Shown here in pieces: positions 1-64,000 of a DNA stretch of 64,000 nt. Source of the DNA: Natronococcus sp. CG52 (lineage in GTDB: Archaea > Halobacteriota > Halobacteria > Halobacteriales > Natrialbaceae); contig NZ_CP099391.1 of NCBI RefSeq assembly GCF_023913515.1, positions 2,046,001 through 2,110,000 on the forward strand, read 5' to 3'. The notes beneath the pieces were generated by a model. It was given only the letters and a program-made list of their open reading frames with translations. It was not told where the DNA came from and made no database searches. A program made the translations under genes and the position numbers. How positions within the stretch are numbered: the first letter of the stretch is position 1; each line of letters opens with the position of its first letter.

Positions 1-342
1 CAAAGTATTTTTTATAATTCATATATTGTTATTGTTTCATCGTTATGTCATAGGAAACGTAGTCTCAGTCGATCCAACCGAACATGAGTGAAGACTGAAA
101 CGAAATGCAACCGTTTCTGATCGAAGTTCCTTCGATGGAGCGGACCACCGTCTCTAGGACCTGTGAGTTGGAGTCAGAATTTGACGTAAAACGTTCGCCG
201 TACGTTCACTTTCGCCGTTCGTTTCGGCGTTTTTACGAGAGGAACGATTACGCATCCGTAGCGAAGGGAGACGAACTCCGCCGCTCGAACGCGACTCGTG
301 GCGCTTCGACAGCGCCGGAGGAAGGAGACGTGATCCGTCGAG
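1..342. other. Gene-free left edge with AT-rich tract
   Basis: No convincing coding region. The first hundred or so bases are strikingly AT-rich (for example a TTTTTTATAATTC run near base 8) against a GC-rich background. This could be a promoter region of a gene outside the window or the edge of acquired DNA. A frame open from 105 to 440 has an Arg-rich composition unlike a haloarchaeal protein and overlaps the next gene, so it is not called. Confidence 0.5.
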
Positions 343-741
343 TTAGACGCCCGGCACGCCGGCGGCCTCGAACCCGGTCACGCCGAGGAACGCGAGCACG
401 TAGAGGACGATCAACACGGATAGCCAGGCGACGATCGTAATCGCAGCGGCGTCCACCCAGCCGCCGGGGTAGCGGGCGTTGATGACCGCGAGGTACGCGA
501 TGAACACCAGGAGCGGGCCCAGGAGCGGGATCCAGCCGAAGAAAAGTCCGACGAGGGCCCAGACGATCGCACCGATGAGAGCGGTCACCAGTGCGTACGT
601 GTAGTCTTCGGTGTCGACGACGACCTTCGCGCCGAGGAAGATTCCGAACGCGCCGATCAGGAGGCTCACGATGAATACGATAATGTTCTCGATCCCGAAC
701 GCGCCGATCTGGAGAATGAATACGATACTGTTCTCGATCAT
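343..741 (-). CDS. Multi-pass membrane protein of unknown function
   Basis: A 132-residue, very hydrophobic protein. Hydrophobic blocks at about residues 6-38, 49-87 and 98-121 suggest four to five membrane helices with very short loops. No catalytic or binding motif is visible. The ATG at 741 is followed at once by a membrane segment, so it may act as an uncleaved signal anchor. It stands alone, convergent with nothing nearby, and its role cannot be inferred from the neighbours. Proteins like this, small and all-helical, are common as uncharacterised haloarchaeal membrane proteins. Confidence 0.75.
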   Translation of the reverse strand: MIENSIVFILQIGAFGIENIIVFIVSLLIGAFGIFLGAKVVVDTEDYTYALVTALIGAIVWALVGLFFGWIPLLGPLLVFIAYLAVINARYPGGWVDAAAITIVAWLSVLIVLYVLAFLGVTGFEAAGVPGV

Positions 742-1031
742 GAGCAGACGAAGGGCATCGGAACCGTTAGTTATCTCTCACCTACACGAATGTGAATCGG
801 CGTTGAACCGCTTTCCATCCGCCGATTCCCGGCGACCTCGATTGCCGCTGAGAACAATCACCTGATACCCTCGTAAAGTAGCTCTTACAGACACGACGCG
901 CAGATAGTCGGTGGAGCGAATAAATCGATCAGACGAGAGACGTCGATCGCCCGGAAACGGTCAATTCGGGGAATCAACATCTCACGCGGTAAGTGAGAAA
1001 CCGTCGCCGGTGTGATGAGCGCTTCGGTCGA

Positions 1032-1970
1032 TTACTCCGGTTCGGCAACGGGGTTGTCGCCGACAAGCGATCGAATGCCCGACTCGAGGTCGACGCGTGC
1101 CTCGTATCCGAGCGTTCGGTTCGCCTTTCCGGTGTCGGCACCGCTGTGTCTGATATCGCCGGGGCGGGGATCGCGGTGGACGATCGGCGACGACGAGTCC
1201 GTCGCATCTCGGATCGTCTCCGCGAGCTCCCGGATCGAGATTCGGTCACCCGTTCCGACGTTGTACGCTTCACCGGTCTCCTCGGTCGTCGCCGCTAGCA
1301 GGTTTGCCCGAACGACGTCGCCCACGTGAACGAAGTCTCGCGTCTGCTCTCCGTCGCCCTCGATCGTGATCGGATCGCCGGCGCGCGCTTGCTCGAGAAA
1401 CGTCGAGATGACGCCGCTGTAGGGACCCCGCTGGCGCGGCCCGTAGACGTTGAAGTACCGCAGCGCGACGGTCGGCAGGTCGTACAGCTCCGCGTATCGG
1501 CGAGTGTACTGGTCGAGCGTGAGCTTCTGGATACCGTACGGCGAGGTCGGATCCGTCGCTGCCGTTTCGGGTACCGGAAGCTCCGCGGGATGACCGTACA
1601 CCGCAGCGCTCGAGGCCGTGACGACCCTGGCGTCCTCCTGGCGGGCCTGCTCGAGTACGAGGAGACTCGCATCGACGTTCGTCCGGTTGCTCTGGCGGGG
1701 AGCGTCGATGCTCTGCGAGACGCTGACGATCGCAGCGTGGTGGAAGATCACGTCGACGCCGCGAGCGGCCTGCTGGAGCGCGATCGGGTCGCGAACGTCG
1801 CCCTCGACCACCGTCACGTTCTCGGGCAGGTACGCCCGGTCCCCCGTGGAGAAGTCGTCGAGCACCCGAACCTCGGTGTGGGGTGCCAGAGCCTCGACGA
1901 GATGACTGCCGATGAACCCCGCACCGCCGGTCACGAGCACGGTTTTGTCACCGATCGCTGACGAATCCAT
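1032..1970 (-). CDS. NAD-dependent sugar epimerase/dehydratase (UDP-glucose 4-epimerase-like)
   Basis: A 312-residue short-chain dehydrogenase of the extended type, expected to act on a nucleotide sugar for surface glycan synthesis. The Rossmann motif GGAGFIGSH lies at about residues 15-23, the catalytic Ser region ASSAAVYG at about 118-125, and the catalytic Tyr-x-x-x-Lys as SPYGIQK at about 143-149. The length matches GalE/RfbB-like archaeal epimerases. Exact substrate cannot be read from sequence. A TATA-like box at 1998-2007 lies 28-37 bases before the ATG, consistent with a short or absent leader. No other glycan gene is adjacent. Confidence 0.9.
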   Translation of the reverse strand: MDSSAIGDKTVLVTGGAGFIGSHLVEALAPHTEVRVLDDFSTGDRAYLPENVTVVEGDVRDPIALQQAARGVDVIFHHAAIVSVSQSIDAPRQSNRTNVDASLLVLEQARQEDARVVTASSAAVYGHPAELPVPETAATDPTSPYGIQKLTLDQYTRRYAELYDLPTVALRYFNVYGPRQRGPYSGVISTFLEQARAGDPITIEGDGEQTRDFVHVGDVVRANLLAATTEETGEAYNVGTGDRISIRELAETIRDATDSSSPIVHRDPRPGDIRHSGADTGKANRTLGYEARVDLESGIRSLVGDNPVAEPE

Positions 1971-1997
1971 CTATCCGGTCGACGCACTACGGACCGT

Positions 1998-2007
1998 TTA
2001 GTATAGC
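1998..2007 (-). promoter_or_regulatory. TATA-like box for the epimerase gene
   Basis: On the minus strand this reads CTATACTAAA, located 28-37 bases before the ATG at 1970. Position and composition fit a haloarchaeal core promoter giving a leaderless or nearly leaderless transcript. Confidence 0.5.
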
Positions 2008-2111
2008 ACTCGTACCGGTTTCGGCGTCGGCCCTACGCCCGGCCTACGGATCCGTAGCGCTGTCCTAGATATCTTCTCCACGCTCGAGTGCGGTGCGACG
2101 GATCAACAGAA

Positions 2112-2119
2112 GCTATATC
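2112..2119 (+). promoter_or_regulatory. TATA-like box for the dihydroorotase-family gene
   Basis: GCTATATC sits 26-33 bases before the ATG at 2145. This spacing favours the ATG at 2145 over the in-frame GTG at 2136 as the true start. Confidence 0.45.
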
Positions 2120-2144
2120 CGACCCTGCTGGATAGGTGCTGGCA

Positions 2145-3512
2145 ATGACCGTGGATCTGGTCGTTCGCAACTGTACCGTCGTGACGCCGGCCGGACGGAC
2201 CCCCGACGCCGGCGTCGCGGTCGAGGACGGGACGATCGTCGCCGTCGGCCGAAGCGACCGGCTCCCCGAGGCCGATCGGGTCGTCGACGCCGACGGCAAC
2301 GTGCTCGTCCCCGGAATCGTCGACTGTCACATCCACAACCGCGAACCCGGCCTCGAGTACAAGGAAGACTGGGAGTCCGCGACGCGGGCGGCGGCCGCAG
2401 GCGGCGTGACGACCGTCGTCGGGATGCCCAACACCGACCCGGTCATCGACCGGCCGGAACACCTCGAACTGAAGTACGAGCGCGGCGAGGCGTCGGCCCA
2501 CGTCGACTTCCAGAGCTACGCCGTCGTCACGTCGGAGAATCTCGACCTGATCCCCGCACTCGACGAGACGGGCGTCCTGGGGTACAAGATCTTCCTCGGT
2601 TCGACGGTGGGTGACGTCCCACCGCCGAGCGACGGCGAGATACTCGAGGCGATGGAGCGGATCCGCGAGACCGGGAAGCGACTCGGCTTCCACGAGGAGA
2701 ACGGCGAGATCATCGATCACTACGAGCGCCAGTTCAAGGCGGCGGGAAAGAACGACCCGATCCACCACTCGCACTCCCGGCCCGTCGTCGCCGAGCGGGA
2801 GGCCGTCGAGCGGATGATCACCTTCGCCGACGAGACCGGCGCGAAGATTCACATGTTCCACGTCTCCTCTGGATCCGCCGCCGAGGCCGTCGCCGGCGGA
2901 AAGGACCGCGGCGTCGACGTCACCGCGGAGACGACCCCGCACTACCTCTGGTTCACCGAGGACGTGATGCGCGAGAAGGGCAACGTCGCCCGGATCCAGC
3001 CGCCGATCCGCGACGCCGCGGAGCGTGCGAAACTCTGGGAGACCGGCGTCGAGGGCGGCGCGATCGACTGCATCGCGACCGACCACGCACCCCACACGCC
3101 CGAGGAGAAGAAAGTCGACGACCCGTTCGGGAACACCTGGGACGCGATTTCGGGGTTCGTCGGCCTCGAGACCGAGGTCCCAGTCATGCTCACTTTCGTC
3201 GACCGGGATCGGTTCACGCTCGAGGAGTGGGTCCGCCGCCACTCGACCCGGCCCGCCCGGGTCTGGGGGATGTATCCGCAGAAGGGCTCGCTGCAGGTCG
3301 GCACCGACGCCGACTTCACTATCGTCGACCCCGAGGCGGAGTGGACGCTCGATAACGCCGACGAACTGCACTCGAAGAACTGCGTCACGCCGTTCGAAGG
3401 CGAGACCTTCACGGGGAAGACGGTCGCGACCGCCGTCCGCGGCGAAATCGTCTACGAGGACGGCGAGGTCGTCGGCGAGTCGGGATACGGGACTCGAGTC
3501 GACGTCGAGTAG
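2145..3512 (+). CDS. pyrC: Dihydroorotase-family cyclic amidohydrolase
   Basis: A 455-residue amidohydrolase-superfamily enzyme that opens or closes a cyclic amide, most likely dihydroorotase of pyrimidine synthesis. Metal-binding motif DCHIHNREPG is near residue 62, the Lys that is carboxylated in this family sits in GYKIFLG near residue 148, and later metal ligands are in HMFHVSS and CIATDHAPHT. The Arg after the HxH motif is the carboxylate-binding residue of dihydroorotases. The C-terminal part (NCVTPFEGETFTG) also resembles allantoinases and hydantoinases, so the substrate is not certain. The pyrD gene lies 450 bases downstream on the other strand, which supports a pyrimidine role. An in-frame GTG at 2136 is an alternative start. 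Confidence 0.85.
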   Translation: MTVDLVVRNCTVVTPAGRTPDAGVAVEDGTIVAVGRSDRLPEADRVVDADGNVLVPGIVDCHIHNREPGLEYKEDWESATRAAAAGGVTTVVGMPNTDPVIDRPEHLELKYERGEASAHVDFQSYAVVTSENLDLIPALDETGVLGYKIFLGSTVGDVPPPSDGEILEAMERIRETGKRLGFHEENGEIIDHYERQFKAAGKNDPIHHSHSRPVVAEREAVERMITFADETGAKIHMFHVSSGSAAEAVAGGKDRGVDVTAETTPHYLWFTEDVMREKGNVARIQPPIRDAAERAKLWETGVEGGAIDCIATDHAPHTPEEKKVDDPFGNTWDAISGFVGLETEVPVMLTFVDRDRFTLEEWVRRHSTRPARVWGMYPQKGSLQVGTDADFTIVDPEAEWTLDNADELHSKNCVTPFEGETFTGKTVATAVRGEIVYEDGEVVGESGYGTRVDVE

Positions 3513-3610
3513 TAGCGGTGAACGTCGGTTACTCGGTAACCGAACGACGCGGATCGATCGGTCGTCGGTTCGAGGGCGCTACCGAGAATTCCCGTCGGCA
3601 GGGAACTGCG

Positions 3611-3916
3611 TTACTGACGACGCGCTGATGCTCGCGGTCCGGTTTCGAGGAGGAGTTTGTATCCCGTCGCCACGACCGCGCCGAAACTGGCGATTCCACC
3701 GCCGAGCGTACAGATCACCCCCAGCAAGAACGTTCCTACGCTGGGCTGGGCAGCCGAGAGATCCACCGCAAGGAGCCCCGTTCCGACGGTGAGGAATCCC
3801 CAGCCGACGACGAAGACGCCGAACAGAAGCAGGTAGCCGCCGCGCAACGCGTACGCAAGCGCGGTCACCACACTCACACTCTCGGTGTTCGCGGAGAGCG
3901 AAGACATATCCACCAT
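3611..3916 (-). CDS. Small three-to-four-helix membrane protein
   Basis: A 101-residue hydrophobic protein. After an N-terminal polar stretch of about 20 residues there are hydrophobic segments at about 24-52 and 60-90, with a Gly-rich turn (LGGGIASFGA) in the second. No motif gives a function. The ATG at 3916 is chosen because the reading frame upstream of it is Arg-rich and overlaps pyrD. It lies just downstream of pyrD on the same strand, about 40 bases away, and could be co-transcribed. Confidence 0.65.
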   Translation of the reverse strand: MVDMSSLSANTESVSVVTALAYALRGGYLLLFGVFVVGWGFLTVGTGLLAVDLSAAQPSVGTFLLGVICTLGGGIASFGAVVATGYKLLLETGPRASARRQ

Positions 3917-3957
3917 TCTGTCAAATACGCTGAATAGCGTTTCGATAGGTGAGGGAC

Positions 3958-5028
3958 CTACTCGAGATCCGCGCCGACCGCCTCCTCGACCGACGCGAAC
4001 CCGTCGCGCTCGAGCAGTTCCACGAGCCGCTGATTGATCCGCTTCGCCGTAGCGGGTCCCTCGTAGACGAATCCGGTGTAGAGCTGGACGAGCGACGCGC
4101 CCGCGCGGATCTTCTCGTAGGCGCTTTCGGCGGAGTCGACGCCGCCGACGCCGACGATCGGCAGGTCGCCGTCTGTGTACTCGGCGAGCGTGCGGATGGC
4201 GTCGGTCGATCGCGTCTCGAGCGGCTTGCCGCTGAGCCCGCCCCACTCCTCCTGATTCGGCGATTCGAGCCTGTCGCGGTTGGTCGTCGTGTTCGTCGCG
4301 ACGATCCCGTCCAGATCGAACTCCTGGACGATGTCGACGAGGTCGAGAATCGACTTCTCGGGCGAGTCAGGCCCGATCTTGACGAGGATCGGGACGTTCG
4401 CGTCGTTTTCGGCCTCGAGCGTCTCGAAGATCGTCCGCAGGTGCTCGGGCGACCCCTCGTCGAACTCCTCGGGCGTGTTCGGACAGGAGACATTGACCAC
4501 GACGTAGTCGGCGAACGGCGAGAGTCGATCGAAGACGCGTCGGTAGTCCTCGATCGCCTCGGCCTCGCTCGAGGAGTTCATCTTGCCGACGTTCACCCCC
4601 AGCGGGGTTCCGGGCGTCCCGTCCTGTTCGAGTCGCTCTTTTACGCGCACCATTCCCTGGCCGTTGAAGCCCATGCGGTTGACCATCGCCCCGTCCTCCC
4701 GCAGGCGGAACAGCCGCGGCCGGTCGTTACCCGGCTGCGGGTAGGGCGTGACGGTGCCGATCTCGACGAAGCCGAAGCCGAGCGCCTCGAGCGCGTGCGT
4801 GACTTCGGCGTTCTTGTCGAATCCTGCCGCCACGCCGACGGGATTCGGGAACGTGGTGTCGAACAGGTCGACCTCGAGTGCGGGATGGTCGTACCGGTAG
4901 GCGGCCGACAGCGCCGTCCGGGTCGGCCGCGTCGACTGGGCGGCCCGGAGCGTCCGCTTGCCGAGATCGTGGGCCGTCTCGGCGGGCAGTTTGAACGCGA
5001 GCGGCCGAACCCGCGAGTACAGCGTCAT
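3958..5028 (-). CDS. pyrD: Dihydroorotate dehydrogenase, quinone-dependent (class 2)
   Basis: A 356-residue membrane-associated flavoprotein that oxidises dihydroorotate to orotate with quinone as acceptor. The N-terminal helix (residues 1-30, KLPAETAHDLGKRTL) is the membrane-docking extension typical of class 2 enzymes. FMN/substrate motifs include VAAGFDKNAE, EIGTVTPYPQPGN and MVNRMGFN. The catalytic Ser, diagnostic of class 2, is in VVNVSCPNTPE. The C-terminal phosphate-binding region has IVGVGGVDSAESAYEKI and SLVQLYTGFVYEGP. Length and all motifs are intact. It is convergent with the amidohydrolase gene. Confidence 0.96.
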   Translation of the reverse strand: MTLYSRVRPLAFKLPAETAHDLGKRTLRAAQSTRPTRTALSAAYRYDHPALEVDLFDTTFPNPVGVAAGFDKNAEVTHALEALGFGFVEIGTVTPYPQPGNDRPRLFRLREDGAMVNRMGFNGQGMVRVKERLEQDGTPGTPLGVNVGKMNSSSEAEAIEDYRRVFDRLSPFADYVVVNVSCPNTPEEFDEGSPEHLRTIFETLEAENDANVPILVKIGPDSPEKSILDLVDIVQEFDLDGIVATNTTTNRDRLESPNQEEWGGLSGKPLETRSTDAIRTLAEYTDGDLPIVGVGGVDSAESAYEKIRAGASLVQLYTGFVYEGPATAKRINQRLVELLERDGFASVEEAVGADLE

Positions 5029-5178
5029 TTGCAGGCAATCGGGGCGGCGTGTAAGTAAACCTCCCGAAGCGGGTCGTCCTCCGAAGGAGTTCGGCGTCGA
5101 ACCGCCGGCAGACGGTCCCGTTCGAGTGACCGATCCGTGGCGGATTTTTGCTCCTGCGGGTCGTTCGAGTAGCGGACC

Positions 5179-5409
5179 ATGGTCGAAGCCTACCTGTTGA
5201 TCACGACCCCCGCGGGAACGGCGCGGTCGGTGCTGTCCGAGGTTCGCGACCTCGAGGCGACCAGCCGAGCGAACGTCATCGCCGGCGAGTTCGACATCAT
5301 CGCCACCGTGGAAGCGGAGAACACCCAGGAGTTGCTGGTACTGGTCACGGAGGAGATTCAGTCGCTCGAGAACGTCGCACGGACGCGAACCTGTGTCGTC
5401 CTCGAGTAG
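5179..5409 (+). CDS. Stand-alone Lrp/AsnC ligand-binding (RAM) domain protein
   Basis: A 76-residue protein that is only the effector-binding RAM domain of the Lrp/AsnC family, without a helix-turn-helix. The start MVEAYLLITT, the middle VIAGEFDIIATVEAENTQEL and the end NVARTRTCVVLE fit the alpha-beta RAM fold that dimerises and binds amino acids. Stand-alone versions are common in archaea and are thought to modulate full-length Lrp proteins or sense amino acids. No partner gene is adjacent. Confidence 0.9.
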   Translation: MVEAYLLITTPAGTARSVLSEVRDLEATSRANVIAGEFDIIATVEAENTQELLVLVTEEIQSLENVARTRTCVVLE

Positions 5410-5434
5410 CGGGCTCGTACCGGGAGGGATTCCG

Positions 5435-6616
5435 TTACTCGGGCGCTTCTAGCAGCGCCATGATCGCCCCGCCGCCGCCGATACTCATGCCCACGAGCCC
5501 CCGCTCGACGTCCGGATCGTCTCGGAGCTGGGAGGCCAGGCTGGCCGCGAGCATCCCGCCGGAGGCGCCGATCGGATGGCCGAAGGCGACCGCGCCGCCC
5601 GAGGGATTCATCTTCTCGCGCGGGATGTCGAGCCGATCCATGACGTAGACCGACTGGGCCGCGAACGCCTCGTTGATCCAGAACGCGTCGACGTCGTCGA
5701 CCGCGAGGTCGTTACGCTCGAGCAGGCTCGCGACGACATCGCCGACGGCCTCGTTGAACCGATCCGGATCGCGGTAAGCGATGTCGTAATCCGCGAGTTC
5801 AGCTATCGGCTCGAGGCCGCGGTCGGCGGCCGCGTCCGCGTCGGCGAGCAACACCGCTCCCGCGCCGTCGCTGAGCTTCGAGGCGTTCCCGGGGGTTATC
5901 GTCCCGTCCCCGCGGAAAGAGGAGGGGAGTTCAGCGAGGTCCGACAGCGTCGAGTCGGGGCGCGGCCCCTCGTCGGTGTCGACCGTCTTTCCTCCCGTTT
6001 CGACGGGGACGATCTCGTCGTCGAACGCACCCGACTCGATGGCGTCGGCCGCTCGCCGGTGGCTCTCGAGGGCGTACTCGTCCTGGGCCTCTCGAGAAAT
6101 ATCCTCGCGGTCGACGAGTCCCTCCGTGATCTCGCCCATGTGAACGTCGAGATTGACGTCCCACAGCGAGTCCATGATCATCGAGTCCTTCAGCGTCGCG
6201 TCGCCGTATCGACGACCCGTGCGGTAGTCCGGCAGGATCCACGGCGCGTTCGTCATCGACTCGAAGCCGCCGGCGACCGCGAACTCGGCGCGGCCCGCGT
6301 CGATCCGGTCGACCGCCAGCGCGATCGCCCGCAGCCCCGATCCCGAGGCCTCGTTCACGGTCGTCACCCGCGTCTCGTTCGGGAGCGACGACTCGACGAC
6401 GGCCTGGCGGCCCGGCACCTGTCCGATGCCGGCCTGAATGGCGTTTCCGAGGGCGACCCAGTCGACGTCCCTCCCGGAGACGTCGGTTCGCTCGAGCAGA
6501 CCGTCGAGCGCCGTTCGTCCCAGTTCGACCGGTTCGACGTCGGCGAGCGATCCGAGAAGGGTCCCGTGCGGTGTGCGCGCTCCCTCGAGGACGACCGCGT
6601 CGGAGGTGTCAGCCAT
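5435..6616 (-). CDS. Thiolase-family protein lacking both catalytic cysteines
   Basis: A 393-residue thiolase-fold protein of the acetyl-CoA acetyltransferase family. The family motifs NEAFAAQ and AFGHPIGASGG (catalytic Asn and His) are present. The position of the acyl-accepting Cys is Ser (VNEASGSGLRA, about residue 88) and the second Cys position near the C-terminus is also Ser (GMSIGGGGA). Ser-type catalytic subunits that work with an OB-fold partner have been reported for haloarchaeal beta-ketothiolases, so this may be an active subunit and not a decayed one, but no OB-fold partner gene lies next to it. The ATG at 6616 is chosen because family homology begins there (DAVVLEGARTPHG). Confidence 0.88.
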   Translation of the reverse strand: MADTSDAVVLEGARTPHGTLLGSLADVEPVELGRTALDGLLERTDVSGRDVDWVALGNAIQAGIGQVPGRQAVVESSLPNETRVTTVNEASGSGLRAIALAVDRIDAGRAEFAVAGGFESMTNAPWILPDYRTGRRYGDATLKDSMIMDSLWDVNLDVHMGEITEGLVDREDISREAQDEYALESHRRAADAIESGAFDDEIVPVETGGKTVDTDEGPRPDSTLSDLAELPSSFRGDGTITPGNASKLSDGAGAVLLADADAAADRGLEPIAELADYDIAYRDPDRFNEAVGDVVASLLERNDLAVDDVDAFWINEAFAAQSVYVMDRLDIPREKMNPSGGAVAFGHPIGASGGMLAASLASQLRDDPDVERGLVGMSIGGGGAIMALLEAPE

Positions 6617-6671
6617 ACCGGTGAAGACGACACCGCCCCCGATCAATTTTTGTGGTCGGTAGCCGCCCGTT

Positions 6672-7019
6672 CTACTCGCTCGCGTCGATCGCCCGCCGAT
6701 CGATCGACTCGGCGTCCGGGCCGAACTCCCGTTCGAGCAACTCGGGGACGTCTTCGGGGGCAACGTCGGCGTACCACTCGTCGCGCGGCTGGATCGCGAT
6801 CGCCGCGCCGTCCTCGCTGCAGAGACCCAGACAGCCGGTCGTCGTGACGCCGATCGGCGACCAAAACGCGCCTCGGTCGCGGAGCCACGACTTGACGGCC
6901 TCGAGCGTCTCGTCGGCTCCGACGTCGGCACAGCAGGCGTACTCCGAGTCGCGATCGTTCGTACAGACGAGGACGCACGTCTCGAGTCGCGCCCGCTGTC
7001 GGTCCGTTTCCCGTCTCAT
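6672..7019 (-). CDS. Thioredoxin-like [2Fe-2S] ferredoxin domain protein
   Basis: A 115-residue protein with a cysteine pattern that fits a thioredoxin-fold [2Fe-2S] ferredoxin: Cys19, then Cys29/Cys30, then CLGLC (Cys63 and Cys67). Such small ferredoxins often sit in cobalamin-biosynthesis operons of haloarchaea. It overlaps the end of cbtA by four bases (ATGA), so the two are translationally coupled. Its likely job is redox support or metal handling linked to cobalt uptake or corrin synthesis; that is inferred from the context. Confidence 0.82.
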   Translation of the reverse strand: MRRETDRQRARLETCVLVCTNDRDSEYACCADVGADETLEAVKSWLRDRGAFWSPIGVTTTGCLGLCSEDGAAIAIQPRDEWYADVAPEDVPELLEREFGPDAESIDRRAIDASE

Positions 7020-7759
7020 CGGTGCGGGCTCGCCGCGAGCTGTTCGTTCGATCCGGCGGTCTCCGACGGTCGTTCTCGGCCCTGGAGCCAGCCGAACGTC
7101 GCCGCGAGCGTCGCCCAGACCGCCGCCTGGCTCAGGACGACCATTCCCTGGTACGCCGAGACGAGTTCGCCGGACAATCCGGGATGCGTGATGATCGTCG
7201 GCGTGAGTGGCGGAAGGACGATCGCGGTCGCGACGATCGGGACTCCGGCAGCGACGATTCCGAGGCTTCGATGTCGCGGCGGCGCCCGGTCGTACGCGAC
7301 GATCGCCGCGGCCGAAACGGCGGCACCGAACGCGACGAGACCGACGTAGATCGCCAGTCGAGTCTCGATACCGTACAGCTGTTCGGCACCCGGAGCCGCG
7401 GGCGGGAGCACGAGCCACGGGATCACCGAAACGGTCAGGAATCCCGCGCCGGCGAGGACGAAGGCGCTTCCGGTTCCGCGACCGGGCAGCGCCGGCTCGA
7501 GGAGGTACAGCGCGAGCGCGAAGACGCCGCCGAGAAAGATCGCCCAGAGGACGCCGCTTCCGGTGCTTACGACCGCCGTCATCGTCTCCGAGACTGCGTG
7601 GGCGGGTTCGTGGGCGTGATCGTGCCCGTGGCCGCGGTCGCGCTGGGCGTGGTGGAGGTACTCGCCGAGCGGATTCGCGACGAACGCCACGAACAACCCG
7701 TACGCGATGCCGGTGACGGCGCCCGCGAGGACGCCCCGCCGGAGATACTGGTAGATCAT
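7016..7759 (-). CDS. cbtA: Predicted cobalt transporter subunit CbtA
   Basis: A 247-residue membrane protein with about five to six helices, matching the CbtA family that is found with cobalamin genes. A His-rich loop at about residues 41-54 (DRGHGHDHAHEPAH) after the first helix is a typical metal-binding feature of the family. It lies directly after cbtB (4 bases apart) and overlaps the ferredoxin gene, so the three form one operon. CbtAB is thought to import cobalt for vitamin B12 synthesis; transport direction and metal are known only for the family. Confidence 0.88.
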   Translation of the reverse strand: MIYQYLRRGVLAGAVTGIAYGLFVAFVANPLGEYLHHAQRDRGHGHDHAHEPAHAVSETMTAVVSTGSGVLWAIFLGGVFALALYLLEPALPGRGTGSAFVLAGAGFLTVSVIPWLVLPPAAPGAEQLYGIETRLAIYVGLVAFGAAVSAAAIVAYDRAPPRHRSLGIVAAGVPIVATAIVLPPLTPTIITHPGLSGELVSAYQGMVVLSQAAVWATLAATFGWLQGRERPSETAGSNEQLAASPHR

Positions 7760-7763
7760 CGGT

Positions 7764-7958
7764 CTAGTGGCAGGTGATCCCCGCGGCGTGTCGGAAGTTG
7801 TGCATCGCGTCGTGAGCGAGCGGTTCCTGCAGGAAGACCAGCGTAAACGCGATCCCCGCGGCGAACGCGAGGCCGGTCGCGATCTGGATCGGCGTCAGTT
7901 CGGCGGACGCGCTTTCGATTCGGTCCGAGACGGTATCACTCGTCGCCATGAAATTCAA
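7764..7958 (-). CDS. cbtB: Predicted cobalt transporter subunit CbtB
   Basis: A 64-residue protein with one membrane helix (about residues 25-45) and a C-terminal His/Cys cluster (HDAMHNFRHAAGITCH) that matches the metal-binding tail of CbtB proteins. The ATG at 7958 is about 25 bases from a TATA-like sequence centred near 7983, which suits a leaderless start; an alternative ATG lies at 7949. It is the first gene of the cbtB-cbtA-ferredoxin operon. No cobalamin riboswitch can fit in such a short leader. Confidence 0.85.
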   Translation of the reverse strand: MNFMATSDTVSDRIESASAELTPIQIATGLAFAAGIAFTLVFLQEPLAHDAMHNFRHAAGITCH

Positions 7959-7977
7959 CTTTGACTACTGAAAGTGA

Positions 7978-7988
7978 GATTGTAAAAG
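7978..7988 (-). promoter_or_regulatory. TATA-like box for the cbtBA operon
   Basis: The minus strand reads CTTTTACAAT about 25 bases before the cbtB start, in an otherwise GC-rich region. Likely core promoter of the cobalt operon. Confidence 0.4.
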
Positions 7989-8232
7989 TTGTGGTTCCGT
8001 ACCGAACCGTCGTATCCGACCCGGAGAACGCGTCGGACCACGTTACTGGGGTCGGAAATCGAACACTCGTACGTTATCGTACCGATCTACGCATCGAACG
8101 TAACGATATCCAACGCGCGAGCGGGAGATGTCGAACGTGGGGCCGGACTGGTGGATAACGAAATCGTTTTCCTACGGCTACCGCTTGAATCGACTAACAA
8201 CCAGAGACATGAGTGTACAACGACGGTCACTC

Positions 8233-8240
8233 GGAGGGAG
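8233..8240 (+). promoter_or_regulatory. Shine-Dalgarno sequence deciding the mrpE start
   Basis: GGAGGGAG is complementary to the 3' end of archaeal 16S rRNA and ends five bases before GTG 8246. It argues that translation begins at this GTG and not at the upstream GTG at 8213. Confidence 0.6.
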
Positions 8241-8245
8241 ACGCC

Positions 8246-9283
8246 GTGGCGGCTGAACGGATACTCGTCCCGCTGTCGGAGACGGTGACCGTCCGGCAGA
8301 CAGTCGGCTACGCGGTCCGGTCCAGTCTCGAGCGCGCCGACTCGCTCGAGTGTCATCTGATCGTCGCGTTACCGAACGACAGGGAGATGCCGGAGGGACA
8401 GAGCGAGATCGACGAGGCCAGATCGCTGCTCTCGAAAGCGGAGAACTGGGTCGAGGAAGACGTCGGTACCTCGTCGGTAACGGTCGAAACGGCCGTTCTC
8501 GGGAGAGATGAGTACCTCTTCGGCCCGCGGGATTTCGCCGAGGTGTTCGCGGCGTACGCCGAGGAACACGACATCGACCGCGTCGTCCTCGATCCCGAGT
8601 ACGAACCCGGGGCGTCGGCCGGAATGCTCCACCCCCTGGAGCGCGAACTCGAGGCCGCCGGCCTGCCGTACGACGAGGCACCGGTCGAGCGGCCGGCGCG
8701 CCACGAGCGGCTGATCGGCGACGGAACCCAGCGGTTCGACCGGCTGTTCGCGATGTTCTGGATCTCGTACGGGTTCTACCTCGTGCTCGGCGACCCGACC
8801 TACTGGTTCGACCTGGTGACCGGTGCGGCAGTCGCGGGGATCGTCTCGGTCTCGCTCGCTCACATCACGTTCACGTTCCCGCTCGGTCGCGTCCAGTCGC
8901 CGCTCCGGACGCTCCGGTTCGCGATCTACGTCCCCTACCTGATCTGGGAGATCGTCAAAGCGAACCTCGCGATCTCGATCGTCATCCTGCGGCCGTCGAT
9001 GCCGATCGATCCGAAACTGACGCGGGTCAACGCGCGCGTCAGGAGCGGCCTGCCGCTGCTCGCCCTGGCCAACAGCATCACGCTCACGCCGGGAACGCTT
9101 ACCGTTCGGGCCGACGATCAGCGGCTGATCGTCCACACGCTGATTGAGAGCGCGCGTGAGGACCTCTTCGACGGCTCGCTCGAGCGGGCGGTCCGGTTCG
9201 TCTTCCACGGTCGCGAGTCGGCGGCGATCTCGTCGCCGAGCGAGCGCGGCGACGCGAAGATCGTCAGAGGTGACGACCCGTGA
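8246..9283 (+). CDS. mrpE: Mrp antiporter subunit E with N-terminal UspA-like domain
   Basis: A 345-residue fusion. Residues 1-150 form a universal-stress-like alpha/beta domain (AAERILVPLSETV start; FAAYAEEHDIDRVVLDPEY near residue 110). Residues 170-310 match MnhE/MrpE: two or three membrane helices, then the conserved cytoplasmic region (LPLLALANSITLTPGTLTV). Typical bacterial MrpE is about 160 residues and lacks the first domain. It opens a nine-gene overlapping operon for a Na+/H+ antiporter in the cell membrane. The Usp-like part could sense nucleotide or stress state, which is inference. Stop overlaps the next start. Confidence 0.92.
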   Translation: MAAERILVPLSETVTVRQTVGYAVRSSLERADSLECHLIVALPNDREMPEGQSEIDEARSLLSKAENWVEEDVGTSSVTVETAVLGRDEYLFGPRDFAEVFAAYAEEHDIDRVVLDPEYEPGASAGMLHPLERELEAAGLPYDEAPVERPARHERLIGDGTQRFDRLFAMFWISYGFYLVLGDPTYWFDLVTGAAVAGIVSVSLAHITFTFPLGRVQSPLRTLRFAIYVPYLIWEIVKANLAISIVILRPSMPIDPKLTRVNARVRSGLPLLALANSITLTPGTLTVRADDQRLIVHTLIESAREDLFDGSLERAVRFVFHGRESAAISSPSERGDAKIVRGDDP

Positions 9284-9567
9284 TTCCGAGCGGCGTCACG
9301 CTCGAGGAGGTGTTCCTCGCCGCAGCGGCGCTGTTCGTCGTCCTCGCGATCGTGATGTTCTACCGGGCCGTCGCCGGTCCGACCACTCAGGATCGGCTGC
9401 TCGCGGTGAACGTCCTCGGGACCAACACCGTCGTAATCCTCGCGCTGCTCGCTGCCGGACTCGACGAGCCGCGGTTCCTCGACGTCGCCCTGATCTACGC
9501 CCTGCTCAACTTCCTGATGGCGATCGCCATCTCGAAGTTCACTGTCGAGCGAGGTGGTGTGCTGTGA
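9280..9567 (+). CDS. mrpF: Mrp antiporter subunit F
   Basis: A 95-residue protein with three membrane helices. The block FYRAVAGPTTQDRLLAVNVLGTN is cut here to the diagnostic part AGPTTQDRLLAVN, a signature of MnhF/MrpF. It starts with GTG overlapping the mrpE stop codon by four bases, and its own stop overlaps mrpG, showing strict translational coupling. Role: small membrane subunit of the Mrp Na+/H+ antiporter. Confidence 0.93.
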   Translation: MIPSGVTLEEVFLAAAALFVVLAIVMFYRAVAGPTTQDRLLAVNVLGTNTVVILALLAAGLDEPRFLDVALIYALLNFLMAIAISKFTVERGGVL

Positions 9568-9896
9568 TCGAGTCGATTCGGTTCTGGGCGATCGTCATCC
9601 TGGTTGCCTTCGGACTGTTCTTCACGTTCGTCTCCGCGATAGGCGTGCTCCGCCTGCCGGACGTTTACTCGCGTGCGCACACCGCCTCACAGACGGACAC
9701 GCTGGGAGCGGGGCTCGCGCTCGCCGCCGTCGCGCTGGCGCTCGGTTGGCAGAACGCGACCGTCTACACCGTGCTGTTGCTGTTCTTCGTGTTCATCACG
9801 AATCCGACCGCGGCCCACGCGATCGCCCGCTCCGCCGCGGAGACCGGTATCGATCCCTGGACGAGCGACGCCGACGAGGAGGGTGAATCGCGATGA
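9564..9896 (+). CDS. mrpG: Mrp antiporter subunit G
   Basis: A 110-residue protein with three membrane helices and the MnhG signature IGVLRLPDVYSRAHTAS at about residues 26-42, followed by DTLGAGLAL and FVFITNPTAAHAIARSA. Start is GTG 9564 (GTGA overlap with the mrpF stop). The stop overlaps the next gene by four bases. Essential small subunit in known Mrp complexes. Confidence 0.93.
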   Translation: MIESIRFWAIVILVAFGLFFTFVSAIGVLRLPDVYSRAHTASQTDTLGAGLALAAVALALGWQNATVYTVLLLFFVFITNPTAAHAIARSAAETGIDPWTSDADEEGESR

Positions 9897-10441
9897 GCGC
9901 GATCGCCTATACGCTCGTCGTGTTCATCCTCTTAGCAGCGATCGCGACGGCGCTGTTCCGCGACGTCCTGTCGGCGATCATCGTCTTCGCGGCCTACAGC
10001 CTCGGAATGGCGATCCTCTACACGTACCTGCTCGCACCCGACGTCGCGATGACCGAAGCCGCGATCGGCGCCGGCGTGACGACGATCCTTCTGCTATTGA
10101 CGATCGCGCGAACAACCCGTCCGCCCACGGACGAGATTTTCGAGCGGATCAACGTCCCGGCAGTGATCGTCGTCGGTGCGTTCGTGCTCGTGCTCGCAAC
10201 GCTGCTTCCCGATATGTACGCCATCGGGGCCGAAGACGCGCCGATCTGGGGCGGGGGAGTCCTCACCGACACGCCGTCGGCCTACTACGTTCAGGAAGCG
10301 TACGACGACACCCACGCCCACAACGCCGTGAGCGCAGTGCTCGCCTCCTACCGTGGGTTCGACACCTTTGGCGAGGCGGTCGTCGTCTTCGCGGCCGGCG
10401 TCGCCGTACTGCTCGTACTGAAACGGGAGGTGTTCGTGTGA
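9893..10441 (+). CDS. Mrp/Mbh-type DUF4040 plus MbhE-like subunit (C-terminal part of MrpA)
   Basis: A 182-residue membrane protein. The first 85 residues are the DUF4040/MbhD domain (ALFRDVLSAIIVFAAYSLG, then DVAMTEAAIGAGVTT). The rest resembles MbhE, with two more helices around a long extracytoplasmic loop (about residues 103-150). In bacteria these domains are fused to the C-terminus of MrpA; here they are a separate gene, as in hydrogenase-related Mrp modules. It overlaps genes on both sides by one to four bases. Confidence 0.9.
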   Translation: MSAIAYTLVVFILLAAIATALFRDVLSAIIVFAAYSLGMAILYTYLLAPDVAMTEAAIGAGVTTILLLLTIARTTRPPTDEIFERINVPAVIVVGAFVLVLATLLPDMYAIGAEDAPIWGGGVLTDTPSAYYVQEAYDDTHAHNAVSAVLASYRGFDTFGEAVVVFAAGVAVLLVLKREVFV

Positions 10442-10935
10442 TGTCCCGATCCGAATCACACGACGATACCTACACGGAAAGCCAGGTGATCATGACCGCC
10501 GTCAGGATCATCGCACCGTTTACGCTGACGTACGGAATGTTCCTGAGCCTCCACGGCACCGACACCCCGGGCGGGAGCTTCCAGGGTGGCACCATTATCG
10601 GCGTCACCGTGCTCATGATCGCCTTCGCGTTCGGGATCGAACCGACCCGAAAGTGGGTGAAAAACTCGTTCGTCGTCGGACTCGTCACCGGCGGCGTTAC
10701 GATCTTCATCGGGACCGGTCTCGCCGCCGTCGCGCTCGGCGGGAACTTCCTCGAGTACGATGCGTTCGTCGACACCTTCGGCATCGCTCACTACTGGGGG
10801 ATGGAGGCGATCGAGGTCGGCGGCGTCGCGCTGATCGTCGCCGGCGTCATCATGACGCTGTTCTTCGCGACGGCGTCGGGTTTCACTCCGACCAGCCGCA
10901 GCTCGGGTCGACGCGAGGTGAGCGACGATGATTGA
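10441..10935 (+). CDS. mrpB: Mrp antiporter subunit B
   Basis: A 164-residue MnhB-family membrane protein with four helices. The signature GTDTPGGSFQGGTIIG at about residues 39-54 is the conserved MnhB/MbhF motif. ATG 10441 overlaps the previous stop by one base. The C-terminal tail is Ser/Arg rich and hydrophilic. Part of the Mrp Na+/H+ antiporter. Confidence 0.93.
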   Translation: MSRSESHDDTYTESQVIMTAVRIIAPFTLTYGMFLSLHGTDTPGGSFQGGTIIGVTVLMIAFAFGIEPTRKWVKNSFVVGLVTGGVTIFIGTGLAAVALGGNFLEYDAFVDTFGIAHYWGMEAIEVGGVALIVAGVIMTLFFATASGFTPTSRSSGRREVSDDD

Positions 10936-11302
10936 GTGGACCCTCGAGATCCTGGCGACGCGATACGCTTACGCCCTGATGTTCATCCTGATGGGGCTCG
11001 GAATGTACATGATGATCGCCAATCAGAACCTCGTGAAGAAGCTGATCGGCGTCAACCTCTTCCAGACCGCGATCTTCCTCTTTTTCGTCGCGATCGCCTA
11101 CGTCGAGGGCGGCTCCGCGCCGATCGTCCCCGCGGAGGGAGGCGAATCGGTCGCCAGTCCGCTCCCGCAGGTGATCGTCCTGACTGCCATCGTCGTCGGA
11201 ATCGCGCTTACGGCTGTCGGGCTCGCGCTGATCGTCCGCATTCACGCGGAGTACGGAACGCTCCGCGAGGACACTCTCAGGGAGGTGCGCGCCGATGAGT
11301 AA
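10928..11302 (+). CDS. mrpC: Mrp antiporter subunit C (NuoK-like)
   Basis: A 124-residue protein with three helices and the NuoK/MnhC pattern: MGLGMYMMIANQNLVKKLIG, then LPQVIVLTAIVVGIALTAVG. The conserved acidic residue found in NuoK helices is not obvious in helix one. It starts inside the last codons of mrpB (eight-base overlap) and ends overlapping the next gene. Confidence 0.93.
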   Translation: MIEWTLEILATRYAYALMFILMGLGMYMMIANQNLVKKLIGVNLFQTAIFLFFVAIAYVEGGSAPIVPAEGGESVASPLPQVIVLTAIVVGIALTAVGLALIVRIHAEYGTLREDTLREVRADE

Positions 11303-12851
11303 CGCCGAACTCCTCCCTCCCCTGCTGATCGCGATGCCGATCCTCGCAGCCGTCGTCCCGATCGCGCTCGGTCTGTGGTTCGACCGGACCGGCTGGTCGG
11401 TCGCCGCGCTGACGACGGTCGGCCTGTTCGCCGCGACGGCCTACCTCGCGAGCGCCGTTCGCACCGCTGACGACGCACAGATCACCCACGTACTCGGAGG
11501 CTGGAACGAACCGCAGGGGATCGGCATCGAACTCGTCGCCGATCCGTTCTCGACGCTGATCGCGCTGCTCGTGACCGTGATCGCTGCGAGCCTGCTCGCG
11601 TACACGCGCGCTGGCGGCCCGCGCGGGAACGCCTTCTATACCGGTTACCTGCTGCTGGTCGGCGGCCTGCTCGGGATCTTGATGACCGGCGACGTCTTCA
11701 ACATGTTCGTCTTCCTCGAGATCGTCGGCCTGGCGACGTACGCGATGATCTCGAGCGGCGACGGCCCCGAATCCGCGGTCGCGGCGCTGAAGTACCTCAT
11801 CCTCGGGACCGTCGGCGCGTCGCTGTACCTGATCGGCGTCGGCTTCCTGTTCATGGCGACCGGCGCGCTAAACATGGAGGTTCTCGGCGAGGCGATTCCG
11901 CAGATCGCGGACGAGGGCGGCAGCGACCTGACGCTGCTGCGCGCGGCCTTCGCGTTCGTCTTCGTCGGCTTCGCGCTCAAGGTCGCCCAGTGGCCGCTGC
12001 ACGCCTGGCAGCCCGACGCCTACCAGCACGCTCCCGACGGGATCACGCCGCTGATCGCAGCGCTGGTCTCGACCGTCTACGCGTACGCGCTCGGCCGCGT
12101 GATGTTCACCGTCTTCGGCGTCGAGTTCATGGCGACGACGCCGTACCTGCAGGAGATCGTCGTCACCGTCGGCGCCGTCAGCGTGCTCGCGGGGAGCACG
12201 CTCGCGGTCGTCCAGCAGGACGTCAAGCGGATGTTCGCCTACTCGTCGGTCTCCCAGTTCGGCCTCGTCATCGCCGCCTACGGTTCGCTTACCGAGACGG
12301 CGCTGGTCGGCGCGGTGATCCACCTGATCGGCCACGGCGTTATGAAGGCCGGCCTGTTCGTCGCCGCCGCAGTGATCGCACTCAGCTACGGCGCCCGATC
12401 CGTCGACGAATACGCCGGCCTCGCCGAGAACAGGCCCCTCGCCGCCGGTTCGACGGCCGTCTTACTGGTCGCCTTGATCGGCATTCCACCCTCCGCCGGC
12501 TTCGTCGGTAAGTGGTACATCGCCGTCGGAGCGATCGAGGCCGAGCTGTGGCCGATCGCGGGCGTGATCTTCCTCAGCACAATGCTCACGCTGGCGTACG
12601 CCGCCAGGCTGCTCGAGAAGATGTACTTCACGCCGGCGACGCCGGTCGAATCGGCCCATCCGCCCGGTGTTGCAACCGATGGAGGGCTTCTGACCGGCAG
12701 CGATCGAATGGAACGGGGATCGCCCGACGCGGTCTCGCTCGGAATGCTCGTCCTGCTCGTCGGAATCGTCGTCGCCGCCGTCCTGCTCGGGTTCGCCGGC
12801 GGTGCGTTCTACGAGTGGCTCGAGCCGTTTACTTCGGAGGTGTTCAACTAG
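11295..12851 (+). CDS. mrpD: Mrp antiporter subunit D (proton-conducting, NuoM/N-like)
   Basis: A 518-residue protein with about 14 membrane helices of the proton-conducting transporter family. Key ion-path residues are visible: the Glu in FLEIVGLATYAM and the Lys and His in KVAQWPLHAWQPDAYQHAP. The C-terminal part has a hydrophilic loop (about 450-475) before the last helix. It overlaps mrpC by eight bases and directly abuts the next subunit. Forms one of three ion-translocating channels of the complex here. Confidence 0.93.
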   Translation: MSNAELLPPLLIAMPILAAVVPIALGLWFDRTGWSVAALTTVGLFAATAYLASAVRTADDAQITHVLGGWNEPQGIGIELVADPFSTLIALLVTVIAASLLAYTRAGGPRGNAFYTGYLLLVGGLLGILMTGDVFNMFVFLEIVGLATYAMISSGDGPESAVAALKYLILGTVGASLYLIGVGFLFMATGALNMEVLGEAIPQIADEGGSDLTLLRAAFAFVFVGFALKVAQWPLHAWQPDAYQHAPDGITPLIAALVSTVYAYALGRVMFTVFGVEFMATTPYLQEIVVTVGAVSVLAGSTLAVVQQDVKRMFAYSSVSQFGLVIAAYGSLTETALVGAVIHLIGHGVMKAGLFVAAAVIALSYGARSVDEYAGLAENRPLAAGSTAVLLVALIGIPPSAGFVGKWYIAVGAIEAELWPIAGVIFLSTMLTLAYAARLLEKMYFTPATPVESAHPPGVATDGGLLTGSDRMERGSPDAVSLGMLVLLVGIVVAAVLLGFAGGAFYEWLEPFTSEVFN

Positions 12852-14711
12852 ATGACTGATCCGTCCGTACTGCCGCTCGCCGCCGTCCTCGTCTCGGCGG
12901 TTGCGATGGTTCTGATTATCGCGTCGTATCGCTATCCGAACGTCCGCGAGGGCTGGTCGGTGCTTGCCGCACTGACAAAGTTCGGCATCGTCGCCAGCAT
13001 GCTGCCCGGCGTGATGGACGGCACCGTTTACTACTGGAGCCTGAACGAGTCCCTCGGCGTCGAGTTGCTCGCCGGGATCGACTTCGTACTCCGCGCCGAT
13101 CCGCTCGGCATGCTGTTCGCGATGCTCGCCAGCTTCCTCTGGATCTTCACCTCGTTCTACGCCGCGGGCTACATGCGCGGGCTCGACGAGCACGCACAGA
13201 CTCGATTTTTCGCCTCCTTCGCGGCGAGTCTGTCGACGGCGATCGGCATCGCCTTCGCCGGGAATCTGGTGACGATCTTCATCTTCTACGAACTCCTGTC
13301 GCTCGTCACTTACCCGCTGGTCGCCCACAACGAGGACGACGAGGCCCGCATCGCCGGCCGGAAGTACCTCACGTACACGTTCTTCGGCGGCGGCGTCTTC
13401 CTGCTCGCCGGGACGGTGCTGGTCTACTGGCTCACCCAGCAGGCCGGCGATCCGACGGTCGCGTTCGAGTCCGGCGGCATCGAGATTCTCGCCGAGGCAG
13501 CACAGGCCGATCCGGCGTTCGCGCAGGCCGCGTTCTACCTGCTGATCGCCGGTTTCGGCGTCAAGGCCGCGGTGATGCCCTTGCACTCCTGGCTCGCGGA
13601 CGCGATGGTCGCGCCGACCCCCGTTTCGGGGCTGCTGCACGCAGTCGCAGTCGTCAAGTCCGGCGCGTTCGGCGTCGCTCGAGTCATCCTCGAGGTCTAC
13701 GGCCCGGGACTCATCCGCGACCTTCCGCTTTCCGTGCCGGGTATCGGAGAAGTCGGGCTGAACGTCCCGGTCGCCATCCTGGCCGCCTTTACGTTGACTG
13801 CAGCCAGCATCATCGCGATGCGAAAGGACCACCTCAAGCGCCGGCTCGCGTTCTCGACGACGGCGCAACTGTCGTACATCGTGCTCGGACTCTCGATGCT
13901 GCATCCGTACGCGATCCTCGGGGCGCTGTTCCACATCCCCGCCCACGCGTTCGGGAAGCTCACCCTGTTCTTCTGTGCGGGAGCCGTTCACGTCGAGACC
14001 CACACCGACTACGTCAGCGAGATGGCCGGCATCGGCAAGCGGATGCCGCTGACGATGTCCGCCTTCGCCATCGGCGCCGCCGGGATGGCCGGAATGCCGC
14101 TGATCGCCGGCTTCGTCAGCAAGTTCTACATGCTGATCGGTGCCGGTTCGGTCGGCGGCGGCTACTGGATCTTCGCCTCGGCGTTGATCCTCTCCGGAAT
14201 TCTCAACATCGCCTACCTCTGGCCGGTCGTCTACACGGCCTTCTTCGAGAGCGAGGAGCGCTACGACGCGAAACCGCTTCTCGAGTTCCCGCTCGGCGGT
14301 GAACGGCGAGGTCAGGCCGCAGACGCGGACGAAGCGCACGTTGCCACGGACGGCGGCGAATCCGAGCGCGGAGACGAGAACGGGAACGAGGACCGCGACG
14401 GCGAGAGGTACGAGTACGCCGTCGACAAGTATCCCAGCGATCACACGGTCTCCGACGAGGCGGTGCGAAACGACGCGGCGGTCCGTCGGGTCGATCACCA
14501 CGGCGACCGCGACGATCACCACACGGGCGGCCCGCCGACCGGCGGCTGGGAACGGCATTCGCCGTTCGACGAAAGCACGTGGCTCATGCTCGTACCGATT
14601 GCAGTGATCGCTACGGGTGCGGTTGTCCTCGGCGTCGTTCCGGACGCCGCAGTCTTTCTCGAACTCGCCAATTATATCGTCGAGGAAGTCACGGGGGTGA
14701 CCATCTTATGA
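12852..14711 (+). CDS. Mrp-type proton-conducting subunit with acidic/His-rich insert
   Basis: A 619-residue NuoL/M/N-family membrane protein. Ion-path motifs include FIFYELLSLVTYPLV and GVKAAVMPLHSWLADAMVAPTPVSGLLHA. Between the penultimate and last helices (about residues 478-575) lies a long hydrophilic insert, strongly acidic and then His-rich (VDHHGDRDDHHTGG), not seen in the two sister subunits. The insert could bind metal or be a surface adaptation to high salt; that is inference. Start ATG 12852 follows the previous stop with no gap, and the end overlaps the next gene by four bases. Confidence 0.92.
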   Translation: MTDPSVLPLAAVLVSAVAMVLIIASYRYPNVREGWSVLAALTKFGIVASMLPGVMDGTVYYWSLNESLGVELLAGIDFVLRADPLGMLFAMLASFLWIFTSFYAAGYMRGLDEHAQTRFFASFAASLSTAIGIAFAGNLVTIFIFYELLSLVTYPLVAHNEDDEARIAGRKYLTYTFFGGGVFLLAGTVLVYWLTQQAGDPTVAFESGGIEILAEAAQADPAFAQAAFYLLIAGFGVKAAVMPLHSWLADAMVAPTPVSGLLHAVAVVKSGAFGVARVILEVYGPGLIRDLPLSVPGIGEVGLNVPVAILAAFTLTAASIIAMRKDHLKRRLAFSTTAQLSYIVLGLSMLHPYAILGALFHIPAHAFGKLTLFFCAGAVHVETHTDYVSEMAGIGKRMPLTMSAFAIGAAGMAGMPLIAGFVSKFYMLIGAGSVGGGYWIFASALILSGILNIAYLWPVVYTAFFESEERYDAKPLLEFPLGGERRGQAADADEAHVATDGGESERGDENGNEDRDGERYEYAVDKYPSDHTVSDEAVRNDAAVRRVDHHGDRDDHHTGGPPTGGWERHSPFDESTWLMLVPIAVIATGAVVLGVVPDAAVFLELANYIVEEVTGVTIL

Positions 14712-16534
14712 CGGGTGCGGACGTCCTGACCGCAGCGTATCCTCCGGCCCTGGTACTCGCCGCGGCGGTGCTCGTGCTCGTCCTTCCGCGGACGATCGGC
14801 TTCGCCGCGAGCGCTCTCAGCCTGCTCGGAGTGTTGATAGTCTCGCTGTTCGTCCCCGAGGGCTCGCACCTCACCGTCACGTTCCTCGGATTCTCGGACG
14901 TGCAGCCGTTCCTCGTCGACGACTTCAGTCGACTGGTGGGCGCGGGCCTCGGCTTTCTCGGCACCTTCGCCGTCCTGTACGCCTACTCGACCGACGCCAG
15001 CGATCGAATGCTAGCGATCGCGTTGACGTACATGGCGTCATGTATCGCAGCGGTGTTCGCGGGCGACTGGCTCTCGCTCGTGTTCGTCTGGGAAATCATG
15101 GCGCTCACGAGCACGGTCCTGGTGTGGCACCACGGCGGTGACGCCGTCCGGGCGGGGTTCCGATACGCCATCGCTCACGGTATCGGAGGGACACTCGTCC
15201 TCTTCGCCGTCGTCGCCCACTACGTTCAGGTCGGTTCGTTCGTTTACGGTGAGGGAGCGACCGGGATCGCGGTCGGCCTGCCCTCGATGCTGGCCGCCCT
15301 CGGGATCGGCGTCAACTGCGCGTTCATCGGCTTGCACACGTGGCTCCCGGACACCTACCCGCGCCCGCACATCACCGCGTCGGTGTTCCTCTCGGTGTTC
15401 ACGACGAAGACGAGCGCGTACGTCCTCTACCGGGCGTTCCCGGACGGAGAACTCGTCCTCGCCTACATGGGCGGGCTGATGGCCGTCTACGGGGCGGGCT
15501 TCGCACTGCTTCAGCACGACATGCGAGCCCTGCTGTCGTATCACATCCAGGCTCAGGTCGGCTACATGGTCGCCGGGATCGGGATCGGGAGCACGCTCGC
15601 AGCCGCCGGCGCGATGGGGCACCTGTTCAACAACATTCTGTACAAGAGCCTGCTGTTCATGGCCGTCGGCGTCATCATCTACCGAACCGGCGAGGAGGAC
15701 CTGTACGAACTCGGCGGGCTGTGGCGCGAGATGCCGCTCACCGCGGCCGGGTTCGCTCTCGGGGCGCTCTCGATCACCGCCGTTCCCGGCTTTAACGGGT
15801 TCATCAGCAAGGGAATGATCCTCGACGCCGCTGATCCCGGCTACTACGGCGCGCCCGAGTACGAACCGGTGTACTACCTGCTGCTGCTCGGCGCGATCGG
15901 AACGTTCCTCTCGTTCATCAAACTCGGCTACTACGCGTTCCTCCACGGCGAGAGCGACCTCGAGGTGGCGGACGCCAACACCGGACAGACGATCGCCATG
16001 CTTACCGTCGGCGGCGCGTGTCTCCTCCTCGGCGTCTGGTGGCAGGGATTCGTCGACTTCCTGCCCGGAATCGAGGGGACGGCGTTCGAGTACCCCGGCG
16101 GTGAGAGCCACCTCCACCCGTACAGTACGGGTCACCTGACCGAGAGCGCGGGCCTGCTGGTCGTTTCTCTCGTCGGGTTCGCGATCATCCGCAAGCCGCT
16201 CTCGAAGCTCGACTTCTCCGATCCGGCGACGGTGGTGGCTCCCCTGACGTACCACCTCGGCCGAACGTCGATGCTCGCGATCACCGACCTCTACGCCGCC
16301 GTCGACAACGCCGTCGTCAACTTCGTTACGAGCTGTTACTGGATCGGGAACAACCCGGCACTCGCGGTCGACGCGACGGCTCGTCGGCTTCCCAACTGGG
16401 TCGTCGACGTCGAGGAACACCGGCCCGCCGACGGCGGTCGTCCGTCGACGATCCACCTCCGCGCGAGCGTCGGACTCACCGTCCTGTTGCTCACGATCAT
16501 CCTCACGATCGTGCTGTGGCTGCTCGTCTCCTGA
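14708..16534 (+). CDS. Mrp-type proton-conducting subunit (MrpA/D-like)
   Basis: A 608-residue member of the same proton-conducting family, last gene of the operon. Motifs: FVWEIMALTSTVLVW with the conserved Glu, and CAFIGLHTWLPDTYPRPHITASVFLSVFTTK with His and Lys of the ion path. The last 150 residues form a longer amphipathic region and a final helix, reminiscent of MrpA/NuoL. ATG 14708 is chosen because it gives a four-base overlap with the previous gene and the family N-terminus. Three such subunits plus B, C, E, F, G and the DUF4040 protein make a complete Mrp system. Confidence 0.92.
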   Translation: MTGADVLTAAYPPALVLAAAVLVLVLPRTIGFAASALSLLGVLIVSLFVPEGSHLTVTFLGFSDVQPFLVDDFSRLVGAGLGFLGTFAVLYAYSTDASDRMLAIALTYMASCIAAVFAGDWLSLVFVWEIMALTSTVLVWHHGGDAVRAGFRYAIAHGIGGTLVLFAVVAHYVQVGSFVYGEGATGIAVGLPSMLAALGIGVNCAFIGLHTWLPDTYPRPHITASVFLSVFTTKTSAYVLYRAFPDGELVLAYMGGLMAVYGAGFALLQHDMRALLSYHIQAQVGYMVAGIGIGSTLAAAGAMGHLFNNILYKSLLFMAVGVIIYRTGEEDLYELGGLWREMPLTAAGFALGALSITAVPGFNGFISKGMILDAADPGYYGAPEYEPVYYLLLLGAIGTFLSFIKLGYYAFLHGESDLEVADANTGQTIAMLTVGGACLLLGVWWQGFVDFLPGIEGTAFEYPGGESHLHPYSTGHLTESAGLLVVSLVGFAIIRKPLSKLDFSDPATVVAPLTYHLGRTSMLAITDLYAAVDNAVVNFVTSCYWIGNNPALAVDATARRLPNWVVDVEEHRPADGGRPSTIHLRASVGLTVLLLTIILTIVLWLLVS

Positions 16535-16625
16535 CGGCGTCGACGGTCGCGGTTTCTCTCCTCGTCTATCCTCGATCTCGAGACCGAGAGAACAGTCCGT
16601 CCCGTCCGGAAACTTCCGGACCCCT

Positions 16626-17759
16626 TCAGCTCGATTCCGTGTCGTCCTGCACGCTCGAGTCGACCGAGTCGATCGTCTCGAACACCGGCCGGCGTTCCGG
16701 AACGGCGATCGATTGCTCGAGAACCGACGCGCGAAGCGCCGGGCTGGCACTCGAGGCCTCGCGCCTGTACCCGATCACCTGGTCGCCGCGAACGCCACGC
16801 GGCGTCAGGTAGTCACCGTCGACGTCGACGCCGGCCTCCTCGCAGAGTCGTCGCAGGACCGATCTGGCACCCTCGGCCGTGATCGCGGGCGGTGCGATCG
16901 CTCGCTCGCGGGCGACCTCGCTGGCCGTCGCATCCGACAGCAGCGTCTCGATCTCGTCCTCGTCGTGGCCTCGTTCTTTCAGAACCGTTCTGACGCGACG
17001 GGCGATCGACGGCGCGTGTCGGGTCGGAAACAGCGGCCAGTCGTTCGACGGCGGGTCGAGAACCACCCGATATCGACGCAAGGGCGTTCGGGCCGCTGCG
17101 CCGAGCAGCACGTCCTCGAGGCGCTGGGACCTGCCGAGCACGCGGATCGTCCCCGTGTAGAAGTCGACGTCGTCCCAGGTCGCGCCCGTCCGCCGGTCGT
17201 CCTCGGGGACTCGGAACAGTTCGGCGCCGCGGACGTCCGAGTGGGCCAGCAACGCGACCAGAGCGTACTCCCGCAGTCTGGTACGGCGCTCGTTCCGATC
17301 GAACGCCTCGCCCGAGGATTCGAGCGCGCGCTCGCGGACGTAGCCCTCGAGTTCGCGGCGCCGGTCGGCGGTCCACCCCTCGCGTTCGTCGCGATTCGTC
17401 GCCGTCGGCAGTGCGCTTTCGGCCGTCTCGACCGCCGCCGGATTCGTCTCGAGGATTCCGCCGCGAACGCACCACGAGAGAAACGCCCGGACGACGGCGT
17501 AGTAGGTGCCGGCCGTCGAGGCGGTGTACGCGCCTCGATCGGTTCGTTCCCGAAGCTCCTCGGCGTACGACCGCATGTGGTCGGTTTCGACTGCGAACAG
17601 CGACCGGGTTCCGTGTTCGTCCTCGAGCCACTCGGCCCACCGCCGGAGGATCGACTCGGCGTTCGCCGCGTAGGTCCCCGCTCCGGGGCCGTCGGGGTCG
17701 CCGACGGCTTTCCGCTGAAGGTAGGTATCGACCGCGTCCGTGATCGCGACCTCGGTCAC
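16626..17759 (-). CDS. Tyrosine recombinase-like protein, apparently lacking catalytic residues
   Basis: A 377-residue protein with the two-domain layout of phage-type integrases: N-terminal core-binding domain at 1-115 (TYAANAESILRRWAEWL; AFLSWCVRGGILETNPA) and a catalytic-like domain at 135-345. Arg-I is present (SDVRGAEL). The box-II HxxR reads RGVRG, the LGH motif reads LEQ, and no Tyr follows within the usual distance (PVFETID instead). It is therefore probably not an active recombinase, though it could still bind DNA. Start GTG 17759 overlaps a small upstream ORF. Alternative: a divergent family with a shifted active site. Confidence 0.75.
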   Translation of the reverse strand: MTEVAITDAVDTYLQRKAVGDPDGPGAGTYAANAESILRRWAEWLEDEHGTRSLFAVETDHMRSYAEELRERTDRGAYTASTAGTYYAVVRAFLSWCVRGGILETNPAAVETAESALPTATNRDEREGWTADRRRELEGYVRERALESSGEAFDRNERRTRLREYALVALLAHSDVRGAELFRVPEDDRRTGATWDDVDFYTGTIRVLGRSQRLEDVLLGAAARTPLRRYRVVLDPPSNDWPLFPTRHAPSIARRVRTVLKERGHDEDEIETLLSDATASEVARERAIAPPAITAEGARSVLRRLCEEAGVDVDGDYLTPRGVRGDQVIGYRREASSASPALRASVLEQSIAVPERRPVFETIDSVDSSVQDDTESS

Positions 17760-17887
17760 GACGCGACCACCTCGGCGGTCGACTCCGGCGCCGCCACCGT
17801 CGGTCGACGACGCGAGCGAGCGACGCGAAAACGCCGTCGCTCGAGGCGGCCCGTCGAACCCATCGTGTGATCGTCGCCGGCGTTCAT
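17756..17887 (-). CDS. Possible 43-residue basic protein coupled to the recombinase-like gene
   Basis: A short frame from ATG 17887 whose TGA overlaps the recombinase GTG by three bases (GTGA). The product is Arg-rich (LERRRFRVARSRRRP) then Ala/Val rich, which is unusual for a haloarchaeal protein but could be a nucleic-acid binding peptide. The perfect stop-start overlap is the main support; no family is recognised. It may equally be a leader ORF or chance. Confidence 0.35.
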   Translation of the reverse strand: MNAGDDHTMGSTGRLERRRFRVARSRRRPTVAAPESTAEVVAS

Positions 17888-17975
17888 CTCGTTCGAATGC
17901 TACCGCCGTGTCACCCTAAATCTGGCTACCGCCGGATCGACCGATCGGTCGAACGGCCGATCCGATGTCGCACCG

Positions 17976-18350
17976 TCACCGCTCGAGCGAGAGCTCCTCC
18001 GTCTCCACGCCCGCCCGTTCGGCCCGCTCGTTAGCGTCGATCAGTTGCTCGAGTTTCGCCTCGAACTCCGTTTCCGTGAGGTCGCCGGCTGCGTATCGTT
18101 CCTGAAGCGTCGTCACGGGGTCGGTCGCCTCCCGTTCACTGCGGATTTCGTCGCTGTCGTCGGTCGATCCGACCCGCTGTGTGAGATACCACACGAGAAA
18201 GACGCTCACCACGAGCAAGGCGGTTATCGCGACGGCGTAGATCGGGCCGGCGAAGAGCAGTGCCGCGATGATGACGACGTCCGCCAGAACGAACTTGATG
18301 GCGAAGATCTCCGTGAGGCTGTAGCCGCCGTCGGCACGATCGCTGCCCAT
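17976..18350 (-). CDS. SHOCT-domain membrane protein
   Basis: A 124-residue protein with two membrane helices (about residues 14-55) followed by a polar linker and a C-terminal SHOCT domain (TLQERYAAGDLTETEFEAKLEQLI at about 79-102, motif split here by context). SHOCT domains are short helical hairpins at the ends of many haloarchaeal membrane proteins and are thought to mediate oligomerisation. Function unknown. Monocistronic. Confidence 0.85.
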   Translation of the reverse strand: MGSDRADGGYSLTEIFAIKFVLADVVIIAALLFAGPIYAVAITALLVVSVFLVWYLTQRVGSTDDSDEIRSEREATDPVTTLQERYAAGDLTETEFEAKLEQLIDANERAERAGVETEELSLER

Positions 18351-19550
18351 ACTCGAGGTACGGTACGTGGCAAAATAACTGTACGCCGACGATTCCCGCT
18401 ACTCGTGATTGCACCCGCTATTCGAGCGTCTCGGGGTTTCTCTCGCGGTTCGCTTATGGGGGAAGCGCAGCTAGCATTCGGTATACCGGTATGGAGTTTA
18501 TGACGGCGTTCCGAACGAAACGCTTCTCGATCGAGCGCCAGTTGCCGCCAAAGAACCGAAGAAGCGCCGCTCGGCGCAGGTTCTCGTTCGATCCGGCTTC
18601 GAAACGGGAAACGATCGCATCAAATCGAAGGAGAGCCGAGTAACTGAGTCGGATCGCAGCTTCGTTCCGCAACTTGCGGTTCGACACCGCTCGTTCCACC
18701 TCCTCGAGTCGACCGGATCGCCGGGGACCGGCATCGATTGCCCGCTCGAGCGGGATCGTCGACGGTTTCAACCGGGGTGGAACGCTCGAGCAACCGGATC
18801 GCGAGGGAGTGGGATCCGTTGATCTGAAACGAAGCTCGTCCTTCTGGCCTCGTTGAAATCCAGTTCTCCAGACATAGTTTTGTCTGAAACAGCTGTTACG
18901 TAGAGAGTGCGGAAGTACCTGTTTCTCGTCGGGTTCGCTCGCGTTGCTCGCTCACCTCTCCTCGAAAAATCTACGCTAAAAAGGCCGCTCGCTCCCGTCG
19001 ATCGCTCGCGGGTGCAGCACTCGTGGCTCGACCGCAGCGGTAACGCCTTCACCTGTACGTAACACAATTGGTGAATCCGTCTCAACAACAGAGAGGTTCG
19101 ACAGAGCCGTTCAGCCGCACTTCGGAACAAGCAACCCACCCAAACCGGTTCGAGAGCAAACATTCGGCTGGCGAACCGGTCCAGTTTCGTATCTCGACTA
19201 CAGTTCGCCACCGATCGTTCTTCTTCCGTCGACACAGCCGGATCACCGGAGAGCGGTAGCGATACCTGCCACAATCGTGGTCGTCGTCGGCTTCAATCGG
19301 GTTGAGCTGCGCATTCGGCGGCAGCTCTCAAAACGCGCGTCGAACCGGTATTCGATTACCAATCGTAGTCGCGACTCGAGACCGCGTTCGTACCGAACTC
19401 GGGATGGACACTGCGTGCGGCCGGCAGTAGTGGCCGTCTCGAGCGGCCGCTCCGCCGTCCCACAGTACGATACTACATTCGGTAAATCGCATAGCGCCAT
19501 ACAAAATACGGTCGTCGGTGCTCGCTTCGCTCGAGCGAGCCGTCCTCGGG
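18351..19550. other. Gene-poor stretch of 1.2 kb
   Basis: No frame here has haloarchaeal protein character: the open frames are Arg/Ser rich and not acidic. A dispersed repeat lies near 18850-18908. The rest looks like decayed DNA next to the EF-1alpha pseudogene. A frame at 18454-18771 on the minus strand was considered and left out. Confidence 0.5.
18850..18908. repeat. Dispersed repeat, copy 1
   Basis: About 60 bases similar to 23372-23425, with an exact block CTGAAACAGCTGTTA and shared GTAGAGAG right after it. In the minus-strand frame both copies read a related peptide (LYxTAVS...SGE.D), which suggests a fragment of a mobile element or a short non-coding repeat. Confidence 0.6.
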
Positions 19551-20250
19551 CTACTTCTCGTTGGCTGTGAGGACCTTGCCGGCGGCGACGGTCTTCCCCC
19601 TGTCGCGGATCGCGAAGCTTCCGGGTTCGGGAATCTCGCCGGACGGCTCGATGCTGAGCGGCTTCTGTGGGCGGACGGTTACGACGGCTGCGTCTCCGGC
19701 CTGGATGAAGTCGGGATCCTCCTCGGCGACCTCGCCACTTTCCGGATCCACCTTCCCGTCGAGAGACTCGATCGTCCCGGCGACCTGTGCGGTGTGGGCG
19801 TGGAACGCTATAGTAACAACTGAAACGATTCACACACCGATCGCACTGTCCGCGGTTCGGAGCGAAGCAAGCGAGAACCGCGCACCCGTCGTGCGGTCGG
19901 GTGTGCATTGACTTTCAGTGGCTACTATAGGTGTAGTCGGCGGTGATGTCCGAGGGGTGCTGCATGACGACGACCTGCGCCTGGAACGTCTCGGCGACGC
20001 TTGGCGGATCGTCCGCGGGACCACAGACGTCGCCGCGACGGATGTCGTCCTCGCCGACGCCGCGGACGTTGAGCCCGACGTTGTCGTCGGGTCCGGCCTT
20101 CGGCACTTCCTCGTGGTGCATCTCGATCGTCTTCACTTCGCCACCGACGCCCGACGGCTGGAACGAGACGCTGTCCCCGTTCTGCATCCGTCCGGTTTCG
20201 ACCCGGCCGACCGGGACCGTTCCGATCCCGGATATCGTGTATTTGTCAAC
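19551..20250 (-). pseudogene. EF-1alpha C-terminal pseudogene, interrupted by a MITE
   Basis: Two pieces encode domains 2 and 3 of archaeal elongation factor EF-1alpha. Bases 19931-20250 read [19 protein letters not shown] through [19 protein letters not shown] to DITADYT; bases 19551-19807 read [26 protein letters not shown] and [17 protein letters not shown] to the normal C-terminus. The GTP-binding domain (about 230 residues) is missing. A 123-base element splits the gene at the tip of a conserved YTP-VFHAH motif. It is a second, dead copy; a functional gene must lie elsewhere. Confidence 0.92.
19808..19930. mobile_element. MITE inserted in the EF-1alpha pseudogene
   Basis: A 123-base element with imperfect inverted ends: CTATAGTAACAACTGAAA on the left and TTTCAGTGGCTACTATAG on the right. 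Inside, a second pair of complementary sequences around CACACC/GGTGTG and TCGCAC/GTGCGG gives a long hairpin. It carries no gene. A related degraded copy lies at 27018-27089. Likely a miniature transposon moved in trans by a transposase not in this window. Confidence 0.82.
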
Positions 20251-20416
20251 AGCTAACATATCAAGTGCGGTCGCGGAGAGCCCGTTACCTCGGTCAGAGT
20301 CCGACGCAGACGAGGGATCTTCTGGTCGTTCGAAACGTGCGCTGTTGGATGGTCGATGCCAGTATGAGGGAAACGCCGGTCGATGGCCGCTCGACGCACC
20401 CGACCATGGACGACAC

Positions 20417-20426
20417 CACATATAGA
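20417..20426 (+). promoter_or_regulatory. TATA box for the NSS transporter gene
   Basis: CACATATAGA lies 35-44 bases before ATG 20461, giving a short leader. Good match to a haloarchaeal core promoter. Confidence 0.5.
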
Positions 20427-20460
20427 TGGGTTCGCTCCCGGAAGTTTGATAGGATCAATT

Positions 20461-21930
20461 ATGGCAGACTCAGAGGCAAAGACAGCCCGATCGGAGTGGG
20501 GGACTCGGTTCGGATTTTTGATGGCGATGGTTGGCGGGATGATCGGTGCTGGAAACATCTGGCGATTTCCATACATCATGGGGGAGAACGGAGGCGGTGC
20601 GTTCGTTCTCGCTTTCGCCTCGCTATTGTTTGTCCTCGCAGCACCCGGACTGATGGCGGAAGTGGCGTTGGGCCGGTACACGAACAAGGGAGTCATCGGC
20701 GCGTTCCGTGATATCGTCGGTCCGGGGGGACTGGCCGGGTTCGGCGTCGTAGTCCTGTTAGTAAACATCGCCCTCATGTCGTACTACGCCCCCGTGATCG
20801 GGTGGACGCTGTACTACGCCGTCCACTCGCTGTTGTTTACGTTCACGGCATCCGGCTTCCAAGCCGAAGCCTTCATGAACGAGCTCTTCGCGAACTCGAG
20901 TCTCATGATCGGGCTGCACACGCTCGTAATGGGAAGTATCGCCGGCATTCTCCTGCTCGGGATCCGACGAGGGCTCGAGCGGATCGTCGTGTACGCCGTG
21001 CCGGCACTGGTGGTTTCGCTGGTGGTCGTGATGATCCGCGGGCTCACGCTTCCCGGTGCCGCCGATGGGATCGCGTTTGCGTTTACCGTCGACTGGACGT
21101 ACCTCACCTACAGCAGTACCTGGATCGCGGCGCTCGGGCAGGCGCTGTTCTCGACGGGACTCGGCTGGGGGATCGCCCTGACCGTCGGCAGCTACCTCCG
21201 GGAGTACGACGATGCCCCGCTCGGGGGCGGTCTCTTCACTGCAGTCGGTGACTCGAGCGTCGGTATCCTTGCAGCGCTCGCGATTTTCCCGGTCGTTTTC
21301 GCAGTCGACGGGGTCGAACCGGACGCAGGCGCCGGGCTCACGTTCGTCTCGCTCGTGCAGGTCTTCCCCGAGATTCCGCTGGGAGGACTCGTTGCGATCG
21401 TGTTTTTCATCGGATTCTTTCTTGCGACGTTTACGTCGGGACTGGTTATCACCGAAGTCGGCGTGACGACCGTCTCCGAGGAAACGCGATTCACTCGCAC
21501 ACAGACGGTTCTCGGCGTTTGCGGACTTATCTGGCTGCTCGGCCTGCCGAGTGCTTATTCCGTTGAAATCCTCGACTACATCGATTTCATTATCGGCAGC
21601 TGGGCGCTGCCGCTCGCGACACTGTCGATTATCACTGCTATCGGTTGGATATTGAGTCCCGATCGGCTCCGATTGCTCGCGGTTAATCGGAACGCCGGCA
21701 TTTATATCGGTAGCTGGTGGAATCCGGTCATCAAGTACATCATTCCCGCTGTAATGATTTTCATCATGGGCTACTACGCCTACGACGAGTTCGGCTCTCC
21801 CGAAATGATCGGCGGTGCAGTCATCCTCGTTACGTTCCCGATTATCAGCTACGCGATCATGTCCGTCGTGGATCGGGATCAAACGAACGCCGATTCCGGA
21901 GCGGCGGCCGCTCCGGGAGGTGACGACTAA
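20461..21930 (+). CDS. Sodium-dependent amino-acid transporter (NSS/SNF family)
   Basis: A 489-residue Na+-symporter with about 11-12 membrane helices. The family start WGTRFGFLMAMVGGMIGAGNIWRFPY at residues 13-38 (given in part: GAGNIWRFPYIMGENGGGAF) contains the Na+ and substrate sites of helix 1. Helix 6 and 8 regions (VSLVQVFPEIPLGG; TSGLVITEVGVT) are intact. Next to proline-degrading genes, so proline or hydroxyproline is a likely substrate (inference). The stop overlaps the next start by one base, coupling it to a small membrane partner. Confidence 0.93.
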   Translation: MADSEAKTARSEWGTRFGFLMAMVGGMIGAGNIWRFPYIMGENGGGAFVLAFASLLFVLAAPGLMAEVALGRYTNKGVIGAFRDIVGPGGLAGFGVVVLLVNIALMSYYAPVIGWTLYYAVHSLLFTFTASGFQAEAFMNELFANSSLMIGLHTLVMGSIAGILLLGIRRGLERIVVYAVPALVVSLVVVMIRGLTLPGAADGIAFAFTVDWTYLTYSSTWIAALGQALFSTGLGWGIALTVGSYLREYDDAPLGGGLFTAVGDSSVGILAALAIFPVVFAVDGVEPDAGAGLTFVSLVQVFPEIPLGGLVAIVFFIGFFLATFTSGLVITEVGVTTVSEETRFTRTQTVLGVCGLIWLLGLPSAYSVEILDYIDFIIGSWALPLATLSIITAIGWILSPDRLRLLAVNRNAGIYIGSWWNPVIKYIIPAVMIFIMGYYAYDEFGSPEMIGGAVILVTFPIISYAIMSVVDRDQTNADSGAAAAPGGDD

Positions 21931-22247
21931 TGGCGGTGTCAGTCGACGTCCTCGCAATGCTTGCGTTCACGCTGGTGACGTTCTGGGGTATCGCCGGCTG
22001 GGCGCTCGTCCGAACCCTTCGACAGGAAGGACGGAAAGTCGAAATCCTGGATCAGCAGGATCGAATGGATACGTACTCTCCGGCGGCGCTCGCGGAGCTG
22101 CGCGAGTGGATCGAGAACAACCCGAACGATCCGCTGGCCGATCAAGCTCGGCACCAGCACAACGAGTGCGTCGACGTCCTCGAGGAAACCGATCGACACT
22201 TCTACGACTGGAGTCGAGAGGAAATCGAATCGCTCGATCGGCTGTAA
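21930..22247 (+). CDS. Small one-helix partner protein of the NSS transporter
   Basis: A 105-residue protein with one N-terminal membrane helix (about residues 6-27, LAFTLVTFWGIAGWALV) and a soluble, acidic C-terminal region (LREWIENNPNDPLADQARH). It starts on the last base of the transporter stop codon (TAATG). Small coupled subunits are known for some NSS transporters, such as MetS of the MetPS methionine importer; a similar role is proposed here by position, not by clear homology. Confidence 0.75.
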   Translation: MAVSVDVLAMLAFTLVTFWGIAGWALVRTLRQEGRKVEILDQQDRMDTYSPAALAELREWIENNPNDPLADQARHQHNECVDVLEETDRHFYDWSREEIESLDRL

Positions 22248-22268
22248 CCACTCCTCCGGAGTTCGATC

Positions 22269-23285
22269 ATGCAGACCAACACACTCATCGAAACGCTCGA
22301 TACCCACACGGCGGGCGAACCAACTCGTATCGTCACGAGCGGCGTCGACAGATCACAGATTCGCGGCGGCAGCGTCGCCGACCAGCGCGACCGGTTCGCC
22401 GAGAGCCACGACTGGCTGCGCGAGCTACTGATGTGCGAACCGCGCGGTCACGACGACATGTTCGGCGCCGTCCCGGCCGAGCCTCGAGCCGACGAGGCCG
22501 ACGTCGGACTGTTCTTCATGGACAGTCGCGGCTACCTCGACATGTGCGGGCACGGAACCATCGGCGCCGTGACGGCGCTGATCGAAACCGGGCAGCTCGC
22601 ACACCGCGAGACGGTGATCGTCGAAACGCCGGCTGGCCTCGTTCGCACTCACCCGACGATGGTCGACGGACGCATCGGACGGGTCGCGATCGAGAACGTC
22701 GACTCCTTCGTTTACGACGCCGTGACGGTCTCGGTCGAGTACGACGGGGCGGTCCGCTCGATCCCCGTCGACGTCGTCTTCGCCGGCAACGCGTTCGCGC
22801 TGGTCGACACCGACGGGATCGGGGTGGCGGTCGAGCCCGAACGCGCCGACGAATTCGTCGAACTCGGACTCGCCGTCCGCCGCGCCGTCAACGACAGGCT
22901 CGAGATCACGCACCCGTTTACGGGCGAGCGAGACGAGGTGTCGATCGTCGAGTGCTACGAGCGCGGCGAGGACGCGGATCGGAACGTCGTCGTCTTCGGC
23001 GACGGCCAGGTGGATCGGTCCCCCTGCGGCACGGGCACCTGCGCCAAGATGACGCTGCTCCACCACGAGGGCGAGCTAGCGGTCGAAGAACCGTATCGAT
23101 ACGAGAGCATCATCGGCACGCGGTTCTCGGGACGGCTCCTCGAGGCCACCTCGCGGAAGGGGATCACGATAACGACGCCCGAGGTGACCGGCTCCGCTCA
23201 CATCACCGGCCAGCACACGTTCCTCAGGGACGAGCGCGACGACCTGGCCAGCTTTTCGCTTTCGACCGCGACCGGGGGCGACTGA
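22269..23285 (+). CDS. Proline racemase / 4-hydroxyproline epimerase family enzyme
   Basis: A 338-residue member of the proline racemase superfamily. Both catalytic cysteines are present: Cys93 in DMCGHGTIG and Cys253 in DRSPCGTGTCA. Two Cys indicate a racemase or 2-epimerase and not trans-3-hydroxyproline dehydratase, which has Ser or Thr at the first position. It interconverts L- and D-proline or trans-4-hydroxyproline and its cis-D form in the cytoplasm. It follows the transporter pair by 21 bases, forming one operon. Substrate choice between proline and hydroxyproline cannot be made from the motifs alone. Confidence 0.92.
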   Translation: MQTNTLIETLDTHTAGEPTRIVTSGVDRSQIRGGSVADQRDRFAESHDWLRELLMCEPRGHDDMFGAVPAEPRADEADVGLFFMDSRGYLDMCGHGTIGAVTALIETGQLAHRETVIVETPAGLVRTHPTMVDGRIGRVAIENVDSFVYDAVTVSVEYDGAVRSIPVDVVFAGNAFALVDTDGIGVAVEPERADEFVELGLAVRRAVNDRLEITHPFTGERDEVSIVECYERGEDADRNVVVFGDGQVDRSPCGTGTCAKMTLLHHEGELAVEEPYRYESIIGTRFSGRLLEATSRKGITITTPEVTGSAHITGQHTFLRDERDDLASFSLSTATGGD

Positions 23286-23608
23286 ACGGATCAGCGCCGC
23301 CGCGTTCGGTCGTTCGACGGTAGTTCAGGTAGTCGGACGGAAGGGAACGGAAAACGAAGGCGGAGGGACTGTTAGAATCCTCCTCTCCGGAGCAGTTCGT
23401 GACTGAAACAGCTGTTAGGTAGAGAGGCGAACTGAACGGTGATTTCGTGACAGCTATCCGAAATAGGTCCGAGTCGAGGATCCACCAATAGTGCAACCGG
23501 TTCCCCGCTTCTGTGGGACGAAGCTCCGCAGCGACGGTCTTTTTTCAGAATAGCGGGTTTCAACGGAGCCGAATCGGATGCTATGGAACGGTCGGCGCGT
23601 CGAGTCCT
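23286..23608. other. Intergenic region with dispersed repeat
   Basis: Non-coding gap between convergent genes (proline racemase and P5C dehydrogenase). Its only recognisable content is a copy of the dispersed repeat at 23372-23425. Confidence 0.6.
23372..23425. repeat. Dispersed repeat, copy 2
   Basis: Shares CTGAAACAGCTGTTA plus GTAGAGAG and weaker similarity over the preceding 35 bases with 18850-18908. The two copies have the same orientation and both lie in gene-free DNA. Confidence 0.6.
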
Positions 23609-25144
23609 TCAGTCGTTCTGGGTCGTGATGTCGGCCGAGAGGCCCTGGGCCATCTCGATGTCGTCGGAGTTGTTGAGCGTGAACGCGGTGCGCTCGGTGA
23701 CGGCTTCGATGACCTCGCGAGCGCTCGGGTAGCCGTTACCGGACTTCTTGACGCCGCCGAAGGGCAGGTGGACCTCCGCGCCGATACACGGCAGGTTCGC
23801 GTACGCGAGTCCGACCTCCGCGTCGTCGCGGAACTGGTGGATCTTACGGTAGTCCTCGGAGATGATCGCACCGGCGAGTCCGTAGTTCGTGTCGTTGTGG
23901 ATCTCGAGCGCCCGATCCATCTCGCCCGAGTACTCGATCAGGGCGACGTGGGGACCGAAACACTCCTCCTGGAGACAGCGCAGGTCGGAGTCGTACTCGG
24001 TCTCGTAGACGAACGGCCCGACCCAGTGGCCCTCGTCGTGACCCTCCGGGATCTCGCTCTCGTCGAGTTCCGCGCGGTCGACCAGCACCTCGGCTCCCTC
24101 CTCGCGGGCGAGTTCGTTGTGTTTGTGAATCTTCTCGACGTGCTCGGCCTCGATGGCCGGCCCCATGAACGTGTCCTCTTCCAGGGGATCGCCGACCGCG
24201 ACGTTCTCGGCGACCTCGACGAAGCGCTCTTTGAACTCGTCGTAGACGTCCTCGTGGACGATCAGGCGCTCGCTCGAGACGCAGCGCTGGCCGGTCGTCT
24301 TGAAGCTGGACATGACCGCGGAGTGAACGGCGGTGTCGAGGTCGGCGTCGTCCGCGACGATGACCCCGTTTTTGCCGCCCATCTCGCAGGCCGCGAGCTT
24401 GCCGGGTTCGCCGCCGACCTTGCTCGCGATCTCGTGACCGACCTCCGCCGATCCGGTAAAGAGGACGGTGTCGACGCGCTCGTCGTCGGTGATCGCCGCG
24501 CCGGCGTCGCCGAAGCCCTGGACCATGTTGAAGACGCCCTCGGGAACGCCGGCGTCCTCGAACATTTCGGCGATGATCTGGCCGCACCACGGCGTCTGCT
24601 CGGCGGGCTTCCAGACGACCGTGTTGCCCTCGACGAGCGCGACGGCCATGTGCCAGAACGGGATCGCGACCGGGAAGTTCCAGGGGGTGACGCAGCCGAT
24701 GACGCCGCGAGGTTTCCGGCGCATGTAGGCGTCTTTCGAGGGGATCTCGCTCGGGATCACGTCGCCGTGGGGGTGGCGGGCGTTCGCCGCGGCCCACTCG
24801 ACCATGTGGTAGGCCTCGATGACGTCGGCTTTCCCCTCCGAGATCTCCTTGCCGCACTCCCTGGTCACGATCTCCCCGAGTTCGTCGGTTCGTTCGCGCA
24901 GTTCGTGGTAGATGTCCCAGAGGTACTCGGCGCGGTCGATGTAGGAGAGTTCGCGCCACTCGTCGTAGGCGTCCTCGGCGGCCTCGAGGGCGGCGTCGAC
25001 GTCGTCGGCCGTTCCGCGGTGGAACTCCGCGAGGGTCTCTCCCGTCGCCGGGTTCTCGCTCTCGAACGTCTCGGAGCCGGTGCCGTCGATCCACTCGCCG
25101 GCGATGTAGTGTCGATGCGTCTGCGTCCCTGTCTGCTGACTCAT
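23609..25144 (-). CDS. Aldehyde dehydrogenase, probable 1-pyrroline-5-carboxylate dehydrogenase
   Basis: A 511-residue NAD(P)-dependent aldehyde dehydrogenase. Catalytic Glu254 is in AACEMGGKNG and Cys288 in TTGQRCVSSER, with the usual 34-residue spacing; the cofactor motif VTPWNFPVAIP is at about 152-162 and FTGSAEVG at 229-236. Its place between proline racemase and proline dehydrogenase genes supports oxidation of glutamate semialdehyde/P5C to glutamate. The ATG at 25144 is preferred over one further upstream because family homology begins soon after it (HYIAGEWIDG). It diverges from the regulator gene, sharing a 92-base promoter region. Confidence 0.9.
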   Translation of the reverse strand: MSQQTGTQTHRHYIAGEWIDGTGSETFESENPATGETLAEFHRGTADDVDAALEAAEDAYDEWRELSYIDRAEYLWDIYHELRERTDELGEIVTRECGKEISEGKADVIEAYHMVEWAAANARHPHGDVIPSEIPSKDAYMRRKPRGVIGCVTPWNFPVAIPFWHMAVALVEGNTVVWKPAEQTPWCGQIIAEMFEDAGVPEGVFNMVQGFGDAGAAITDDERVDTVLFTGSAEVGHEIASKVGGEPGKLAACEMGGKNGVIVADDADLDTAVHSAVMSSFKTTGQRCVSSERLIVHEDVYDEFKERFVEVAENVAVGDPLEEDTFMGPAIEAEHVEKIHKHNELAREEGAEVLVDRAELDESEIPEGHDEGHWVGPFVYETEYDSDLRCLQEECFGPHVALIEYSGEMDRALEIHNDTNYGLAGAIISEDYRKIHQFRDDAEVGLAYANLPCIGAEVHLPFGGVKKSGNGYPSAREVIEAVTERTAFTLNNSDDIEMAQGLSADITTQND

Positions 25145-25203
25145 ACTCGCAGGTGGTATCCCACCCCTCTGTATTGGCCCCCTCCCATGGTCGGTTTGGC
25201 TAC

Positions 25204-25210
25204 CTTTATC
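25204..25210 (+). promoter_or_regulatory. TATA-like box for the HTH regulator gene
   Basis: CTTTATC lies 27-33 bases before ATG 25237, the spacing expected for a leaderless haloarchaeal transcript. Confidence 0.45.
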
Positions 25211-25236
25211 CGCGTTCGACACCCCTACAGTGGCAG

Positions 25237-25992
25237 ATGGACTCAGATCCAGATGCTTCCGCGTTCGAGGGACACGTTCCCCGCGGTGCGCGCCTCACCC
25301 TCGAGGTCTGGCACCCGGACTGCTGGACGCTCGAGACGACCGAGAAGACGGACGCGGGCCTGATCGCACACACGGTGTTCAACGCGGCCGACGGGAAGGT
25401 CAAGGGCCACTTCACCGTCTACGGTGATTCGTTCGAGTCGGTCGACGCGCTCATCGAGGCGACTCGGGAGTCGGAGCTAACGTCGTCGGTCGCCGAGATG
25501 CAGCGACGGTACGAGTTCGAACACCGCGGGCCGACGCCGGGGAACACGACGAAGGAACTGTTCGTCGAGTACGAGCCGCGGAACACGATCAGCGACGGCC
25601 TCGTCTCCCAGGGATTCCTCCAGGACGCTCCCGTCCGGATTCGCGACGGACTGGAGTACTGGTCGGTGTTCGTCGACGAAACCGATCGAGACGCGCTCAA
25701 CGAGCGCCTCGAGGCGATACGAACGGAGTACGGCGCGGAGATCAGCGTGACCAAGATCTACTCGCACGAGTCCCGATCCGCGGACATCCCGCGACGGGTC
25801 GACACGCTCTCGGAGCGTCAGCGCGAGATCTACGAACTCGCCTGCGAGCACGACTACTACGCGTGGCCCCGCGAGATCACGACCCGGGAACTCGCCGACC
25901 AGGCCGGTCTCGCGAAGACGACGCTCCTCGAGCACCTCCGGAAAGCCGAGGCGAAACTGCTCAATCCGGACGACGACGTCGACTCGCTGTGA
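25237..25992 (+). CDS. Bat-type HTH-10 transcriptional regulator
   Basis: A 251-residue regulator with an N-terminal sensor-like domain (residues 1-160) and a C-terminal HTH-10 domain of the bacterio-opsin-activator family: LSERQREIYELACEHDYY at about 190, then ITTRELADQAGLAKTTLLEH. Divergent from the P5C dehydrogenase gene and followed by proline dehydrogenase, so it probably controls proline catabolism, perhaps by sensing proline or P5C (inference). Homologues regulate proline use in other haloarchaea by similar placement. Confidence 0.9.
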   Translation: MDSDPDASAFEGHVPRGARLTLEVWHPDCWTLETTEKTDAGLIAHTVFNAADGKVKGHFTVYGDSFESVDALIEATRESELTSSVAEMQRRYEFEHRGPTPGNTTKELFVEYEPRNTISDGLVSQGFLQDAPVRIRDGLEYWSVFVDETDRDALNERLEAIRTEYGAEISVTKIYSHESRSADIPRRVDTLSERQREIYELACEHDYYAWPREITTRELADQAGLAKTTLLEHLRKAEAKLLNPDDDVDSL

Positions 25993-26128
25993 GCTATCGA
26001 GGGTGGGCGCCGACTCGAGCGACGTGATCGTCCTCGCCTGTGCGGGCCGGTTTTAATCCAGTTGCATTCGGGATGAGAAGATTGGTCGGGTGGCGGTTTA
26101 TGGGCCTCGTCTCACACGCTTTCGGTAG

Positions 26129-27016
26129 ATGATTCCGCCAGTCGCGAGCAAGTTCGTCGCCGGCGAAACAGCCGGCGGAGCGCTCGACCACGTTGCGGTA
26201 CTCAACCGACGGAACGTCTCGGGCATTCTCAACCTTCTCGGCGAACACTACCACGATCCCGCCAGCGCCATTTCGGACACGAACGCGTACATCGAACTGA
26301 TCGACGAGATCGCTGCGACGGACGTCGACGCCTGCGTCTCGGTGAAACCGTCCCAGATCGGCCTCGATATGGGCGACGAGGAGTTCGAAGCGAACCTCAC
26401 GAAGATCGCCGACCGCGGCGCCGAACGCGGCGTCTTCGTCTGGGTCGATATGGAAGATCACACGACGACCGACGTCACGCTCGACGTCTTCGAGTCGCTC
26501 GCCCGCCGTCACGACGGCGGTGAGCGTTCCGACGGAACGCGATCCTCGTCGGACCGATGGTCCGACGGCGGAATGGGGCTCTGCGTGCAGGCGAACCTCA
26601 AACGAACTCGCGAGGACTTGGAGCGTCTCGCCGACGTTCCGGGAAAGGTTCGACTCGTCAAGGGTGCGTACGACGAACCGGCGGACGTCGCCTACACGGA
26701 GAAAGAACGCGTCGACGAGGTCTACCGCGAGCACCTCGAGTACATGTTCGAACAGTTCGAGGACGGGATCGCGATCGGCAGCCACGATCCGGCCATGATC
26801 GCACACGTCCGACAGCTTCATCGAACGCACGGAACGCCGTACGAGGTGCAGATGCTGATGGGCGTCCGGACCGAAGCCCAGTACGAACTGGCGAGTGACG
26901 ACGTGACGGTCTACCAGTACATCCCCTACGGCGACAGGTGGATGTCCTACTTCTATCGGCGCCTCCGTGAGCGCAAGGAGAACGTCCTGTTCGCGCTGCG
27001 AGCGATCGTCAGCTAG
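26129..27016 (+). CDS. Proline dehydrogenase
   Basis: A 295-residue FAD-dependent PRODH of the monofunctional, TIM-barrel type, oxidising proline to P5C and passing electrons to the membrane quinone pool. Recognisable parts are RNVSGILNLLGEHY, CVSVKPSQIGLD, FVWVDMEDHTTTD, VRLVKGAYDEP, IGSHDPAMI and the FAD-site tail YIPYGDRWMSYFYRRLRE. Length matches PutB-type enzymes. An acidic/Ser-rich insert near residues 130-148 is less conserved. Together with the aldehyde dehydrogenase it converts proline to glutamate. A MITE remnant begins right after its TAG stop. Confidence 0.95.
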   Translation: MIPPVASKFVAGETAGGALDHVAVLNRRNVSGILNLLGEHYHDPASAISDTNAYIELIDEIAATDVDACVSVKPSQIGLDMGDEEFEANLTKIADRGAERGVFVWVDMEDHTTTDVTLDVFESLARRHDGGERSDGTRSSSDRWSDGGMGLCVQANLKRTREDLERLADVPGKVRLVKGAYDEPADVAYTEKERVDEVYREHLEYMFEQFEDGIAIGSHDPAMIAHVRQLHRTHGTPYEVQMLMGVRTEAQYELASDDVTVYQYIPYGDRWMSYFYRRLRERKENVLFALRAIVS

Positions 27017-27017
27017 C

Positions 27018-27089
27018 GTAGCCGCCGAAACGCTACGCACCCGATCGCACAGCCGCCGTGCGACCGGTGTGTGAATCGTTTCAGTTGGC
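27018..27089. mobile_element. Degraded MITE copy abutting the PRODH stop codon
   Basis: The right half (ending TGAATCGTTTCAGTTG) is the reverse complement of the left part of the element at 19808-19930, with one mismatch over about 30 bases by eye. The left half (GTAGCCGCCGAAACGC...) matches its other end more weakly. Internal complementary parts around CGATCGCAC and GTGCGACCG form a hairpin. Confidence 0.7.
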
Positions 27090-27138
27090 GCGAGAGCTGC
27101 CCGACAGCTTCTTTGGAACGCCCCGAGCAGGGAGCGGT

Positions 27139-27525
27139 ATGCAGTTTCTCGTCGGCACTGACTCCGTACACACGACCGCAGCGATCTGTAACTACCTCGA
27201 GCGGCGAGCGACTCCCGAGGACGACGTCAGCGTGATCGCCGCGTTCCCACCCGACGACCGGAGCGTCCGACGTGACGGGCAGGAGGCGCTGAACGTCGCA
27301 CCCGTTCGCCTCGCGACCGTCGGAAGAGTCGAGACCGACCTCCGGGAGGGAGAGCCCGTGTCGATCGTTCTCGAGGCCGCCGACGAGGTCGACGCCGACG
27401 AGATCATCGTCGGTTCCCGCGGCGGTACGCCGGGGTCGGCCGCGGCGGTCGGGTCGTCGACGCAGGATCTTCTCGAGGATGCGTCGTGGCCAGTCGTCGT
27501 CGTTCCGATCCCCGAACTCGACTGA
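27139..27525 (+). CDS. UspA-family protein
   Basis: A 128-residue single UspA domain. The start MQFLVGTDSVHTTAAICNYL and the end DEIIVGSRGGTPGSAA...VVVVPIPELD match the family, including a nucleotide-binding-like GSRGG loop. ATG 27139 is chosen because the upstream in-frame part lies in the MITE remnant. It is close to the proline genes but separated by the element, so co-regulation is doubtful. Confidence 0.8.
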   Translation: MQFLVGTDSVHTTAAICNYLERRATPEDDVSVIAAFPPDDRSVRRDGQEALNVAPVRLATVGRVETDLREGEPVSIVLEAADEVDADEIIVGSRGGTPGSAAAVGSSTQDLLEDASWPVVVVPIPELD

Positions 27526-27537
27526 ACGCGAGCGTTC

Positions 27538-27619
27538 ATACGGTCGGTTGAAAGTCATTTCCCGTTCGATCGCGATACGGTGCTGTGATCGAGCGGCAAA
27601 TCGTTTCAACCGGGCGTAT
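27538..27619. repeat. 82-base palindromic element at the MATE stop codon
   Basis: Inverted ends ATACGGTCGGTTGAAA and TTTCAACCGGGCGTAT enclose a hairpin with shared inner motifs GTCATTT and AAATCGTTTCA. The last T belongs to the reverse complement of the MATE TGA stop codon. A second copy of the same length and layout is at 47302-47383. Possible roles are terminator, RNA-stabilising structure or MITE. Confidence 0.75.
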
Positions 27620-29130
27620 CAGTCGTCGGCGGGTGCCGCGTCCGGTCGGTAGCCCCGGCTGATCACCTTCCACTGCCCGGTCGAGAACCGGTAGTAGTTG
27701 ATCGCGGCCGGGGCGGCGGTCTCGGCGACGAAGGCGAGGTACAGCCCCGTCAGACCGAGCGCCGGAATCGAGACCCCGGGAACGGTCAGGCCGAGCACCG
27801 GAACCGACAGCGACGGGATCGTGAGCCCTGCGGCGCCGAGGTACGCCAGCGGGATCGCGAGCCCGAACATCCCGACGAGTTGGCTGTAGAAGGGCCAGCG
27901 CGTGTCGCCGCTGGCCTTGAGCGCGCCGTCGGCGCCCGTCGAGACGCCCTTCAGGATGACGGCGAGGCAGGCCGCGTAGATGAGCGAGACCGCGGTTGGG
28001 ATCGAGAGTTCGGCCGGATCGTCGGTAAAGAGGAGAACGATCGGCTCCGCGGAAACGAAGACGATCACGGCCGCGACGACGTAGATGGCGACGGCGAACC
28101 GGATGATCTCCCGGCCGTACCGTTCCGCCTGGACTTCGTCGCCGCCGCCGAGTTCCTGGCCGACGAGGCTCGAGGCAGCCAGCCCGAAGCCCCAGCCAGG
28201 GGTGTTCATCAGCCCCCAGATACGTCGGGCGATGACGTAGGCGGCGACGACCTGCGGGCCGAAGAGCGCGACGATGGCGAGCATCGGGAACTCGGCGATC
28301 GTCCAGACCGACTTCGTCCCCAGCACGGGGAGGCCGATCGTTGTCAAATCCCGGACGGTCTCCGCGTGGAAGTAGCTCCCGAAGGGGTCGATGCTGACCG
28401 GGAACGTGCCCACGCCGGGGAGCCAGCCCGCGACGAGCCCCAGGGCGAAGGTCGCGGTGACGACGACGTTCGCGAGGACGGTTCCCATCGCCGCGCCGGC
28501 GACGCCCAGTCCGAGCCCGAAGATGAGAATCGCGTTGAGCGCGATGTTGGCGACGGCGCCTCCCGCGCGGACGATCATCGGCGTCCAGGCGTCGTCCATC
28601 CCGACGAACGTGCGGCTGCCGATGAGGTTGAGACCGGCGAAGGGAATGCCGAGACCGACGATCTGCAGGTACGTCGCGCCCAGATCGATCGTCTCGGGAT
28701 CGTTACCGATTAGCGAGATTAGCTCGGCCGGATAGGTCCAGAACACGGCCGTAACCGGCAGCGTGAGGAGGATGACCAGAACGGTACTGCAGCGGACGGC
28801 CTGTCCGAGCGAATCGAACGATTCGGCGCCGTAGCGCTGGGAAACGAGCGCGATCGTCCCGCCGGCGACGCCGCCGCCGATGGCGAAGGCGAGCCCCCAG
28901 AACGGCGAGGCGAAGCCGACGCCGGCGATCGCCGTGGAGCCGACTGCGACGCCGACCATCGCGACGTCGACGGCGTTCTTCGACATCCGCGCGAGCCCGG
29001 TGACGACGCGGGGCCACGCGAGGTCCGTCGTACGCTGCGCTCGCTCGGCCTCGATCAGGCCGAGACGGGCAAGCGCGAGCCCGATCCAGAGGATAACCAG
29101 CCGGATCGGGTTGGGAACGCGACGAACCAC
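27619..29130 (-). CDS. MATE-family multidrug/toxin exporter
   Basis: A 503-residue membrane protein with about 12 helices in two MatE repeats. Repeat one runs from TGLARMSKNAVDVAMVGVAV to about residue 210; repeat two starts near GLPVLGTKSVWTIAEFPMLA at 240 and contains GFGLAASSLVGQELGGGD, the typical second-repeat signature. Exports cationic drugs or metabolites using Na+ or H+. The stop codon is fused to a palindromic element. A stand-alone gene. Confidence 0.93.
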   Translation of the reverse strand: MVRRVPNPIRLVILWIGLALARLGLIEAERAQRTTDLAWPRVVTGLARMSKNAVDVAMVGVAVGSTAIAGVGFASPFWGLAFAIGGGVAGGTIALVSQRYGAESFDSLGQAVRCSTVLVILLTLPVTAVFWTYPAELISLIGNDPETIDLGATYLQIVGLGIPFAGLNLIGSRTFVGMDDAWTPMIVRAGGAVANIALNAILIFGLGLGVAGAAMGTVLANVVVTATFALGLVAGWLPGVGTFPVSIDPFGSYFHAETVRDLTTIGLPVLGTKSVWTIAEFPMLAIVALFGPQVVAAYVIARRIWGLMNTPGWGFGLAASSLVGQELGGGDEVQAERYGREIIRFAVAIYVVAAVIVFVSAEPIVLLFTDDPAELSIPTAVSLIYAACLAVILKGVSTGADGALKASGDTRWPFYSQLVGMFGLAIPLAYLGAAGLTIPSLSVPVLGLTVPGVSIPALGLTGLYLAFVAETAAPAAINYYRFSTGQWKVISRGYRPDAAPADD

Positions 29131-29227
29131 GAGAATCGAGTGTCCGTAACCAGGCCCGATAAAAAGGCCTTCTCGAGCCGGCAGAGGGATCCGGTTTCGA
29201 ATCGATACACGCTACCGACTCGCACGC

Positions 29228-29629
29228 TCACTCGACGACGAGCACGGGTCGCGAGGACTCCGTCGCGACCTGGCTGGAGACGCTCTTACGAAGGAATCGT
29301 TCGAGACCCCGGTTTCGACCCATAACGATGAGGTCGACGTCCTGTTCGTCGGCGTAATCGAGAATCGCACGGTGACGAAGCCCGTGGGTGACCGTCGTTC
29401 GAACGTCGTCGACGTCCGCCTCGCTCGCGCGTGAAGCGACGTACGACACCGCTTCCTCGCCCGCAGGCTCGAGGTCGTCGAAGTCCATTCCGGGCGCGAT
29501 TTCGGCCGAGTTGATGACGTACAGTGCGTGCAGCGTCGCGTCGTGGACGCGCGCGAGTTCGATCGCCTCCTCGATCGCTCGCTCGGTGTTCTCGCGGCCG
29601 TCCGTGGGGATCAGAATCGCGTCGTACAT
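29228..29629 (-). CDS. Universal stress protein (UspA)
   Basis: A 133-residue UspA-domain protein: start MYDAILIPTDGRENTERAIE and the ATP-type loop VMGRNRGLERFLRKSVSSQVA. The loop matches the G-x2-G-x9-G-S/T type only partly (GRNRGLERFLRKSVSS), so nucleotide binding is possible but unproven. ATG 29629 is preferred over an upstream in-frame ATG because the domain begins there. Confidence 0.9.
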   Translation of the reverse strand: MYDAILIPTDGRENTERAIEEAIELARVHDATLHALYVINSAEIAPGMDFDDLEPAGEEAVSYVASRASEADVDDVRTTVTHGLRHRAILDYADEQDVDLIVMGRNRGLERFLRKSVSSQVATESSRPVLVVE

Positions 29630-29789
29630 GGGAAGACGTTCGACGGGAACGAACAAAAGCGTCCAGCCGACCGTCGCCCGTTGGCGGGTGCGAAACGGTC
29701 GGTAGGCGGCGGACGCCCGATCGAAACCACCGCGTTCGAACGGGTAGCGGACAGCTACTTAATTCAGCGGTTCGTGAACGAATTTCCCG

Positions 29790-30995
29790 ATGAGCGACGA
29801 AATCCCGTTGTTCGAAATCGCCTGGGACGAACGTGACGTAAAGAACGCGGTCGACTCGATCACGCGCGGCTCGTTCTGGGCCAACGGTCCCTACATCGAA
29901 GAGTTCGAATCCGGTCTCGAGGCCTATCTCGGCGTCGAACACGCGGTGACGGTCAACTCCGGGACGACGGCGCTGGTCGCTGCCCTCGAGGCTCACGGAA
30001 TCGGGGAAGGCGACGAGGTCATCGTCCCCGCATTCACGTTCATCGCGACGGCGAACGCCGTTCGCCTCGCCGGTGCGCGACCGGTATTCGCGGACATCGA
30101 GTCGGAGACGTACGGCCTCGATCCGGCCGCCGTCGCCGAGAACGTCACCGAAGACACGGCTGCCATCATGCCGATTCACCCGTACGGTGCGCCCTGTCGG
30201 ATCGGCGCCCTCGCCGACATTGCTTCCGACGCGAACGTTCCGCTGATCGAGGACGCGGCCGAGGCGTTCGGGAGCGAGTATCGCGGGCGCGCGCTCGGAA
30301 CGATCGGCGACACCGCGACGCTGAGTTTCTGCCAGAACAAGGTCCTTCCGACCGGAGAGGGCGGCGCCGTCGTCACCGACGACGACGAACTCGCCCGGCG
30401 ACTCGAGCGATTCCGCTCGCACGGGCGCGCTTCCGAGGACTACTTCAGTTCAGCCGGGAGCGGCGACTACGTCGCACTCGGCACGAACGTGCGAATGTCC
30501 GACCTCGTAGCGTCCGTCGGCTGTGCGCAACTCGAGAAGGTCGACGAACTCATCGCGGAGCGCCGACGGGTCGCAGCGCGCTACACCGCGGGATTGACCG
30601 ACGCACCCGGCGTCGAACCACACACGGCCGTCGACGGAGATACGCACGTCTACCAGCTCTTTACCGTGACACTTGGCGCGGACGTGGATCGCGACGCCGT
30701 TATCGACACGTTAGCCGAACGGAGTATCGCCTCGAAGGTCTACTGGGATCCGCCGGTTCACCTAACGCACGCCTACCGGGAGCGCTACGGTTACGAACGG
30801 GGCCTCCTTCCGGTAACGGAAGGGGTTAGTGAGCGCGTTCTCTCCCTGCCGATTCATCCGGAACTTCGGAACCGCGAGGTCGATCGTATCGTCGCCGCCG
30901 TTCGCGACGGAGTCGAACGCGGACGAGCCGCATCGGTGACCGCTCGAGCCGCGAGCCAACCCCTCGACGATGACGACGCTCGGACGGAACGGTAA
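29790..30995 (+). CDS. DegT/DnrJ/EryC1/StrS aminotransferase
   Basis: A 401-residue PLP-dependent sugar aminotransferase. The cofactor Lys is Lys184 in FCQNKVLPTGEGGAV; the PLP phosphate loop is NSGTTALVAAL at 56-66 and the ring-stacking region is FIATANAVRLAGARPVFAD. It adds an amino group to a keto-sugar nucleotide for surface glycans. The epimerase-type gene that follows 73 bases downstream is a plausible pathway partner. A Ser/Thr/Asp tail after residue 380 is low complexity. Confidence 0.94.
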   Translation: MSDEIPLFEIAWDERDVKNAVDSITRGSFWANGPYIEEFESGLEAYLGVEHAVTVNSGTTALVAALEAHGIGEGDEVIVPAFTFIATANAVRLAGARPVFADIESETYGLDPAAVAENVTEDTAAIMPIHPYGAPCRIGALADIASDANVPLIEDAAEAFGSEYRGRALGTIGDTATLSFCQNKVLPTGEGGAVVTDDDELARRLERFRSHGRASEDYFSSAGSGDYVALGTNVRMSDLVASVGCAQLEKVDELIAERRRVAARYTAGLTDAPGVEPHTAVDGDTHVYQLFTVTLGADVDRDAVIDTLAERSIASKVYWDPPVHLTHAYRERYGYERGLLPVTEGVSERVLSLPIHPELRNREVDRIVAAVRDGVERGRAASVTARAASQPLDDDDARTER

Positions 30996-31068
30996 CCACC
31001 GACTGACACTCACCCCAACCGACGCATAACAAAGGGGACAGATCGGGGTGTTCTGACTATGCCGCGCC

Positions 31069-32526
31069 GTGTCGTCGTCGGACCGACGAACCGGCGCCGC
31101 TGCATCCGTAACTATGAGATGGCCAGTGATCACAGCGGAGGGAGCGTCGATCCGTGACGCGATTGTTCGGATCGATCGATCGGAAGGGAAGGGTATCGTC
31201 GTCGTCGACGAGCAACGTCGACCCGTGAGAACCGTGACGAGCGACCGACTCAGGCGAGAACTGTACGAGGGCGCGACGCCGGCGACGCCGATTTCGTCTG
31301 TCGTCGACGACGCGCCCCCCGGACGAGCGGCGAGCGACAACCGCTCTCTCGACGTGGCGGCCGGTGGGCTCGAGACCGGAGCGACTGCCGCGCCCGATTC
31401 GGGATCGGACGCCGTCGAAACCGTTCTCGTGGTCGGCGGCGCCGGCTACGTCGGCTCGGTGCTCTGTCGAATCCTGCTCGAGGAGGGGTTCGCGGTTCGC
31501 GTTCTCGATCCGCTCATGTACGGCGACGCCGGCGTCGCAGAGCTCGCGGATCACGACCGGTTCACGCTCCACCGGGGTGACGCCCGGTCGCTCGAGACGG
31601 TGCTGGACGCGATCGAAGGAGTCGATGCCGTCGTCCACCTCGGCGGAATCGTCGGCGACCCGGCGACCGAACTCGATCCCCGAAAGACCCTCGAGTACAA
31701 CCTCCACTCGACGCGACTGCTCGCGTCCGTCTGCAAGTACCACCAGCTCAACCGGTTCGTATTCGCCTCGACCTGCAGCGTCTACGGAAAGAGCGAGAAC
31801 GCAGCCGGGCGACTGGCCGAAGACGACGAACTCAATCCGGTCTCGCTGTACGCGCGGATGAAGATCCAGTCCGAGCGACTGCTCCGCGATCTCGCGGACG
31901 AACAGTTCTCGCCGACGATCCTCCGCATGGCGACGGTCTACGGCTACTCGCCCCGGATGCGGTTCGATCTCGTCGGAAATATCCTTCCCGCGAAGGCCCA
32001 CGAGCAGGGTGTCATCCCCGTCTTCGGCGGCGACCAGTACCGGCCGAACGTTCACGTCGAAGACGCCGCGAGCACCTACGTCGACTGTCTGACCGCACCG
32101 CTCGAGGACGTCGCCGGCGAGGTGTTCAACGTCGGCTCGAACGAGCAGAACTACCGAATCGACGAACTCGCGACGGTCGTCGCGGACGCGTTCCCGGACG
32201 CCGAGATCGAGTATCACGAGGAGCAAACCGACGAGCGAAGCTACCGCGTCGAGTTCGAGAAGATCCGATCGGCCCTCGAGTTCGAACCCGAGCGGACCAT
32301 CCGCGATCACTGTCTCGAACTGAAGGTGGCGTTTGAGAGCGACGAGTTTCCGGCGCACACCTCGACCCGGTTCAGCAACTACGCGACGCTCGAGAGCGCC
32401 CCCTCCTTCGAGGAGACGGAGGCGGTGATCGACGAACACGAACCCCCTACGTTCGACGAACGGGACGAACGGACGCCCACTCCCGACGCGCGGAGTGACG
32501 GCAAGCAGTCGACCGGAATGCACTGA
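31069..32526 (+). CDS. CBS-like domain fused to NAD-dependent epimerase/dehydratase
   Basis: A 485-residue fusion. Residues 15-85 (RWPVITAEGASIRDAIVRID; GIVVVDEQRRPVRTVTSDRL) resemble a single CBS motif. After a linker, residues 118-430 form an extended SDR with Rossmann motif VVGGAGYVGS, catalytic FASTCSVYG and SLYARMKIQ (YxxxK). The C-terminal 55 residues are acidic, Pro/Thr-rich and probably disordered. The CBS-like part might bind a nucleotide and tune the enzyme. It follows the DegT aminotransferase, suggesting one sugar pathway. An alternative start is ATG 31114. Confidence 0.88.
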   Translation: MSSSDRRTGAAASVTMRWPVITAEGASIRDAIVRIDRSEGKGIVVVDEQRRPVRTVTSDRLRRELYEGATPATPISSVVDDAPPGRAASDNRSLDVAAGGLETGATAAPDSGSDAVETVLVVGGAGYVGSVLCRILLEEGFAVRVLDPLMYGDAGVAELADHDRFTLHRGDARSLETVLDAIEGVDAVVHLGGIVGDPATELDPRKTLEYNLHSTRLLASVCKYHQLNRFVFASTCSVYGKSENAAGRLAEDDELNPVSLYARMKIQSERLLRDLADEQFSPTILRMATVYGYSPRMRFDLVGNILPAKAHEQGVIPVFGGDQYRPNVHVEDAASTYVDCLTAPLEDVAGEVFNVGSNEQNYRIDELATVVADAFPDAEIEYHEEQTDERSYRVEFEKIRSALEFEPERTIRDHCLELKVAFESDEFPAHTSTRFSNYATLESAPSFEETEAVIDEHEPPTFDERDERTPTPDARSDGKQSTGMH

Positions 32527-32987
32527 TCCCGACGGGTTCGAACAGTAGCCGACGACCTCGAACGGCTCAGACCCGCTCGACGATCGTCGCGGCTGGTCCG
32601 CCCGTCCGACGACGGCGGTCCTTGGTTACCGCGGTTGGCTGACGGCTCCTCGTTCTCGTCGGTGTGTTTTGTCATCGATTCGCTTCCCGCCTCGCCGCGC
32701 GGATGGGTCGAAAAAGCGTCCGACACCGTTCTAACCGCTGGACCGGTTTTCCGGCTCGAGTGCGGAGTATTACTCGCCGACACACCGCCGGTGGTGGTCG
32801 ACGGTCCGTTTCGCCGTACCACCGCTCGAACTCCGGAAACACAGCCACTGACCGATCGGAACCGATCGGTCTCGGCGATGCGCCCGCTGCCCCTCGACGT
32901 CGCCGACGGAAATCCGTGCACTTAAACCTGTGCCCGCGAAATGAGTACTCGAACGATCACGTCGCTCCCGTAACCGACGCTGGTGTT
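32527..32987. other. Non-coding region upstream of 5S rRNA
   Basis: No protein-like frame; the open frames are short and of non-acidic composition. A TATA-like CTTAAAC at 32921-32927 could start 5S transcription about 90 bases before the mature RNA. Confidence 0.5.
32921..32927 (+). promoter_or_regulatory. Possible promoter of the 5S rRNA gene
   Basis: CTTAAAC, preceded by a purine-rich GGAAAT-like stretch that could serve as BRE, lies about 90 bases upstream of the 5S sequence. It would place the start site near 32950, before the tRNA-like element. Confidence 0.35.
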
Positions 32988-32990
32988 CAC

Positions 32991-33015
32991 GACGGTTCGA
33001 TTCCGTCGGTCGGCG
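32991..33015 (+). ncRNA. tRNA-like processing element upstream of 5S rRNA
   Basis: A perfect T-arm-like hairpin: stem GACGG/CCGTC (32991-32995 and 33003-33007) with the seven-base loop TTCGATT, followed by eight bases (GGTCGGCG) placed like a tRNA acceptor 3' strand, ending exactly where 5S begins. In Haloferax volcanii the 5S 5' end is reported to be cut by tRNase Z at a tRNA-like element, and this hairpin fits that role. No complete tRNA can be folded, since no 5' acceptor partner is found upstream. Confidence 0.6.
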
Positions 33016-33137
33016 TTACGGCGGCCACAGCGGCGGGGTTCCTCCCGTACCCATCCCGAACACGGAAGATAAGCCCGCCTGCGTTTCGGTCAGTACTGGA
33101 GTGCGCGAGCCTCTGGGAAATCCGATTCGCCGCCCCC
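33016..33137 (+). rRNA. 5S ribosomal RNA, isolated gene
   Basis: About 122 bases matching haloarchaeal 5S rRNA: 5' TTACGGCGGCC, then GTACCCATCCCGAACACGG, AGTACTGGAGTGCGCGAGCC, CTCTGGGAAATCC and 3' TTCGCCGCCCC, which pairs with the 5' end. No 16S or 23S sequence lies within the window on either side, so it is outside a normal rRNA operon. It may be an extra expressed copy or a relic; the intact stems and the tRNA-like element favour a functional gene. Confidence 0.93.
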
Positions 33138-33557
33138 ACTCATACTCCTATTTCGCGCACCTGCTGAGCGGCCGTACCGGCCCTCGAAGCGCCGGTGTCG
33201 TTTCGACGCTCGAGTGTCCTCTCGCGTAGCTGTCCGCCGGCCGAACGAACGACTTGAGAGGCGAGTCCGACTATCGGAACGAGCGACGAACGCGCTCTCC
33301 GGGAGCAGCGACGACGCTCTCGGTTTCCGTTCCGAGTTGGCAACCCCTGCAGAAGTGGTGGTGAGTAACTCGAGACGAGAACTCCCATCGGACTCGAGTA
33401 CCGATACGACAGCCACAGTATACTAACGAAACTATCCTGAAGTACGGATGGGCGGGGAATCGGTTCCGTACTGCGATCGGGTCCTCTACGCTGACTCTCC
33501 GTATACTTATCAACACCGAGAAACGTTATTGCCACTGCCGACCTACTAGGTGTTGGC
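33138..33557. other. Non-coding region downstream of 5S rRNA
   Basis: No supported gene. A TATA-like GTATACTTATC near 33501-33511 lies about 50 bases before the next coding start and may be its promoter. The rest has no recognisable signal. Confidence 0.45.
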
Positions 33558-33998
33558 ATGGCCGCACAAACACACACCACCGTCGAAGAGAACGAGCGAC
33601 TCTCCCGCCGGGTTCCGGAAGAGATCGCAACGGAGCGCAATCTCGAGTTGATCGACGAACTGTACGCCGCAGACGCCGTAGAACACCTTCCGATGGGGGA
33701 CACTCGAGGACTAGACGAGATCCGGGCGGACTTCGAGCGATTCCTCGAGGCGTTTCCGGACTTCTCGGCAACGGTCGAGGACAGCGTCGCCAGCGGGGAC
33801 ACCGTCGCGATGCGCGTCACGCTTCGGGGGACCCACGAGGGACCGTTTATGGGAATAGAACCGACGAACCGCACGTTCAAGGTATCGAACATGGTCTTCA
33901 CGCGCGTTCGAGACGGGAAGATCGTCGAACGATGGGTGCAGCCGGACATGCACGGGATGCTTCGGCAACTCGGCGTCGTCGAATCGCCGATCGCGTAG
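33558..33998 (+). CDS. SnoaL-like ester cyclase family protein
   Basis: A 146-residue protein with the cone-shaped SnoaL/NTF2-like fold: NLELIDELYAADAVEH, GLDEIRADFERFLEAFPDFSATVED, then VAMRVTLRGTHEGPFMGIEPTNRTF and IVERWVQPDMHGMLRQLGV. Such proteins cyclise polyketides or act on small aromatic or ester substrates; many have unknown substrates. Typical family length. No operon partner within 70 bases. Confidence 0.88.
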   Translation: MAAQTHTTVEENERLSRRVPEEIATERNLELIDELYAADAVEHLPMGDTRGLDEIRADFERFLEAFPDFSATVEDSVASGDTVAMRVTLRGTHEGPFMGIEPTNRTFKVSNMVFTRVRDGKIVERWVQPDMHGMLRQLGVVESPIA

Positions 33999-34071
33999 TG
34001 CGATTCGACGTCCGGTTTTCCGACGGTACCGACCGGGTTGATAGCGCTGCTCAGCCTCCGTAGCCCTGATC

Positions 34072-34575
34072 ATGACGCAGAATCACTCGGAATCCGACGA
34101 CGAAGCGCGACGGTCGCGACCATCGACCGAGGCGAGTTACGGCATTCCCGAGCGCGAGGACGGAATGCTCCCCTGGACGTTCGTCGAAGAGAAAATGCGC
34201 ACAGATCAGCGCTACTGGGTGACGACGATCTGTCCTGATGGAGTTCCACACGCGCGGCCGACGTGGGGCGTCTGGGTCGACGGAACGTTCTACTGCGGCG
34301 GCGGCGAGCGGACGCGCTGGGTTCGGAACCTCTCGCGGAACAGTGATATCGTGATCCATCGAGAGGATGCAGAGGAGGTCGTCATCATCGAGGGGACCGC
34401 ATCGCGTCTCGACGCCGAAACGGGAGACTCCGCGCTCGTCGAGCGGATCGACGCGGCGTACGAGGAGAAGTACGATATCGACCACGGAACGCCGTTTTTC
34501 GGCGTTCGTCCCGACGTCGTGTTCGCCTGGTCGGAGTATCCCACCGACGCGACTCGATGGACGTTCTCGGAGTAG
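34072..34575 (+). CDS. Pyridoxamine 5'-phosphate oxidase-fold flavin-binding protein
   Basis: A 167-residue split-barrel protein of the PPOX/F420-FMN reductase superfamily. Motifs are RYWVTTICPDGVPHARPTWG and WVDGTFYCGGGERTRWVRNL, followed by EEVVIIEGTAS. It probably binds FMN or F420 and reduces or oxidises a small molecule, exact substrate unknown. The first 35 residues are hydrophilic and variable. Confidence 0.88.
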   Translation: MTQNHSESDDEARRSRPSTEASYGIPEREDGMLPWTFVEEKMRTDQRYWVTTICPDGVPHARPTWGVWVDGTFYCGGGERTRWVRNLSRNSDIVIHREDAEEVVIIEGTASRLDAETGDSALVERIDAAYEEKYDIDHGTPFFGVRPDVVFAWSEYPTDATRWTFSE

Positions 34576-34627
34576 TGTGTTTGTTATTGCCTAGCAAAGT
34601 ATTTTCGTTCGGCCGACCACTAGGTGC

Positions 34628-36049
34628 GTGATCGAGATGGCACGAGGACAGCGGGCCGAAGACAGCGGTGTCGCAGCGCTCGAGGAACGACTCCGCGGTG
34701 AACTTCTCCGAGAGGACGACGAGGGCTACGACGAGGCGCGGACGGTCTGGAACGCGATGATCGATCGAGAGCCGGAACTCGTCGCTCGTCCGACGGGGGT
34801 AGCGGACGTCGTGGCTGCGGTCGACTTCGCCCGGGAAACAGACCGTCTGGTCTCGATAAAGGGAGGTGGGCACAGCGTCGCCGGAAACGCCGTCTGTGAG
34901 GACGGATTGATGATCGATCTCTCCGAGATGAAGGGGGTCCACGTCGATCCGGCAACGCGCACGGTTCAGGTAGGTCCCGGCGCGACGGTAGGCGACATGG
35001 ACCACGAGACGCAGGCGTTCGGTCTCGCTACCCCGGGCGGTGTCGTCTCGACGACCGGCGTCGCCGGGCTCACGCTCGGCGGCGGTTTCGGCTGGCTCTC
35101 CCGGCGGTACGGCCTCGCAGTCGACAACCTGCGGTCGGCCGAGATCGTCACGGCGGACGGTGCCGTAGTGACCGCGAGCGAGGACGAGAACTCTGACCTG
35201 TTCTGGGCGATCCGGGGCGGCAGCGGTAACTTCGGGGTCGTCACCTCGTTCGAGTTCGACCTCGTGGAGGTCGGTCCGGAGGTGCTGTTCGGGCCGGGCG
35301 TCTACCCATACGAGGACGCGGCCGACGTGCTCCGTCACTATCGCGACTTTTGCCGCGACGCACCGAACGAGTGCTGCGTCTGGGCGGATAGCATGACCGC
35401 GCCGCCGCTGCCGTTCCTCCCGGAGGACGTCCACGGAAGCACCGTTCTCGTCCTCATGCAGGCCTACGTCGGCGATCTCGAGGAGGGCGAGCGCGTGCTC
35501 GAGTCGCTCCGCGAGTACGGCGACCCTATTGCCGACGCCGTCGGGCCGGCACCGTACGCGACGGCACAGCGCACGTTCGACGACTTGCTCACTCCGGGCG
35601 CACGCAACTACTGGAAGTCGCACAATTATACCGAGCTAACCGATGCGACGCTCGACACCGTCGTCGACTACGCTAACCGGGCGCCGACGCCGCAGTCCGA
35701 GGTTCTCATCCACCAGGTCGGCGGGGCGATCAACGACGTCGCTCCGGATGCGACCGCGTACCCACATCGGGAAACCGCATTCATCATCACTCCCGGCGCA
35801 CGGTGGGAAGATCCGGCAAACGACGAGGAGTGCATCGCGTGGGTGCGAGCGTGCCACGACGCGCTCGCCGAGGATGCGACCGGCGGCACGTACGTCAACT
35901 TCGAGGGTGAACGCGAGGGTCACGAACGTAACGCCTACGGCGGAAACTACGACAGGCTGGTCGAAATAAAAGTCGAGTACGACCCGACGAACCTGTTCCG
36001 GGTGAACCAGAACGTCGAGCCACCGACGGCGCGATCGGACGACGACTGA
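34628..36049 (+). CDS. FAD-linked oxidase (berberine-bridge-enzyme-like)
   Basis: A 473-residue FAD-binding PCMH oxidoreductase. The FAD-binding part is ARPTGVADVVAAVDFAR, SIKGGGHSVAGNAVCEDG (with the His usually linked to FAD in GGGHS), VQVGPGATVGDMDHET, GLTLGGGFGWLSRRYGLA and IRGGSGNFGVVTSFEF. The BBE C-terminal motif NAYGGNYDRLVEIKVEYDPTN is intact, except for the second covalent Cys position, which reads as AVC-free in the usual place. It oxidises a sugar, alcohol or aromatic substrate with O2. GTG 34628 is about 27 bases from a TATA-like GTATTTTC; ATG 34637 is the alternative start. Confidence 0.9.
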   Translation: MIEMARGQRAEDSGVAALEERLRGELLREDDEGYDEARTVWNAMIDREPELVARPTGVADVVAAVDFARETDRLVSIKGGGHSVAGNAVCEDGLMIDLSEMKGVHVDPATRTVQVGPGATVGDMDHETQAFGLATPGGVVSTTGVAGLTLGGGFGWLSRRYGLAVDNLRSAEIVTADGAVVTASEDENSDLFWAIRGGSGNFGVVTSFEFDLVEVGPEVLFGPGVYPYEDAADVLRHYRDFCRDAPNECCVWADSMTAPPLPFLPEDVHGSTVLVLMQAYVGDLEEGERVLESLREYGDPIADAVGPAPYATAQRTFDDLLTPGARNYWKSHNYTELTDATLDTVVDYANRAPTPQSEVLIHQVGGAINDVAPDATAYPHRETAFIITPGARWEDPANDEECIAWVRACHDALAEDATGGTYVNFEGEREGHERNAYGGNYDRLVEIKVEYDPTNLFRVNQNVEPPTARSDDD

Positions 36050-36095
36050 GCGCTCGAGCGAAGGAAGACTCGTGAACGCGGAAGTCCGACGGCGA

Positions 36096-36497
36096 TCAGG
36101 ATTTGACGACGGTCGTGTCCGCAAGCATATCTCCGACCCGCTGGCTGTCGTCCGTTACCAGAATCAAAACGATCGCGACGAGCGTTGCGATCAGCGTCCC
36201 GCCGAGTAGCTTCGTGAGATTGCGGAGAATCGAGCCACCCCATCCGCACTCGGTTCCGTTCGTCTGCACGACGCGGATCCCGAGCACCATTTTCCCGGGC
36301 GTTTGCCCCCACGTCGCTTCGGAATAGATGTAGTACATCGCAACGATCGGGAGTGCAACGAGCTGTGCGCCCTCGCCGATAACCGGAAAGAGAGCGAGCA
36401 CGACGATGACGACCCCGATAAAGAGGACGATTCCGTCGACAATGTAGGCGAATCCGCGCTCGAGAAGCGAGGCGTGATTTGTCAGCTGTGATTCCAT
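36096..36497 (-). CDS. RDD-family membrane protein
   Basis: A 133-residue protein with an RDD domain: LLERGFAYIVDGIVLFIGVV (Arg and Asp of the family in helix 1), three membrane helices, and the central motif TWGQTPGKMVLGIRVVQTNG. RDD proteins may exchange Na+ or other ions or carry small molecules; function is generally unclear. It lies between the FAD oxidase and the first repeat of the cassette array. Confidence 0.88.
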   Translation of the reverse strand: MESQLTNHASLLERGFAYIVDGIVLFIGVVIVVLALFPVIGEGAQLVALPIVAMYYIYSEATWGQTPGKMVLGIRVVQTNGTECGWGGSILRNLTKLLGGTLIATLVAIVLILVTDDSQRVGDMLADTTVVKS

Positions 36498-37178
36498 ATT
36501 AGAATGGTTGAAAGACGTGTGTAAGATAGTTTTCGACTTGTCGCTGCTCGAGTCAGCGGCGAAAACGCCCGCCGTCGGCGACGCTCCAGAAGAAACCGGT
36601 CGCAGAGATTCTCGCGCTGCTCGAACTTGTTCAGGTCAATAACCCATGTGACACATTCTCGTATACTTTTCCGGTTTCCGAATACCACCTCTGTATTAGT
36701 TTGGCATCACCTGCCGCGGCGGAGTCACCACCGTGAGCCGGTCCCGTCGCAGTTCAATTAGACCATGCTCTCCCGGAGAACTGTCCGGCAACCGGTCACG
36801 TCTATCTCGCTGTAACGGTATACGATGCAGAAGTCGAGTTCGACGCACCGACCGGGTTCGATTCGAACTAAAACGGCTGAATCAACCGTGCGACAAATGT
36901 ATTATTTGTTTACATTATTTCCACCAACTGCTGTAAATGATTCCAAAACCGTGCTGAATACAGGGTAGTATATCAGTTAGATTACCACATTCATCGAAAA
37001 TCACCGCACTAGCTGAGGGAAAGACACGGTCAACCCATTCGATAGTTCTATGAGGTTCGTTAGCGTGCATCATACCACGTTTCCTCAAGCGACCCATTTT
37101 CGCATGGGCGAATCACTGGGACAGGGGAGTGTACCGCGACTGGTGACCGAAGCCGCTCGTGAAGGAAGGTAAGAGAAC
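36498..37178. other. AT-richer spacer with array repeat A
   Basis: Contains repeat A (36602-36689) and otherwise no firm gene. A 60-residue minus-strand frame at 36915-37097 is open but matches nothing recognised. AT-rich stretches around 36890-36930 stand out from the chromosome average. Confidence 0.5.
36602..36689 (-). repeat. aroQ-tail array repeat A
   Basis: Core 36602-36634 reads, on the minus strand, CTGAACAAGTTCGAGCAGCG, that is LNKFEQREN without the stop. It is preceded on the minus strand by a conserved arm at 36635-36689. The arm matches that of copy B in about 42 of 55 bases by hand count, with no gaps. Oldest-lying (farthest from aroQ) member of the proposed attachment-site family. 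Confidence 0.8.
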
Positions 37179-37988
37179 ATGAGTGATACAGACTATGCTG
37201 GCATTACAAAAAGCCAGAAAGAGACGTGGGCAACGGGCGATTTCAACGAGATCGCCCGTCAGAACGTGGTCATGGGAGAGGCGCTCTGCGAAGCGGTTGA
37301 CCCGCATCCCGGGCAACGTGTGCTGGATGTAGCCTGTGGCAGCGGGACAGCAGCACTGGTTGCAGAGCGCCGGTACTGTGAGGTCACAGGCCTCGACTAC
37401 GTGCCCGAATTGATCGAACGTGCCAAAGCGCGGGCACAGGCCAACGGGCAAGCCGTTGATTTCCGCGTTGGCGATGCGCAGGACATGCCGTTTCCTGACG
37501 ACAGCTTCGATGTAGTGCTCTCGGTGTACGGAGTGCAATTTGCGCCTGATCAGGAGCAGGCAGCAAGCGAGTTGCTTCGGGTTTGCAGACCAGGAGGCAA
37601 AATCGGTCTGGCAGGCCCGATCCCCGAGGGATGGAGTGGCGATTGGTTCGCTGCCCACGCCCAGTACGTCCCTCCACCACCCGACGTACAGTCGCCCCTT
37701 CGGTGGGGCACAGACGAGGGACTTGACGAGCTACTCGGTGCTGGCACTCGTTCAATCGAGAGCGAGCGGCGGACAGCACTCCAATACTATCGGTCGGTCG
37801 ACCATGCAGTGGACGTGTTCAGCACTTACTTCGGCCCGACAATCCGTGCGTTTGAGAAGGTCGAGTCGGAAGCACACGATCGTCTTCGGAACGACCTCAG
37901 GGATGTATTCAGCCGCTACAACCGCGCAACAGACGATACTGCAATCGTTGAGAATCAGTATCTTCAAACCATTATAACCAGTGAATAA
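37179..37988 (+). CDS. SAM-dependent methyltransferase (class I, UbiE-like), cassette cargo
   Basis: A 269-residue class I methyltransferase. Motif I VLDVACGSGTAAL, motif II LDYVPELIERAKARA, DFRVGDAQDMPFPDDSFDVV (given in part) and the GGKIGLAGPIPEGWSGDWF post-motif are typical. It methylates a small molecule; substrate unknown. Codon use is less GC-rich and the protein less acidic than the neighbours, a sign of foreign origin. It is the only array cargo on the plus strand, between repeats A and B. Confidence 0.9.
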   Translation: MSDTDYAGITKSQKETWATGDFNEIARQNVVMGEALCEAVDPHPGQRVLDVACGSGTAALVAERRYCEVTGLDYVPELIERAKARAQANGQAVDFRVGDAQDMPFPDDSFDVVLSVYGVQFAPDQEQAASELLRVCRPGGKIGLAGPIPEGWSGDWFAAHAQYVPPPPDVQSPLRWGTDEGLDELLGAGTRSIESERRTALQYYRSVDHAVDVFSTYFGPTIRAFEKVESEAHDRLRNDLRDVFSRYNRATDDTAIVENQYLQTIITSE

Positions 37989-38188
37989 ATAGCTCGAAAT
38001 TAGTGGAGAGAGATGCACGGTATATCTACGGTCAATACTGGGGGTTTGATCGAGGCGATCTCTATCCAGTGCACCGTTTGTGACAAATCCTAAATAACCC
38101 CTTTATCGGCCTGTTACTGCCTTTGCCCGTATTGATCCAGTGGACTGTGATCGTCTCCAGCCATCCACCGTGATAATCGCACCCCGAG

Positions 38189-38271
38189 TTACCGCTTCCC
38201 ACGCTGATTTGTTCAGGTCAATAACTCACGTAACATAGTTCCGTGTACTTTACCGGTATCCGAATATTCCC
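38189..38271 (-). repeat. aroQ-tail array repeat B
   Basis: Core 38189-38216 is a five-base-deleted version of the aroQ tail (minus strand CTGAACAAATCAGCGTGGGA, then AGCGGTAA). Arm 38217-38271 is nearly as close to copy A as C is to D (GTCAATAAC, TACTTT, CCGGT, TCCGAATA shared with A). Confidence 0.78.
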
Positions 38272-38287
38272 TTTGTAGCAGTGTGTT

Positions 38288-38331
38288 CGGAATCGCCGCT
38301 CTGAAGGGGCCTGTAGGCAGGGGCGATTCCG
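38288..38331. repeat. Perfect 10-bp inverted repeat (hairpin)
   Basis: CGGAATCGCC at 38288-38297 pairs with GGCGATTCCG at 38322-38331 around a 24-base loop. It lies 17 bases past the arm of repeat B. Could be a terminator, a structural part of the attachment site or a small MITE end. Confidence 0.55.
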
Positions 38332-38489
38332 ACGCGTCTCTACGAATCGAGGGAGGGCAGTCGTACTAGCCGCCGACTGCTGATAGGTGCGTACGCGTAC
38401 TGTATCGTCTGGGCCCGCTAATTAGTGGCGGTGCCGATTCGGGTACTGGGGCACTGCAAACATCTGCTAGCGCAGTGGTCAGTGACGGT

Positions 38490-39314
38490 TCATTCGTCTT
38501 CAGCATAACCGACCTCTCGCAGTTGCTCGGCGTCAGTGAAGACGTACTTCCCGATAAGGAGGCTGCTCGTCATACTCGTCAAGCCCCCTGCACCGAAGAT
38601 CATCGCCATGATGACGAACTGGTACAGGGCGGCGTAGATCGGGTTCTCACCGGCGAGGATCATCCCCGACATGATACCCGGTATCCACACCCAGCCGAGA
38701 CTCTTCAACGAGTCGATGACCGGAATAAGTGAGGCCTGAACACCGGTTTCGACGTGACGGGAGATAACTGCGCTGGGCGGTGCACCGAGCGACAACCCAG
38801 CTTCGATCTCCGCGCGGTTCGATACAATTTCACTCTTGAACCGGTCGAGTGCGAGTGAGTTGATCTGCATCGCGTTTGCGATGATCATGCTTCCGACGGG
38901 TACCAGGTTGCGTACGTTCGCCTCGATGGCACCGGTTACCGTCATCGTGACGATCACCAGCCCAGATCCGAAGACGATTGCAACGAACGACACCCGGACG
39001 ACACCCGGCAATCCCTCACCGCGATTCTTCGAGATCCACGTCGCCCCACCCATCATACCCAGTAGGATGACACCGCTCCAGACCAGATCGACCGTGAGTA
39101 GAAGGCCGACGATCATCCCCATCGCAAGGATCTGGACAAATCCGCGCACGAGTGCGACACCGAGTTCGCGTTCGAGAGCCAATCCACGAAACCGTGAGAG
39201 GCCGACGACCATGGCCGCAAGTACCGACGCGGCGGTGACTTGCAGAAGTCCAGTCAACAGAACTGGGTCTCGGAGTTGTTCGAGTAAATCCGAAACCACG
39301 GCGATGTTGGTCAC
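38490..39314 (-). CDS. fetB: FetB-like ABC permease, cassette cargo
   Basis: A 274-residue permease of the UPF0014/FetB family with seven or so helices. Recognisable are RGFVQILAMGMIVGLLL, NLVPVGSMIIANAMQINSLALDRF, the EAGLSLGAPPSAVISRHV cytoplasmic loop and WVWIPGIMSGMILAGENPIYA. In E. coli FetAB exports iron and protects against peroxide; substrate here is inferred by family. It starts four bases inside the end of the ATPase gene (ATGA-type overlap), so the two are one unit. Confidence 0.92.
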   Translation of the reverse strand: MTNIAVVSDLLEQLRDPVLLTGLLQVTAASVLAAMVVGLSRFRGLALERELGVALVRGFVQILAMGMIVGLLLTVDLVWSGVILLGMMGGATWISKNRGEGLPGVVRVSFVAIVFGSGLVIVTMTVTGAIEANVRNLVPVGSMIIANAMQINSLALDRFKSEIVSNRAEIEAGLSLGAPPSAVISRHVETGVQASLIPVIDSLKSLGWVWIPGIMSGMILAGENPIYAALYQFVIMAMIFGAGGLTSMTSSLLIGKYVFTDAEQLREVGYAEDE

Positions 39315-39973
39315 GGCAGAACCTCTCCGACAGGCCCGATACGCACCATGCGACCATCACGTAGTTCCATGACACGGTCGCCAATTCGGCGAGCCTGCTC
39401 CTCGTCGTGGGTGACGAGAACAACGGTGACATCGAGACCTGAGAGTAGTTCTTCGACACGCGCTTCTGAGGCCGAGTCGAGGCTCGCAGTCGGTTCGTCG
39501 AGCAACAGCACCTCTGGGTCGTTCAGGAGGGTACGGGCGAAGGCGACGCGCTGTTTCTCGCCACCGGAGAGGTCTTCGACGTCACGGTCAGCGTATCCGT
39601 TGAGGCCGAGTTGAGCAAGCATTCGTTCGGTTCGGGTCTCGTCAACCGGCTCACCACGGAGCGACAGGCCGCGAGTCGCGTTTTCGAAAACCGTGCCTGG
39701 AACCAGTGCCGAATCCTGGGGAACGAGGCCCACGCAAACCCTGAGTTCACGAGGCGACAGTACCCGGTAATCCGTCCCATCGATGTACACTGTCCCGTCA
39801 GTCGGTTCATCGAGTCGATTGAGTAGACGAAGAAACGAGGATTTCCCAGCACCGGATGGCCCGACGATAACGAGTACCTCACCGGGTTCGATCGACACTG
39901 AAACGTCCTCGATGAGTGTCTCATCGTCCACGACCCGGGTGAGGTTTTTCGTCACGAGAGGTGGCGGCGTCAT
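39311..39973 (-). CDS. fetA: FetA-like ABC ATP-binding protein, cassette cargo
   Basis: A 220-residue ABC ATPase. Walker A GPSGAGKSS at about 37-45, Q-loop VGLVPQDSALVPG, signature LSGGEKQRVAFAR, Walker B VLLLDEPTASLD and H-loop VVLVTHDEEQ are all intact. Partner of the FetB-like permease. Encoded between repeats B and C of the array and in the same direction as aroQ. Confidence 0.93.
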   Translation of the reverse strand: MTPPPLVTKNLTRVVDDETLIEDVSVSIEPGEVLVIVGPSGAGKSSFLRLLNRLDEPTDGTVYIDGTDYRVLSPRELRVCVGLVPQDSALVPGTVFENATRGLSLRGEPVDETRTERMLAQLGLNGYADRDVEDLSGGEKQRVAFARTLLNDPEVLLLDEPTASLDSASEARVEELLSGLDVTVVLVTHDEEQARRIGDRVMELRDGRMVRIGPVGEVLP

Positions 39974-40357
39974 ACCCTATACTCTAGTGGTAGCACCGAA
40001 AACCTCGATGATTCGTGTACTGCTTGTTTAGTGGCTTCCCAGCATCTTTAATTCCTCTGTGAAGTCATCTCGCTTATTTCGATTCTGTTGAGCGAGAGAA
40101 ATTGTCGAACCAAACAGCCAATATTTACAACAACCAGATATTTTCCGCTCGCCAATCCGACGACGAATCCGCTGGACAGTAGCCGGGAGCTCCCTGTTTT
40201 CTAATCGAGGATAGAAGTTCTAAAAACCCTATTTTGACTACCGACTCTCCCGCTGCTCAATTGTTCAGGTCTCAAACTGACGTTACAGGTTTCGTCTACT
40301 TTTCCGCTTTCGGACTCTGTGACGAGAACTTTGATGGAAAGTCGGTGGATCAAGTGT
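39974..40357. other. Spacer with array repeat C
   Basis: No gene. AT-rich around 40080-40235. Holds repeat C at 40238-40323. Confidence 0.55.
40238..40323 (-). repeat. aroQ-tail array repeat C
   Basis: Core 40238-40268 (31 bases) equals the aroQ tail with a two-base deletion; restoring it gives LNKVEQRESR-stop, with the same TAG stop as aroQ. Arm 40269-40323 shares GTCTC, CTGA, GTTACAG and TCGTCTACTTT with copy D. Confidence 0.8.
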
Positions 40358-40780
40358 TTACTCTTCGATTTCGAACTGCGGGTTCCAAACAACTTCCCAT
40401 AGGTGGTCGTCCGGGTCTTGGAAGTGGCCCGAATATCCGCCCCATACACGGTCACGTGGCGGGTCGGTAACTTCTGCTCCTGCTTCTTCCGCCGTCTCCA
40501 TCACGTCATCGACTTCTTCTTTCGACGCGACGTTGTGGCCGATAGTGAATTCCGCAGGACTTGACGCAGTTTCGTCAACGTATGCATCTTCCGCGATTTG
40601 ATGTTTAGGGTAGAGTGCAAGCTGCAAACCGTCGTTCAGCGGGAAGAAGGCAACGGCTCCGCCTTCGAACTCTGTTCCGACGATACCCTCCGTTCGCCAA
40701 CCCAAGCCATCACGATAAAAGCCGAGTGATTCCTCCAAATCGTTGACTCCCAACGTGATGACTGTGATTTGTGGTTCCAT
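40358..40780 (-). CDS. VOC-family protein (glyoxalase/bleomycin-resistance fold), cassette cargo
   Basis: A 140-residue VOC-fold protein: MEPQITVITLGVNDLEESLG, GAVAFFPLNDGLQLALYPK, and the end FQDPDDHLWEVVWNPQFEIE containing the usual metal-site Glu. These proteins bind a metal and act on or sequester small reactive compounds. ATG 40780 is preferred to one five codons upstream because homology begins there. Single cargo gene between repeats C and D, same direction as aroQ. Confidence 0.9.
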   Translation of the reverse strand: MEPQITVITLGVNDLEESLGFYRDGLGWRTEGIVGTEFEGGAVAFFPLNDGLQLALYPKHQIAEDAYVDETASSPAEFTIGHNVASKEEVDDVMETAEEAGAEVTDPPRDRVWGGYSGHFQDPDDHLWEVVWNPQFEIEE

Positions 40781-40962
40781 GACATGAGCAGTCATTTGGG
40801 CTTGACACTTGCCCTGTGACCACCGTATAGAAAGGGCGGTGACGAGAAAGCCTCTCGTATAAAGAGGATTATAGTCCTTATCAACTGAACTTCTCTACCC
40901 GATAGGCACAATTTCCGTCTGTTCGCCGTTTTCCGGGGGACTAAACCGGGCAGTGATGTGCG

Positions 40963-41050
40963 TTACCGCTTATCACGTTGCTCAACTTTGTTCAGGTCTC
41001 GGACTGATGTTACAGATATCGTCTACTTTGGCGGTTTCCAGTACATCTAC
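40963..41050 (-). repeat. aroQ-tail array repeat D
   Basis: Best-preserved copy. Core 40963-40995 (33 bases) encodes LNKVEQRDKR and a TAA stop in phase; it differs from the live aroQ tail at about 5 of 33 bases, mostly at third codon positions. Arm 40996-41050 resembles that of C. Confidence 0.85.
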
Positions 41051-41335
41051 TCAGTCGTCATCAGCTGTATACGCGCCACCACGACGTTTAATTCGAGCAA
41101 CGACCATTCGGTGCTCGTCTTGGTGGAAGGTGACCGCAAGACGGAATTCACCGATACGCACCTTACGGCGTGAGCTATTCTGGAGCGGTTCGCCATAGTC
41201 TGGTGGATCGCGCCACGGAGAATCGACGATTTCGTCGAGTTTGTCGATGATGCGCTGCTGCTCGTTCGAATTGAGCGCATCGAGGTCGTCCTGCGCTTTC
41301 GATGCGAGTTCCCACGTCCACTCGTCGTCACTCAT
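41051..41335 (-). CDS. ParE/RelE-superfamily toxin, cassette cargo
   Basis: A 94-residue toxin-like protein: TWELASKAQDDLDALNSNEQ, then IIDKLDEIVDSPWRDPPDY, RRKVRIGEFRLAVTFHQDEH and VVARIKRRGGAY, the classic ParE/RelE helix-hairpin and beta-sheet order. Such toxins cut mRNA on the ribosome or poison gyrase; which is unclear. ATG 41335 overlaps the antitoxin stop by eight bases. Arm of repeat D lies immediately after its stop codon. Confidence 0.88.
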   Translation of the reverse strand: MSDDEWTWELASKAQDDLDALNSNEQQRIIDKLDEIVDSPWRDPPDYGEPLQNSSRRKVRIGEFRLAVTFHQDEHRMVVARIKRRGGAYTADDD

Positions 41336-41618
41336 TCGTCGCGTCAGTGCCGAATCGTTCGCGTGCTTCTTCGGCACTTATCGTCCGTTGTTTTTGGACA
41401 TCCTCTTCCGCTTGGAGGAGTGCAACGAGTTCGTCGCGGTCGAACGTGGGATGTTCGACGGCATCGCGTAAGGTATACCGAATAAATTCGCTACGGCTGT
41501 TGAATCCCCGTCCTTGCCACGTGTCTTCGATTTCGTCGAGAAACGACCGTGTGACTTTGAAGTTCACCGTGACGATCTCGTCGTCGCCATTGTTTGTGGC
41601 CGCTTCAGACATACGCAT
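41328..41618 (-). CDS. RHH-type antitoxin, cassette cargo
   Basis: A 96-residue ribbon-helix-helix protein: beta strand EIVTVNFKVTRSFLDEIEDT, then GFNSRSEFIRYTLRDAV (RHH helices), and an acidic C-terminal toxin-binding part. It should repress its own promoter and neutralise the ParE/RelE partner. The next in-frame ATG is at 41612. It is the cargo closest to aroQ, fitting the newest cassette. Confidence 0.9.
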   Translation of the reverse strand: MRMSEAATNNGDDEIVTVNFKVTRSFLDEIEDTWQGRGFNSRSEFIRYTLRDAVEHPTFDRDELVALLQAEEDVQKQRTISAEEARERFGTDATNE

Positions 41619-41715
41619 GTATTACCAGCGTGTTACCGTAGGTGTTTCGGCGTCCGAACGCTGAAGCTCTTGGCGAAAAGAAACAATAGTGAATTCGTGA
41701 AATCCGTGTCGTTTA

Positions 41716-41748
41716 CTACCGATTCTCACGCTGCTCTACTTTGTTCAG
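41716..41748 (-). other. aroQ 3' end, proposed attachment core (live copy)
   Basis: The last 11 codons of aroQ (LNKVEQRENR-stop), from which copies A-D differ by small changes. Here the core is continuous with the aroQ coding sequence on its left (minus-strand upstream) side, whereas the four copies carry the arm instead. In the integration model this is the gene-side junction that restores the aroQ tail after each insertion. Confidence 0.7.
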
Positions 41749-42042
41749 TTCGATCAACAGCCGAAAGATCGCTTTCACGAGATTCGCGTCGACGTCGAAC
41801 TGCTCCGCGTTTCGTCCCGCGCGCTCCATCACCTGTTCTTCCTGTTTCTCGTCGGTCGTCGGCAGCCCCTTCTCGTCTTTGACTGCCGCGATCGTATCCG
41901 CGACGTAGGTACGCTGGGCGATCAGTTCGACGATCTCGCGGTCGATCGTCTGGATTTCCTCGCGCAGTTCGTCGAGGTTCATCTCCTCCGGTGCTCGCTC
42001 TGCCGGCTCGTTTTCGTCGGTATCGATCTCGTCTGTGGTCAT
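41716..42042 (-). CDS. aroQ: Chorismate mutase (AroQ type)
   Basis: A 108-residue, all-helical AroQ-class chorismate mutase making prephenate for Phe/Tyr. The domain starts at MNLDELREEIQTIDREIVEL (with Arg, and the Glu/Asp helix 1 pattern), followed by IAQRTYVADTIAAVKDEKG and the C-terminal helix LVKAIFRLLIELNKVEQREN. The first 20 residues are an acidic extension. It overlaps the shikimate kinase stop by four bases (ATGA). Its 3' end is the proposed insertion site for the cassette array. Confidence 0.95.
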   Translation of the reverse strand: MTTDEIDTDENEPAERAPEEMNLDELREEIQTIDREIVELIAQRTYVADTIAAVKDEKGLPTTDEKQEEQVMERAGRNAEQFDVDANLVKAIFRLLIELNKVEQRENR

Positions 42043-42911
42043 GTCGTTCGTGTCCCGTCGGTTCGCGTCGCCAGTAATCGTGTCGTTCCGTCGCGGTCGT
42101 TCCACCGATCCCGTACTTCCTCGAGCGTCGCTCGATCCCCGACGGCGACGTAGCTCGGTCCCGTTCCCGAGAGCGAGACGCCCGTCACGTCGGGGAGGGC
42201 GTCGATCATCGGCGCCGTCGAGAACTCGAGTGCGCCACAGAAGGCGAAGCCGTTGACCGTCATCGCCTCGCCGTAGCGTCCCGCCAGGGCGAGTTCCTCG
42301 ACGAGGTCGGCCATCGGCGCGATCCGTTCGCAGGCCGAGGTGTCGGCGTCGGCGCTGTAGGACTGCTCCGGCGGCGTGTAGACGAGTACGTCCCACTCGA
42401 CCGGCTCGCGGGCGAGCAGTTCGTCGGTGGTGTTGTCGGTGACGGTGACGCCGCCGAGCATGCTCGCGCTGGCGTCGTCGAACGCGCCCGTCACCGTCAC
42501 GCCGGCCTCGCGGGCCGCCCGGACGCCGAGCCGACAGGCGTCGATGCGGTCGACCGGGTCGCGAATCTCGAGCGCGTCGAGCGTCGCGAGCACCGTCGCG
42601 TTCGCCGCGGCGCTGGAACTCTTCAGTCCCGAGGCCATCGGCACCTCGCTGTCCGTTCGCACGCGAGCGCCGACGTCGGTCGACGTCAGTCCCGCGTCCT
42701 CGGCGTACTCGTCGATCGTCAGTGCCGCACAGCGCTCGATAAGCGTGGCGTCGGCGTCCGGCTGGTCGGCGATGGTACCGTCGATCTCGCCGTCGGTCGT
42801 GAGTTCGACGGTTGCCGTCGTCTCGAGGTCGATCGCGAACGCCGATCCGCGACCGGTCGCGAGCGCGTTCAGTACCGTTCCGGCCGCCGGAGCTACAGCC
42901 CGGCCATCCAT
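42039..42911 (-). CDS. aroK: Shikimate kinase, archaeal GHMP type
   Basis: A 290-residue GHMP-superfamily kinase that phosphorylates shikimate with ATP. The ATP-binding motif PMASGLKSSSAAANA is at about 92-106; the third motif SGTGPSYVAVG is near residue 253. Start MDGRAVAPAAGTVLNALATG is typical; an ATG two codons upstream (42917) is the alternative. With aroQ it forms a two-gene chorismate-pathway operon. Unrelated to bacterial shikimate kinase, hence diagnostic of archaea. Confidence 0.95.
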   Translation of the reverse strand: MDGRAVAPAAGTVLNALATGRGSAFAIDLETTATVELTTDGEIDGTIADQPDADATLIERCAALTIDEYAEDAGLTSTDVGARVRTDSEVPMASGLKSSSAAANATVLATLDALEIRDPVDRIDACRLGVRAAREAGVTVTGAFDDASASMLGGVTVTDNTTDELLAREPVEWDVLVYTPPEQSYSADADTSACERIAPMADLVEELALAGRYGEAMTVNGFAFCGALEFSTAPMIDALPDVTGVSLSGTGPSYVAVGDRATLEEVRDRWNDRDGTTRLLATRTDGTRTT

Positions 42912-43052
42912 ACCCACCTCTCTGTCGCGGGGTCTATTTACGGCTGGCGGTCACGGCGAGTAGTGGGTGATCCGCCTCCGGAGCGAAGATCCGCGAGCGA
43001 ACGTCGCTGGCGGAGCACACGGTTTTTCTCCGGTCCGTTCGAATCGGTCCGT

Positions 43053-43484
43053 ATGAGCCAACGCAACAACGTCGCACCCAGCACGATCGGCGTCGACCTC
43101 GTGGAGGGTGGCGTCGTCGTCGAGTACCTCGACGGCCGGGACGTCTTCTACCACGGCCCGCCGGAACCCGTCGAGGGCGCCGTGAAGACCCCGCCCGGGA
43201 AGGAGGTCCACGTGCTCGTCACCGACCCCGACGGCCTCGAAGGCGTCATGACCTACGTCAACGACCGGAACACCCACGACGACATCCTCGAGTCGACCGG
43301 CGTCGGCCGCGTGATGCTCGAGGGAGACGACGAGGAGGTGCTGTTTCCGGGCGTGACCGTCTCCACGACGGCGTACTCGATCCGCGTCGAGGCCGACCTG
43401 TCGGTCGTCGACGGTCGCGTCTTCGTCTTCGCGGAGGACGAGATGAGCGAGCACGCCTACGAACTCGTCGAGGAGGCGAACTGA
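43053..43484 (+). CDS. Conserved haloarchaeal protein (DUF5796-like)
   Basis: A 143-residue protein of all-beta appearance: NNVAPSTIGVDLVEGGVVVEY, DGRDVFYHGPPEPVEGAVKTPPGKEVHVLV, then TGVGRVMLEGDDEEVLFPGV. I recognise it as a haloarchaea-wide family (DUF5796) without known function. It overlaps the next gene by one base (TGATG), implying a two-gene unit. Confidence 0.8.
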   Translation: MSQRNNVAPSTIGVDLVEGGVVVEYLDGRDVFYHGPPEPVEGAVKTPPGKEVHVLVTDPDGLEGVMTYVNDRNTHDDILESTGVGRVMLEGDDEEVLFPGVTVSTTAYSIRVEADLSVVDGRVFVFAEDEMSEHAYELVEEAN

Positions 43485-43729
43485 TGCCGCTGCAAAAGCC
43501 GTGGCGCGACCTCGATCGGGACGCCGTCGCCCGCGCACCCGATCGCCCCGGCGTCTACGAACTCGGCGACGGCTCGGGGACGGTTCTGTCGGTCGACCAC
43601 GGGGTGTTGCGCGACGAACTCAAGACGGCGCTAGCCTACGGGGACGGCGAGCGCGTTCGCTGGACGGAGACGCACACCCTGGACCAGGCTCGAGAACTCG
43701 CGGCCGACCACCGCGACCGGTTCGAGTAG
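43484..43729 (+). CDS. Small protein with GIY-YIG-like N-terminus
   Basis: An 81-residue protein. The part RPGVYELGDGSGTVLSVDHG resembles the first hairpin of GIY-YIG nucleases (PGVYxxxDxxGxVLYVG), but the second Tyr/Gly and later catalytic Arg/Glu are not evident, so nuclease activity is doubtful. Translationally coupled to the preceding DUF5796-like gene. Confidence 0.75.
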   Translation: MPLQKPWRDLDRDAVARAPDRPGVYELGDGSGTVLSVDHGVLRDELKTALAYGDGERVRWTETHTLDQARELAADHRDRFE

Positions 43730-43747
43730 GACGGCAGCTCGGCCGAC

Positions 43748-43882
43748 TCACTGAATGTAGGACGGATCGCTTCCGTCGCAGTGTTTCTCGTGCTCCGTGG
43801 CGTCGGACTTCTCGTCGAAGAGGAGGCCACAGGTTTCGCACTCGTACCAGGTGGCGTCGTCCCGTTCGGTCTGGACCACCAT
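43748..43882 (-). CDS. Small zinc-finger protein
   Basis: A 44-residue protein, MVVQTERDDATWYECETCGL..., with CxxC (ECETC) and a C2H2-like second pair (H then HC: ATEHEKHCDG). It probably binds one zinc ion. Such mini zinc-finger proteins are common in haloarchaea and often regulatory. It lies between the coupled pair and the divergent CDC48 gene. Confidence 0.78.
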   Translation of the reverse strand: MVVQTERDDATWYECETCGLLFDEKSDATEHEKHCDGSDPSYIQ

Positions 43883-43991
43883 GGCAACCGGTGCAACACG
43901 GATCCCCAAAGGCGTTTCTCCGGCAGAGGCCGAGGGAGGCCGCGTCGACTCGAGGACAATTCTCAAGACTGCCGGCCGGAAACTACTCCGT

Positions 43992-46193
43992 ATGAGTGGG
44001 TCGGATGCGAACGGCGTTCGCCTGTCGGTTCGAGCCGCGGAGAAGCGCGACGCGGGTCGCGGCGTCGCGCGAATCCCGGAGCAGGCACGGCGACAACTGG
44101 GCGTGTTGAGCGGCGATACCGTCGTGATCGAGGGGATGAAGGCGACCGTGGCGAAGATGTGGCCGGCCGATCCGTCGGTCCCGGAAACCGTCGTCCAGAT
44201 CGACGGGGACACCCGCGCGAACGCCGGCGTCCACGTCGGCGACACGGTTGCCGTCAGATCCAAGGACACCTCGACTATCGGGGAGGCAGAGCGGGTCACG
44301 CTCGCACCGCCCGCGTCGCTCGCCGCGAGCGAACAGCAGATCGCCGAGCGCGACGCCGCCCAGAAACTCCGGAACAGACCGGTCCGATCGGGTGAGCAGA
44401 TCCGGATCGAGGGCGTCAGCCAGGACCCGTTCACCGTCGTCGACACCACCCCGGACGGCGACGTGCGGATCACCAGTACGACGACGGTCCGGATCGCGGG
44501 CCCCGGGACCGCGACCGACGACGGCTCGAGTAACCAGTCCTCCAGTACTGACACCGGTGCTGCCGGGAGCACCGATTCGGAAGCCGTCGTCGAACCCGAA
44601 CAGACTGTCGGCCCGACCTACGAGGACATCGGCGGGCTGGACGAGGAACTCGAGCAGGTCCGCGAGATGATCGAACTGCCGCTGTCGGAGCCCGAACTGT
44701 TCCGACGACTCGGCGTCGAGCCCCCTTCCGGAGTGCTGCTGTACGGGCCACCCGGCACCGGAAAGACGCTGATCGCCCGCGCCGTCGCGAACGAGGTCGA
44801 TGCCTCCTTCGAGACGATCTCCGGCCCGGAGATCATGTCGAAGTACAAGGGCGAGTCCGAGGAGCAGCTTCGCGAGGTGTTCGACCGGGCGCGCGAGAAC
44901 GCGCCGACGATCATTTTCTTCGACGAGATCGACTCCATCGCCGGCGCTCGCGGCGACGACAGCGACGCCGAGAACCGCATCGTCGGCCAGCTACTGACGC
45001 TGATGGACGGCCTCGACGCCAGGGGAGAGGTGATCGTCATCGGCGCGACCAACCGGGTCGACGTCATCGACCCCGCGCTGCGCCGCGGCGGCCGATTCGA
45101 CCGCGAGATCCAGGTCGGCGTCCCCGACGAGTCGGGGCGCAAGGAGATCCTCGAGGTCCACACCCGCGGGATGCCTCTCGCCGACGACGTCAGCGTCGAG
45201 ACCATCGCCCGACGAACCCACGGTTTCGTCGGGGCGGACCTCGACGCCGTCGCGAGCGAGGCCGCGATGGCCGCGATCCGGGAGCGGCCGACCGACGCCG
45301 ACGACCGCGAGGAGTGGAACCGCGAACCGAAGGTCACCAAATCCCACTTCGACACCGCGCTCGCGTCGGTCGAGCCCTCCGCGATGCGCGAGTACGTCGC
45401 GGAGTCGCCGGAGATCGACTTCACGGACGTCGGCGGCCTCGAGGACGCGAAGGCGACGCTCCGCGAATCGGTCGAGTGGCCGCTCACCTACGATCGACTC
45501 TTCGAGGAGACGAACACCGATCCGCCGTCAGGCGTCCTGCTGTACGGTCCGCCAGGGTCGGGGAAGACGCTGCTCGCCCGCGCACTCGCCGGCGAGACGG
45601 ACGTCAACTTCGTTCGCGTCGACGGACCCGAGATCATCGACCGCTACGTCGGCGAATCGGAGAAGGCGATCCGCAAGGTGTTCGAGCGCGCCCGGCAGGC
45701 CGCACCGTCGATCGTCTTCTTCGACGAAATCGACGCTATCACGGCCGCCCGCGGCGAGGGCCACGAGGTCACCGAGCGCGTCGTCTCGCAGTTGCTAACC
45801 GAACTCGACGGCATGCGGGAGAACCCGAACCTCGTCGTGCTGGCCGCGACGAACCGCAAGGACCAGATCGACCCCGCGCTGCTTCGACCCGGGCGCCTCG
45901 ACACCCACGTCCTCGTCGGGGAACCCGACCGCGAGGCCCGGGAGAAGATCCTCGAGGTCCACGCCGGCGACAAACCCCTCGCCGAGGACGTCGATCTCGA
46001 CGAACTGGCGGACGAACTCGAGGGGTACACCGGCGCCGACCTCGAGGCGCTCGTCCGGACGGCCTCGATGAAAGCGATCCGCGAGGTCGCGGACGCCTAC
46101 GAGCCCGACGAAGCCAACGAGCGGGCCGACGAGGTCGTCATCGAGCGACGACACCTCGAGGCGGCGCGCGAGGAGACGAACGCGTCCGGCTGA
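43992..46193 (+). CDS. cdc48: CDC48/VCP-type AAA+ ATPase
   Basis: A 733-residue double-AAA unfoldase. Residues 5-175 form the N-domain (double-psi barrel: VRLSVRAAEKRDAGRGVARI). D1 has GPPGTGKT and IIFFDEIDSIAG; D2 has GPPGSGKT and IVFFDEIDAITA. Each has the second-region of homology with Arg fingers (LRRGGRFDREI; LRPGRLDTHV). A Ser/Thr-rich linker at about 175-200 precedes D1. It extracts and unfolds proteins for the proteasome. ATG 43992 marks the family N-terminus; an upstream in-frame region runs over the zinc-finger gene. Confidence 0.95.
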   Translation: MSGSDANGVRLSVRAAEKRDAGRGVARIPEQARRQLGVLSGDTVVIEGMKATVAKMWPADPSVPETVVQIDGDTRANAGVHVGDTVAVRSKDTSTIGEAERVTLAPPASLAASEQQIAERDAAQKLRNRPVRSGEQIRIEGVSQDPFTVVDTTPDGDVRITSTTTVRIAGPGTATDDGSSNQSSSTDTGAAGSTDSEAVVEPEQTVGPTYEDIGGLDEELEQVREMIELPLSEPELFRRLGVEPPSGVLLYGPPGTGKTLIARAVANEVDASFETISGPEIMSKYKGESEEQLREVFDRARENAPTIIFFDEIDSIAGARGDDSDAENRIVGQLLTLMDGLDARGEVIVIGATNRVDVIDPALRRGGRFDREIQVGVPDESGRKEILEVHTRGMPLADDVSVETIARRTHGFVGADLDAVASEAAMAAIRERPTDADDREEWNREPKVTKSHFDTALASVEPSAMREYVAESPEIDFTDVGGLEDAKATLRESVEWPLTYDRLFEETNTDPPSGVLLYGPPGSGKTLLARALAGETDVNFVRVDGPEIIDRYVGESEKAIRKVFERARQAAPSIVFFDEIDAITAARGEGHEVTERVVSQLLTELDGMRENPNLVVLAATNRKDQIDPALLRPGRLDTHVLVGEPDREAREKILEVHAGDKPLAEDVDLDELADELEGYTGADLEALVRTASMKAIREVADAYEPDEANERADEVVIERRHLEAAREETNASG

Positions 46194-46310
46194 GGTGCAC
46201 GGTTCGCTACCCGACGGTGTTCCGAGAGGTGTCGTCCCGGTGAACAACTCCTTCGTTGTTCCTCCCGTCGTAACAGCAGCGTTTAGTTAGTCGAGTGAGG
46301 GGAAGCGTTG

Positions 46311-46418
46311 ATGAGATGCAACGGGTGTGGGAAATCGATCGAAGGGGTTCGAACGTACAAAGCGGTCGGTGAGGGTGGCAGGGGTCTCGGCGTGTATCGT
46401 CCGGAGTGCGCGCCGTGA
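46311..46418 (+). CDS. Possible 35-residue zinc-binding peptide
   Basis: A short frame MRCNGCGKSIEGVRTYKAVG... ending RPECAP. It has CxxC at the start and one Cys near the end; a fourth ligand seems lost (RPEC where CPEC might be expected). The pattern resembles small haloarchaeal zinc-ribbon proteins, so it may be a real mini-protein or a decayed one. Confidence 0.4.
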   Translation: MRCNGCGKSIEGVRTYKAVGEGGRGLGVYRPECAP

Positions 46419-46485
46419 ATCGCCTCGGGGGCGAGCCCCGGGCATTTTCCTCGACCGCTTGTAAACCGCTCGCGCTACCGTCGCG

Positions 46486-47235
46486 TTACGAAGCCCCGGT
46501 CGCGGCGTCTGCGTCGTCGGACTCGTGCTCGAGCCCCGTCTCGAGCAACGATTCCTCGGACGGTTCGAGCACGATCGTCTCCCCTGCGGTCATCGAATCA
46601 CCTTTTGCGACGGTGATGTCCTCGATATCGACGCCAGGTGGGAAGAGCAGGTCGACGCGGCTCCCGAAGGCGATGTGGCCGAGTCGCTGGCCGCGCTCGA
46701 GTTCCTCGCCGGGTTCGACGTAGGGAAAGATGCGCCGGGCGAACGCGCCGGCGATGAGGGTGACGGTTGCCGGCGCCGTCGTCGGCGCGGACGAGGATTC
46801 GTCGCTCGAGTCGGTCTCGTCGCCGTCCTCGATCACCAGATCCGGCAGCTGTGGCGACTCGGTCTCGAACTCGACGTGAACGCGTTCGTTGCGGTCCGAC
46901 TCCTTCGAGAACGCGGGACGATTCGCCCCGGAAACGTGTTCGACGTCGGCGACCGTGCCCGAAAACGGTGCGCGGACGACGTGGACGTGCCAGACGTTCA
47001 TGAAGATCCCGAGGCGGACGCGGTCGCCCTCCTCGCGGAGGACCGAGACGTTCCCGTCGGCGGGCGCGACGACGCCGGTCGGCGGCGGCGTCCGGTCCGG
47101 ATCGCGGAAGAAGGCGAGCGTTGCAACCCCGACGACGAGCGCGACGACGCTGACCGCGACGCTGTAGAGCAGCGCGAACGGCGCGGCGAGCAGTGGGACG
47201 ATGGCGTACTTCCAGGCCCCCGGAGCGAAGTTCAT
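46486..47235 (-). CDS. Archaetidylserine decarboxylase (PssD/Asd type)
   Basis: A 249-residue PSD-family protein. Two membrane helices at about 8-45, then FRDPDRTPPPTGVVAPADGNV, MNVWHVHVVRAPFSGTV and the self-cleavage region HIAFGSRVDLLFPPG, where Gly-Ser gives the pyruvoyl group. An acidic, Ser-rich insert lies at about 140-165. It converts archaetidylserine to archaetidylethanolamine; haloarchaeal PssD is needed for archaeosortase-dependent lipid anchoring of PGF-CTERM proteins, one of which is encoded at 51131. ATG 47235 chosen because an earlier start runs into the palindromic element. Confidence 0.9.
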   Translation of the reverse strand: MNFAPGAWKYAIVPLLAAPFALLYSVAVSVVALVVGVATLAFFRDPDRTPPPTGVVAPADGNVSVLREEGDRVRLGIFMNVWHVHVVRAPFSGTVADVEHVSGANRPAFSKESDRNERVHVEFETESPQLPDLVIEDGDETDSSDESSSAPTTAPATVTLIAGAFARRIFPYVEPGEELERGQRLGHIAFGSRVDLLFPPGVDIEDITVAKGDSMTAGETIVLEPSEESLLETGLEHESDDADAATGAS

Positions 47236-47301
47236 ATCGGGTTCCACGCGGCCGAATCGTATTGTCGTTACGGTGAGGCCGGACGGATCAAAACGGGCGT
47301 C

Positions 47302-47383
47302 ATACGGACTGCTGTAAGTCATTTTCGGAGCGACCGCGACCCGTCCTGCGGTCGCTCCGGTAAATCGTTACAGCAGACCGTAT
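47302..47383. repeat. 82-base palindromic element at the helicase stop codon
   Basis: Inverted ends ATACGGACTGCTGTAA / TTACAGCAGACCGTAT and an inner perfect stem GGAGCGACCGC / GCGGTCGCTCC with a ten-base loop. Same length as the element at 27538, also fused to a TGA stop codon. Shared inner motifs are GTCATTT and AAATCGTT. Confidence 0.78.
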
Positions 47384-50208
47384 CAGTCCCAGAACGACTG
47401 GGTGCGGGCGTACTCGCGCTCCTTCGAGAGGATGTCCCGGTAGAAGTCCTCCTCGTTCTCCCGAAGCTTGCTGATGATTAGAGCTGCGTTGTGCGGGCCG
47501 ACGCCGCGGGCGGCCATCGCGACGACGGCCTGCTTGCCGTGGCTCTGGACGAGACTCGCGCTCTTGAAGGCGCGCTCGGTCATCTCCTCCTGTTCCTCGT
47601 CTTTCTCCTCGGCGCGGACCGCTTTGACGACCTCGTCGGCCCATGGGTTCAGCGAGGCGATCCGGGTCGAGCCGCACTCCGGACACTCGGGTTGGTCGGC
47701 GACGCGTCGTACCTTCGTTTTGACCTTCCACTCGTGACAGTGGGTACACAGTAGAATGACGCGGTCGTCTCGAATGCGTTCTTTGACCGTCTCGATGACG
47801 CTGGCGTCCGCGTTCTCGGGAGCCAGCAGCTCCTTGCCCGACGAACGGCCGCCCATCCCGACGGGGGTCCGGCCGCGGTGAGTAATCAGTTCGAGATCGC
47901 CCGACTGAATCCCTTCGAGGACGCGGCTCGCGCGTTCGACGTCCAGATCCTCGTGGAACACCTCGCGGATCGCCTCGTCGTACATCGGGGTCTCCTCGAG
48001 CGCCGAGAGCAGGCGCTCGTTCGACATCCGACCCGACCCCTGCCAGCGCTTGAGCGTGCCGAACTTCGCGGACACCTGTGCGAGCCGGAAGGCGAGCGCG
48101 TCCGATCCCTTGAGTCCGAGTTCGACGATGGTCTCGACGTGGTCCGGATCGGTCTCTTCGAGGATTCCCAGCACGTCGCTCGTCGCGATCGAGTTCGGCA
48201 CCTCGAGTTCGATCCGGTAGGGGTCCGTCTCGAGACCGACCGACGACCCGGCCTGCTGGCCGAGGAGTGCGGACAGGACCCGGCCGAGCGTCTCGTTCGT
48301 CTTGTGACCGAAGCAGGCGTTGAGGACGATCGATCGGCCCTGGCGCTCGAGGAGGAGCCGGTCGGCCGTCGGCATCGGCGCCTCGGCGTCGAGCTGGTCC
48401 TCGAGCTGCGAGCAGGCCTCGGTGAGGGTGTGCTCGTCCGCCGGATAGCGGCCCGCGACCTCGCGGCCGACCGCGGCGGCGTCGATTCCGGCCGACAGCT
48501 GCGGCTCCGCTACTCCCCGAATCTCGCCGACCTCGCCGGCGACCGCGGCGGGAACGGGGATCTCCTGGCCGATCCAGGACGGGACCTCGCCCGCTGGGTC
48601 CTCGATCGGGCTGACCTTCACCTTCCCCTCGTCGTCGTCGATCTCGGCGATGCGCCACATCTCGCCGCGCTGGATGAACACCTCGCCCGGCTGGGCGAAG
48701 TTGACGACGAACTGCTCGTCCAGGGTCCCGATTTGGGAGCCCGAGGCGATGTCGTGGACCTCGTAGGTCTCCTCGTCGGGGATCATCGAGAGGTTCGCGT
48801 AGACGTACTGCCAGGTTCCGCCCGTCGTTTCGACGCGGTCGTCGGCCTCGTCGGACCAGAGGATCCGGTTGCGGTGCAGTTCCCCGACTATCTCCCGAAT
48901 CGTCTCCGCGGTGACGTCTCTGAACGGGTACGCACGCGTGATCGTCTCGACGGCCTCGCGGACGGGGGTCGCGCCGCGGCTCTGGACGATCGCCGGGAGC
49001 TGATTCGCGACCACGTCGAGACTTCCCTCGTGGATCGTCGCGGGCTCGACCTCGCCGTCTCGAGCGCGGCGCGCGATCGCGAGCGCCTCGAACGTGTCGT
49101 CCGGGCGGGTCGTGACGATCGTGCCGCTCGAGACCTCGTCCTGACGGTGGCCAGCGCGTCCGATCCGCTGGAGAAGGCGGGCGACCTGCCGGGGACTCTG
49201 GTACTGGATCACGTGGTCGACGCGGCCGACGTCGATGCCCAGTTCCATCGAGGAGGTGCAGAGCAGCCCCTCGAGTTCGCCGGCCTTGAACCGGTCCTCG
49301 ACGTCGATCCGGGCCTCCTTCGAGAGCGAGCCGTGGTGGATTCCGATCGGCAGGTCGAGTTCGGTGAATCGCGAGCCGAGGGCCTCGGCGGTCTGTCGAG
49401 TGTTGACGAAGACGAGCGTCGACTCGTGGGCCGCGACGAGGTCGCGGATCAGCCGGACGTGACTCGCCGTCGAGGCGTCGGTGACGAGTTTGCCGGCGAG
49501 CTCCTCGTCCTCCTCGGTACTCTCCGGGCTGCGGACGGTGACGTCGACGTTGCTGCCGACGTCGATCTCGCGAATTTCGCAGGCGCGGCCGCCGGTGAGA
49601 AACTGACCGACGGCCTCGGGGTCGCCGACGGTCGCCGAGAGCCCGATGCGCTGCATCCCGCCGGCGAGGTCGTGGAGGCGCTCGAGTCCGACGGAGAGCT
49701 GTGCCCCCCGCTTCGAGGCCGCGAGTTCGTGGACCTCGTCGATCACGACGTGGGAGACGTCCTCGAGGCCCTCCCGAAGGCGTTCGCCGGTGAGCATCGC
49801 CTGCAGCGTCTCCGGCGTCGTCACGAGGACGTCCGGCGGATTCTCGGCCTGTTTTCCCCGCTGGTACTGGGTCGTATCGCCGTGGCGGACGGCGACCTCG
49901 AGGTCCAGGTACTCGCCCCACCACTCGAGGCGTTGGCGCATGTCGCGGTTGAGCGCCCGCAGCGGAGTGACGTAGAGCGCGCCGAAACCGTCCGGCTGCT
50001 CGTCCACCAGGTGGTCGAAGACGGGTAACATCGCCGTCTCGGTCTTGCCACTCCCGGTCGGCGCGATCACGAGCGTGTTCTCGCCGGCCGACAGCGGCGG
50101 AATCGCGAGTCTCTGCGGTGCCGTCGGCGTCGAGAAACCGCGTTCGGAAAGCGCCCCGCGAACCGTCGTACCGAGGTGTGTAAAGGCGGCGACGTCTCCC
50201 TCAGTCAT
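47383..50208 (-). CDS. lhr: Lhr-type superfamily 2 helicase
   Basis: A 941-residue DNA helicase. Motif I APTGSGKTETAML at about 52, motif II IDEVHEL (DEVH box, Lhr-type), motif III LSATVGD, motif VI QRIGRAGHRQDEV. After the RecA cores come the winged-helix and Lhr-core domains and a zinc-binding motif CTHCHEWK...CPECGSTR near residue 825. Lhr enzymes act in DNA repair or recombination. ATG 50208 begins the family N-terminus. A related PdeM-like phosphoesterase lies 5.7 kb downstream on the map. Confidence 0.93.
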   Translation of the reverse strand: MTEGDVAAFTHLGTTVRGALSERGFSTPTAPQRLAIPPLSAGENTLVIAPTGSGKTETAMLPVFDHLVDEQPDGFGALYVTPLRALNRDMRQRLEWWGEYLDLEVAVRHGDTTQYQRGKQAENPPDVLVTTPETLQAMLTGERLREGLEDVSHVVIDEVHELAASKRGAQLSVGLERLHDLAGGMQRIGLSATVGDPEAVGQFLTGGRACEIREIDVGSNVDVTVRSPESTEEDEELAGKLVTDASTASHVRLIRDLVAAHESTLVFVNTRQTAEALGSRFTELDLPIGIHHGSLSKEARIDVEDRFKAGELEGLLCTSSMELGIDVGRVDHVIQYQSPRQVARLLQRIGRAGHRQDEVSSGTIVTTRPDDTFEALAIARRARDGEVEPATIHEGSLDVVANQLPAIVQSRGATPVREAVETITRAYPFRDVTAETIREIVGELHRNRILWSDEADDRVETTGGTWQYVYANLSMIPDEETYEVHDIASGSQIGTLDEQFVVNFAQPGEVFIQRGEMWRIAEIDDDEGKVKVSPIEDPAGEVPSWIGQEIPVPAAVAGEVGEIRGVAEPQLSAGIDAAAVGREVAGRYPADEHTLTEACSQLEDQLDAEAPMPTADRLLLERQGRSIVLNACFGHKTNETLGRVLSALLGQQAGSSVGLETDPYRIELEVPNSIATSDVLGILEETDPDHVETIVELGLKGSDALAFRLAQVSAKFGTLKRWQGSGRMSNERLLSALEETPMYDEAIREVFHEDLDVERASRVLEGIQSGDLELITHRGRTPVGMGGRSSGKELLAPENADASVIETVKERIRDDRVILLCTHCHEWKVKTKVRRVADQPECPECGSTRIASLNPWADEVVKAVRAEEKDEEQEEMTERAFKSASLVQSHGKQAVVAMAARGVGPHNAALIISKLRENEEDFYRDILSKEREYARTQSFWD

Positions 50209-50280
50209 CGAGACGACTATGGGCGAACGGCGGATAAGCGCCACGTTCTCGGTTCGCGCCGCGGCGCGTATACCGTGCCG

Positions 50281-50778
50281 TTACTCCTCGTCCGCATCGT
50301 CAACATCGTCGTGAACTTCGTCGGCGACGCTCTCGTCGATCGTCATCTCTCCCGGCGTCGCCGGTTCGTCCTGCACGTCCGGCTCCGCTCGCTCGTCGAT
50401 CGCTTCGGACGAGCGTTCCTCGTCGGTCAGATCCACGTTCGTCTGTTCGTCGTCGACGTGTTCGTCGTCCTCTCTCCCGTCGTCGCTTCCGTCGGTCTCG
50501 GTCGCCGAATCCGCCCGCTCAGTTCCGTCGGGCGAGCCGATCTCGATCCGCGTCCGTCCCTGCGGCGTGGACCCGCCGCGCTGCTTTCTGACGTCGTCGA
50601 CTGTGGCCACCGGTCCGATCGACTCGAGATACCGATCGACGAGATTCGCGAGGACGACGAGAGCGGCTCCGACGATTGCGAGGCGGGCGATCCACCCGAT
50701 TCGAAACGTCCGGAGGAGCGAGTTCGTCGACCGTTCGTTCGAACTGGCCTGGTCGCTGTTGGCGGCTCGAAAGCCCAT
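50281..50778 (-). CDS. One-helix membrane protein with acidic C-terminal tail
   Basis: A 165-residue protein with a short N-terminus, one membrane helix (about 28-47, IARLAIVGAALVVLANLVD) and a long Asp/Glu/Thr-rich tail (about 85-165) probably disordered and facing outward or inward. No motif is recognised. Start MGFRAANSD is chosen over an upstream ATG because the extension overlaps a GC-rich shadow region. Confidence 0.65.
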   Translation of the reverse strand: MGFRAANSDQASSNERSTNSLLRTFRIGWIARLAIVGAALVVLANLVDRYLESIGPVATVDDVRKQRGGSTPQGRTRIEIGSPDGTERADSATETDGSDDGREDDEHVDDEQTNVDLTDEERSSEAIDERAEPDVQDEPATPGEMTIDESVADEVHDDVDDADEE

Positions 50779-50937
50779 CGGACCAGCTACACGCGGTACT
50801 GGCAAGTTGGTTCGGCGCGCGAAGGCAAGCCCCGACCGGCTCGGTCGCGGTCGCTTTGGCAGTCGTTACCGGATCGAAACGGATCCCTAGCCGGCCGCGC
50901 GTAGCCGGTAGACGGCACCTGTCGTCGGGTAGGCTGC

Positions 50938-50950
50938 GTATAGTATACAC
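50938..50950 (+). promoter_or_regulatory. TATA box for the small ORF and PGF-CTERM gene
   Basis: GTATAGTATACAC lies 25-37 bases before ATG 50975, one of the clearest core promoters in the window. Confidence 0.6.
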
Positions 50951-50974
50951 CCATCCCCTCGGCGGTACACTCGA

Positions 50975-51127
50975 ATGAGTACTACAAGTTCGAGACAGTC
51001 ATCGAATCGGACGGCTCGAGAGGAGACGGTTCGCGAAGCGCCGATCGCGCGCCGACGTACGGTCCCGACAGAGCCGCCGCGAACCGCTGCAGCGGAGAAC
51101 GACCGCGAGACGGTCGTCCGGGAGTGA
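50975..51127 (+). CDS. 50-residue leaderless small protein upstream of the PGF-CTERM gene
   Basis: Frame from ATG 50975 (MSTTSSRQSSNRTAREETVR...) to TGA 51127, three bases before the PGF-CTERM ATG. The product is Arg/Thr/Glu-rich, hydrophilic, without Cys or membrane helix. A strong TATA box is correctly placed for a leaderless start, which is the main support. It may be a genuine microprotein or a leader ORF controlling the next gene. Confidence 0.5.
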   Translation: MSTTSSRQSSNRTAREETVREAPIARRRTVPTEPPRTAAAENDRETVVRE

Positions 51128-51130
51128 ACC

Positions 51131-52087
51131 ATGGCCCGCGTACCTACCCACCCGGACGGCCGCGCCGCCGTCGCCGCTGCCTTCGCCGTGGTCGCCGGAC
51201 TCCTCGCGGTCGGTCTCCTCGTCGGTCCCGCGGTCGTCGGGGCGACGATGGCGAGCACCGGTCCCGCCGTCTCCGAAGAGGCCTACGCCGAACCCGTGCC
51301 GGAGCCGGGAGATCCGTACTTCGAAGCGGCGGCGAACGACGGTAGCTGGATCAGCTACATCAACCCGCGCGACGAGTACCGCAGTCCGTACCTCGGCGAC
51401 GGCTCCGGGAAGATCTGCGTCGCGCTGTTCAACGAGGCGGGCGAACCGATCGCCGGCGAGACCGTCCCGAACACGACCGTCACGGTGCCGACCGGGGACA
51501 CGATCGGATGGCACACGCGGGCGGATCCGATGGTCGTCGAGTACCCGCTGACGGACAACTACGAGCGACCGCTCGATGCCGACCAGTTCGGGACGACGTC
51601 CGATCTGCCCCAGGGGGACGGCTACCTGGATTCTCACTGCATCGAGGTACACGGCCTGCCCGAGGACGAGACGGTCGAGTACGGCGAGGCCGAGGTCGAC
51701 GGTGAGCACGCCGATCGAATCGAGGTCGTCGGCTACGTGCAGCAGGCACACGACACGTGGGACACCGACGTCGATCCGGTCGAAGACGCCGAGCCCTACG
51801 AGAACGCCGGCGGCTGGACGTACGAACCCGACGGCTCGCACGGCCAGGCGGTCGTCGTTCTCCAGCTAACGGGCGGCGAGGACGGCGAGATCGGCAACGG
51901 CGAGAACGTCACCGATCAGGATGACGAGACGTCGACGGAATCCGAGTCGTCGGACGACGAGAACAGCACGAACCAGGAGGGCGGTCAGGCCGCTGAATCG
52001 GGCGGCGCGGACGACGTGCCCGGATTCGGCGCCGCGGCGGCCGTGATCGCGCTGTCGCTGGCGCTACTCGTCGGGTATCGACGGTGA
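51131..52087 (+). CDS. Secreted PGF-CTERM surface protein
   Basis: A 318-residue exported protein. N-terminal signal region with helix at about 14-40 (AFAVVAGLLAVGLLVGPAVV), a folded ectodomain at 45-250 with one pair of Cys (KICVALF and SHCIEV), then an acidic Ser/Thr-rich spacer (about 255-290) and a C-terminal PGF-CTERM sorting signal: VPGFGAAAAVIALSLALLV and final basic YRR. Archaeosortase A is expected to cut at PGF and attach a lipid. Ectodomain function unknown; it may be S-layer associated. Confidence 0.92.
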   Translation: MARVPTHPDGRAAVAAAFAVVAGLLAVGLLVGPAVVGATMASTGPAVSEEAYAEPVPEPGDPYFEAAANDGSWISYINPRDEYRSPYLGDGSGKICVALFNEAGEPIAGETVPNTTVTVPTGDTIGWHTRADPMVVEYPLTDNYERPLDADQFGTTSDLPQGDGYLDSHCIEVHGLPEDETVEYGEAEVDGEHADRIEVVGYVQQAHDTWDTDVDPVEDAEPYENAGGWTYEPDGSHGQAVVVLQLTGGEDGEIGNGENVTDQDDETSTESESSDDENSTNQEGGQAAESGGADDVPGFGAAAAVIALSLALLVGYRR

Positions 52088-52208
52088 GCGGCGGGTCGAT
52101 CGGAGCCGAGTGATCGACGGCGGTCCTCGCCTCCCCTCGAGCGCGAACAACAGTCTCAGGTACCGGAACTCCGTGCCATTTACTGAACGCGAGCGCCGAT
52201 AGACAGAC

Positions 52209-52472
52209 ATGACCGACAACCGCGCCGAATGGATGGAGCCCGTGGACGACGAAATTCTCGAGTTGCTGCAGGACGAGGATATCTTCATGCCTGATCAGAT
52301 CGCCGAGGAGATCGAGCCCCGCGTCCCGCACGTGGCCTACCGGTGTCGCGAACTCGTCGATCACGGTCTCGTGACGAAACACGCGACCGGAATGTACGAC
52401 ATCAACGAGCGGGGCGAGCGGTACCTCGCGGGCGACCTCGATCCGGACGACCTCGAATCCGACGACGCGTAG
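52209..52472 (+). CDS. Small winged-helix regulator (phage PhiH1 repressor-like)
   Basis: An 87-residue winged-helix protein: EPVDDEILELLQDEDIFMPDQIAEEI, VAYRCRELVDHGLVTKHATGMYDINERGERYLAG, the layout of haloarchaeal PhiH1-repressor-like regulators. Helix 3 would bind DNA. Target unknown. Monocistronic with a short acidic tail. Confidence 0.88.
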   Translation: MTDNRAEWMEPVDDEILELLQDEDIFMPDQIAEEIEPRVPHVAYRCRELVDHGLVTKHATGMYDINERGERYLAGDLDPDDLESDDA

Positions 52473-52487
52473 CCGTTCTTCCGGTCG

Positions 52488-52841
52488 TTACTTCGTTTCG
52501 ACGGCCTCGGGTGCGTGTTCGTCTACAAAGGAGACGACGGTCTCCGTTCCCTGGAACCCCTCCGCCATCCGGCCGGTCTCGGAGCCGCCCTCGAAGAGCA
52601 CGAGCGTCGGAACGGACCTGATATCGAACCGATCGACGAGCGTGATGTCGTTGCCGGGGTTGAGCAGCCCGATAGCGACGTCGGTTACGCGCGCAACGTT
52701 TCCGAGTACCGGCTCCATCGCATTACATCGCTCGCAGCCCTTGGTGTAGAACTCGACGAGCGCGAGGTCGTTTCGCTCGACGAACTCGTCGAGATCCGCA
52801 CCGTCCTCGAGTCGTCCCGGTTTCGGGGTTCGATCGTCCAT
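52488..52841 (-). CDS. Thioredoxin-family protein with CERC motif
   Basis: A 117-residue thioredoxin fold: ALVEFYTKGCERCNAMEPVLG with active-site CERC in place of CGPC, and the cis-Pro motif RSVPTLVLFEGG. The charged dipeptide between the cysteines suggests a redox potential or partner unlike normal thioredoxin. Divergent from the zinc-ribbon gene, convergent with the PhiH1-like gene. Confidence 0.9.
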   Translation of the reverse strand: MDDRTPKPGRLEDGADLDEFVERNDLALVEFYTKGCERCNAMEPVLGNVARVTDVAIGLLNPGNDITLVDRFDIRSVPTLVLFEGGSETGRMAEGFQGTETVVSFVDEHAPEAVETK

Positions 52842-53081
52842 ACCCCGGGTACGGACTACGGCGGGAAACCAGTCGTGCCCGAACGGTCGTTCCAGACAGT
52901 CGTCGCTCCCTCGACGGGACGAGACTCGACTGATAATCCGGAGGTTATCGGCTAGAAGAGTGTAAGTCGGACCACGATATACGGATAGAGGACAATATGT
53001 TTGTGTAACACGCGCATATAATGTTCGGACAACAATCATCGAGAAAAGGTGCTTTATAACCGGAGCCCCTACGTGCCGATA

Positions 53082-53402
53082 ATGACTCCGCCCACCAGTC
53101 GCGACCACGAGAAGCCCGAGCGACGGAAAGCGATGTTCTACTGCTGGGAATGCGACCACGCGGACCCTATCGAGGGAGACTGGATTCGCGACGGACGGGG
53201 CCAATCCGTCGCGTACGTCTGTCCCGATTGTAACACCGTCATCGCCGAGCGTCCGAAAGACGACGATTCCGGAAGGGGGCCGCGACCCACCGCCGCGTGG
53301 AGTCGAGTCGTCCGAACGTCCGTCTCCGTCTGGCGAGCGAGCTTCGGTGCCGGAATGGCGGCCGTAACGGCGACGACTCGAGATCGGTCGGACGACTACT
53401 GA
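53082..53402 (+). CDS. Small zinc-ribbon protein of a haloarchaeal family
   Basis: A 106-residue protein with a zinc ribbon at about 20-55: FYCWECDHADPIEGDW and VCPDCNTVIAERP (two CxxC pairs). The C-terminal half is basic and less conserved. The N-terminus MTPPTSRDHEKPERRK is a common start of this haloarchaeal family. Function unknown. Confidence 0.8.
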   Translation: MTPPTSRDHEKPERRKAMFYCWECDHADPIEGDWIRDGRGQSVAYVCPDCNTVIAERPKDDDSGRGPRPTAAWSRVVRTSVSVWRASFGAGMAAVTATTRDRSDDY

Positions 53403-53607
53403 ATCGACCGCGTCGACGCAGACGGCTGTGTTCACCTGGCGGGTACGTTTGGTCGGACTGGTCCCGCCGAAACGGATTGATCCACAGTTCTCAACTTTTT
53501 GCGGTCGATTCGCGGCCGTCTTTCAGCCCCTTCGCTACCAGCGGCACTGTTGGATGACGAACGTCCAATATTATCCCTATTCGAGTATATTCGCCCACAG
53601 CAATAGA

Positions 53608-53617
53608 GTTTTAATGG
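53608..53617 (+). promoter_or_regulatory. TATA-like box for glutamine synthetase
   Basis: GTTTTAATGG lies 30-39 bases before ATG 53647 in a locally AT-rich stretch, consistent with a strong promoter for a highly expressed gene. Confidence 0.5.
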
Positions 53618-53646
53618 ATGGTTCCGTTGGATTACTCGAGTAGAAG

Positions 53647-55002
53647 ATGTCAGATGGGAACCTGACCACCGCAGAACAGGAGGTACTGGATCAGATCGAG
53701 GCGAAGGACGTCGACTTCCTTCGGCTGCAGTTTACGGACATTCTTGGGACGGTCAAGAACGTCTCCGTTCCGGCACGGCAGGCCGAGAAGGCGTTCACCG
53801 AGGGGATCTACTTCGACGGATCGTCGATCGAAGGGTTCGTGCGTATTCAGGAGTCGGACATGCGTCTCAAGCCCGACCCCGAGACGTTCGCCGTCCTTCC
53901 GTGGCGGACCAACGGCGAGAGCGCCGCCGCCCGGATGATCTGCGACGTGATCAACACCTCGACGGGCGAGCCGTTCGAGGGCGACCCGCGCTACGTGCTG
54001 AAACAGGCCTTAGAGCGCGCCAAGGAGATGGGCTACACGGTCAACGCCGCGCCCGAACCCGAGTTCTTCCTGTTCGAGGAGGACGAAGAGGGTCACGCGA
54101 CGACCGAGACCAACGACCACGGCGGCTACTTCGACCTCGCGCCCAAGGACCTCGCGAGCGACGTTCGCCGCGACATCATCTACGGCCTCGAGAACATGGG
54201 CTTCGAGGTCGAGGCGAGCCACCACGAGGTCGCCGAGGGTCAACACGAGATCAACTTCGAGTACGACGACGCCCTGACGACCGCCGACAACGTCGGCACC
54301 TTCCGCACCGTCGTCCGAGCGATCGCCGCCCAGCACGACTACCACGCGACGTTCATGCCCAAACCCATCCCGGAGGTCAACGGCTCGGGCATGCACACCC
54401 ACCTCTCGCTGTTCACCGAGGACGGCGAGAACGCCTTCCACGACGACGACGACGAGTTCGACCTGAGCGAGGAAGCCCACGCCTTCACCGCCGGCATCCT
54501 CGAGCACGCCCCGGCGATCACCGCCATCGCCAACCCCACCGTGAACAGCTACAAGCGCCTCGTCCCCGGCTACGAGGCGCCCGTCTACGTCGCCTGGTCC
54601 GACCGCAACCGCTCGTCGTTGATCCGCAAACCCGCCGCCCGCGTTCCCGCAGCCTCGCGGGTCGAACTGCGCTCGCCCGACCCCTCCTGTAACCCGTATC
54701 TCGCGATCGCCGCGATGATTCACGCGGGTCTCGAGGGGATCGAGCGGGATCTCGACTGTCCGGATCCCGTCCGGGAGAACATCTACGAGTTCGATCAGCA
54801 GAAACGCGAGGAGTACGGCATCGAGACGCTCCCCTCGAACCTCGGCGAGGCCGTCGACGCCCTCGAGGAGGACGAGGTCGTCTACGACGCGCTGGGCGAA
54901 CACATCGGCGAGAAGTTCGTCGAGGCCAAACGCGAGGAGTTCGAGGAGTACCTGATCGACGTCTCCCAGTGGGAACTCGACCGCTACCTCGAGACGTTCT
55001 AG
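53647..55002 (+). CDS. glnA: Glutamine synthetase, type I
   Basis: A 451-residue cytoplasmic enzyme forming glutamine from glutamate and ammonia with ATP. Beta-grasp domain 1-105 ([26 protein letters not shown]); catalytic domain with [39 protein letters not shown] and the Arg/substrate loops [20 protein letters not shown] and [19 protein letters not shown]. No adenylylation-type NLYDLP Tyr loop is visible, so it is probably controlled by feedback or PII and not covalently. Monocistronic. Length typical. Confidence 0.97.
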
Positions 55003-55164
55003 ACGCGATCGCCGCGACGACCCGGTCGCCGCTGAACGGTTTTTCTTCTCGAAGCGCCGTCGTCTCCTCGTGCGGTAGCCGGACTCTCGTTTCCGCTCTC
55101 TCGGTAGCGAAGACGCGACTCGAGTGACAGCGTTTTAGCCGCATCACACCAACGTCCCGACTGG

Positions 55165-55473
55165 ATGGACGAATCCGATCGACCAGTGCCGCCGAACGAT
55201 CTCGATCCGGAGCTTCGGGCGGTTCTCGAGGCGCTCGGCGAGGAAGACGCCGAGACCCTCCGGACCGTCGCGAGCCACGTCGACGACCTCGCGACGTGGG
55301 CCGAATCCAGCGCCGACCGGGAGTCGAAATCGGCGGCCGACGGCGAGATTTCGTTTCCGGACGACGTCCCGGATCGGGCCACCGTCACGATCACAGAAAT
55401 CGGTGACGAGGAGTACTACTACTTCCAGTGGCGCGACGGCGACAAGATCAGGTCGAAAACCGAGCGGCAATAA
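55165..55473 (+). CDS. Conserved acidic protein of unknown function
   Basis: A 102-residue protein with a helical N-terminal half (LDPELRAVLEALGEEDAETL; VASHVDDLATWAES) and a C-terminal beta strand region ending YYYFQWRDGDKIRSKTERQ. No known motif. Convergent with the next gene. Typical in composition for a haloarchaeal cytoplasmic protein. Confidence 0.7.
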   Translation: MDESDRPVPPNDLDPELRAVLEALGEEDAETLRTVASHVDDLATWAESSADRESKSAADGEISFPDDVPDRATVTITEIGDEEYYYFQWRDGDKIRSKTERQ

Positions 55474-55497
55474 GCGCGGTCGATCGGTCGGTCGATC

Positions 55498-55800
55498 TCA
55501 GGCGAGGTTCCACTCCTCGTCGTCGATCCGAATGACCGTCAACTCGTTGCGATCGCCGAGCAGTCGAACCGTGAAGCCGCCGTCATCGCGCTGCACCTGA
55601 AGATTTACTGTCATGACGTCGGCGGTAACCTCCTCGCTCTTGGCCGACGGTTCCTCGCGTCCCTCCGGGACGTCGAAATCGAAGTCGTCGTAGGAGACGT
55701 GCGTCGATTCCTCGATCAGGTCGTCGTCACCGTAGACGTCCGCGTCGATTCCCGAGGCATCCGTTTCCCGTACCTCGAGTCGGTACGTTTCCATCGTCAT
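55498..55800 (-). CDS. Small acidic beta-rich protein
   Basis: A 100-residue acidic protein (METYRLEVRETDASGIDADV; TVNLQVQRDDGGFTVRLLGDRNEL). Alternating hydrophobic pattern suggests beta strands. Start may be ATG 55800 or 55794. No function recognised. Confidence 0.68.
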   Translation of the reverse strand: MTMETYRLEVRETDASGIDADVYGDDDLIEESTHVSYDDFDFDVPEGREEPSAKSEEVTADVMTVNLQVQRDDGGFTVRLLGDRNELTVIRIDDEEWNLA

Positions 55801-55865
55801 ATTCCGAGCTTTTCTCGGCTCGAGAATGGTGATTCGGCTTTCGTGCGCCGGCAGCGCGCCAGGCC

Positions 55866-56657
55866 TCAGATCGCGTCGTAGGGGCCGAGCCGAGTGCCGT
55901 CGAGCAGGTACGCCTCCCCGTTCGCGAGCCCTTCCGGGAGAAACGGCGAGAGAAACGACTGCCCCGGAACGTTCACCCACGTCCCGCCGACGAGTCCGTT
56001 GAACGCCGGCAGCACGACCAGCCGCGGCGGCGTTTCGTCGGCCTCGAGCCACGAGACGCCCGCGTACTCGGGACGCTCGCGAAACGGAGCCGGATCGAGC
56101 CGTCCCCGAAGCCAGACCTGTTCGACCCGGCTGCCGCCGACCTCGTCTTCGAGACGGACGCAGGGGTGTTCGTGTCCGAGACAGAGCACCTCGCTCTCGA
56201 GCGCCGCCGGCGACGGCCAGGTGTGGCCGTGACAGACGCCGACCGAACCGAGCACGGTTCCGGCGCCGGGAAGGATCGTCGCGTCCTCGAGCCAGTCCTC
56301 GATGCCGCCGTCGTGGTTCCCCTTGACGACGGTGACGTCGAGCGTCGGCGAAGCCGACTCGAACAGCACCTCGAGTTCGCCGCGCTCGGCGCCGCCGGGA
56401 TCGCCGATCGAGTGCATGAGATCGCCGAGGACGACCAGCCGATCGGACTCGGTGCGCTCGAGCAGCGCGAGCAGTCTGTCGCGGCGATCGGGGGCGCGGC
56501 TGGGGACGTCGACGCCGCGCTCGTAGCGCAGGCCGGCCTCGTAGCCGGCGTGGTAGTCCGCGATCAACAGCGCGCGCTCGTCCCCGGAGGTCGCGACCGC
56601 GGCCGGTTCGCCGGGGACGGGTTCGACGGCCGCCGGGCGATGCGCGTCGGGTCCCAT
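55866..56657 (-). CDS. PdeM-like metallophosphoesterase
   Basis: A 263-residue calcineurin-like phosphoesterase. Metal motifs: LLIADYHAGYEAGLRYERGV (D-x-H), LVVLGDLMHSIGD (GDxxH/S), VVKGNHDGG (GNHD), VCHGHTW and LGHEHP. The order and the D-x-H-x-G...GV region match the PdeM family, which in bacteria sits with an Lhr-like helicase and a DNA ligase in a damage-response module. An Lhr helicase is encoded at 47383, not in the same operon. It follows the RPA operon by 10 bases and could be co-transcribed. Confidence 0.85.
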   Translation of the reverse strand: MGPDAHRPAAVEPVPGEPAAVATSGDERALLIADYHAGYEAGLRYERGVDVPSRAPDRRDRLLALLERTESDRLVVLGDLMHSIGDPGGAERGELEVLFESASPTLDVTVVKGNHDGGIEDWLEDATILPGAGTVLGSVGVCHGHTWPSPAALESEVLCLGHEHPCVRLEDEVGGSRVEQVWLRGRLDPAPFRERPEYAGVSWLEADETPPRLVVLPAFNGLVGGTWVNVPGQSFLSPFLPEGLANGEAYLLDGTRLGPYDAI

Positions 56658-56667
56658 TCTCGTCCGT

Positions 56668-58419
56668 TCAGATCGCCTTCAGCGTCTCGTCGTCCGGTTC
56701 ATAACACTGGCCGCCCATCAGCGCCTCTTCGATGGCGGCTTCGACGTCCTCCTCGGCGGTTCCGGTGTCGGCGGCGACGGTCTCGACGAGCGTCGATCGA
56801 TCGGCGCCGTCGCCGTCGTCGAGTTCCTCCATCGTCTCGACGACGTACGCCTGTAGGTCGACGTCGTCCGCGGGCTCGTCCTCGTCGGCCGCCCCCTCGG
56901 CCCCGGATTCCTCCGGAGCAGATTCCGACGCTGCGTCCTCGTCCGCCCCCGGTCCGGATTCGACTTCGGTCGCCGTTTCGCCGTCGGCGCTCTCCTCGGC
57001 TGGTTCGGCGTCGAGGGTCGACGCCGGCGGCTCGCCGAGGTCGTCCCCGGTGGCGTCGGTTTCGGGTTCGGCCTCGAGATCGCCTTCGGGTTCTCCGTCC
57101 GGCACGTCGATGTCGCTCTCCCCGGGGTCGTCGACCTCGGTTCCGGTAGCGAACTCGGCGCCGAACTCCTCCTCGAGCTGTTCGCGCTCGTCGTCGTCCA
57201 TCTCGTACATGCCGCCGCCGTCGAAGTCGCCGAGGTCGTCGTCCGTCTCGTCCGACGCGTCGGCCGCGTCGGGCCGGTCGTCTTCGTCGAACTCGACGGT
57301 CTCCGCGGTCGCATCCGACGGGGAGTCCGCGGTCGCCGCGTCGGTGTCGGCGTCAGCCGTCGTTTCCGCGTCGGTGTCGCTCGTCCCTTCGGCGTCGACG
57401 TCGGTCGCTGCGTCACTCGTCTCGGACTCGATCGACGCATCGATCTCGTCGGTTCCCGTCTCCGTCTCCGCGTCGGTTTCGTCGGCGGCTTCGAACGAGG
57501 GGTCGTCGCCGGCGGTATCGGTCGGGACGTCGTCCGCTGCGGAAAACTCGTCGGCCGTGGCCGCGGACATCGATTCCGGCTCGCCCCCGCCGGCCGTCGC
57601 CGCGACGGGGTCGGGCTGTGAGTCGGACTCGACGGGTTCCGAATCGACGTCGACGTCGGCGAGCGCGGCCAGCGAGTCGAACGTCGTCTCGTCCTCCGGA
57701 CTCGACTCGCCGGGCCGGAGCGCGAGGCCGCTCACTTGGTCGCGGTCGCCCGCCACGACCTCGACGGCCTCGAGCGCGCAGTCGCGCAGGGCGGCGAGGT
57801 ACGCCGGCGTCGTTCCGTAATGGTCCTGTGCGAGCGGGATCCCGTCCGCGAGACCGGACTCGACGCCGTCCTCGGACAGCGCATCCGCGAGGGCGTCGCC
57901 GTCGGCGTCTCGCGGCTCCGCGCTCGTCTCCGCCGCAGCGGCGTAGGTGCCGATGCGGTCGAGCGTCTGCTCGGCCGCGGTGACGGCCCAGCGGTCGCGC
58001 GTCTCGGCGTCGACCGTCGCGATGGACTCCGGTCGGATCGAGGTGTAGACCCTGTCGGAATCGTCCGGCTGGAAGGTGCGCGCCTTCCCGGTTACGGCGA
58101 CGAATTCCGGGGGTTCGATCGCCTCGAGGGTCGCCAGTTCGTCCGGTTGGTACTGGCCGGCGTAGACGACGAACGCGCCCGTCGGGTCGACGACGCGAGC
58201 GCGGACCATCTCGTCGTTGACCGACGTCACTTCCGTGAGGGTTCCGACGGCGAACAGGCGGTTGAGCCGGGCGCCGGTCGGCGTGATGACGTAGTTGGGC
58301 GCTCGCTCCTCGTCGCTTTCGGCGTACGAGAGGGAGGCGTCGTCGTACTCGGCTGCGAAGACGCGGTAGGCGATCTCGCGGCCCGGAATCTCCTCCTCGT
58401 CGGTGCCGTCGGCGCTCAT
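56668..58419 (-). CDS. RPA-associated protein with very long acidic linker
   Basis: A 583-residue RPA-family (COG3390-type) protein. Residues 10-225 hold the OB-fold region (REIAYRVFAAEYDDASLSYA; PNYVITPTGARLNRLFAVGTL; VVYAGQYQPDELATL). Residues about 255-515 are a low-complexity Asp/Glu/Thr/Ala linker. The last 65 residues (DVDLQAYVVETMEELDDGDG; AIEEALMGGQCYEP) look like a winged helix. It forms a complex with the RPA encoded just upstream (ATGA overlap). The linker is far longer than in typical homologues. Confidence 0.9.
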   Translation of the reverse strand: MSADGTDEEEIPGREIAYRVFAAEYDDASLSYAESDEERAPNYVITPTGARLNRLFAVGTLTEVTSVNDEMVRARVVDPTGAFVVYAGQYQPDELATLEAIEPPEFVAVTGKARTFQPDDSDRVYTSIRPESIATVDAETRDRWAVTAAEQTLDRIGTYAAAAETSAEPRDADGDALADALSEDGVESGLADGIPLAQDHYGTTPAYLAALRDCALEAVEVVAGDRDQVSGLALRPGESSPEDETTFDSLAALADVDVDSEPVESDSQPDPVAATAGGGEPESMSAATADEFSAADDVPTDTAGDDPSFEAADETDAETETGTDEIDASIESETSDAATDVDAEGTSDTDAETTADADTDAATADSPSDATAETVEFDEDDRPDAADASDETDDDLGDFDGGGMYEMDDDEREQLEEEFGAEFATGTEVDDPGESDIDVPDGEPEGDLEAEPETDATGDDLGEPPASTLDAEPAEESADGETATEVESGPGADEDAASESAPEESGAEGAADEDEPADDVDLQAYVVETMEELDDGDGADRSTLVETVAADTGTAEEDVEAAIEEALMGGQCYEPDDETLKAI

Positions 58420-59693
58420 GCGTCCACCTCCTCGAGGAAGGCCGACGCACGGGCGGCCGGATCGTCGTCGCTCTCCTCGAAGGTTTCGGCGTCGAGATTG
58501 GCGCCGTACTCGTCGACCGAGAGGTGACCGCGAACGCGGTACTCGCGGCCGACGATGTGCTCGCGGATCGTGTCCGCGACGACCTCCTGATCCATCGCCT
58601 CGCGGGCGGCCTCGAGCGCGTCCTCGAGGGTGCCGCCGTAGACCTTCTGAGTTAACTCGTCATCGAGCACGGCGGTGACCGTCCCGGTGCCGTCGTCGAG
58701 GATCGCCTTTACGCGAAGATCGTCGATCCCGTCGACGTCGCCGTGAGTCCGGCACTGGCCCTTCTGGACGACCCGGTAACACTCGGGACAGCGCTGGATC
58801 AGCCCGGAGCCGTCCCGGACCGCGATCACGTTGCCGACGAGTTCGACGTCGTAGACGCCGCCAGTTCGGACGGCTTCGCCGACGTCCATCGTCGTCGCGT
58901 CGGCGCCGACGTCGATCTCGCGCTCGAGTTCGGTGACCGTCGAGAACTCGGAGACGTTCACCTCGGGAACGCCCCGGAACTCCTGGACATAGGCGTTCTC
59001 GATGCGGACCGAACTGCCGTCTTCGATCTCGGGGGCCGGCTCCCAGTTCGTGAACGGGAGCCGGCCGCTCTCGTCGCCGAAGACGCCGCTCAGGATCTCG
59101 GTCTCGCCGTCGCGGCCGTCGATCGTCCGGCGCTCACAGTCGGCGACCGTGACCTCGACGGCGACGGCACGGTCGCCGGTCTGGAGGTCGGCGAGCTGCG
59201 ATTCGCCGCCGATCTCGTGCGGTACCTCGGGCGACTCGTCCTGGAACGAGAGCGCGGTGCTCTCGCCGAGGTTGAGTTCGGGTTCGCCGTCCCACTCGCG
59301 GACGCCGGCGTTGCCCGCGGTGATCGTATCGCCGGGGGAGAGACCGAAGTCCTCCCAGGCGGTGTAATCGATCGTCCCGGTCTCGTCGGCGAGTCGTCCT
59401 TCGACGATGACGTGCTCGGAGCCCTGATACCGGATCGATCGTTTCCCCGCCGTGAGGACGACGCCGGTTACCGTGACGTTGCCGTCGTCGGGCGTGATGT
59501 CGGCGACGTTCTTCGCCGACGGCGTACCGCCGCCGCCGCTGCTCCCGTCGCCGTACTTCCGGCGGAGGCTCTGTTTGGCCTCGTCGACCGGGACGCTGTA
59601 CTCCACCAGGTTCTGCAGGTCGGATTTGACCTCCTCTTTGTCGACACCGAGGTCGGAGGCGAGATCCTCGGCATGATCATCGAGTTCCATCAT
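58416..59693 (-). CDS. rpa: Replication protein A (single-stranded DNA-binding)
   Basis: A 425-residue RPA with three OB folds: about 60-160 (GNVTVTGVVLTAGKRSIRYQ), 165-270 (GDRAVAVEVTVADCERRTI) and 285-410, the last holding a zinc finger CPECYRVVQKGQCRTHGDV. N-terminal helical part (MELDDHAEDLASDLGVDKEE). Binds ssDNA in replication and repair. Start ATG 59693 or 59690. First gene of an operon with the RPA-associated protein and perhaps the phosphoesterase. Confidence 0.94.
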   Translation of the reverse strand: MMELDDHAEDLASDLGVDKEEVKSDLQNLVEYSVPVDEAKQSLRRKYGDGSSGGGGTPSAKNVADITPDDGNVTVTGVVLTAGKRSIRYQGSEHVIVEGRLADETGTIDYTAWEDFGLSPGDTITAGNAGVREWDGEPELNLGESTALSFQDESPEVPHEIGGESQLADLQTGDRAVAVEVTVADCERRTIDGRDGETEILSGVFGDESGRLPFTNWEPAPEIEDGSSVRIENAYVQEFRGVPEVNVSEFSTVTELEREIDVGADATTMDVGEAVRTGGVYDVELVGNVIAVRDGSGLIQRCPECYRVVQKGQCRTHGDVDGIDDLRVKAILDDGTGTVTAVLDDELTQKVYGGTLEDALEAAREAMDQEVVADTIREHIVGREYRVRGHLSVDEYGANLDAETFEESDDDPAARASAFLEEVDA

Positions 59694-59816
59694 CGGGTTT
59701 TCGAGTGGCGGGTTCAAAAGCGTTCCCGCAACGTGGTGAAAGTGAAAACGATAGTGCTAGTGGTCGAAACGATGACGAGGCAGTACGTTCATCCCGTACC
59801 CGGTCGAACGGCGACT

Positions 59817-60026
59817 ATGGAACGCGTCGGCGCAGCACTCGGTGGGTTGGCGTTCGTCGTGTTGATCTTCGGCGGTCTCGTGGCCGTGCGGATCCTCACA
59901 CGAGCGCTGTACGCCGTGATCTGGTTCGCCGAAACCGTCGCGACGTTCGGCTTCGCACTCCTGGTGGGGTACGTCGTCTATCGAATCCTGCTCGGCTCGA
60001 GCGACGATCCGCGTCGGAGCCGGTGA
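59817..60026 (+). CDS. Small two-helix membrane protein
   Basis: A 69-residue protein with two membrane helices (about 7-32 and 37-60) and a short polar tail. ATG 59817 begins just before the first helix; an in-frame ATG at 59772 would add 15 residues. It ends 36 bases before the reductase gene. Function unknown. Confidence 0.6.
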   Translation: MERVGAALGGLAFVVLIFGGLVAVRILTRALYAVIWFAETVATFGFALLVGYVVYRILLGSSDDPRRSR

Positions 60027-60062
60027 CGAACAATTATCAGACCGAGCATCCAACGTGAGCGC

Positions 60063-60728
60063 ATGCACGTCGTCGTCAACGCCGCCATGAGTGCGGACGG
60101 GAAGCTCTCCTCGAGACGCCGCGAACAGATCGCGATCAGCGGCGACGAGGACTTCGCCCGCGTCGATCGGCTTCGGGCCAACAGCGACGCCGTCATCGTC
60201 GGTGTCGGAACCGTCCTCGCGGACGATCCGCACCTGACCGTCAAGGACGAGTCGCTGGTCGCGGAGCGCCGCGAGGCCGGCGAAGCCGACCACCCTGCAC
60301 GCGTCGTCGTCGACTCGAAGGCGCGCACGCCGATCGACGCGGCGATCCTCGACGACGCGGCGGCGAGCTACGTCTGCGTGAGCGAGGTCGCCCCGATCGA
60401 CAATCGGATGGATCTCGCCGGACGAGCTGAGTTGATCACGGCTGGCGACGACCGCGTCGATCTCCTGCGGGCGTTCGCAACGCTCCAGCAACAGGGTCTC
60501 GAGCGGATCATGGTCGAGGGCGGCGGCGAACTCATCTTCTCGCTGTTCGAGGCCGGTCTCGTCGACGAACTGCGGGTGTTCGTCGGTCCCAAGCTGATCG
60601 GCGGCCGAGACGCGCCGACGCTGGCCGACGGCGACGGGTTCGTCGCCGAGTTTCCGACGCTCGAGCTCGCCAACCTCGAGCGACTCGGCGACGGCGCGCT
60701 GCTGACGTGGCGAGCTGGAGGCCGGTAA
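60063..60728 (+). CDS. arfC: 2,5-diamino-6-ribosylamino-pyrimidinone phosphate reductase
   Basis: A 221-residue RibD C-terminal-family reductase for the archaeal riboflavin/F420 pathway, reducing the ribosyl side chain with NAD(P)H. Motifs: VVVNAAMSADGKLSSRRREQIAIS (given in part), DAVIVGVGTVLADDPHLTV, IMVEGGGELIFSLFEAGLVDEL and FVGPKLIGGRDAPTL. Length and all motifs match the archaeal ArfC enzyme. Confidence 0.93.
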   Translation: MHVVVNAAMSADGKLSSRRREQIAISGDEDFARVDRLRANSDAVIVGVGTVLADDPHLTVKDESLVAERREAGEADHPARVVVDSKARTPIDAAILDDAAASYVCVSEVAPIDNRMDLAGRAELITAGDDRVDLLRAFATLQQQGLERIMVEGGGELIFSLFEAGLVDELRVFVGPKLIGGRDAPTLADGDGFVAEFPTLELANLERLGDGALLTWRAGGR

Positions 60729-60797
60729 GCACTCGCCGAGAGTGTCGTATGAGAGACGAATAGGCATCCGGTCGACCGAACAGCGCCGAGCGTGCCG

Positions 60798-61166
60798 TTA
60801 CAGGACGTCGTGTCGTCTCGCTTTCTCGACGAGTCCCGCGCCGAGCGCGAATCCAGTCAGCAGGAACGCGCCGATGTAGAGGTGGACCGGACTGTCGAAC
60901 GGGCCGGCCGCGGCCTCGAGGTAGATCAGCCAGAGCGTGTATACGGCAGCCCCGCCGGCGAGGAGGAACTGAAGTCGGACGCCCGCGAGCGCCGCAAAGG
61001 CCGCGCCGCAGGCGGCACAGATCCCGATTATTCCGAGAATCATCCCGAGTTCGCCGACCCGATCCGAGAGAATTCCCCAGAGCGGGTCGCCGGGAACGAA
61101 CAGCAGGTAGGTGACGACGAAGACGAAGAGCCCGCCGATCAGCGTCTCTCTCACGTTCCGGTTCAT
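60798..61166 (-). CDS. Four-helix membrane protein
   Basis: A 122-residue hydrophobic protein with four predicted helices (about 8-27, 38-60, 66-82 and 92-112). No motif. The ATG at 61166 is 23-33 bases from a strong TATA box. Convergent with the reductase gene. Confidence 0.72.
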   Translation of the reverse strand: MNRNVRETLIGGLFVFVVTYLLFVPGDPLWGILSDRVGELGMILGIIGICAACGAAFAALAGVRLQFLLAGGAAVYTLWLIYLEAAAGPFDSPVHLYIGAFLLTGFALGAGLVEKARRHDVL

Positions 61167-61188
61167 GACAGTCCTTCTACTAGTCCTC

Positions 61189-61199
61189 GTATAAAATAT
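61189..61199 (-). promoter_or_regulatory. TATA box for the four-helix membrane protein gene
   Basis: Minus strand ATATTTTATAC lies 23-33 bases before the ATG at 61166, a textbook haloarchaeal promoter position. Confidence 0.6.
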
Positions 61200-61277
61200 C
61201 GGGTCGGTGAGCGAAGTCTCGTCGCGCGATCCAGTCGTCCCGTCACACCTTTCCTCGCGCAGCGCCTACGAGCGGGC

Positions 61278-61811
61278 ATGGAACGAGCGACCTTCGGCGG
61301 CGGCTGTTTCTGGTGTGTCGAGGCGGCCTTCGAGGCACTCGAGGGCGTCGAATCGGTGACCTCCGGCTACGCGGGCGGCCACGCCGAGAATCCGACCTAC
61401 GAGGCGGTCTGCGCCGGCGAGACCGGCCACACGGAGGTCGTCCAGCTCGAGTACGATCCCGACGCCGTGCGCTACGAGGACCTGCTCGAGGTCTTCTTTA
61501 CGATTCACGATCCGACCCAGCTCAACCGGCAGGGACCGGACGTCGGCACGCAGTACCGCTCGGCGATCTACGCGCACGACGACGAGCAACTCGAGACGGC
61601 CGAAACGTTCGCCGAGGAACTCGAGAGCGAGGGTCTCTACGAGGGGATCGTCACCGAGATCGAGCCGCTCGAGACCTTCTACGAGGCCGAGGAGTACCAC
61701 CAGAACTACTTCGAAAAGAACCCCAACGACGCCTACTGTACGATGCACGCGGCGCCCAAGGTCGAGAAGGTCAGGGAGAAGTTCACACCGGGGGCGAGCG
61801 TCGACGACTAA
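61278..61811 (+). CDS. msrA: Peptide methionine sulfoxide reductase A
   Basis: A 177-residue MsrA reducing the S-form of methionine sulfoxide. The GCFWCVEAAFE motif with catalytic Cys10 is at 9-19; GYAGGHAENPTYEAVCAGETGH at 30-51 and GPDVGTQYRSAIY at about 87-99 complete the active site. A second and third Cys (about 45 and 154) could resolve the sulfenate. Start ATG 61278; the upstream in-frame part overlaps the membrane-protein promoter. Confidence 0.96.
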   Translation: MERATFGGGCFWCVEAAFEALEGVESVTSGYAGGHAENPTYEAVCAGETGHTEVVQLEYDPDAVRYEDLLEVFFTIHDPTQLNRQGPDVGTQYRSAIYAHDDEQLETAETFAEELESEGLYEGIVTEIEPLETFYEAEEYHQNYFEKNPNDAYCTMHAAPKVEKVREKFTPGASVDD

Positions 61812-61940
61812 AATCGACTTCGACGACGGTCCGCCCACAACCGGTCTCGTCGCGCGGATCGATGTTACGTTCGGTACTGCTCGTATCCAGGGAGTGAAAG
61901 TTATCGGAGGTGAGTCGATAGCATCCGCGCCGTGCGCTCG

Positions 61941-62180
61941 TTACTCGCTGATCGTCAGCACGCCGTTTTTGACCGTGACGTCGTTCGCACCGGAGGGGAG
62001 TTCGAACTCGAACTGGCGATCGTTCGTGACGACGATCACCGTTTCGCCGACGATATCGATCGACATGTCGGCGGCGTCGGGGCCGAAGTCGACCATAATT
62101 GCGCTGGCACCGTCCTCTTCGATCTGGCGAACGACAGCGTCGTCGGTGTGGCCATCGCGGAGTTGTTTGGGGACTCTCAT
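61941..62180 (-). CDS. Small Hsp20-like haloarchaeal protein
   Basis: A 79-residue protein: RDGHTDDAVVRQIEEDGASA, then MSIDIVGETVIVVTNDRQFEFELPSGANDV (given across motifs) and VKNGVLTISE. The end VKNGVLTI is the beta strand signature of Hsp20 alpha-crystallin domains, so this looks like a truncated or minimal Hsp20-like fold. Known as a conserved haloarchaeal family; function unknown. Confidence 0.75.
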   Translation of the reverse strand: MRVPKQLRDGHTDDAVVRQIEEDGASAIMVDFGPDAADMSIDIVGETVIVVTNDRQFEFELPSGANDVTVKNGVLTISE

Positions 62181-62367
62181 ACGCAAGGTAGGTCGCCACC
62201 ACGTGTAAGCACCACGCACGCAGCATCCGGCCGAACGTCAGATCTGGCAGTTTCGGGGTGAGAGACGGCCCAGATCGAGGAAAGAACCGCCGGTCGACGC
62301 CCCTCCACCTCCGGACTGCGCTCAGTAGAAAGCCCTCCATTAACCACCGATCCGGTACTCTATCGAG

Positions 62368-62799
62368 ATGACCATGCCCGTAGGCGATCTCGGCCCGAAA
62401 GAAGTGGTAACAGCACGGCCAGACGACGACCTCGAGACCGTGACGAGGCTGTTCGCCGAGGAGAACGTCGGCGCAGTCGTCATCACCGAAGACGAGGAAC
62501 CGGTCGGCGTCGTTACCGACCGCGACGCGGCGCTGGCGATCCACGGGAACGACGACGTCGGATCGGTCCCGGTCGAGGACGCGATGACCGCGGATCCCGC
62601 GACGATCCGGGCGGACGAGGAGGCGATCGAAATCTCTCGCGCGATCAAAGAGTACAACGTCCGTCGCTTCCCGGTCGTCGACGACGACGGCGCGCTGACG
62701 GGGATCGTCACGCTCGATGACCTCGTCGCGACGATCGGCGAGCAACTCGACAACGTCGCCGACACGGTCGAGACCCAGTCGCCGGACTACAGTCCGTAA
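62368..62799 (+). CDS. CBS-domain pair protein
   Basis: A 143-residue protein made of two CBS motifs (VVTARPDDDLETVTRLFAEE; GAVVITEDEEPVGVVTDRDAA at about 30-50, and MTADPATIRADEEAIEIS; NVRRFPVVDDDGALTGIVTLDDL at about 95-117). CBS pairs bind AMP/ATP/SAM and regulate other proteins. Stand-alone; partner unknown. Length fits exactly one Bateman module. Confidence 0.93.
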   Translation: MTMPVGDLGPKEVVTARPDDDLETVTRLFAEENVGAVVITEDEEPVGVVTDRDAALAIHGNDDVGSVPVEDAMTADPATIRADEEAIEISRAIKEYNVRRFPVVDDDGALTGIVTLDDLVATIGEQLDNVADTVETQSPDYSP

Positions 62800-63148
62800 C
62801 GCTCCGGCGATTCGTTTCGAGTCGGTAGCAAGGGCCTCCGACGACGTTCAGTCGCCGGCGACTGTAGGCAGTTTCTGCGAATCGTTGCACTGGTGAAAAC
62901 CATCCGTACGGGAACGTTTCGGCTCGGCGGCTCGCCGCTGTTTCCGGCTCAATCTGCCGGGATCACCACCTGGAACACGAGTCTCGTCGGTCGAGAACTG
63001 TCTCGAGAGGACGACTGTCCGTTGGTGAATCGCGTCCGTCCGCGACTGATCGATCCGTCAGTAGTGCGACGGTAAATCGTTTCCTGACGGGAATAAGCGT
63101 CTCTGAAACAATGGGTGGTGGAGACGTTCGTCGGCGTGAGACACTCCA
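62800..63148. other. Intergenic region before the ABC operon
   Basis: No convincing gene. A frame at 62893-63075 opens with GTG and is Arg-rich, not haloarchaeal in character. The bases near 63072-63082 (GTAAATCGTTTC) resemble the inner motif of the 82-base palindromes, but no inverted partner is found. Confidence 0.45.
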
Positions 63149-63913
63149 GTGACGATACTCAACCGGGCAATTCGGAAGACGGTTTCGTCAGCATCAGAGG
63201 CACCCGGCGAGCGTGCGTCGACGACCGTTCGGCTCGCGGACGTGACCCACGAGTACGGAACCGGCGGCGGGTTTCGGTCCCGGCGCGAGCGGACGGTAAC
63301 CGCGCTGCGCGACGTCTCGATCGAGGTCGACCCGGGCGAGATTGTCGGTCTCGAGGGACCGAGCGGCAGCGGCAAGTCGACGGTCCTGCACGCGGTCACC
63401 GGACTCCTAGTACCGACGGCGGGAACGGTCGAACTCCACGGGACCGACCTGACGGCGCTGTCCGACCGAGAGCGGACGCGGATCCGTCGTCGCCACGTCG
63501 GCATCGTCTTTCAGCGCTTTCACCTCCTCTCGTCGCTGTCGGCGCGGGCGAACGTCGCGCTCCCGCTCGTCCAGACCGGGGTCCCGAAGTCGACGCGCCG
63601 GGAACGGGCGACGGCGCTCCTCGAGGAAGTCGGACTCGGCGATCGGATCACCCACCTGCCGAGCGAGTTGAGCGGCGGCGAACAGCAGCGCGTCGCGATC
63701 GCGCGGGCGTTAGCGACCGACCCCGACGTGATCGTCGCCGACGAACCGACGGGTGAACTGGATACGGCGACCGGAGAAGCGGTCCTGGATCTCCTGACCG
63801 ATATCGGCCGGGACAGGGCGATCCTGGTCGCCTCGCACGATGACGCCACGCTCTCCGTTGCCGATCGACTGATCACGCTGCGTGACGGGACGGTGGTCTC
63901 GGATGGCGGATGA
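63149..63913 (+). CDS. ABC transporter ATP-binding protein (MacB/LolD type)
   Basis: A 254-residue ABC ATPase with Walker A GPSGSGKST, Q-loop IVFQRFHLLSSLSARANVAL, signature LSGGEQQRVAIARAL, Walker B VIVADEPTGELD and the H-loop VASHD. The LolD/MacB signature includes the H-L-x-P-L type Q-loop. It starts with GTG and overlaps the next gene by 11 bases, so it works with the FtsX-like permease starting there. Confidence 0.92.
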   Translation: MTILNRAIRKTVSSASEAPGERASTTVRLADVTHEYGTGGGFRSRRERTVTALRDVSIEVDPGEIVGLEGPSGSGKSTVLHAVTGLLVPTAGTVELHGTDLTALSDRERTRIRRRHVGIVFQRFHLLSSLSARANVALPLVQTGVPKSTRRERATALLEEVGLGDRITHLPSELSGGEQQRVAIARALATDPDVIVADEPTGELDTATGEAVLDLLTDIGRDRAILVASHDDATLSVADRLITLRDGTVVSDGG

Positions 63914-64000
63914 CCGCGAGCGGCGTCACACGCGCTGGCTCGGAATCGCCGGTCTCTCGGCGACGCGGCTCTGGAAGCGAACGGTGCAAACGAGATCGGG
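63903..64000 (+). CDS. Start of the partner ABC permease (partial)
   Basis: ATG 63903 begins MADDRERRHTRWLGIAGLSA..., running off the window edge after 32 codons. Position after a MacB/LolD ATPase and the start style suggest an FtsX-like permease, but too little is visible to confirm it. Confidence 0.55.
   Translation, partial: MADDRERRHTRWLGIAGLSATRLWKRTVQTRS

Follow-up and report, generated by a model that had tools for sequence, protein, structure and literature searches.

The window, that is the whole stretch of 64,000 bases that was analysed, contains a 5S rRNA gene at 33016..33138 on the + strand. When all 64000 bases were scanned with cmscan, the family RF00001 matched at 33017-33138 (+) over model positions 1-120, with 88.2 bits (E 1.6e-17; the gathering score of RF00001 is 38 bits), and no other match in the window exceeded any gathering score. 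This full-length match agrees with the sequence-only reading, which had described the gene as complete-looking. Zero tRNA genes were found within the 64-kb window. The 5S gene occupies a gap of 1031 bp between an NAD-dependent epimerase gene (31069..32526, +; Pfam PF01370), used with its synteny as the marker of what we call site A, and the gene of a SnoaL-like protein (33558..33998, +; Pfam PF07366). The epimerase is 91% identical to that of Natronococcus pandeyae, the nearest named relative at this locus. Following the check proposed by the sequence-only reading, we counted the 5S and 23S genes of the whole genome (4.74 Mb, 3 contigs) and found four and three, respectively. Three of the four 5S genes lie about 120 bp 3' of a 23S gene, and the only exception is the gene of the window, which is separated by about 162 kb from the nearest 23S; the earlier statement that no 16S or 23S gene lies within tens of kb thus stands. 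That the site might be the edge of an rRNA operon rearranged or misjoined in the assembly is excluded, because the gene is in the interior of a 3.97-Mb contig and because two other genomes of the genus carry the gene at the same site. We also rejected the idea of an attachment site or a mobile element: the unit has no second piece within the window, where the best other match has 15 bases.

Directly before the 5S gene stands a tRNA-like element, or t-element (32974..33015, +), which reads CCGAC-GCTGGTGTTCA-CGACGG-TTCGATT-CCGTCG-GTCGG-CG. Its acceptor is formed by 32974-32978 with 33009-33013, its T-stem by 32990-32995 with 33003-33008, and its T-loop is 32996-33002. A T-arm and a pseudo-acceptor ending exactly at the 5S had been claimed from the sequence alone. 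Both are present and the element adjoins the 5S, but the acceptor helix stops two bases (CG) short of 33016, and the element begins, with the 5' strand of the acceptor at 32974, outside the limits first given to it. Taken alone, the T-arm GGTTCGATTCC is not above chance (4 found vs 3.06 expected in 64 kb, with at most one mismatch). Folding of the single sequence is no better than that of shuffles (z 0.16 and -0.26); in the lowest-energy fold of the precursor the T-stem forms while the acceptor strand pairs otherwise, and an alternative pairing of the acceptor is possible at site A. We accept the t-element as real because of its position before the 5S and because of covariation, not because of the frequency of the motif or of the folding energy.

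The covariation was studied on 101 5S copies of the family, of which 68 stand first in an operon, 24 are the second of a tandem and 9 are unlinked; these are chosen loci and not every 5S of the family. A T-loop directly precedes the 5S in all 101 copies; the T-stem has six pairs in 96 of them, five in 3 and four in 2. The acceptor is fully paired with a CCGRN strand in 91 copies. Six of the ten exceptions are apparently misses of the search pattern only, the first of two overlapping CCGA having been taken, and four acceptors differ (G033 twice, G086, G124). We then kept the rows whose linker measures 9-11 nt and whose acceptor is paired, a selection which favours the acceptor but not the T-stem: 13 of the 101 rows were dropped and identical rows were merged. 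In the 60 distinct sequences left, 99.8% of the cells pair, and both partners vary in 7 of the 11 pairs. None of 500 shuffles is as good in pairing and covariation, and sliding the partner strand by 1-3 columns destroys the signal. Two first operon copies (L154 in G012 and L161 in G140) have a linker of 31-36 nt with an extra hairpin, and hence a more tRNA-like element.

In Haloferax volcanii, the t-element before the operon 5S is reported to be cut by tRNase Z (Hoelzle 2008, 2012; via PMC3296008, PMC7714728, PMC4326828), and, in agreement with the sequence-only reading, this cut is reported to make the 5' end of the 5S. The H. volcanii element, as the passages describe it, resembles that of the window: it has the same position, consists of a T-arm and an acceptor, and ends at the 5S start. 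Its published primer ACCGATATTGGTATGGCAACC (PMC4326828) is of the same sequence type, and begins with bases found in many operon copies of the family. The difference is that the H. volcanii element lies inside a 16S-23S-5S operon, whereas that of the window heads a separate 5S gene. According to the same source, a t-element also acts in H. volcanii cells when it is carried by an unrelated transcript from a plasmid, and it then releases a small RNA (PMC4326828).

We looked for the limits of the conserved unit in the three genomes which carry the same 5S behind the same epimerase gene (G000, the genome of the window, G001 and G008, the last being syntenic on the upstream side only). Counted on the genome of the window, the invariant bases number 12 of 48 in 32860-32907, 213 of 240 in 32908-33147 and 13 of 33 in 33148-33180. 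The invariant runs are 32916-32926, 32949-32965 and 32967-32985, followed by the t-element and the 5S proper. The first of these runs, 11 bases invariant in the three genomes, is a TATA-like promoter candidate, GTGCACTTAAA (32916..32926, +). The second is a block of 17 invariant bases, TCGAACGATCACGTCGC (32949..32965, +). On the 3' side the unit is closed by the conserved flank CTCATACTC (33139..33147, +), past which conservation falls; YTCAT is found 3' of all nine unlinked 5S copies listed. The motif CTTAAA occurs once on the + strand and never on the - strand of the 64 kb. The box at site A has no clear BRE. TATA-like sequences are also present at site B and in G126, two further places described below, while no clear promoter was found before the unlinked 5S of G029. 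A likeness to the promoters of rRNA operons was considered and dropped: CGAACGA is shared by the unit and by the motif at the rRNA start in the operons of this genome, and with 47 occurrences on both strands of the window it is too common to count. The promoter pattern TTAT...TGCGAACG is found at two of the three rRNA operons of the genome; the operon at 2241-2247 kb (L122), unlike the other two, lacks it within 900 bp of its 16S.

These features suggest how the gene could be expressed. Transcription is predicted to start at about 32950, 26 nt past the TATA-like box and in the first bases of the second invariant run. RNA polymerase would then produce a short pre-5S RNA made of about 24 leader bases and of the t-element, a mini-tRNA reduced to its acceptor and T-arm, in front of the 5S. 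By analogy with what is reported in H. volcanii, tRNase Z would cut past the t-element and set the 5' end of the 5S at about 33016. The product would enter the common 5S pool of the cell, in which there are more 5S than 23S genes, and may be used in ribosomes. One could suppose instead that the gene is transcribed only by read-through from the epimerase gene, since the 5S lies on the same strand 490 bp past its stop and since a t-element would act in any transcript, excising the 5S from the mRNA. We find this improbable, as the 390 bp from the gene to the box are mostly poorly conserved whereas the box and the next block are invariant. We therefore favour the gene having its own start.

Site A is not occupied throughout the genus. 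In five congeneric genomes (G002, G003, G004, G005 and G007) the epimerase gene is found without 5S in the fetched flank, and in G006 no match to the epimerase was found. Hence, the site-A 5S is dispensable in the genus. These empty sites could also be expected if the gene were a silent relic, left by an rRNA operon that had been duplicated or lost, and had yet to decay. We nevertheless hold a relic to be unlikely: between species the flanks have diverged, yet the unit itself has hardly changed. The operons might, through gene conversion, clean the body of a silent 5S, but not a distinct leader and an upstream box, and the leaders at site A differ by 7-15 from their own operon copies.

In order to see how widespread such genes are, we used a 23S tail plus 5S as a query against 48 near-complete genomes of the family. 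Unlinked 5S genes are present in 9 of them, at three sites: site A in G000 and G008 (G001, a draft genome, is a tenth unlinked case), site B in G075, G076, G079 and G035, which are syntenic and belong to one genus, and site C in G031, G126 and G029, which are syntenic and belong to three genera. From site to site, the similarity between the unlinked copies is confined to the t-element and 5S. In 22 of the 48 genomes a tandem second 5S directly follows an operon 5S (for instance L106 in G007), and these second copies carry their own t-element. The remaining 17 genomes have neither kind and none has both; if the two kinds were independent, such an exclusion would have a probability of 0.0019, a figure uncorrected for relatedness. 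Among other families of the order, no unlinked 5S was found in 8 near-complete genomes. We also considered plasmids as carriers of unlinked 5S genes, with the same query, and rejected them: among the matches listed (60 of 139 records), the 24 haloarchaeal records with at least 80% of the query covered at one place are operon copies. Many haloarchaeal plasmids (NZ_CP044526.1, NZ_CP031309.1 and others, one of only 63 kb) do hold a 23S end and a 5S, which is consistent with plasmid-borne rRNA operons.

The origin of one unlinked copy can be read directly. At site C of G029 (L103, G029:C1:572500-576000), about 200 bases before the 5S align to the end of a 23S gene with a score of 191, when shuffles reach at most 29 (0 of 300 as high), although Rfam does not recognise this tail as LSU rRNA. 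In coordinates of the turned locus, the homology with the flank of G031 stops at base 1547, and the start of the 23S piece lies at about 1570. Behind this decayed tail, the t-element and the 5S are intact; CCGGT pairs with ACCGG in the t-element, by a compensated change. This means that the G029 copy arose from a 23S-end/5S fragment, of which the 23S part decays while the t-element and the 5S persist. We infer that the copy at site A arose likewise, a piece of rRNA operon (23S end, spacer, t-element and 5S) having landed elsewhere, its 23S part having decayed and its t-element and 5S having been kept. The decayed tail of G029 is what the origin of a relic would look like, but the window site has no detected 23S remnant (score 21, with 46 of 300 shuffles as high). 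The tail is likewise absent at the other unlinked copies, the nine without it scoring 17-26; G008 is marginal, with 26 against at most 25 for shuffles, and is the only one to exceed its shuffles. In a tree built on the t-element and 5S (102 rows), the unlinked copies group by site, with 3 label changes vs 9.7 for shuffled labels. A single shared origin of all ten is neither shown nor rejected (p-AU 0.093).

The 5S bodies differ from the operon 5S of their own genome at 0-3 positions for site A, 3-14 for site B and 15-22 for site C (G029 left aside). Out of 34 pairs, the non-standard ones number 2-6 in unlinked copies (n=9), 4-8 in tandem second copies (n=24) and 4-7 in first operon copies (n=54 distinct); the 5S of the window has 5. 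Helix I is longer than in operon copies in four unlinked copies (G031, G035, G075 and G126), and the unlinked 5S of G031 and G035 reach 103 bits vs 82.7-92.8 for their operon copies. With so few non-standard pairs and a longer helix I in four of them, the unlinked copies are not decaying; that they retain the pairing of both 5S and t-element again speaks against silent relics. The site-C copies, by their divergence and longer helix I, might evoke a specialised 5S variant, made for particular conditions and defining a distinct class of ribosomes. For the gene of the window we regard this as very improbable: it has only 2 or 3 differences from the operon copies of its genome, and its two helix differences from one operon copy occur in another. 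We dropped a reading of a U-A for A-U near helix IV as a compensatory change specific to the orphan, because these bases are also carried by another of the genome's operon copies.

Taken together, the limits of conservation, the 5S bodies, which are homogenised or compensated, and the covarying t-elements indirectly support the expression of the orphan 5S. We consider it likely that the gene of the window is a fourth, functional 5S gene which acts as its own small transcription unit. Given its own processing tag, its candidate promoter and the split-off genes of its relatives, it is probably a spare part in working order rather than a fossil.

One copy is an exception to the proposed mechanism. 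In G075, a near-perfect hairpin of 72 nt (L116:5082-5153, -; -41.7 kcal/mol) sits between the t-element and the 5S, and therefore a direct cut at the t-element would miss the 5S end there. This insert was considered as a multicopy element and rejected as such: it is present in a single copy, with short partial matches only in 3 of 7 other genomes.

Unlinked 5S genes are known in archaea, namely in Crenarchaeota, Thermoplasma and Methanocaldococcus jannaschii (PMC8339473, PMC8997704, PMC3608112). Like them, the 5S of the window would be transcribed apart from the 23S. They however serve operons which have no 5S, whereas in our genome every operon has its own and the gene of the window is an extra; moreover the passages on them mention no t-element. 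The rrnD operon of E. coli has a second 5S (PMC11883441), and there, as in the tandem cases of the family and in the genome of the window, 5S genes outnumber 23S genes; those tandem copies are in the operon and presumably on its promoter, while our gene is outside. A stand-alone 5S is also described in Desulfallas gibsoniae (PMC7812874). It resembles ours in being displaced and in having acquired control elements, but it is a bacterial and single case, for which the passage describes no t-element. A related design is the icrRNA expression cassette (PMC4326828, PMC4946936), where a promoter, t-element and small RNA are functional in cells outside any rRNA operon, although it is engineered, has two t-elements and carries crRNA as its cargo. 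In a literature search that covered few subscription papers, no listed title concerned a haloarchaeal 5S standing alone with a t-element, which is weak evidence of novelty. Pei and colleagues reportedly treated the diversity of 5S among prokaryotic genomes with partial operons, which is probably relevant here. The t-element and the unlinked 5S are each known; their combination as a conserved spare copy in haloarchaea appears to be new.

More tentatively, the t-element and the 5S could form a self-sufficient cassette, able to leave the operon because its own 5'-end maker is aboard. Having departed as a 23S-end/5S fragment, it would acquire a promoter and persist under independent regulation, as may have happened at some three sites in the family, and would be an alternative to tandem duplication. 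The divergence from the operon 5S, of up to 22 bases in some genera, would then imply two kinds of large subunits per cell.

The unit of the window would thus be a natural counterpart of a hand-built design, with a t-element setting the 5' end of a small RNA outside the rRNA operon. In eukaryotes and in several lineages of archaea the 5S has become uncoupled from the rRNA operon, and the site-C series, where G029 has a decayed tail and G031 and G126 have none left, offers a concrete route to this. Finally, the diverged unlinked copies make the heterogeneity of 5S within one cell testable by ordinary RNA-seq.

Follow-up and report, generated by a model that had tools for sequence, protein, structure and literature searches.

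Integrons hold arrays of one- or two-gene cassettes that grow mostly at one end, in which toxin-antitoxin cassettes are frequent and the recombination site is borne by the cassette. The arrays beside aroQ in haloarchaea share all of these features, although their growth is seen by comparison only. By contrast, the aroQ arrays lack IntI, the integrase-like genes nearby being degenerate or apparently located at another insertion point; they target a protein gene at its 3' end, which is restored by the cassette, and their genes lie in both orientations. No attC-like fold was found in six cassette sites and the aroQ site (z-scores -0.48 to 0.74). A paper on archaeal integrons (PMC9668308) does not mention Halobacteria in its text.

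The dif/pdif modules of Acinetobacter plasmids (XerC/XerD) are likewise small, shuffled and recombinase-less, depend on an enzyme in trans, as is inferred for the aroQ cassettes, and are often toxin-antitoxin pairs. They are characterized by alternating short sites on plasmids, whereas the aroQ sites are direct repeats that each bear a long arm on one side only and lie at one chromosomal gene. CIMEs and SCC at rlmH restore a gene 3' end upon insertion, accrete in tandem and have recombinase-less forms moved in trans, a combination also found in SGI1 at trmE (PMC8409611). The aroQ units meet the CIME criterion of being bounded by attL and attR without a recombinase of their own; compared to these elements, they are only ~1 kb, with one or two genes, and reside in haloarchaeal hosts. 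Neither the 10-17-kb flanks nor the plasmid and phage records nor the IMG/VR patterns yielded an autonomous parent element with the same sites. The criteria for insertion sequences are not met, as the window cassettes have no transposase domain and the tails are not duplications. Altogether, the haloarchaeal aroQ arrays look like an integron-like gene-collecting system. The literature that we searched, which is not the whole literature, contains no earlier description of it and no paper joining aroQ with haloarchaea.

Architecture of the array in Natronococcus

The window, i.e. the whole analysed stretch of 64,000 nucleotides, encodes aroQ (chorismate mutase; 41716..42042, minus strand), which was identified by translation; 59 of 61 relatives share it, and its 3' end is the proposed attB. 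The aroQ core, CTGAACAA in the aroQ sense (plus-strand 41741-41748), and the 3' tail with the stop codon span 41717..41748 on the minus strand; the tail is assigned to the RelBE cassette on the basis of its sequence, and because tails track the cassette family. Outward from aroQ lie the sites D, C, B and A. Each copy comprises, in the aroQ direction, an arm, then CTGAACAA, then an aroQ-like tail that resembles the final aroQ codons, often including the stop, and each marks a cassette junction.

All cassettes and sites are given on the minus strand. Cassette 1 (40996..41740; ~753 bp including the aroQ core) encodes a RelE/ParE-type toxin (41051-41332) and an antitoxin (41328-41606), and belongs to a family, F2, found in 17 studied loci. 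Site D (40988..41050) consists of a core at 40988-40995 and a class r arm at 40996-41050 that is conserved over ~50 nt. Cassette 2 (40269..40987) carries a glyoxalase-family gene (40358-40777) and the D-side tail (40964-40987), and is followed by site C (40261..40323; core 40261-40268, class r arm 40269-40323). Cassette 3 (38217..40260) possesses an ABC ATPase (39311-39973), a UPF0014 permease (38490-39314) and the C-side tail; site B comes next (38209..38271; core 38209-38216, class v arm 38217-38271). Cassette 4 (36635..38208) contains a methyltransferase gene on the plus strand (37179-37988) and the B-side tail. Site A (36627..36689; core 36627-36634, class v arm 36635-36689) forms the distal end of the array, and its aroQ-like tail (36603..36626, minus strand), the distal and oldest one, has lost the stop at the aroQ position. 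Beyond site A, the flank matches that past the last site of N. pandeyae, with 86% identity over 2.5 kb. The window array encodes no recombinase gene. Elsewhere in the window, a 43-nt inverted repeat (47295-47390; 77% complementary, 10-nt loop) appears unrelated to the array.

The cassette-borne arm

Read on the plus strand, each arm is the 55 nt that follow TTGTTCAG. Without gaps, A and B are identical at 42/55 positions and C and D at 38/55, values unmatched by any other 55-mer of the window (0/63143; null mean 13.3-13.6, sd 3.1-3.3), and the cross-pairs (A or B against C or D) reach 21-26/55 without gaps or 33-35/50 with a 1-nt gap. The motif TACTTT is found at offset 29 of the arm in A/B, but at 28 in C/D. 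No arm is present in aroQ, where the identity is merely 13-20/55. The first-pass annotation, made from sequence alone, had reported an A/B match of about 42/55 and the absence of the arm from aroQ, and had suggested two subfamilies, A/B and C/D. All of these held, the first exactly, and the subfamilies correspond to classes v and r, to which classes m and p are to be added. Its statement that all four arms align without gaps held only within the pairs, since the cross-pairs need a 1-nt gap, and the identical spacing it had claimed for TACTTT is off by one between the pairs.

Further comparison revealed four arm classes, r, v, m and p, in two dissimilar superfamilies, r/v and m/p. The claim of arm conservation in unrelated cassettes was also borne out: class r occurs in 12 distinct cassette families, v in 10, m in 14 and p in 3. 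Family F2 (RelBE) always has an r arm, F0 (MazEF) nearly always m, and F3 (VapBC) mostly v. The arm profile showed that conservation is in register with the core; the information content of r/v arms falls to zero at ~50 nt from the core, and m conservation is shorter. Several v arms have an internal dyad, e.g. TACACG-N4-CGTGTA, noticed by eye only. In the window the arms are intergenic, lying between array genes, and the relE stop codon (41051) directly adjoins the D arm end (41050). Across cassettes the arm lies at a constant end, whether the nearest gene stops there (RelBE) or begins there (VapBC). The first-pass annotation had held that its reading would be refuted by arms that belong to a coding gene or to the end of a known IS. 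As far as could be tested without an IS database, neither is the case, given the intergenic arms and the absence of a transposase from the window cassettes.

Sites across haloarchaeal aroQ loci

The locus set was drawn from the aroQ downstream regions of ~40 relatives, 6 plasmid records and 80 named haloarchaeal loci, which left 112 loci after redundancy removal. In total, 74 of the 112 have at least one distal site, giving 128 sites and 127 cassettes. As a site was detected by its core plus either arm or tail, some of the conservation in these parts follows from the detection pattern itself; neither the arm profile beyond ~27 nt nor the strand control depends on that pattern. The genomes share ancestry, and the counts are not independent events. 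In the strand control, 84 sites were found on the expected strand downstream of aroQ in 697 kb, 78 of them within 4 kb, compared to 4 on the opposite strand and 3 upstream of aroQ.

A genome search with core and arm combined had been suggested in the first-pass annotation. Applied to 24 whole genomes, it gave 26 matches, 25 of which are at aroQ, and the reversed pattern gave none; in the 4.7-Mb genome of the window itself, the only matches are sites A-D. The lone match away from aroQ has 3 mismatches and looks like chance. Three IMG/VR scans for arms or sites yielded no match. A core-plus-tail pattern, which aroQ itself can satisfy, matched in 155 of 292 genomes of the class; where a genome has two matches, these lie on the same contig and strand at 0.7-5.5 kb from each other, in several families. 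The site and its nearly exclusive place are shown by sequence comparison. No tRNA, considered as a possible target, was present in 12 loci.

Searches with the window RelBE cassette returned, on plasmids, only plasmid-borne aroQ loci or diverged toxin-antitoxin genes, and in phage records a sole CopG-like gene. Plasmids of 160-240 kb in Natronorubrum, Haloterrigena and Natrononativus (L077-L082) carry the aroQ-shikimate kinase locus together with an array. One locus (L070) has a second core ~70 bp from the aroQ core, at 0-40 past the aroQ end, which would be a minimal or collapsed geneless cassette.

Cassette families and their order

The 127 cassettes have a median length of 950 bp, with one or two genes each. 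Toxin-antitoxin cassettes predominate: the largest families are F0 MazEF (21), F1 AbrB-PIN (21), F2 RelBE (17) and F3 VapBC (12). These are followed by F4 (5) and F5 (3; NikR-like regulator plus nickel-type transporter), four families of two, and 40 singletons; some gene identities were assigned by eye. Comparison of the arrays shows a shuffled order, as in F0-F3-F1, F0-F1-F3, F3-F0-F1, F2-F4-F0, F17-F0-F1-F2 and F1-F22-F2-F0.

Precise insertion and exchange of the aroQ tail

Five pairs of relatives with an empty and a filled locus, where empty means that no cassette was detected, match in their flanks from the core outward, which shows precise insertion: Halosimplex aquaticum/salinum, Natrinema gari/pallidum, Halorientalis pallida/regularis, Haloarcula amylolytica/sebkhae and Natrinema thermotolerans/mahii. 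Natronorubrum bangense carries two cassettes more than N. sulfidifaciens, both at the aroQ end of the array. In Haloarcula, a carbonic anhydrase gene is the conserved neighbour, separated from aroQ by cassettes of varying size. A counter-case is provided by L084 and L087, where the cassette by which the two differ lies at the far end of the array instead of next to aroQ.

Tail exchange is likewise shown by comparison. The aroQ tail sequence tracks the adjacent cassette family (0/2000 permutations). The two tails of one locus are no more alike than expected, with a similarity of 0.692 versus 0.677 permuted (126/2000 permutations as high), and are identical in only 1/74. With increasing rank from aroQ, tail identity decreases through 9.0, 8.5, 8.0 and 7.0 of 10 residues, and the fraction of tails that keep the stop through 0.98, 0.89, 0.81 and 0.64. 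The tail travels with the cassette; therefore, target duplication is excluded, and conservative recombination of a circle fits. In one locus (L066), the AroQ C-terminus is altered and longer (KIEQNHH...), apparently replaced by an inserted cassette, as would be expected if cassettes supply the aroQ 3' end. Mobility itself is inferred from these comparisons without experiment, and present-day movement is not demonstrated.

The core site and a proposed mechanism

The heptamer TGAACAA is near-invariant across sites, partly owing to the search patterns, and a dyad centred on it ranks among the best-scoring centres in both aroQ and distal sites. The aroQ half-sites, GCTGATCGAAC and GGTCGAGCAGC, pair at 9/11 positions, compared to a weak match of ~5-6/11 between the left and right halves of the cassette site, both counted by hand. 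The short identical overlap between inverted half-sites that characterizes a tyrosine-recombinase attachment site is present, with weak half-sites on the cassette side. That aroQ and cassette sites share the dyad points, by inference, to a tyrosine recombinase acting in trans. That the tails are carried along and nothing is duplicated speaks for a conservative exchange in which circle and aroQ recombine within their common 7 bp. We consider it likely, with a probability of about 0.8, that, of the two halves of a site-specific attachment site, the arm is the one carried by the cassette, the circle, the enzyme class and the binding of the arm being inferred.

In the proposed mechanism, each unit would be a small, mobile cassette that encodes no recombinase. 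Its circular form would carry an attP composed of the arm, CTGAACAA and a replacement aroQ 3' tail, which a tyrosine-recombinase-like enzyme in trans would join to attB at the aroQ 3' end, with the crossover within the 7-bp TGAACAA. The product would read aroQ body, core, new tail, cassette genes, arm, core and old tail; AroQ would stay whole, and a further cassette would find the target restored. Successive insertions, mostly beside aroQ, would build up the array while the distal tails decay; the toxin-antitoxin cassettes are probably hard to lose and would keep the array stable. Either the recombinase or a helper may be bound by the arm. The first-pass annotation had proposed that a common recombinase or host factor binds the arm; a recombinase site is the best-supported reading, in the absence of binding data and with the protein unidentified. 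Plasmid records, phage records and IMG/VR revealed neither a free circle nor a donor element.

The dissimilarity of r/v and m/p arms might possibly reflect two enzymes. In a bolder reading, toward which we lean only slightly and as a whole, the arrays would constitute a separate gene-capture system of the haloarchaeal class, unrelated to integrons, with a recombinase in trans, one fixed gene end, two arm superfamilies that define compatible cassette types, and toxin-antitoxin stabilisers. Haloarchaea, known as gene exchangers, would thereby gain a concrete integron-like platform at a fixed address, aroQ. As a genome sequence suffices to recognise site, place and cassettes, gene flow would be trackable and the recombinase could be found by direct assays. 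Such a system would explain the pile-up of toxin-antitoxin genes beside aroQ and the variation of the AroQ C-terminus among relatives, and might provide a site-specific gene-insertion tool for haloarchaea.

Alternative explanations

No intact integrase is encoded inside any examined array, which leaves the source of the enzyme to two rivals. The first holds that the integrase comes from a plasmid, a virus or an integrative element and acts in trans on cassettes that are cis-mobilizable, recombinase-less derivatives of that element. In its favour, the arm-plus-core layout resembles a phage-type attP, tandem accretion of such elements is already known, haloarchaeal genomes have many integrases, and a review (PMC8371274) describes tandem integration and integrase loss in archaea. 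Against it, no element that pairs this site with an intact integrase lies within 10-17 kb of aroQ, the Haloarcula integrases near aroQ appear tied to another insertion point past carbonic anhydrase, and the site was not found in IMG/VR. On balance we doubt this explanation a little more than we credit it; as a source of the enzyme it is at least as likely as the one that follows.

The second, a possibility against which we lean, is that the chromosome's XerA-like housekeeping recombinase does the work, the cassettes being an archaeal counterpart of the Acinetobacter dif/pdif modules, which likewise carry toxin-antitoxin genes. Each of the 30 genomes searched (29 picked for their arrays plus the window's own) has a XerA-like gene, and in one array-bearing genome (G005) it is the sole canonical tyrosine recombinase among the PF00589 matches. 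However, the gene occurs in every one of these genomes, and its presence therefore does not discriminate; the G005 assembly is fragmented. Xer sites usually have an overlap of 6-8; the overlap inferred here is 7 bp, which we list against XerA.

It is very unlikely that the cassettes arrived by transposition or Cas1-like integration with duplication of the aroQ end at the target site: aroQ-like sequence does flank every cassette on both sides, but the tails of one locus show no excess similarity and match those of the same cassette family elsewhere, and the window cassettes lack a transposase domain. Also very unlikely is a regulatory role of the arms, as promoters, terminators or the like, in non-mobile arrays formed by ordinary homologous recombination, for although they lie between genes, they stand at a constant end whether the nearest gene stops or starts there, have almost no copies outside aroQ loci, are conserved in register with the core and accompany precise insertions.

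Integrase-like genes near aroQ

A recurrent integrase-like gene located 2-16 kb downstream of aroQ was considered as a candidate and rejected, as the three copies inspected seem to be without the usual HxxR motif and tyrosine region. It lies at 8352-9561 past the aroQ end in L041, 2133-3300 in L053 and 14353-15676 in L046, and might be a repurposed recombinase. Similar integrase-like genes are present in L038, L039, L052 and L070. In three further loci (L123, L149 and L073), members of one broad integrase family sit just past carbonic anhydrase, ~1 kb beyond the last aroQ site, and this spot in Haloarcula-type genomes is apparently a second insertion point.

Follow-up and report, generated by a model that had tools for sequence, protein, structure and literature searches.

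Two palindromes of equal length in Natronococcus sp. CG52 end exactly at the TGA stop codons of two unrelated genes. This arrangement raises the question of what placed them there, for which the original prediction offered two answers: insertion specificity for TGA-type sites or a conserved function at gene 3' ends. We examined the window (the whole stretch of DNA that was analysed, 64,000 nucleotides long) together with other haloarchaeal genomes. Each palindrome is a copy of a dispersed family of mobile repeats, which duplicates 3 bp of a defined target and whose centre inverts in place. A mobile, MITE-like DNA hairpin accounts for the data better than a terminator or RNA stabiliser under selection.

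The two elements and their boundaries

The prediction described a pair of 82-base elements (ATACGG...CGTAT) that share the motifs GTCATTT and AAATCGTT and are fused to TGA stops. The pair was found as described, and the right-hand TCA is indeed the stop codon of a MatE-family gene in one case and of an Lhr-type gene in the other (Table 1). The 82-base boundary is accurate as drawn. However, better limits are 80 bp enclosed by 3-bp direct repeats, which had been missed: either copy has TCA on each side (TGA on the other strand). Both 80-bp elements have TACGG-type ends and are self-complementary almost from end to end. They fold at -42 kcal/mol (copy 1) and -50 kcal/mol (copy 2), with the arms paired almost throughout, into an outer stem of 15-16 bp, a conserved internal loop, an inner stem of 13 bp and a loop some 10 bases long. 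The internal loop places GTC opposite CG within GTCATTT and AAATCGTT; at this spacing, the window has the motif pair in exactly two places, and it did not appear once in 100 shuffles. Neither a kink-turn nor a BHB-like structure fitted the internal loop consistently, and both readings were rejected. At the curated threshold Rfam left the hairpins unmatched, its sole match in the window being the 5S rRNA.

Table 1. Positions of the hairpin elements, their target duplications and the associated genes within the window
Feature	Position	Strand	Basis
Second-type element (TATAGTA...TACTATA, extra nested stem), 121 bp	19809..19929	-	covariance-model match, E 1.9e-6
Left target duplication TCA, 3 bp, copy 1	27536..27538	.	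equals right flank; pattern as in 87/114 copies
Hairpin element copy 1, 80 bp (TACGG...GCGTA)	27539..27618	+	covariance-model match, E 2e-15; folds over full length
Right target duplication TCA = TGA stop of MATE gene	27619..27621	-	sequence reading
MatE-family efflux transporter gene	27619..29130	-	PF01554, E 8.7e-55
Left target duplication TCA, 3 bp, copy 2	47300..47302	.	single TGA, element-free, in relative G090
Hairpin element copy 2, 80 bp (TACGG...CCGTA)	47303..47382	+	covariance-model match, E 3e-23
GTCATTT, left side of mid-stem internal loop, copy 2	47318..47324	+	invariant, 25 aligned copies
Inner hairpin, copy 2; both orientations of centre seen at orthologous sites elsewhere	47325..47361	+	ortholog comparison
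AAATCGTT, right side of mid-stem internal loop, copy 2	47362..47369	+	invariant, 25 aligned copies
Right target duplication TCA = TGA stop of Lhr gene	47383..47385	-	sequence reading, empty site in relative
Lhr-type DEAD-box helicase gene	47383..50244	-	PF08494, PF00270, PF19306

A dispersed and mobile repeat family

The exact motif-pair pattern is present in 61 of 125 genomes of Natrialbaceae, and the reversed control gave no match. The bare motif pair was rejected as a diagnostic, since in a scan of all bacterial and archaeal genomes the matches outside Natrialbaceae were mostly due to chance. With a covariance model trained on 25 copies, 160 of 391 Halobacteria genomes (41% of the sample) gave matches, and in a phylum-wide sample of 393 genomes every listed match fell within the same order. 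The CG52 genome itself has about 20 places occupied by the family, counting together the TACGG type and a second type (TATAGTA...TACTATA) that shares its core and in some cases has a further nested stem. G080, the highest-copy genome examined, yielded 121 filtered copies in the 1.2 Mb sampled, or roughly 100 per Mb. At this density, about one hairpin per 10 kb, several sequence subfamilies were seen in G080, all of them keeping the hairpin and most keeping the TSA flanks; at loci including L072, L284 and L272, elements stand in tandem with a common TGA or are nested, some with IS insertions. Haloarchaeal megaplasmids carry copies, and the phage records searched contained no match to the element. 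On plasmids pHTUR01 of Haloterrigena turkmenica and pNMAG01 of Natrialba magadii, copies overlap glyA and an oxidoreductase gene at their annotated 3' ends. There is no repeat annotation at these two megaplasmid regions, although the plasmid gene table is confined to genes.

The second-type element of the window sits in the C-terminal fragment of an EF-1A-like gene, where it parts the GTP_EFTU_D2 sequence from the remaining C-terminus; the fragment is probably a broken duplicate. Throughout the CG52 genome about 67 half-sites of the TATAGTA type (e.g. L043-L054) were found, outnumbering the TACGG type. TATAGTA-type copies in this genome come in 84- and 125-bp forms, their right flank is almost always TAG, and a 3-bp duplication is not evident in them.

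Identical 3-bp flanks surround 88 of 114 sampled copies, and in 87 of these 88 the flanks are TGA or TCA. The same duplication accompanies 19 of 20 copies from four genera of two other families (g33, g35, g47 and g57), even though their arms are quite different. The Lhr site reads GGGACTGA-[80 bp]-TGACGCC in CG52, compared with GGGATTGACGC in the nearest relative, G090 (94% identical), where the site is precisely empty and has a single TGA. This copy is missing from the orthologous site in all eight other genomes of the genus. At the MATE stop, a diverged copy is common to CG52 and G090, five other relatives are empty and two others carry differing variants at the same TGA. Alignment of targets revealed a near-palindromic 9-mer, GWC-TSA-GWC, with G-W-C on either side of the TSA centre, and this consensus was confirmed in G080. 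DDE transposases show palindromic target preferences of this kind. The 3-bp TGA/TCA duplications, the empty site and the 9-bp consensus support the first of the two proposed answers, insertion specificity for TGA-type sites.

Stop codons, paired arms and the inverting centre

Many of the sampled genes end in GAC-TGA, which is half of the 9-mer target. Moreover, the duplication regenerates a TGA beside the gene whichever way the element faces, and insertions at stop codons are therefore silent for the protein. Of the 114 copies sampled across genomes, 61 close an open frame of 100 or more codons, compared with 15.5% of flanking TGAs. The strong expectation that copies lie at stops failed in G080, where 31 of 121 copies are at predicted TGA stops and 82 lie in intergenic DNA away from stops; the others overlap gene predictions that may in part be spurious. 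Per TGA site, the insertion rate in this genome is 3.6-fold higher at stops; stratified by 9-mer score, the stop enrichment has an odds ratio of about 2 (p = 0.015). Copy density is 0.84/kb between convergent genes versus 0.32/kb between divergent genes. This density pattern and the match to the 9-mer indicate that target choice, combined with selection that removes insertions from genes and promoters, is enough for the stop bias. The approximately twofold enrichment left after 9-mer matching perhaps reflects purifying selection.

It might be argued that the hairpins are instead selected RNA elements, either terminators or mRNA-stabilising structures kept at gene ends. Such a role would agree with the strength of the hairpins, with their higher density at stops and between convergent genes, and with the compensatory differences between dispersed copies described below. 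However, the same stop codons lack the element in most relatives, and the two orientations relative to the gene are equally frequent (43 versus 44). Most copies in G080, as noted, are intergenic and away from stops. TTTT within 30 nt downstream accompanies only 7% of copies (3% in the background); most copies lack the T-run that typifies an intrinsic terminator. Given the empty orthologous stops, the two orientations and the rarity of T-runs, we consider the conserved 3'-end function of the original prediction quite improbable.

The prediction also held that the stem arms co-vary and that this favours a selected RNA/DNA structure. The first part is right for dispersed copies, in which 32 double-sided changes of the arms were counted versus 11.9 in shuffles. 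A second alignment of dispersed copies, which was fitted to the model, includes some second-strand rows and hence leans towards structure, also gave paired arm changes above shuffles. The second part found no support. Orthologous copies at nine sites differ one-sidedly at 17 paired positions and two-sidedly at none, i.e. there is no compensatory change, which also speaks against the RNA element. At a fixed site, then, there is no visible base-by-base repair of pairing, and the co-variation is no proof of selection on RNA after insertion.

What does change at orthologous sites is the orientation of the centre. In-place inversion was seen at seven of 20 distinct sites (the inner hairpin at six, the whole centre at one); these 20 sites comprise the first nine and 12 from three sister genomes, one being common to both sets. 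At two inverted sites, no other base difference in the element is left once the inversion is undone. In Haloquadratum, 'SwitchRepeats' have been described, at which copies of a given repeat face opposite ways (PMC3119063); these may be an instance of the same behaviour.

Proposed mechanism and relation to known systems

Taken together, the data make it probable that the palindromes are non-autonomous elements of the MITE kind, 80 bp long and without coding capacity, which insert into GWC-TSA-GWC with duplication of TGA/TCA. They are short and non-coding, self-complementarity provides them with terminal inverted repeats, and target-site duplication is evident both from the identical flanks and from the empty site in G090. 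From the 3-bp duplication in a near-palindromic target and the inverted ends we infer a DDE-type transposase acting in trans. Insertion would take place at the 9-bp target, where the transposase would join both ends to a 3-bp staggered cut and the central TGA/TCA would be duplicated; stops would be frequent targets because haloarchaeal genes often end in GAC-TGA. Spread by hairpin-competent copies would renew the paired arms. Template switching during replication, or the processing of a cruciform at the palindrome, might flip the centre and would tend to keep the arms matched.

Searches in G080 and G122 found no transposase-bearing element with TACGG-type ends. Within the 1.2 Mb of G080 (about a third of the genome), in which unpaired TIRs were scanned, no TIR pair encloses a gene. 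In G080, the inverted repeats read at the ends of DDE_Tnp_1 insertion sequences are different ones, and a search of this genome for PF13586 (IS5-like) gave none. All TIR matches in G122 were checked, and a 3-kb inverted TIR pair considered as an autonomous partner turned out to be two separate hairpins.

The end-to-end complementarity exceeds what a DDE transposase needs, and a folded single-stranded intermediate is possible. An element recognised in folded form, as the mid-stem mismatch and the varying but paired arms might suggest, could still generate a 3-bp duplication in double-stranded GWC-TSA-GWC. Such a route would differ from those of both Y1 hairpin elements and ordinary DDE MITEs, and the centre would be turned round again in many rounds of transposition or replication; we regard this route as unlikely. 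Movement of a REP-like element as a single-stranded hairpin by a Y1 transposase (RAYT or IS200-IS605) would likewise account for a full-length hairpin with a conserved mid-stem mismatch, for arms that vary yet pair and for a high copy number in intergenic DNA. Nevertheless, a 3-bp duplication in a near-palindromic double-strand target is not expected of Y1 elements. In addition, the Y1 genes of G080 are three broken (short or interrupted) PF01797 fragments, none of them a cognate Y1 transposase as membership in REP/RAYT systems would imply, which makes Y1 transposases an improbable source. Direct repeats arising without a staggered cut, by recombination at a common TGA core (IS110-type or integrase-mediated circle insertion), would suit the almost invariable TGA/TCA core but are very unlikely in view of the near-palindromic preference on both sides of the 3 bp, as for a DDE strand-transfer target, the inverted-repeat ends and the fact that no copy carries a recombinase gene.

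The family is a widespread mobile repeat of Halobacteria, and because of its target choice many insertions do no harm to proteins. Inversion of the centre is so fast that, within the element, it is the only difference between some sister genomes. The repeat may serve as a natural reporter for archaeal processing of DNA palindromes and is a source of variable gene 3' ends. It is also a warning that co-variation among dispersed repeats need not mean selected RNA.

In the literature searched, which did not extend to ISfinder and many papers, no element with these ends is described, and the repeat is apparently, if provisionally, new. It resembles MITEs in being short, non-coding and dispersed, in its terminal inverted repeats and target duplication, and in the presence of two lengths or types. 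It differs from them in forming one whole-length hairpin with a conserved mid-stem mismatch, in having no identified parent transposon and in a target that coincides with stop codons. PIF/Harbinger-Tourist and IS5-related (ISL2, IS1031) elements make a 3-bp TNA-type duplication in a short palindromic target, and the present element shares this feature; however, the searches turned up no IS5-like parent that has these ends, and PF13586 is missing in G080. With REP/REPIN elements and their RAYTs the repeat shares high-copy intergenic palindromes and a conserved stem mismatch, but it duplicates 3 bp, and the highest-copy genome has only broken Y1 fragments. IS200/IS605 elements and PATEs lack inverted-repeat ends and target duplication, both of which are present here; according to PMC3119063, IS605-type elements and PATEs do not duplicate their target. 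The small mobile repeats (SMR) of Haloquadratum walsbyi are likewise haloarchaeal, about 80-110 bp long, bounded by inverted repeats, strongly selective in their targets and without a known transposase. Yet SMR are reported to cause no target duplication and have PATEs and IS605 elements as their main targets (PMC3119063), a description that sets apart the present element, which duplicates 3 bp and targets GWC-TSA-GWC.
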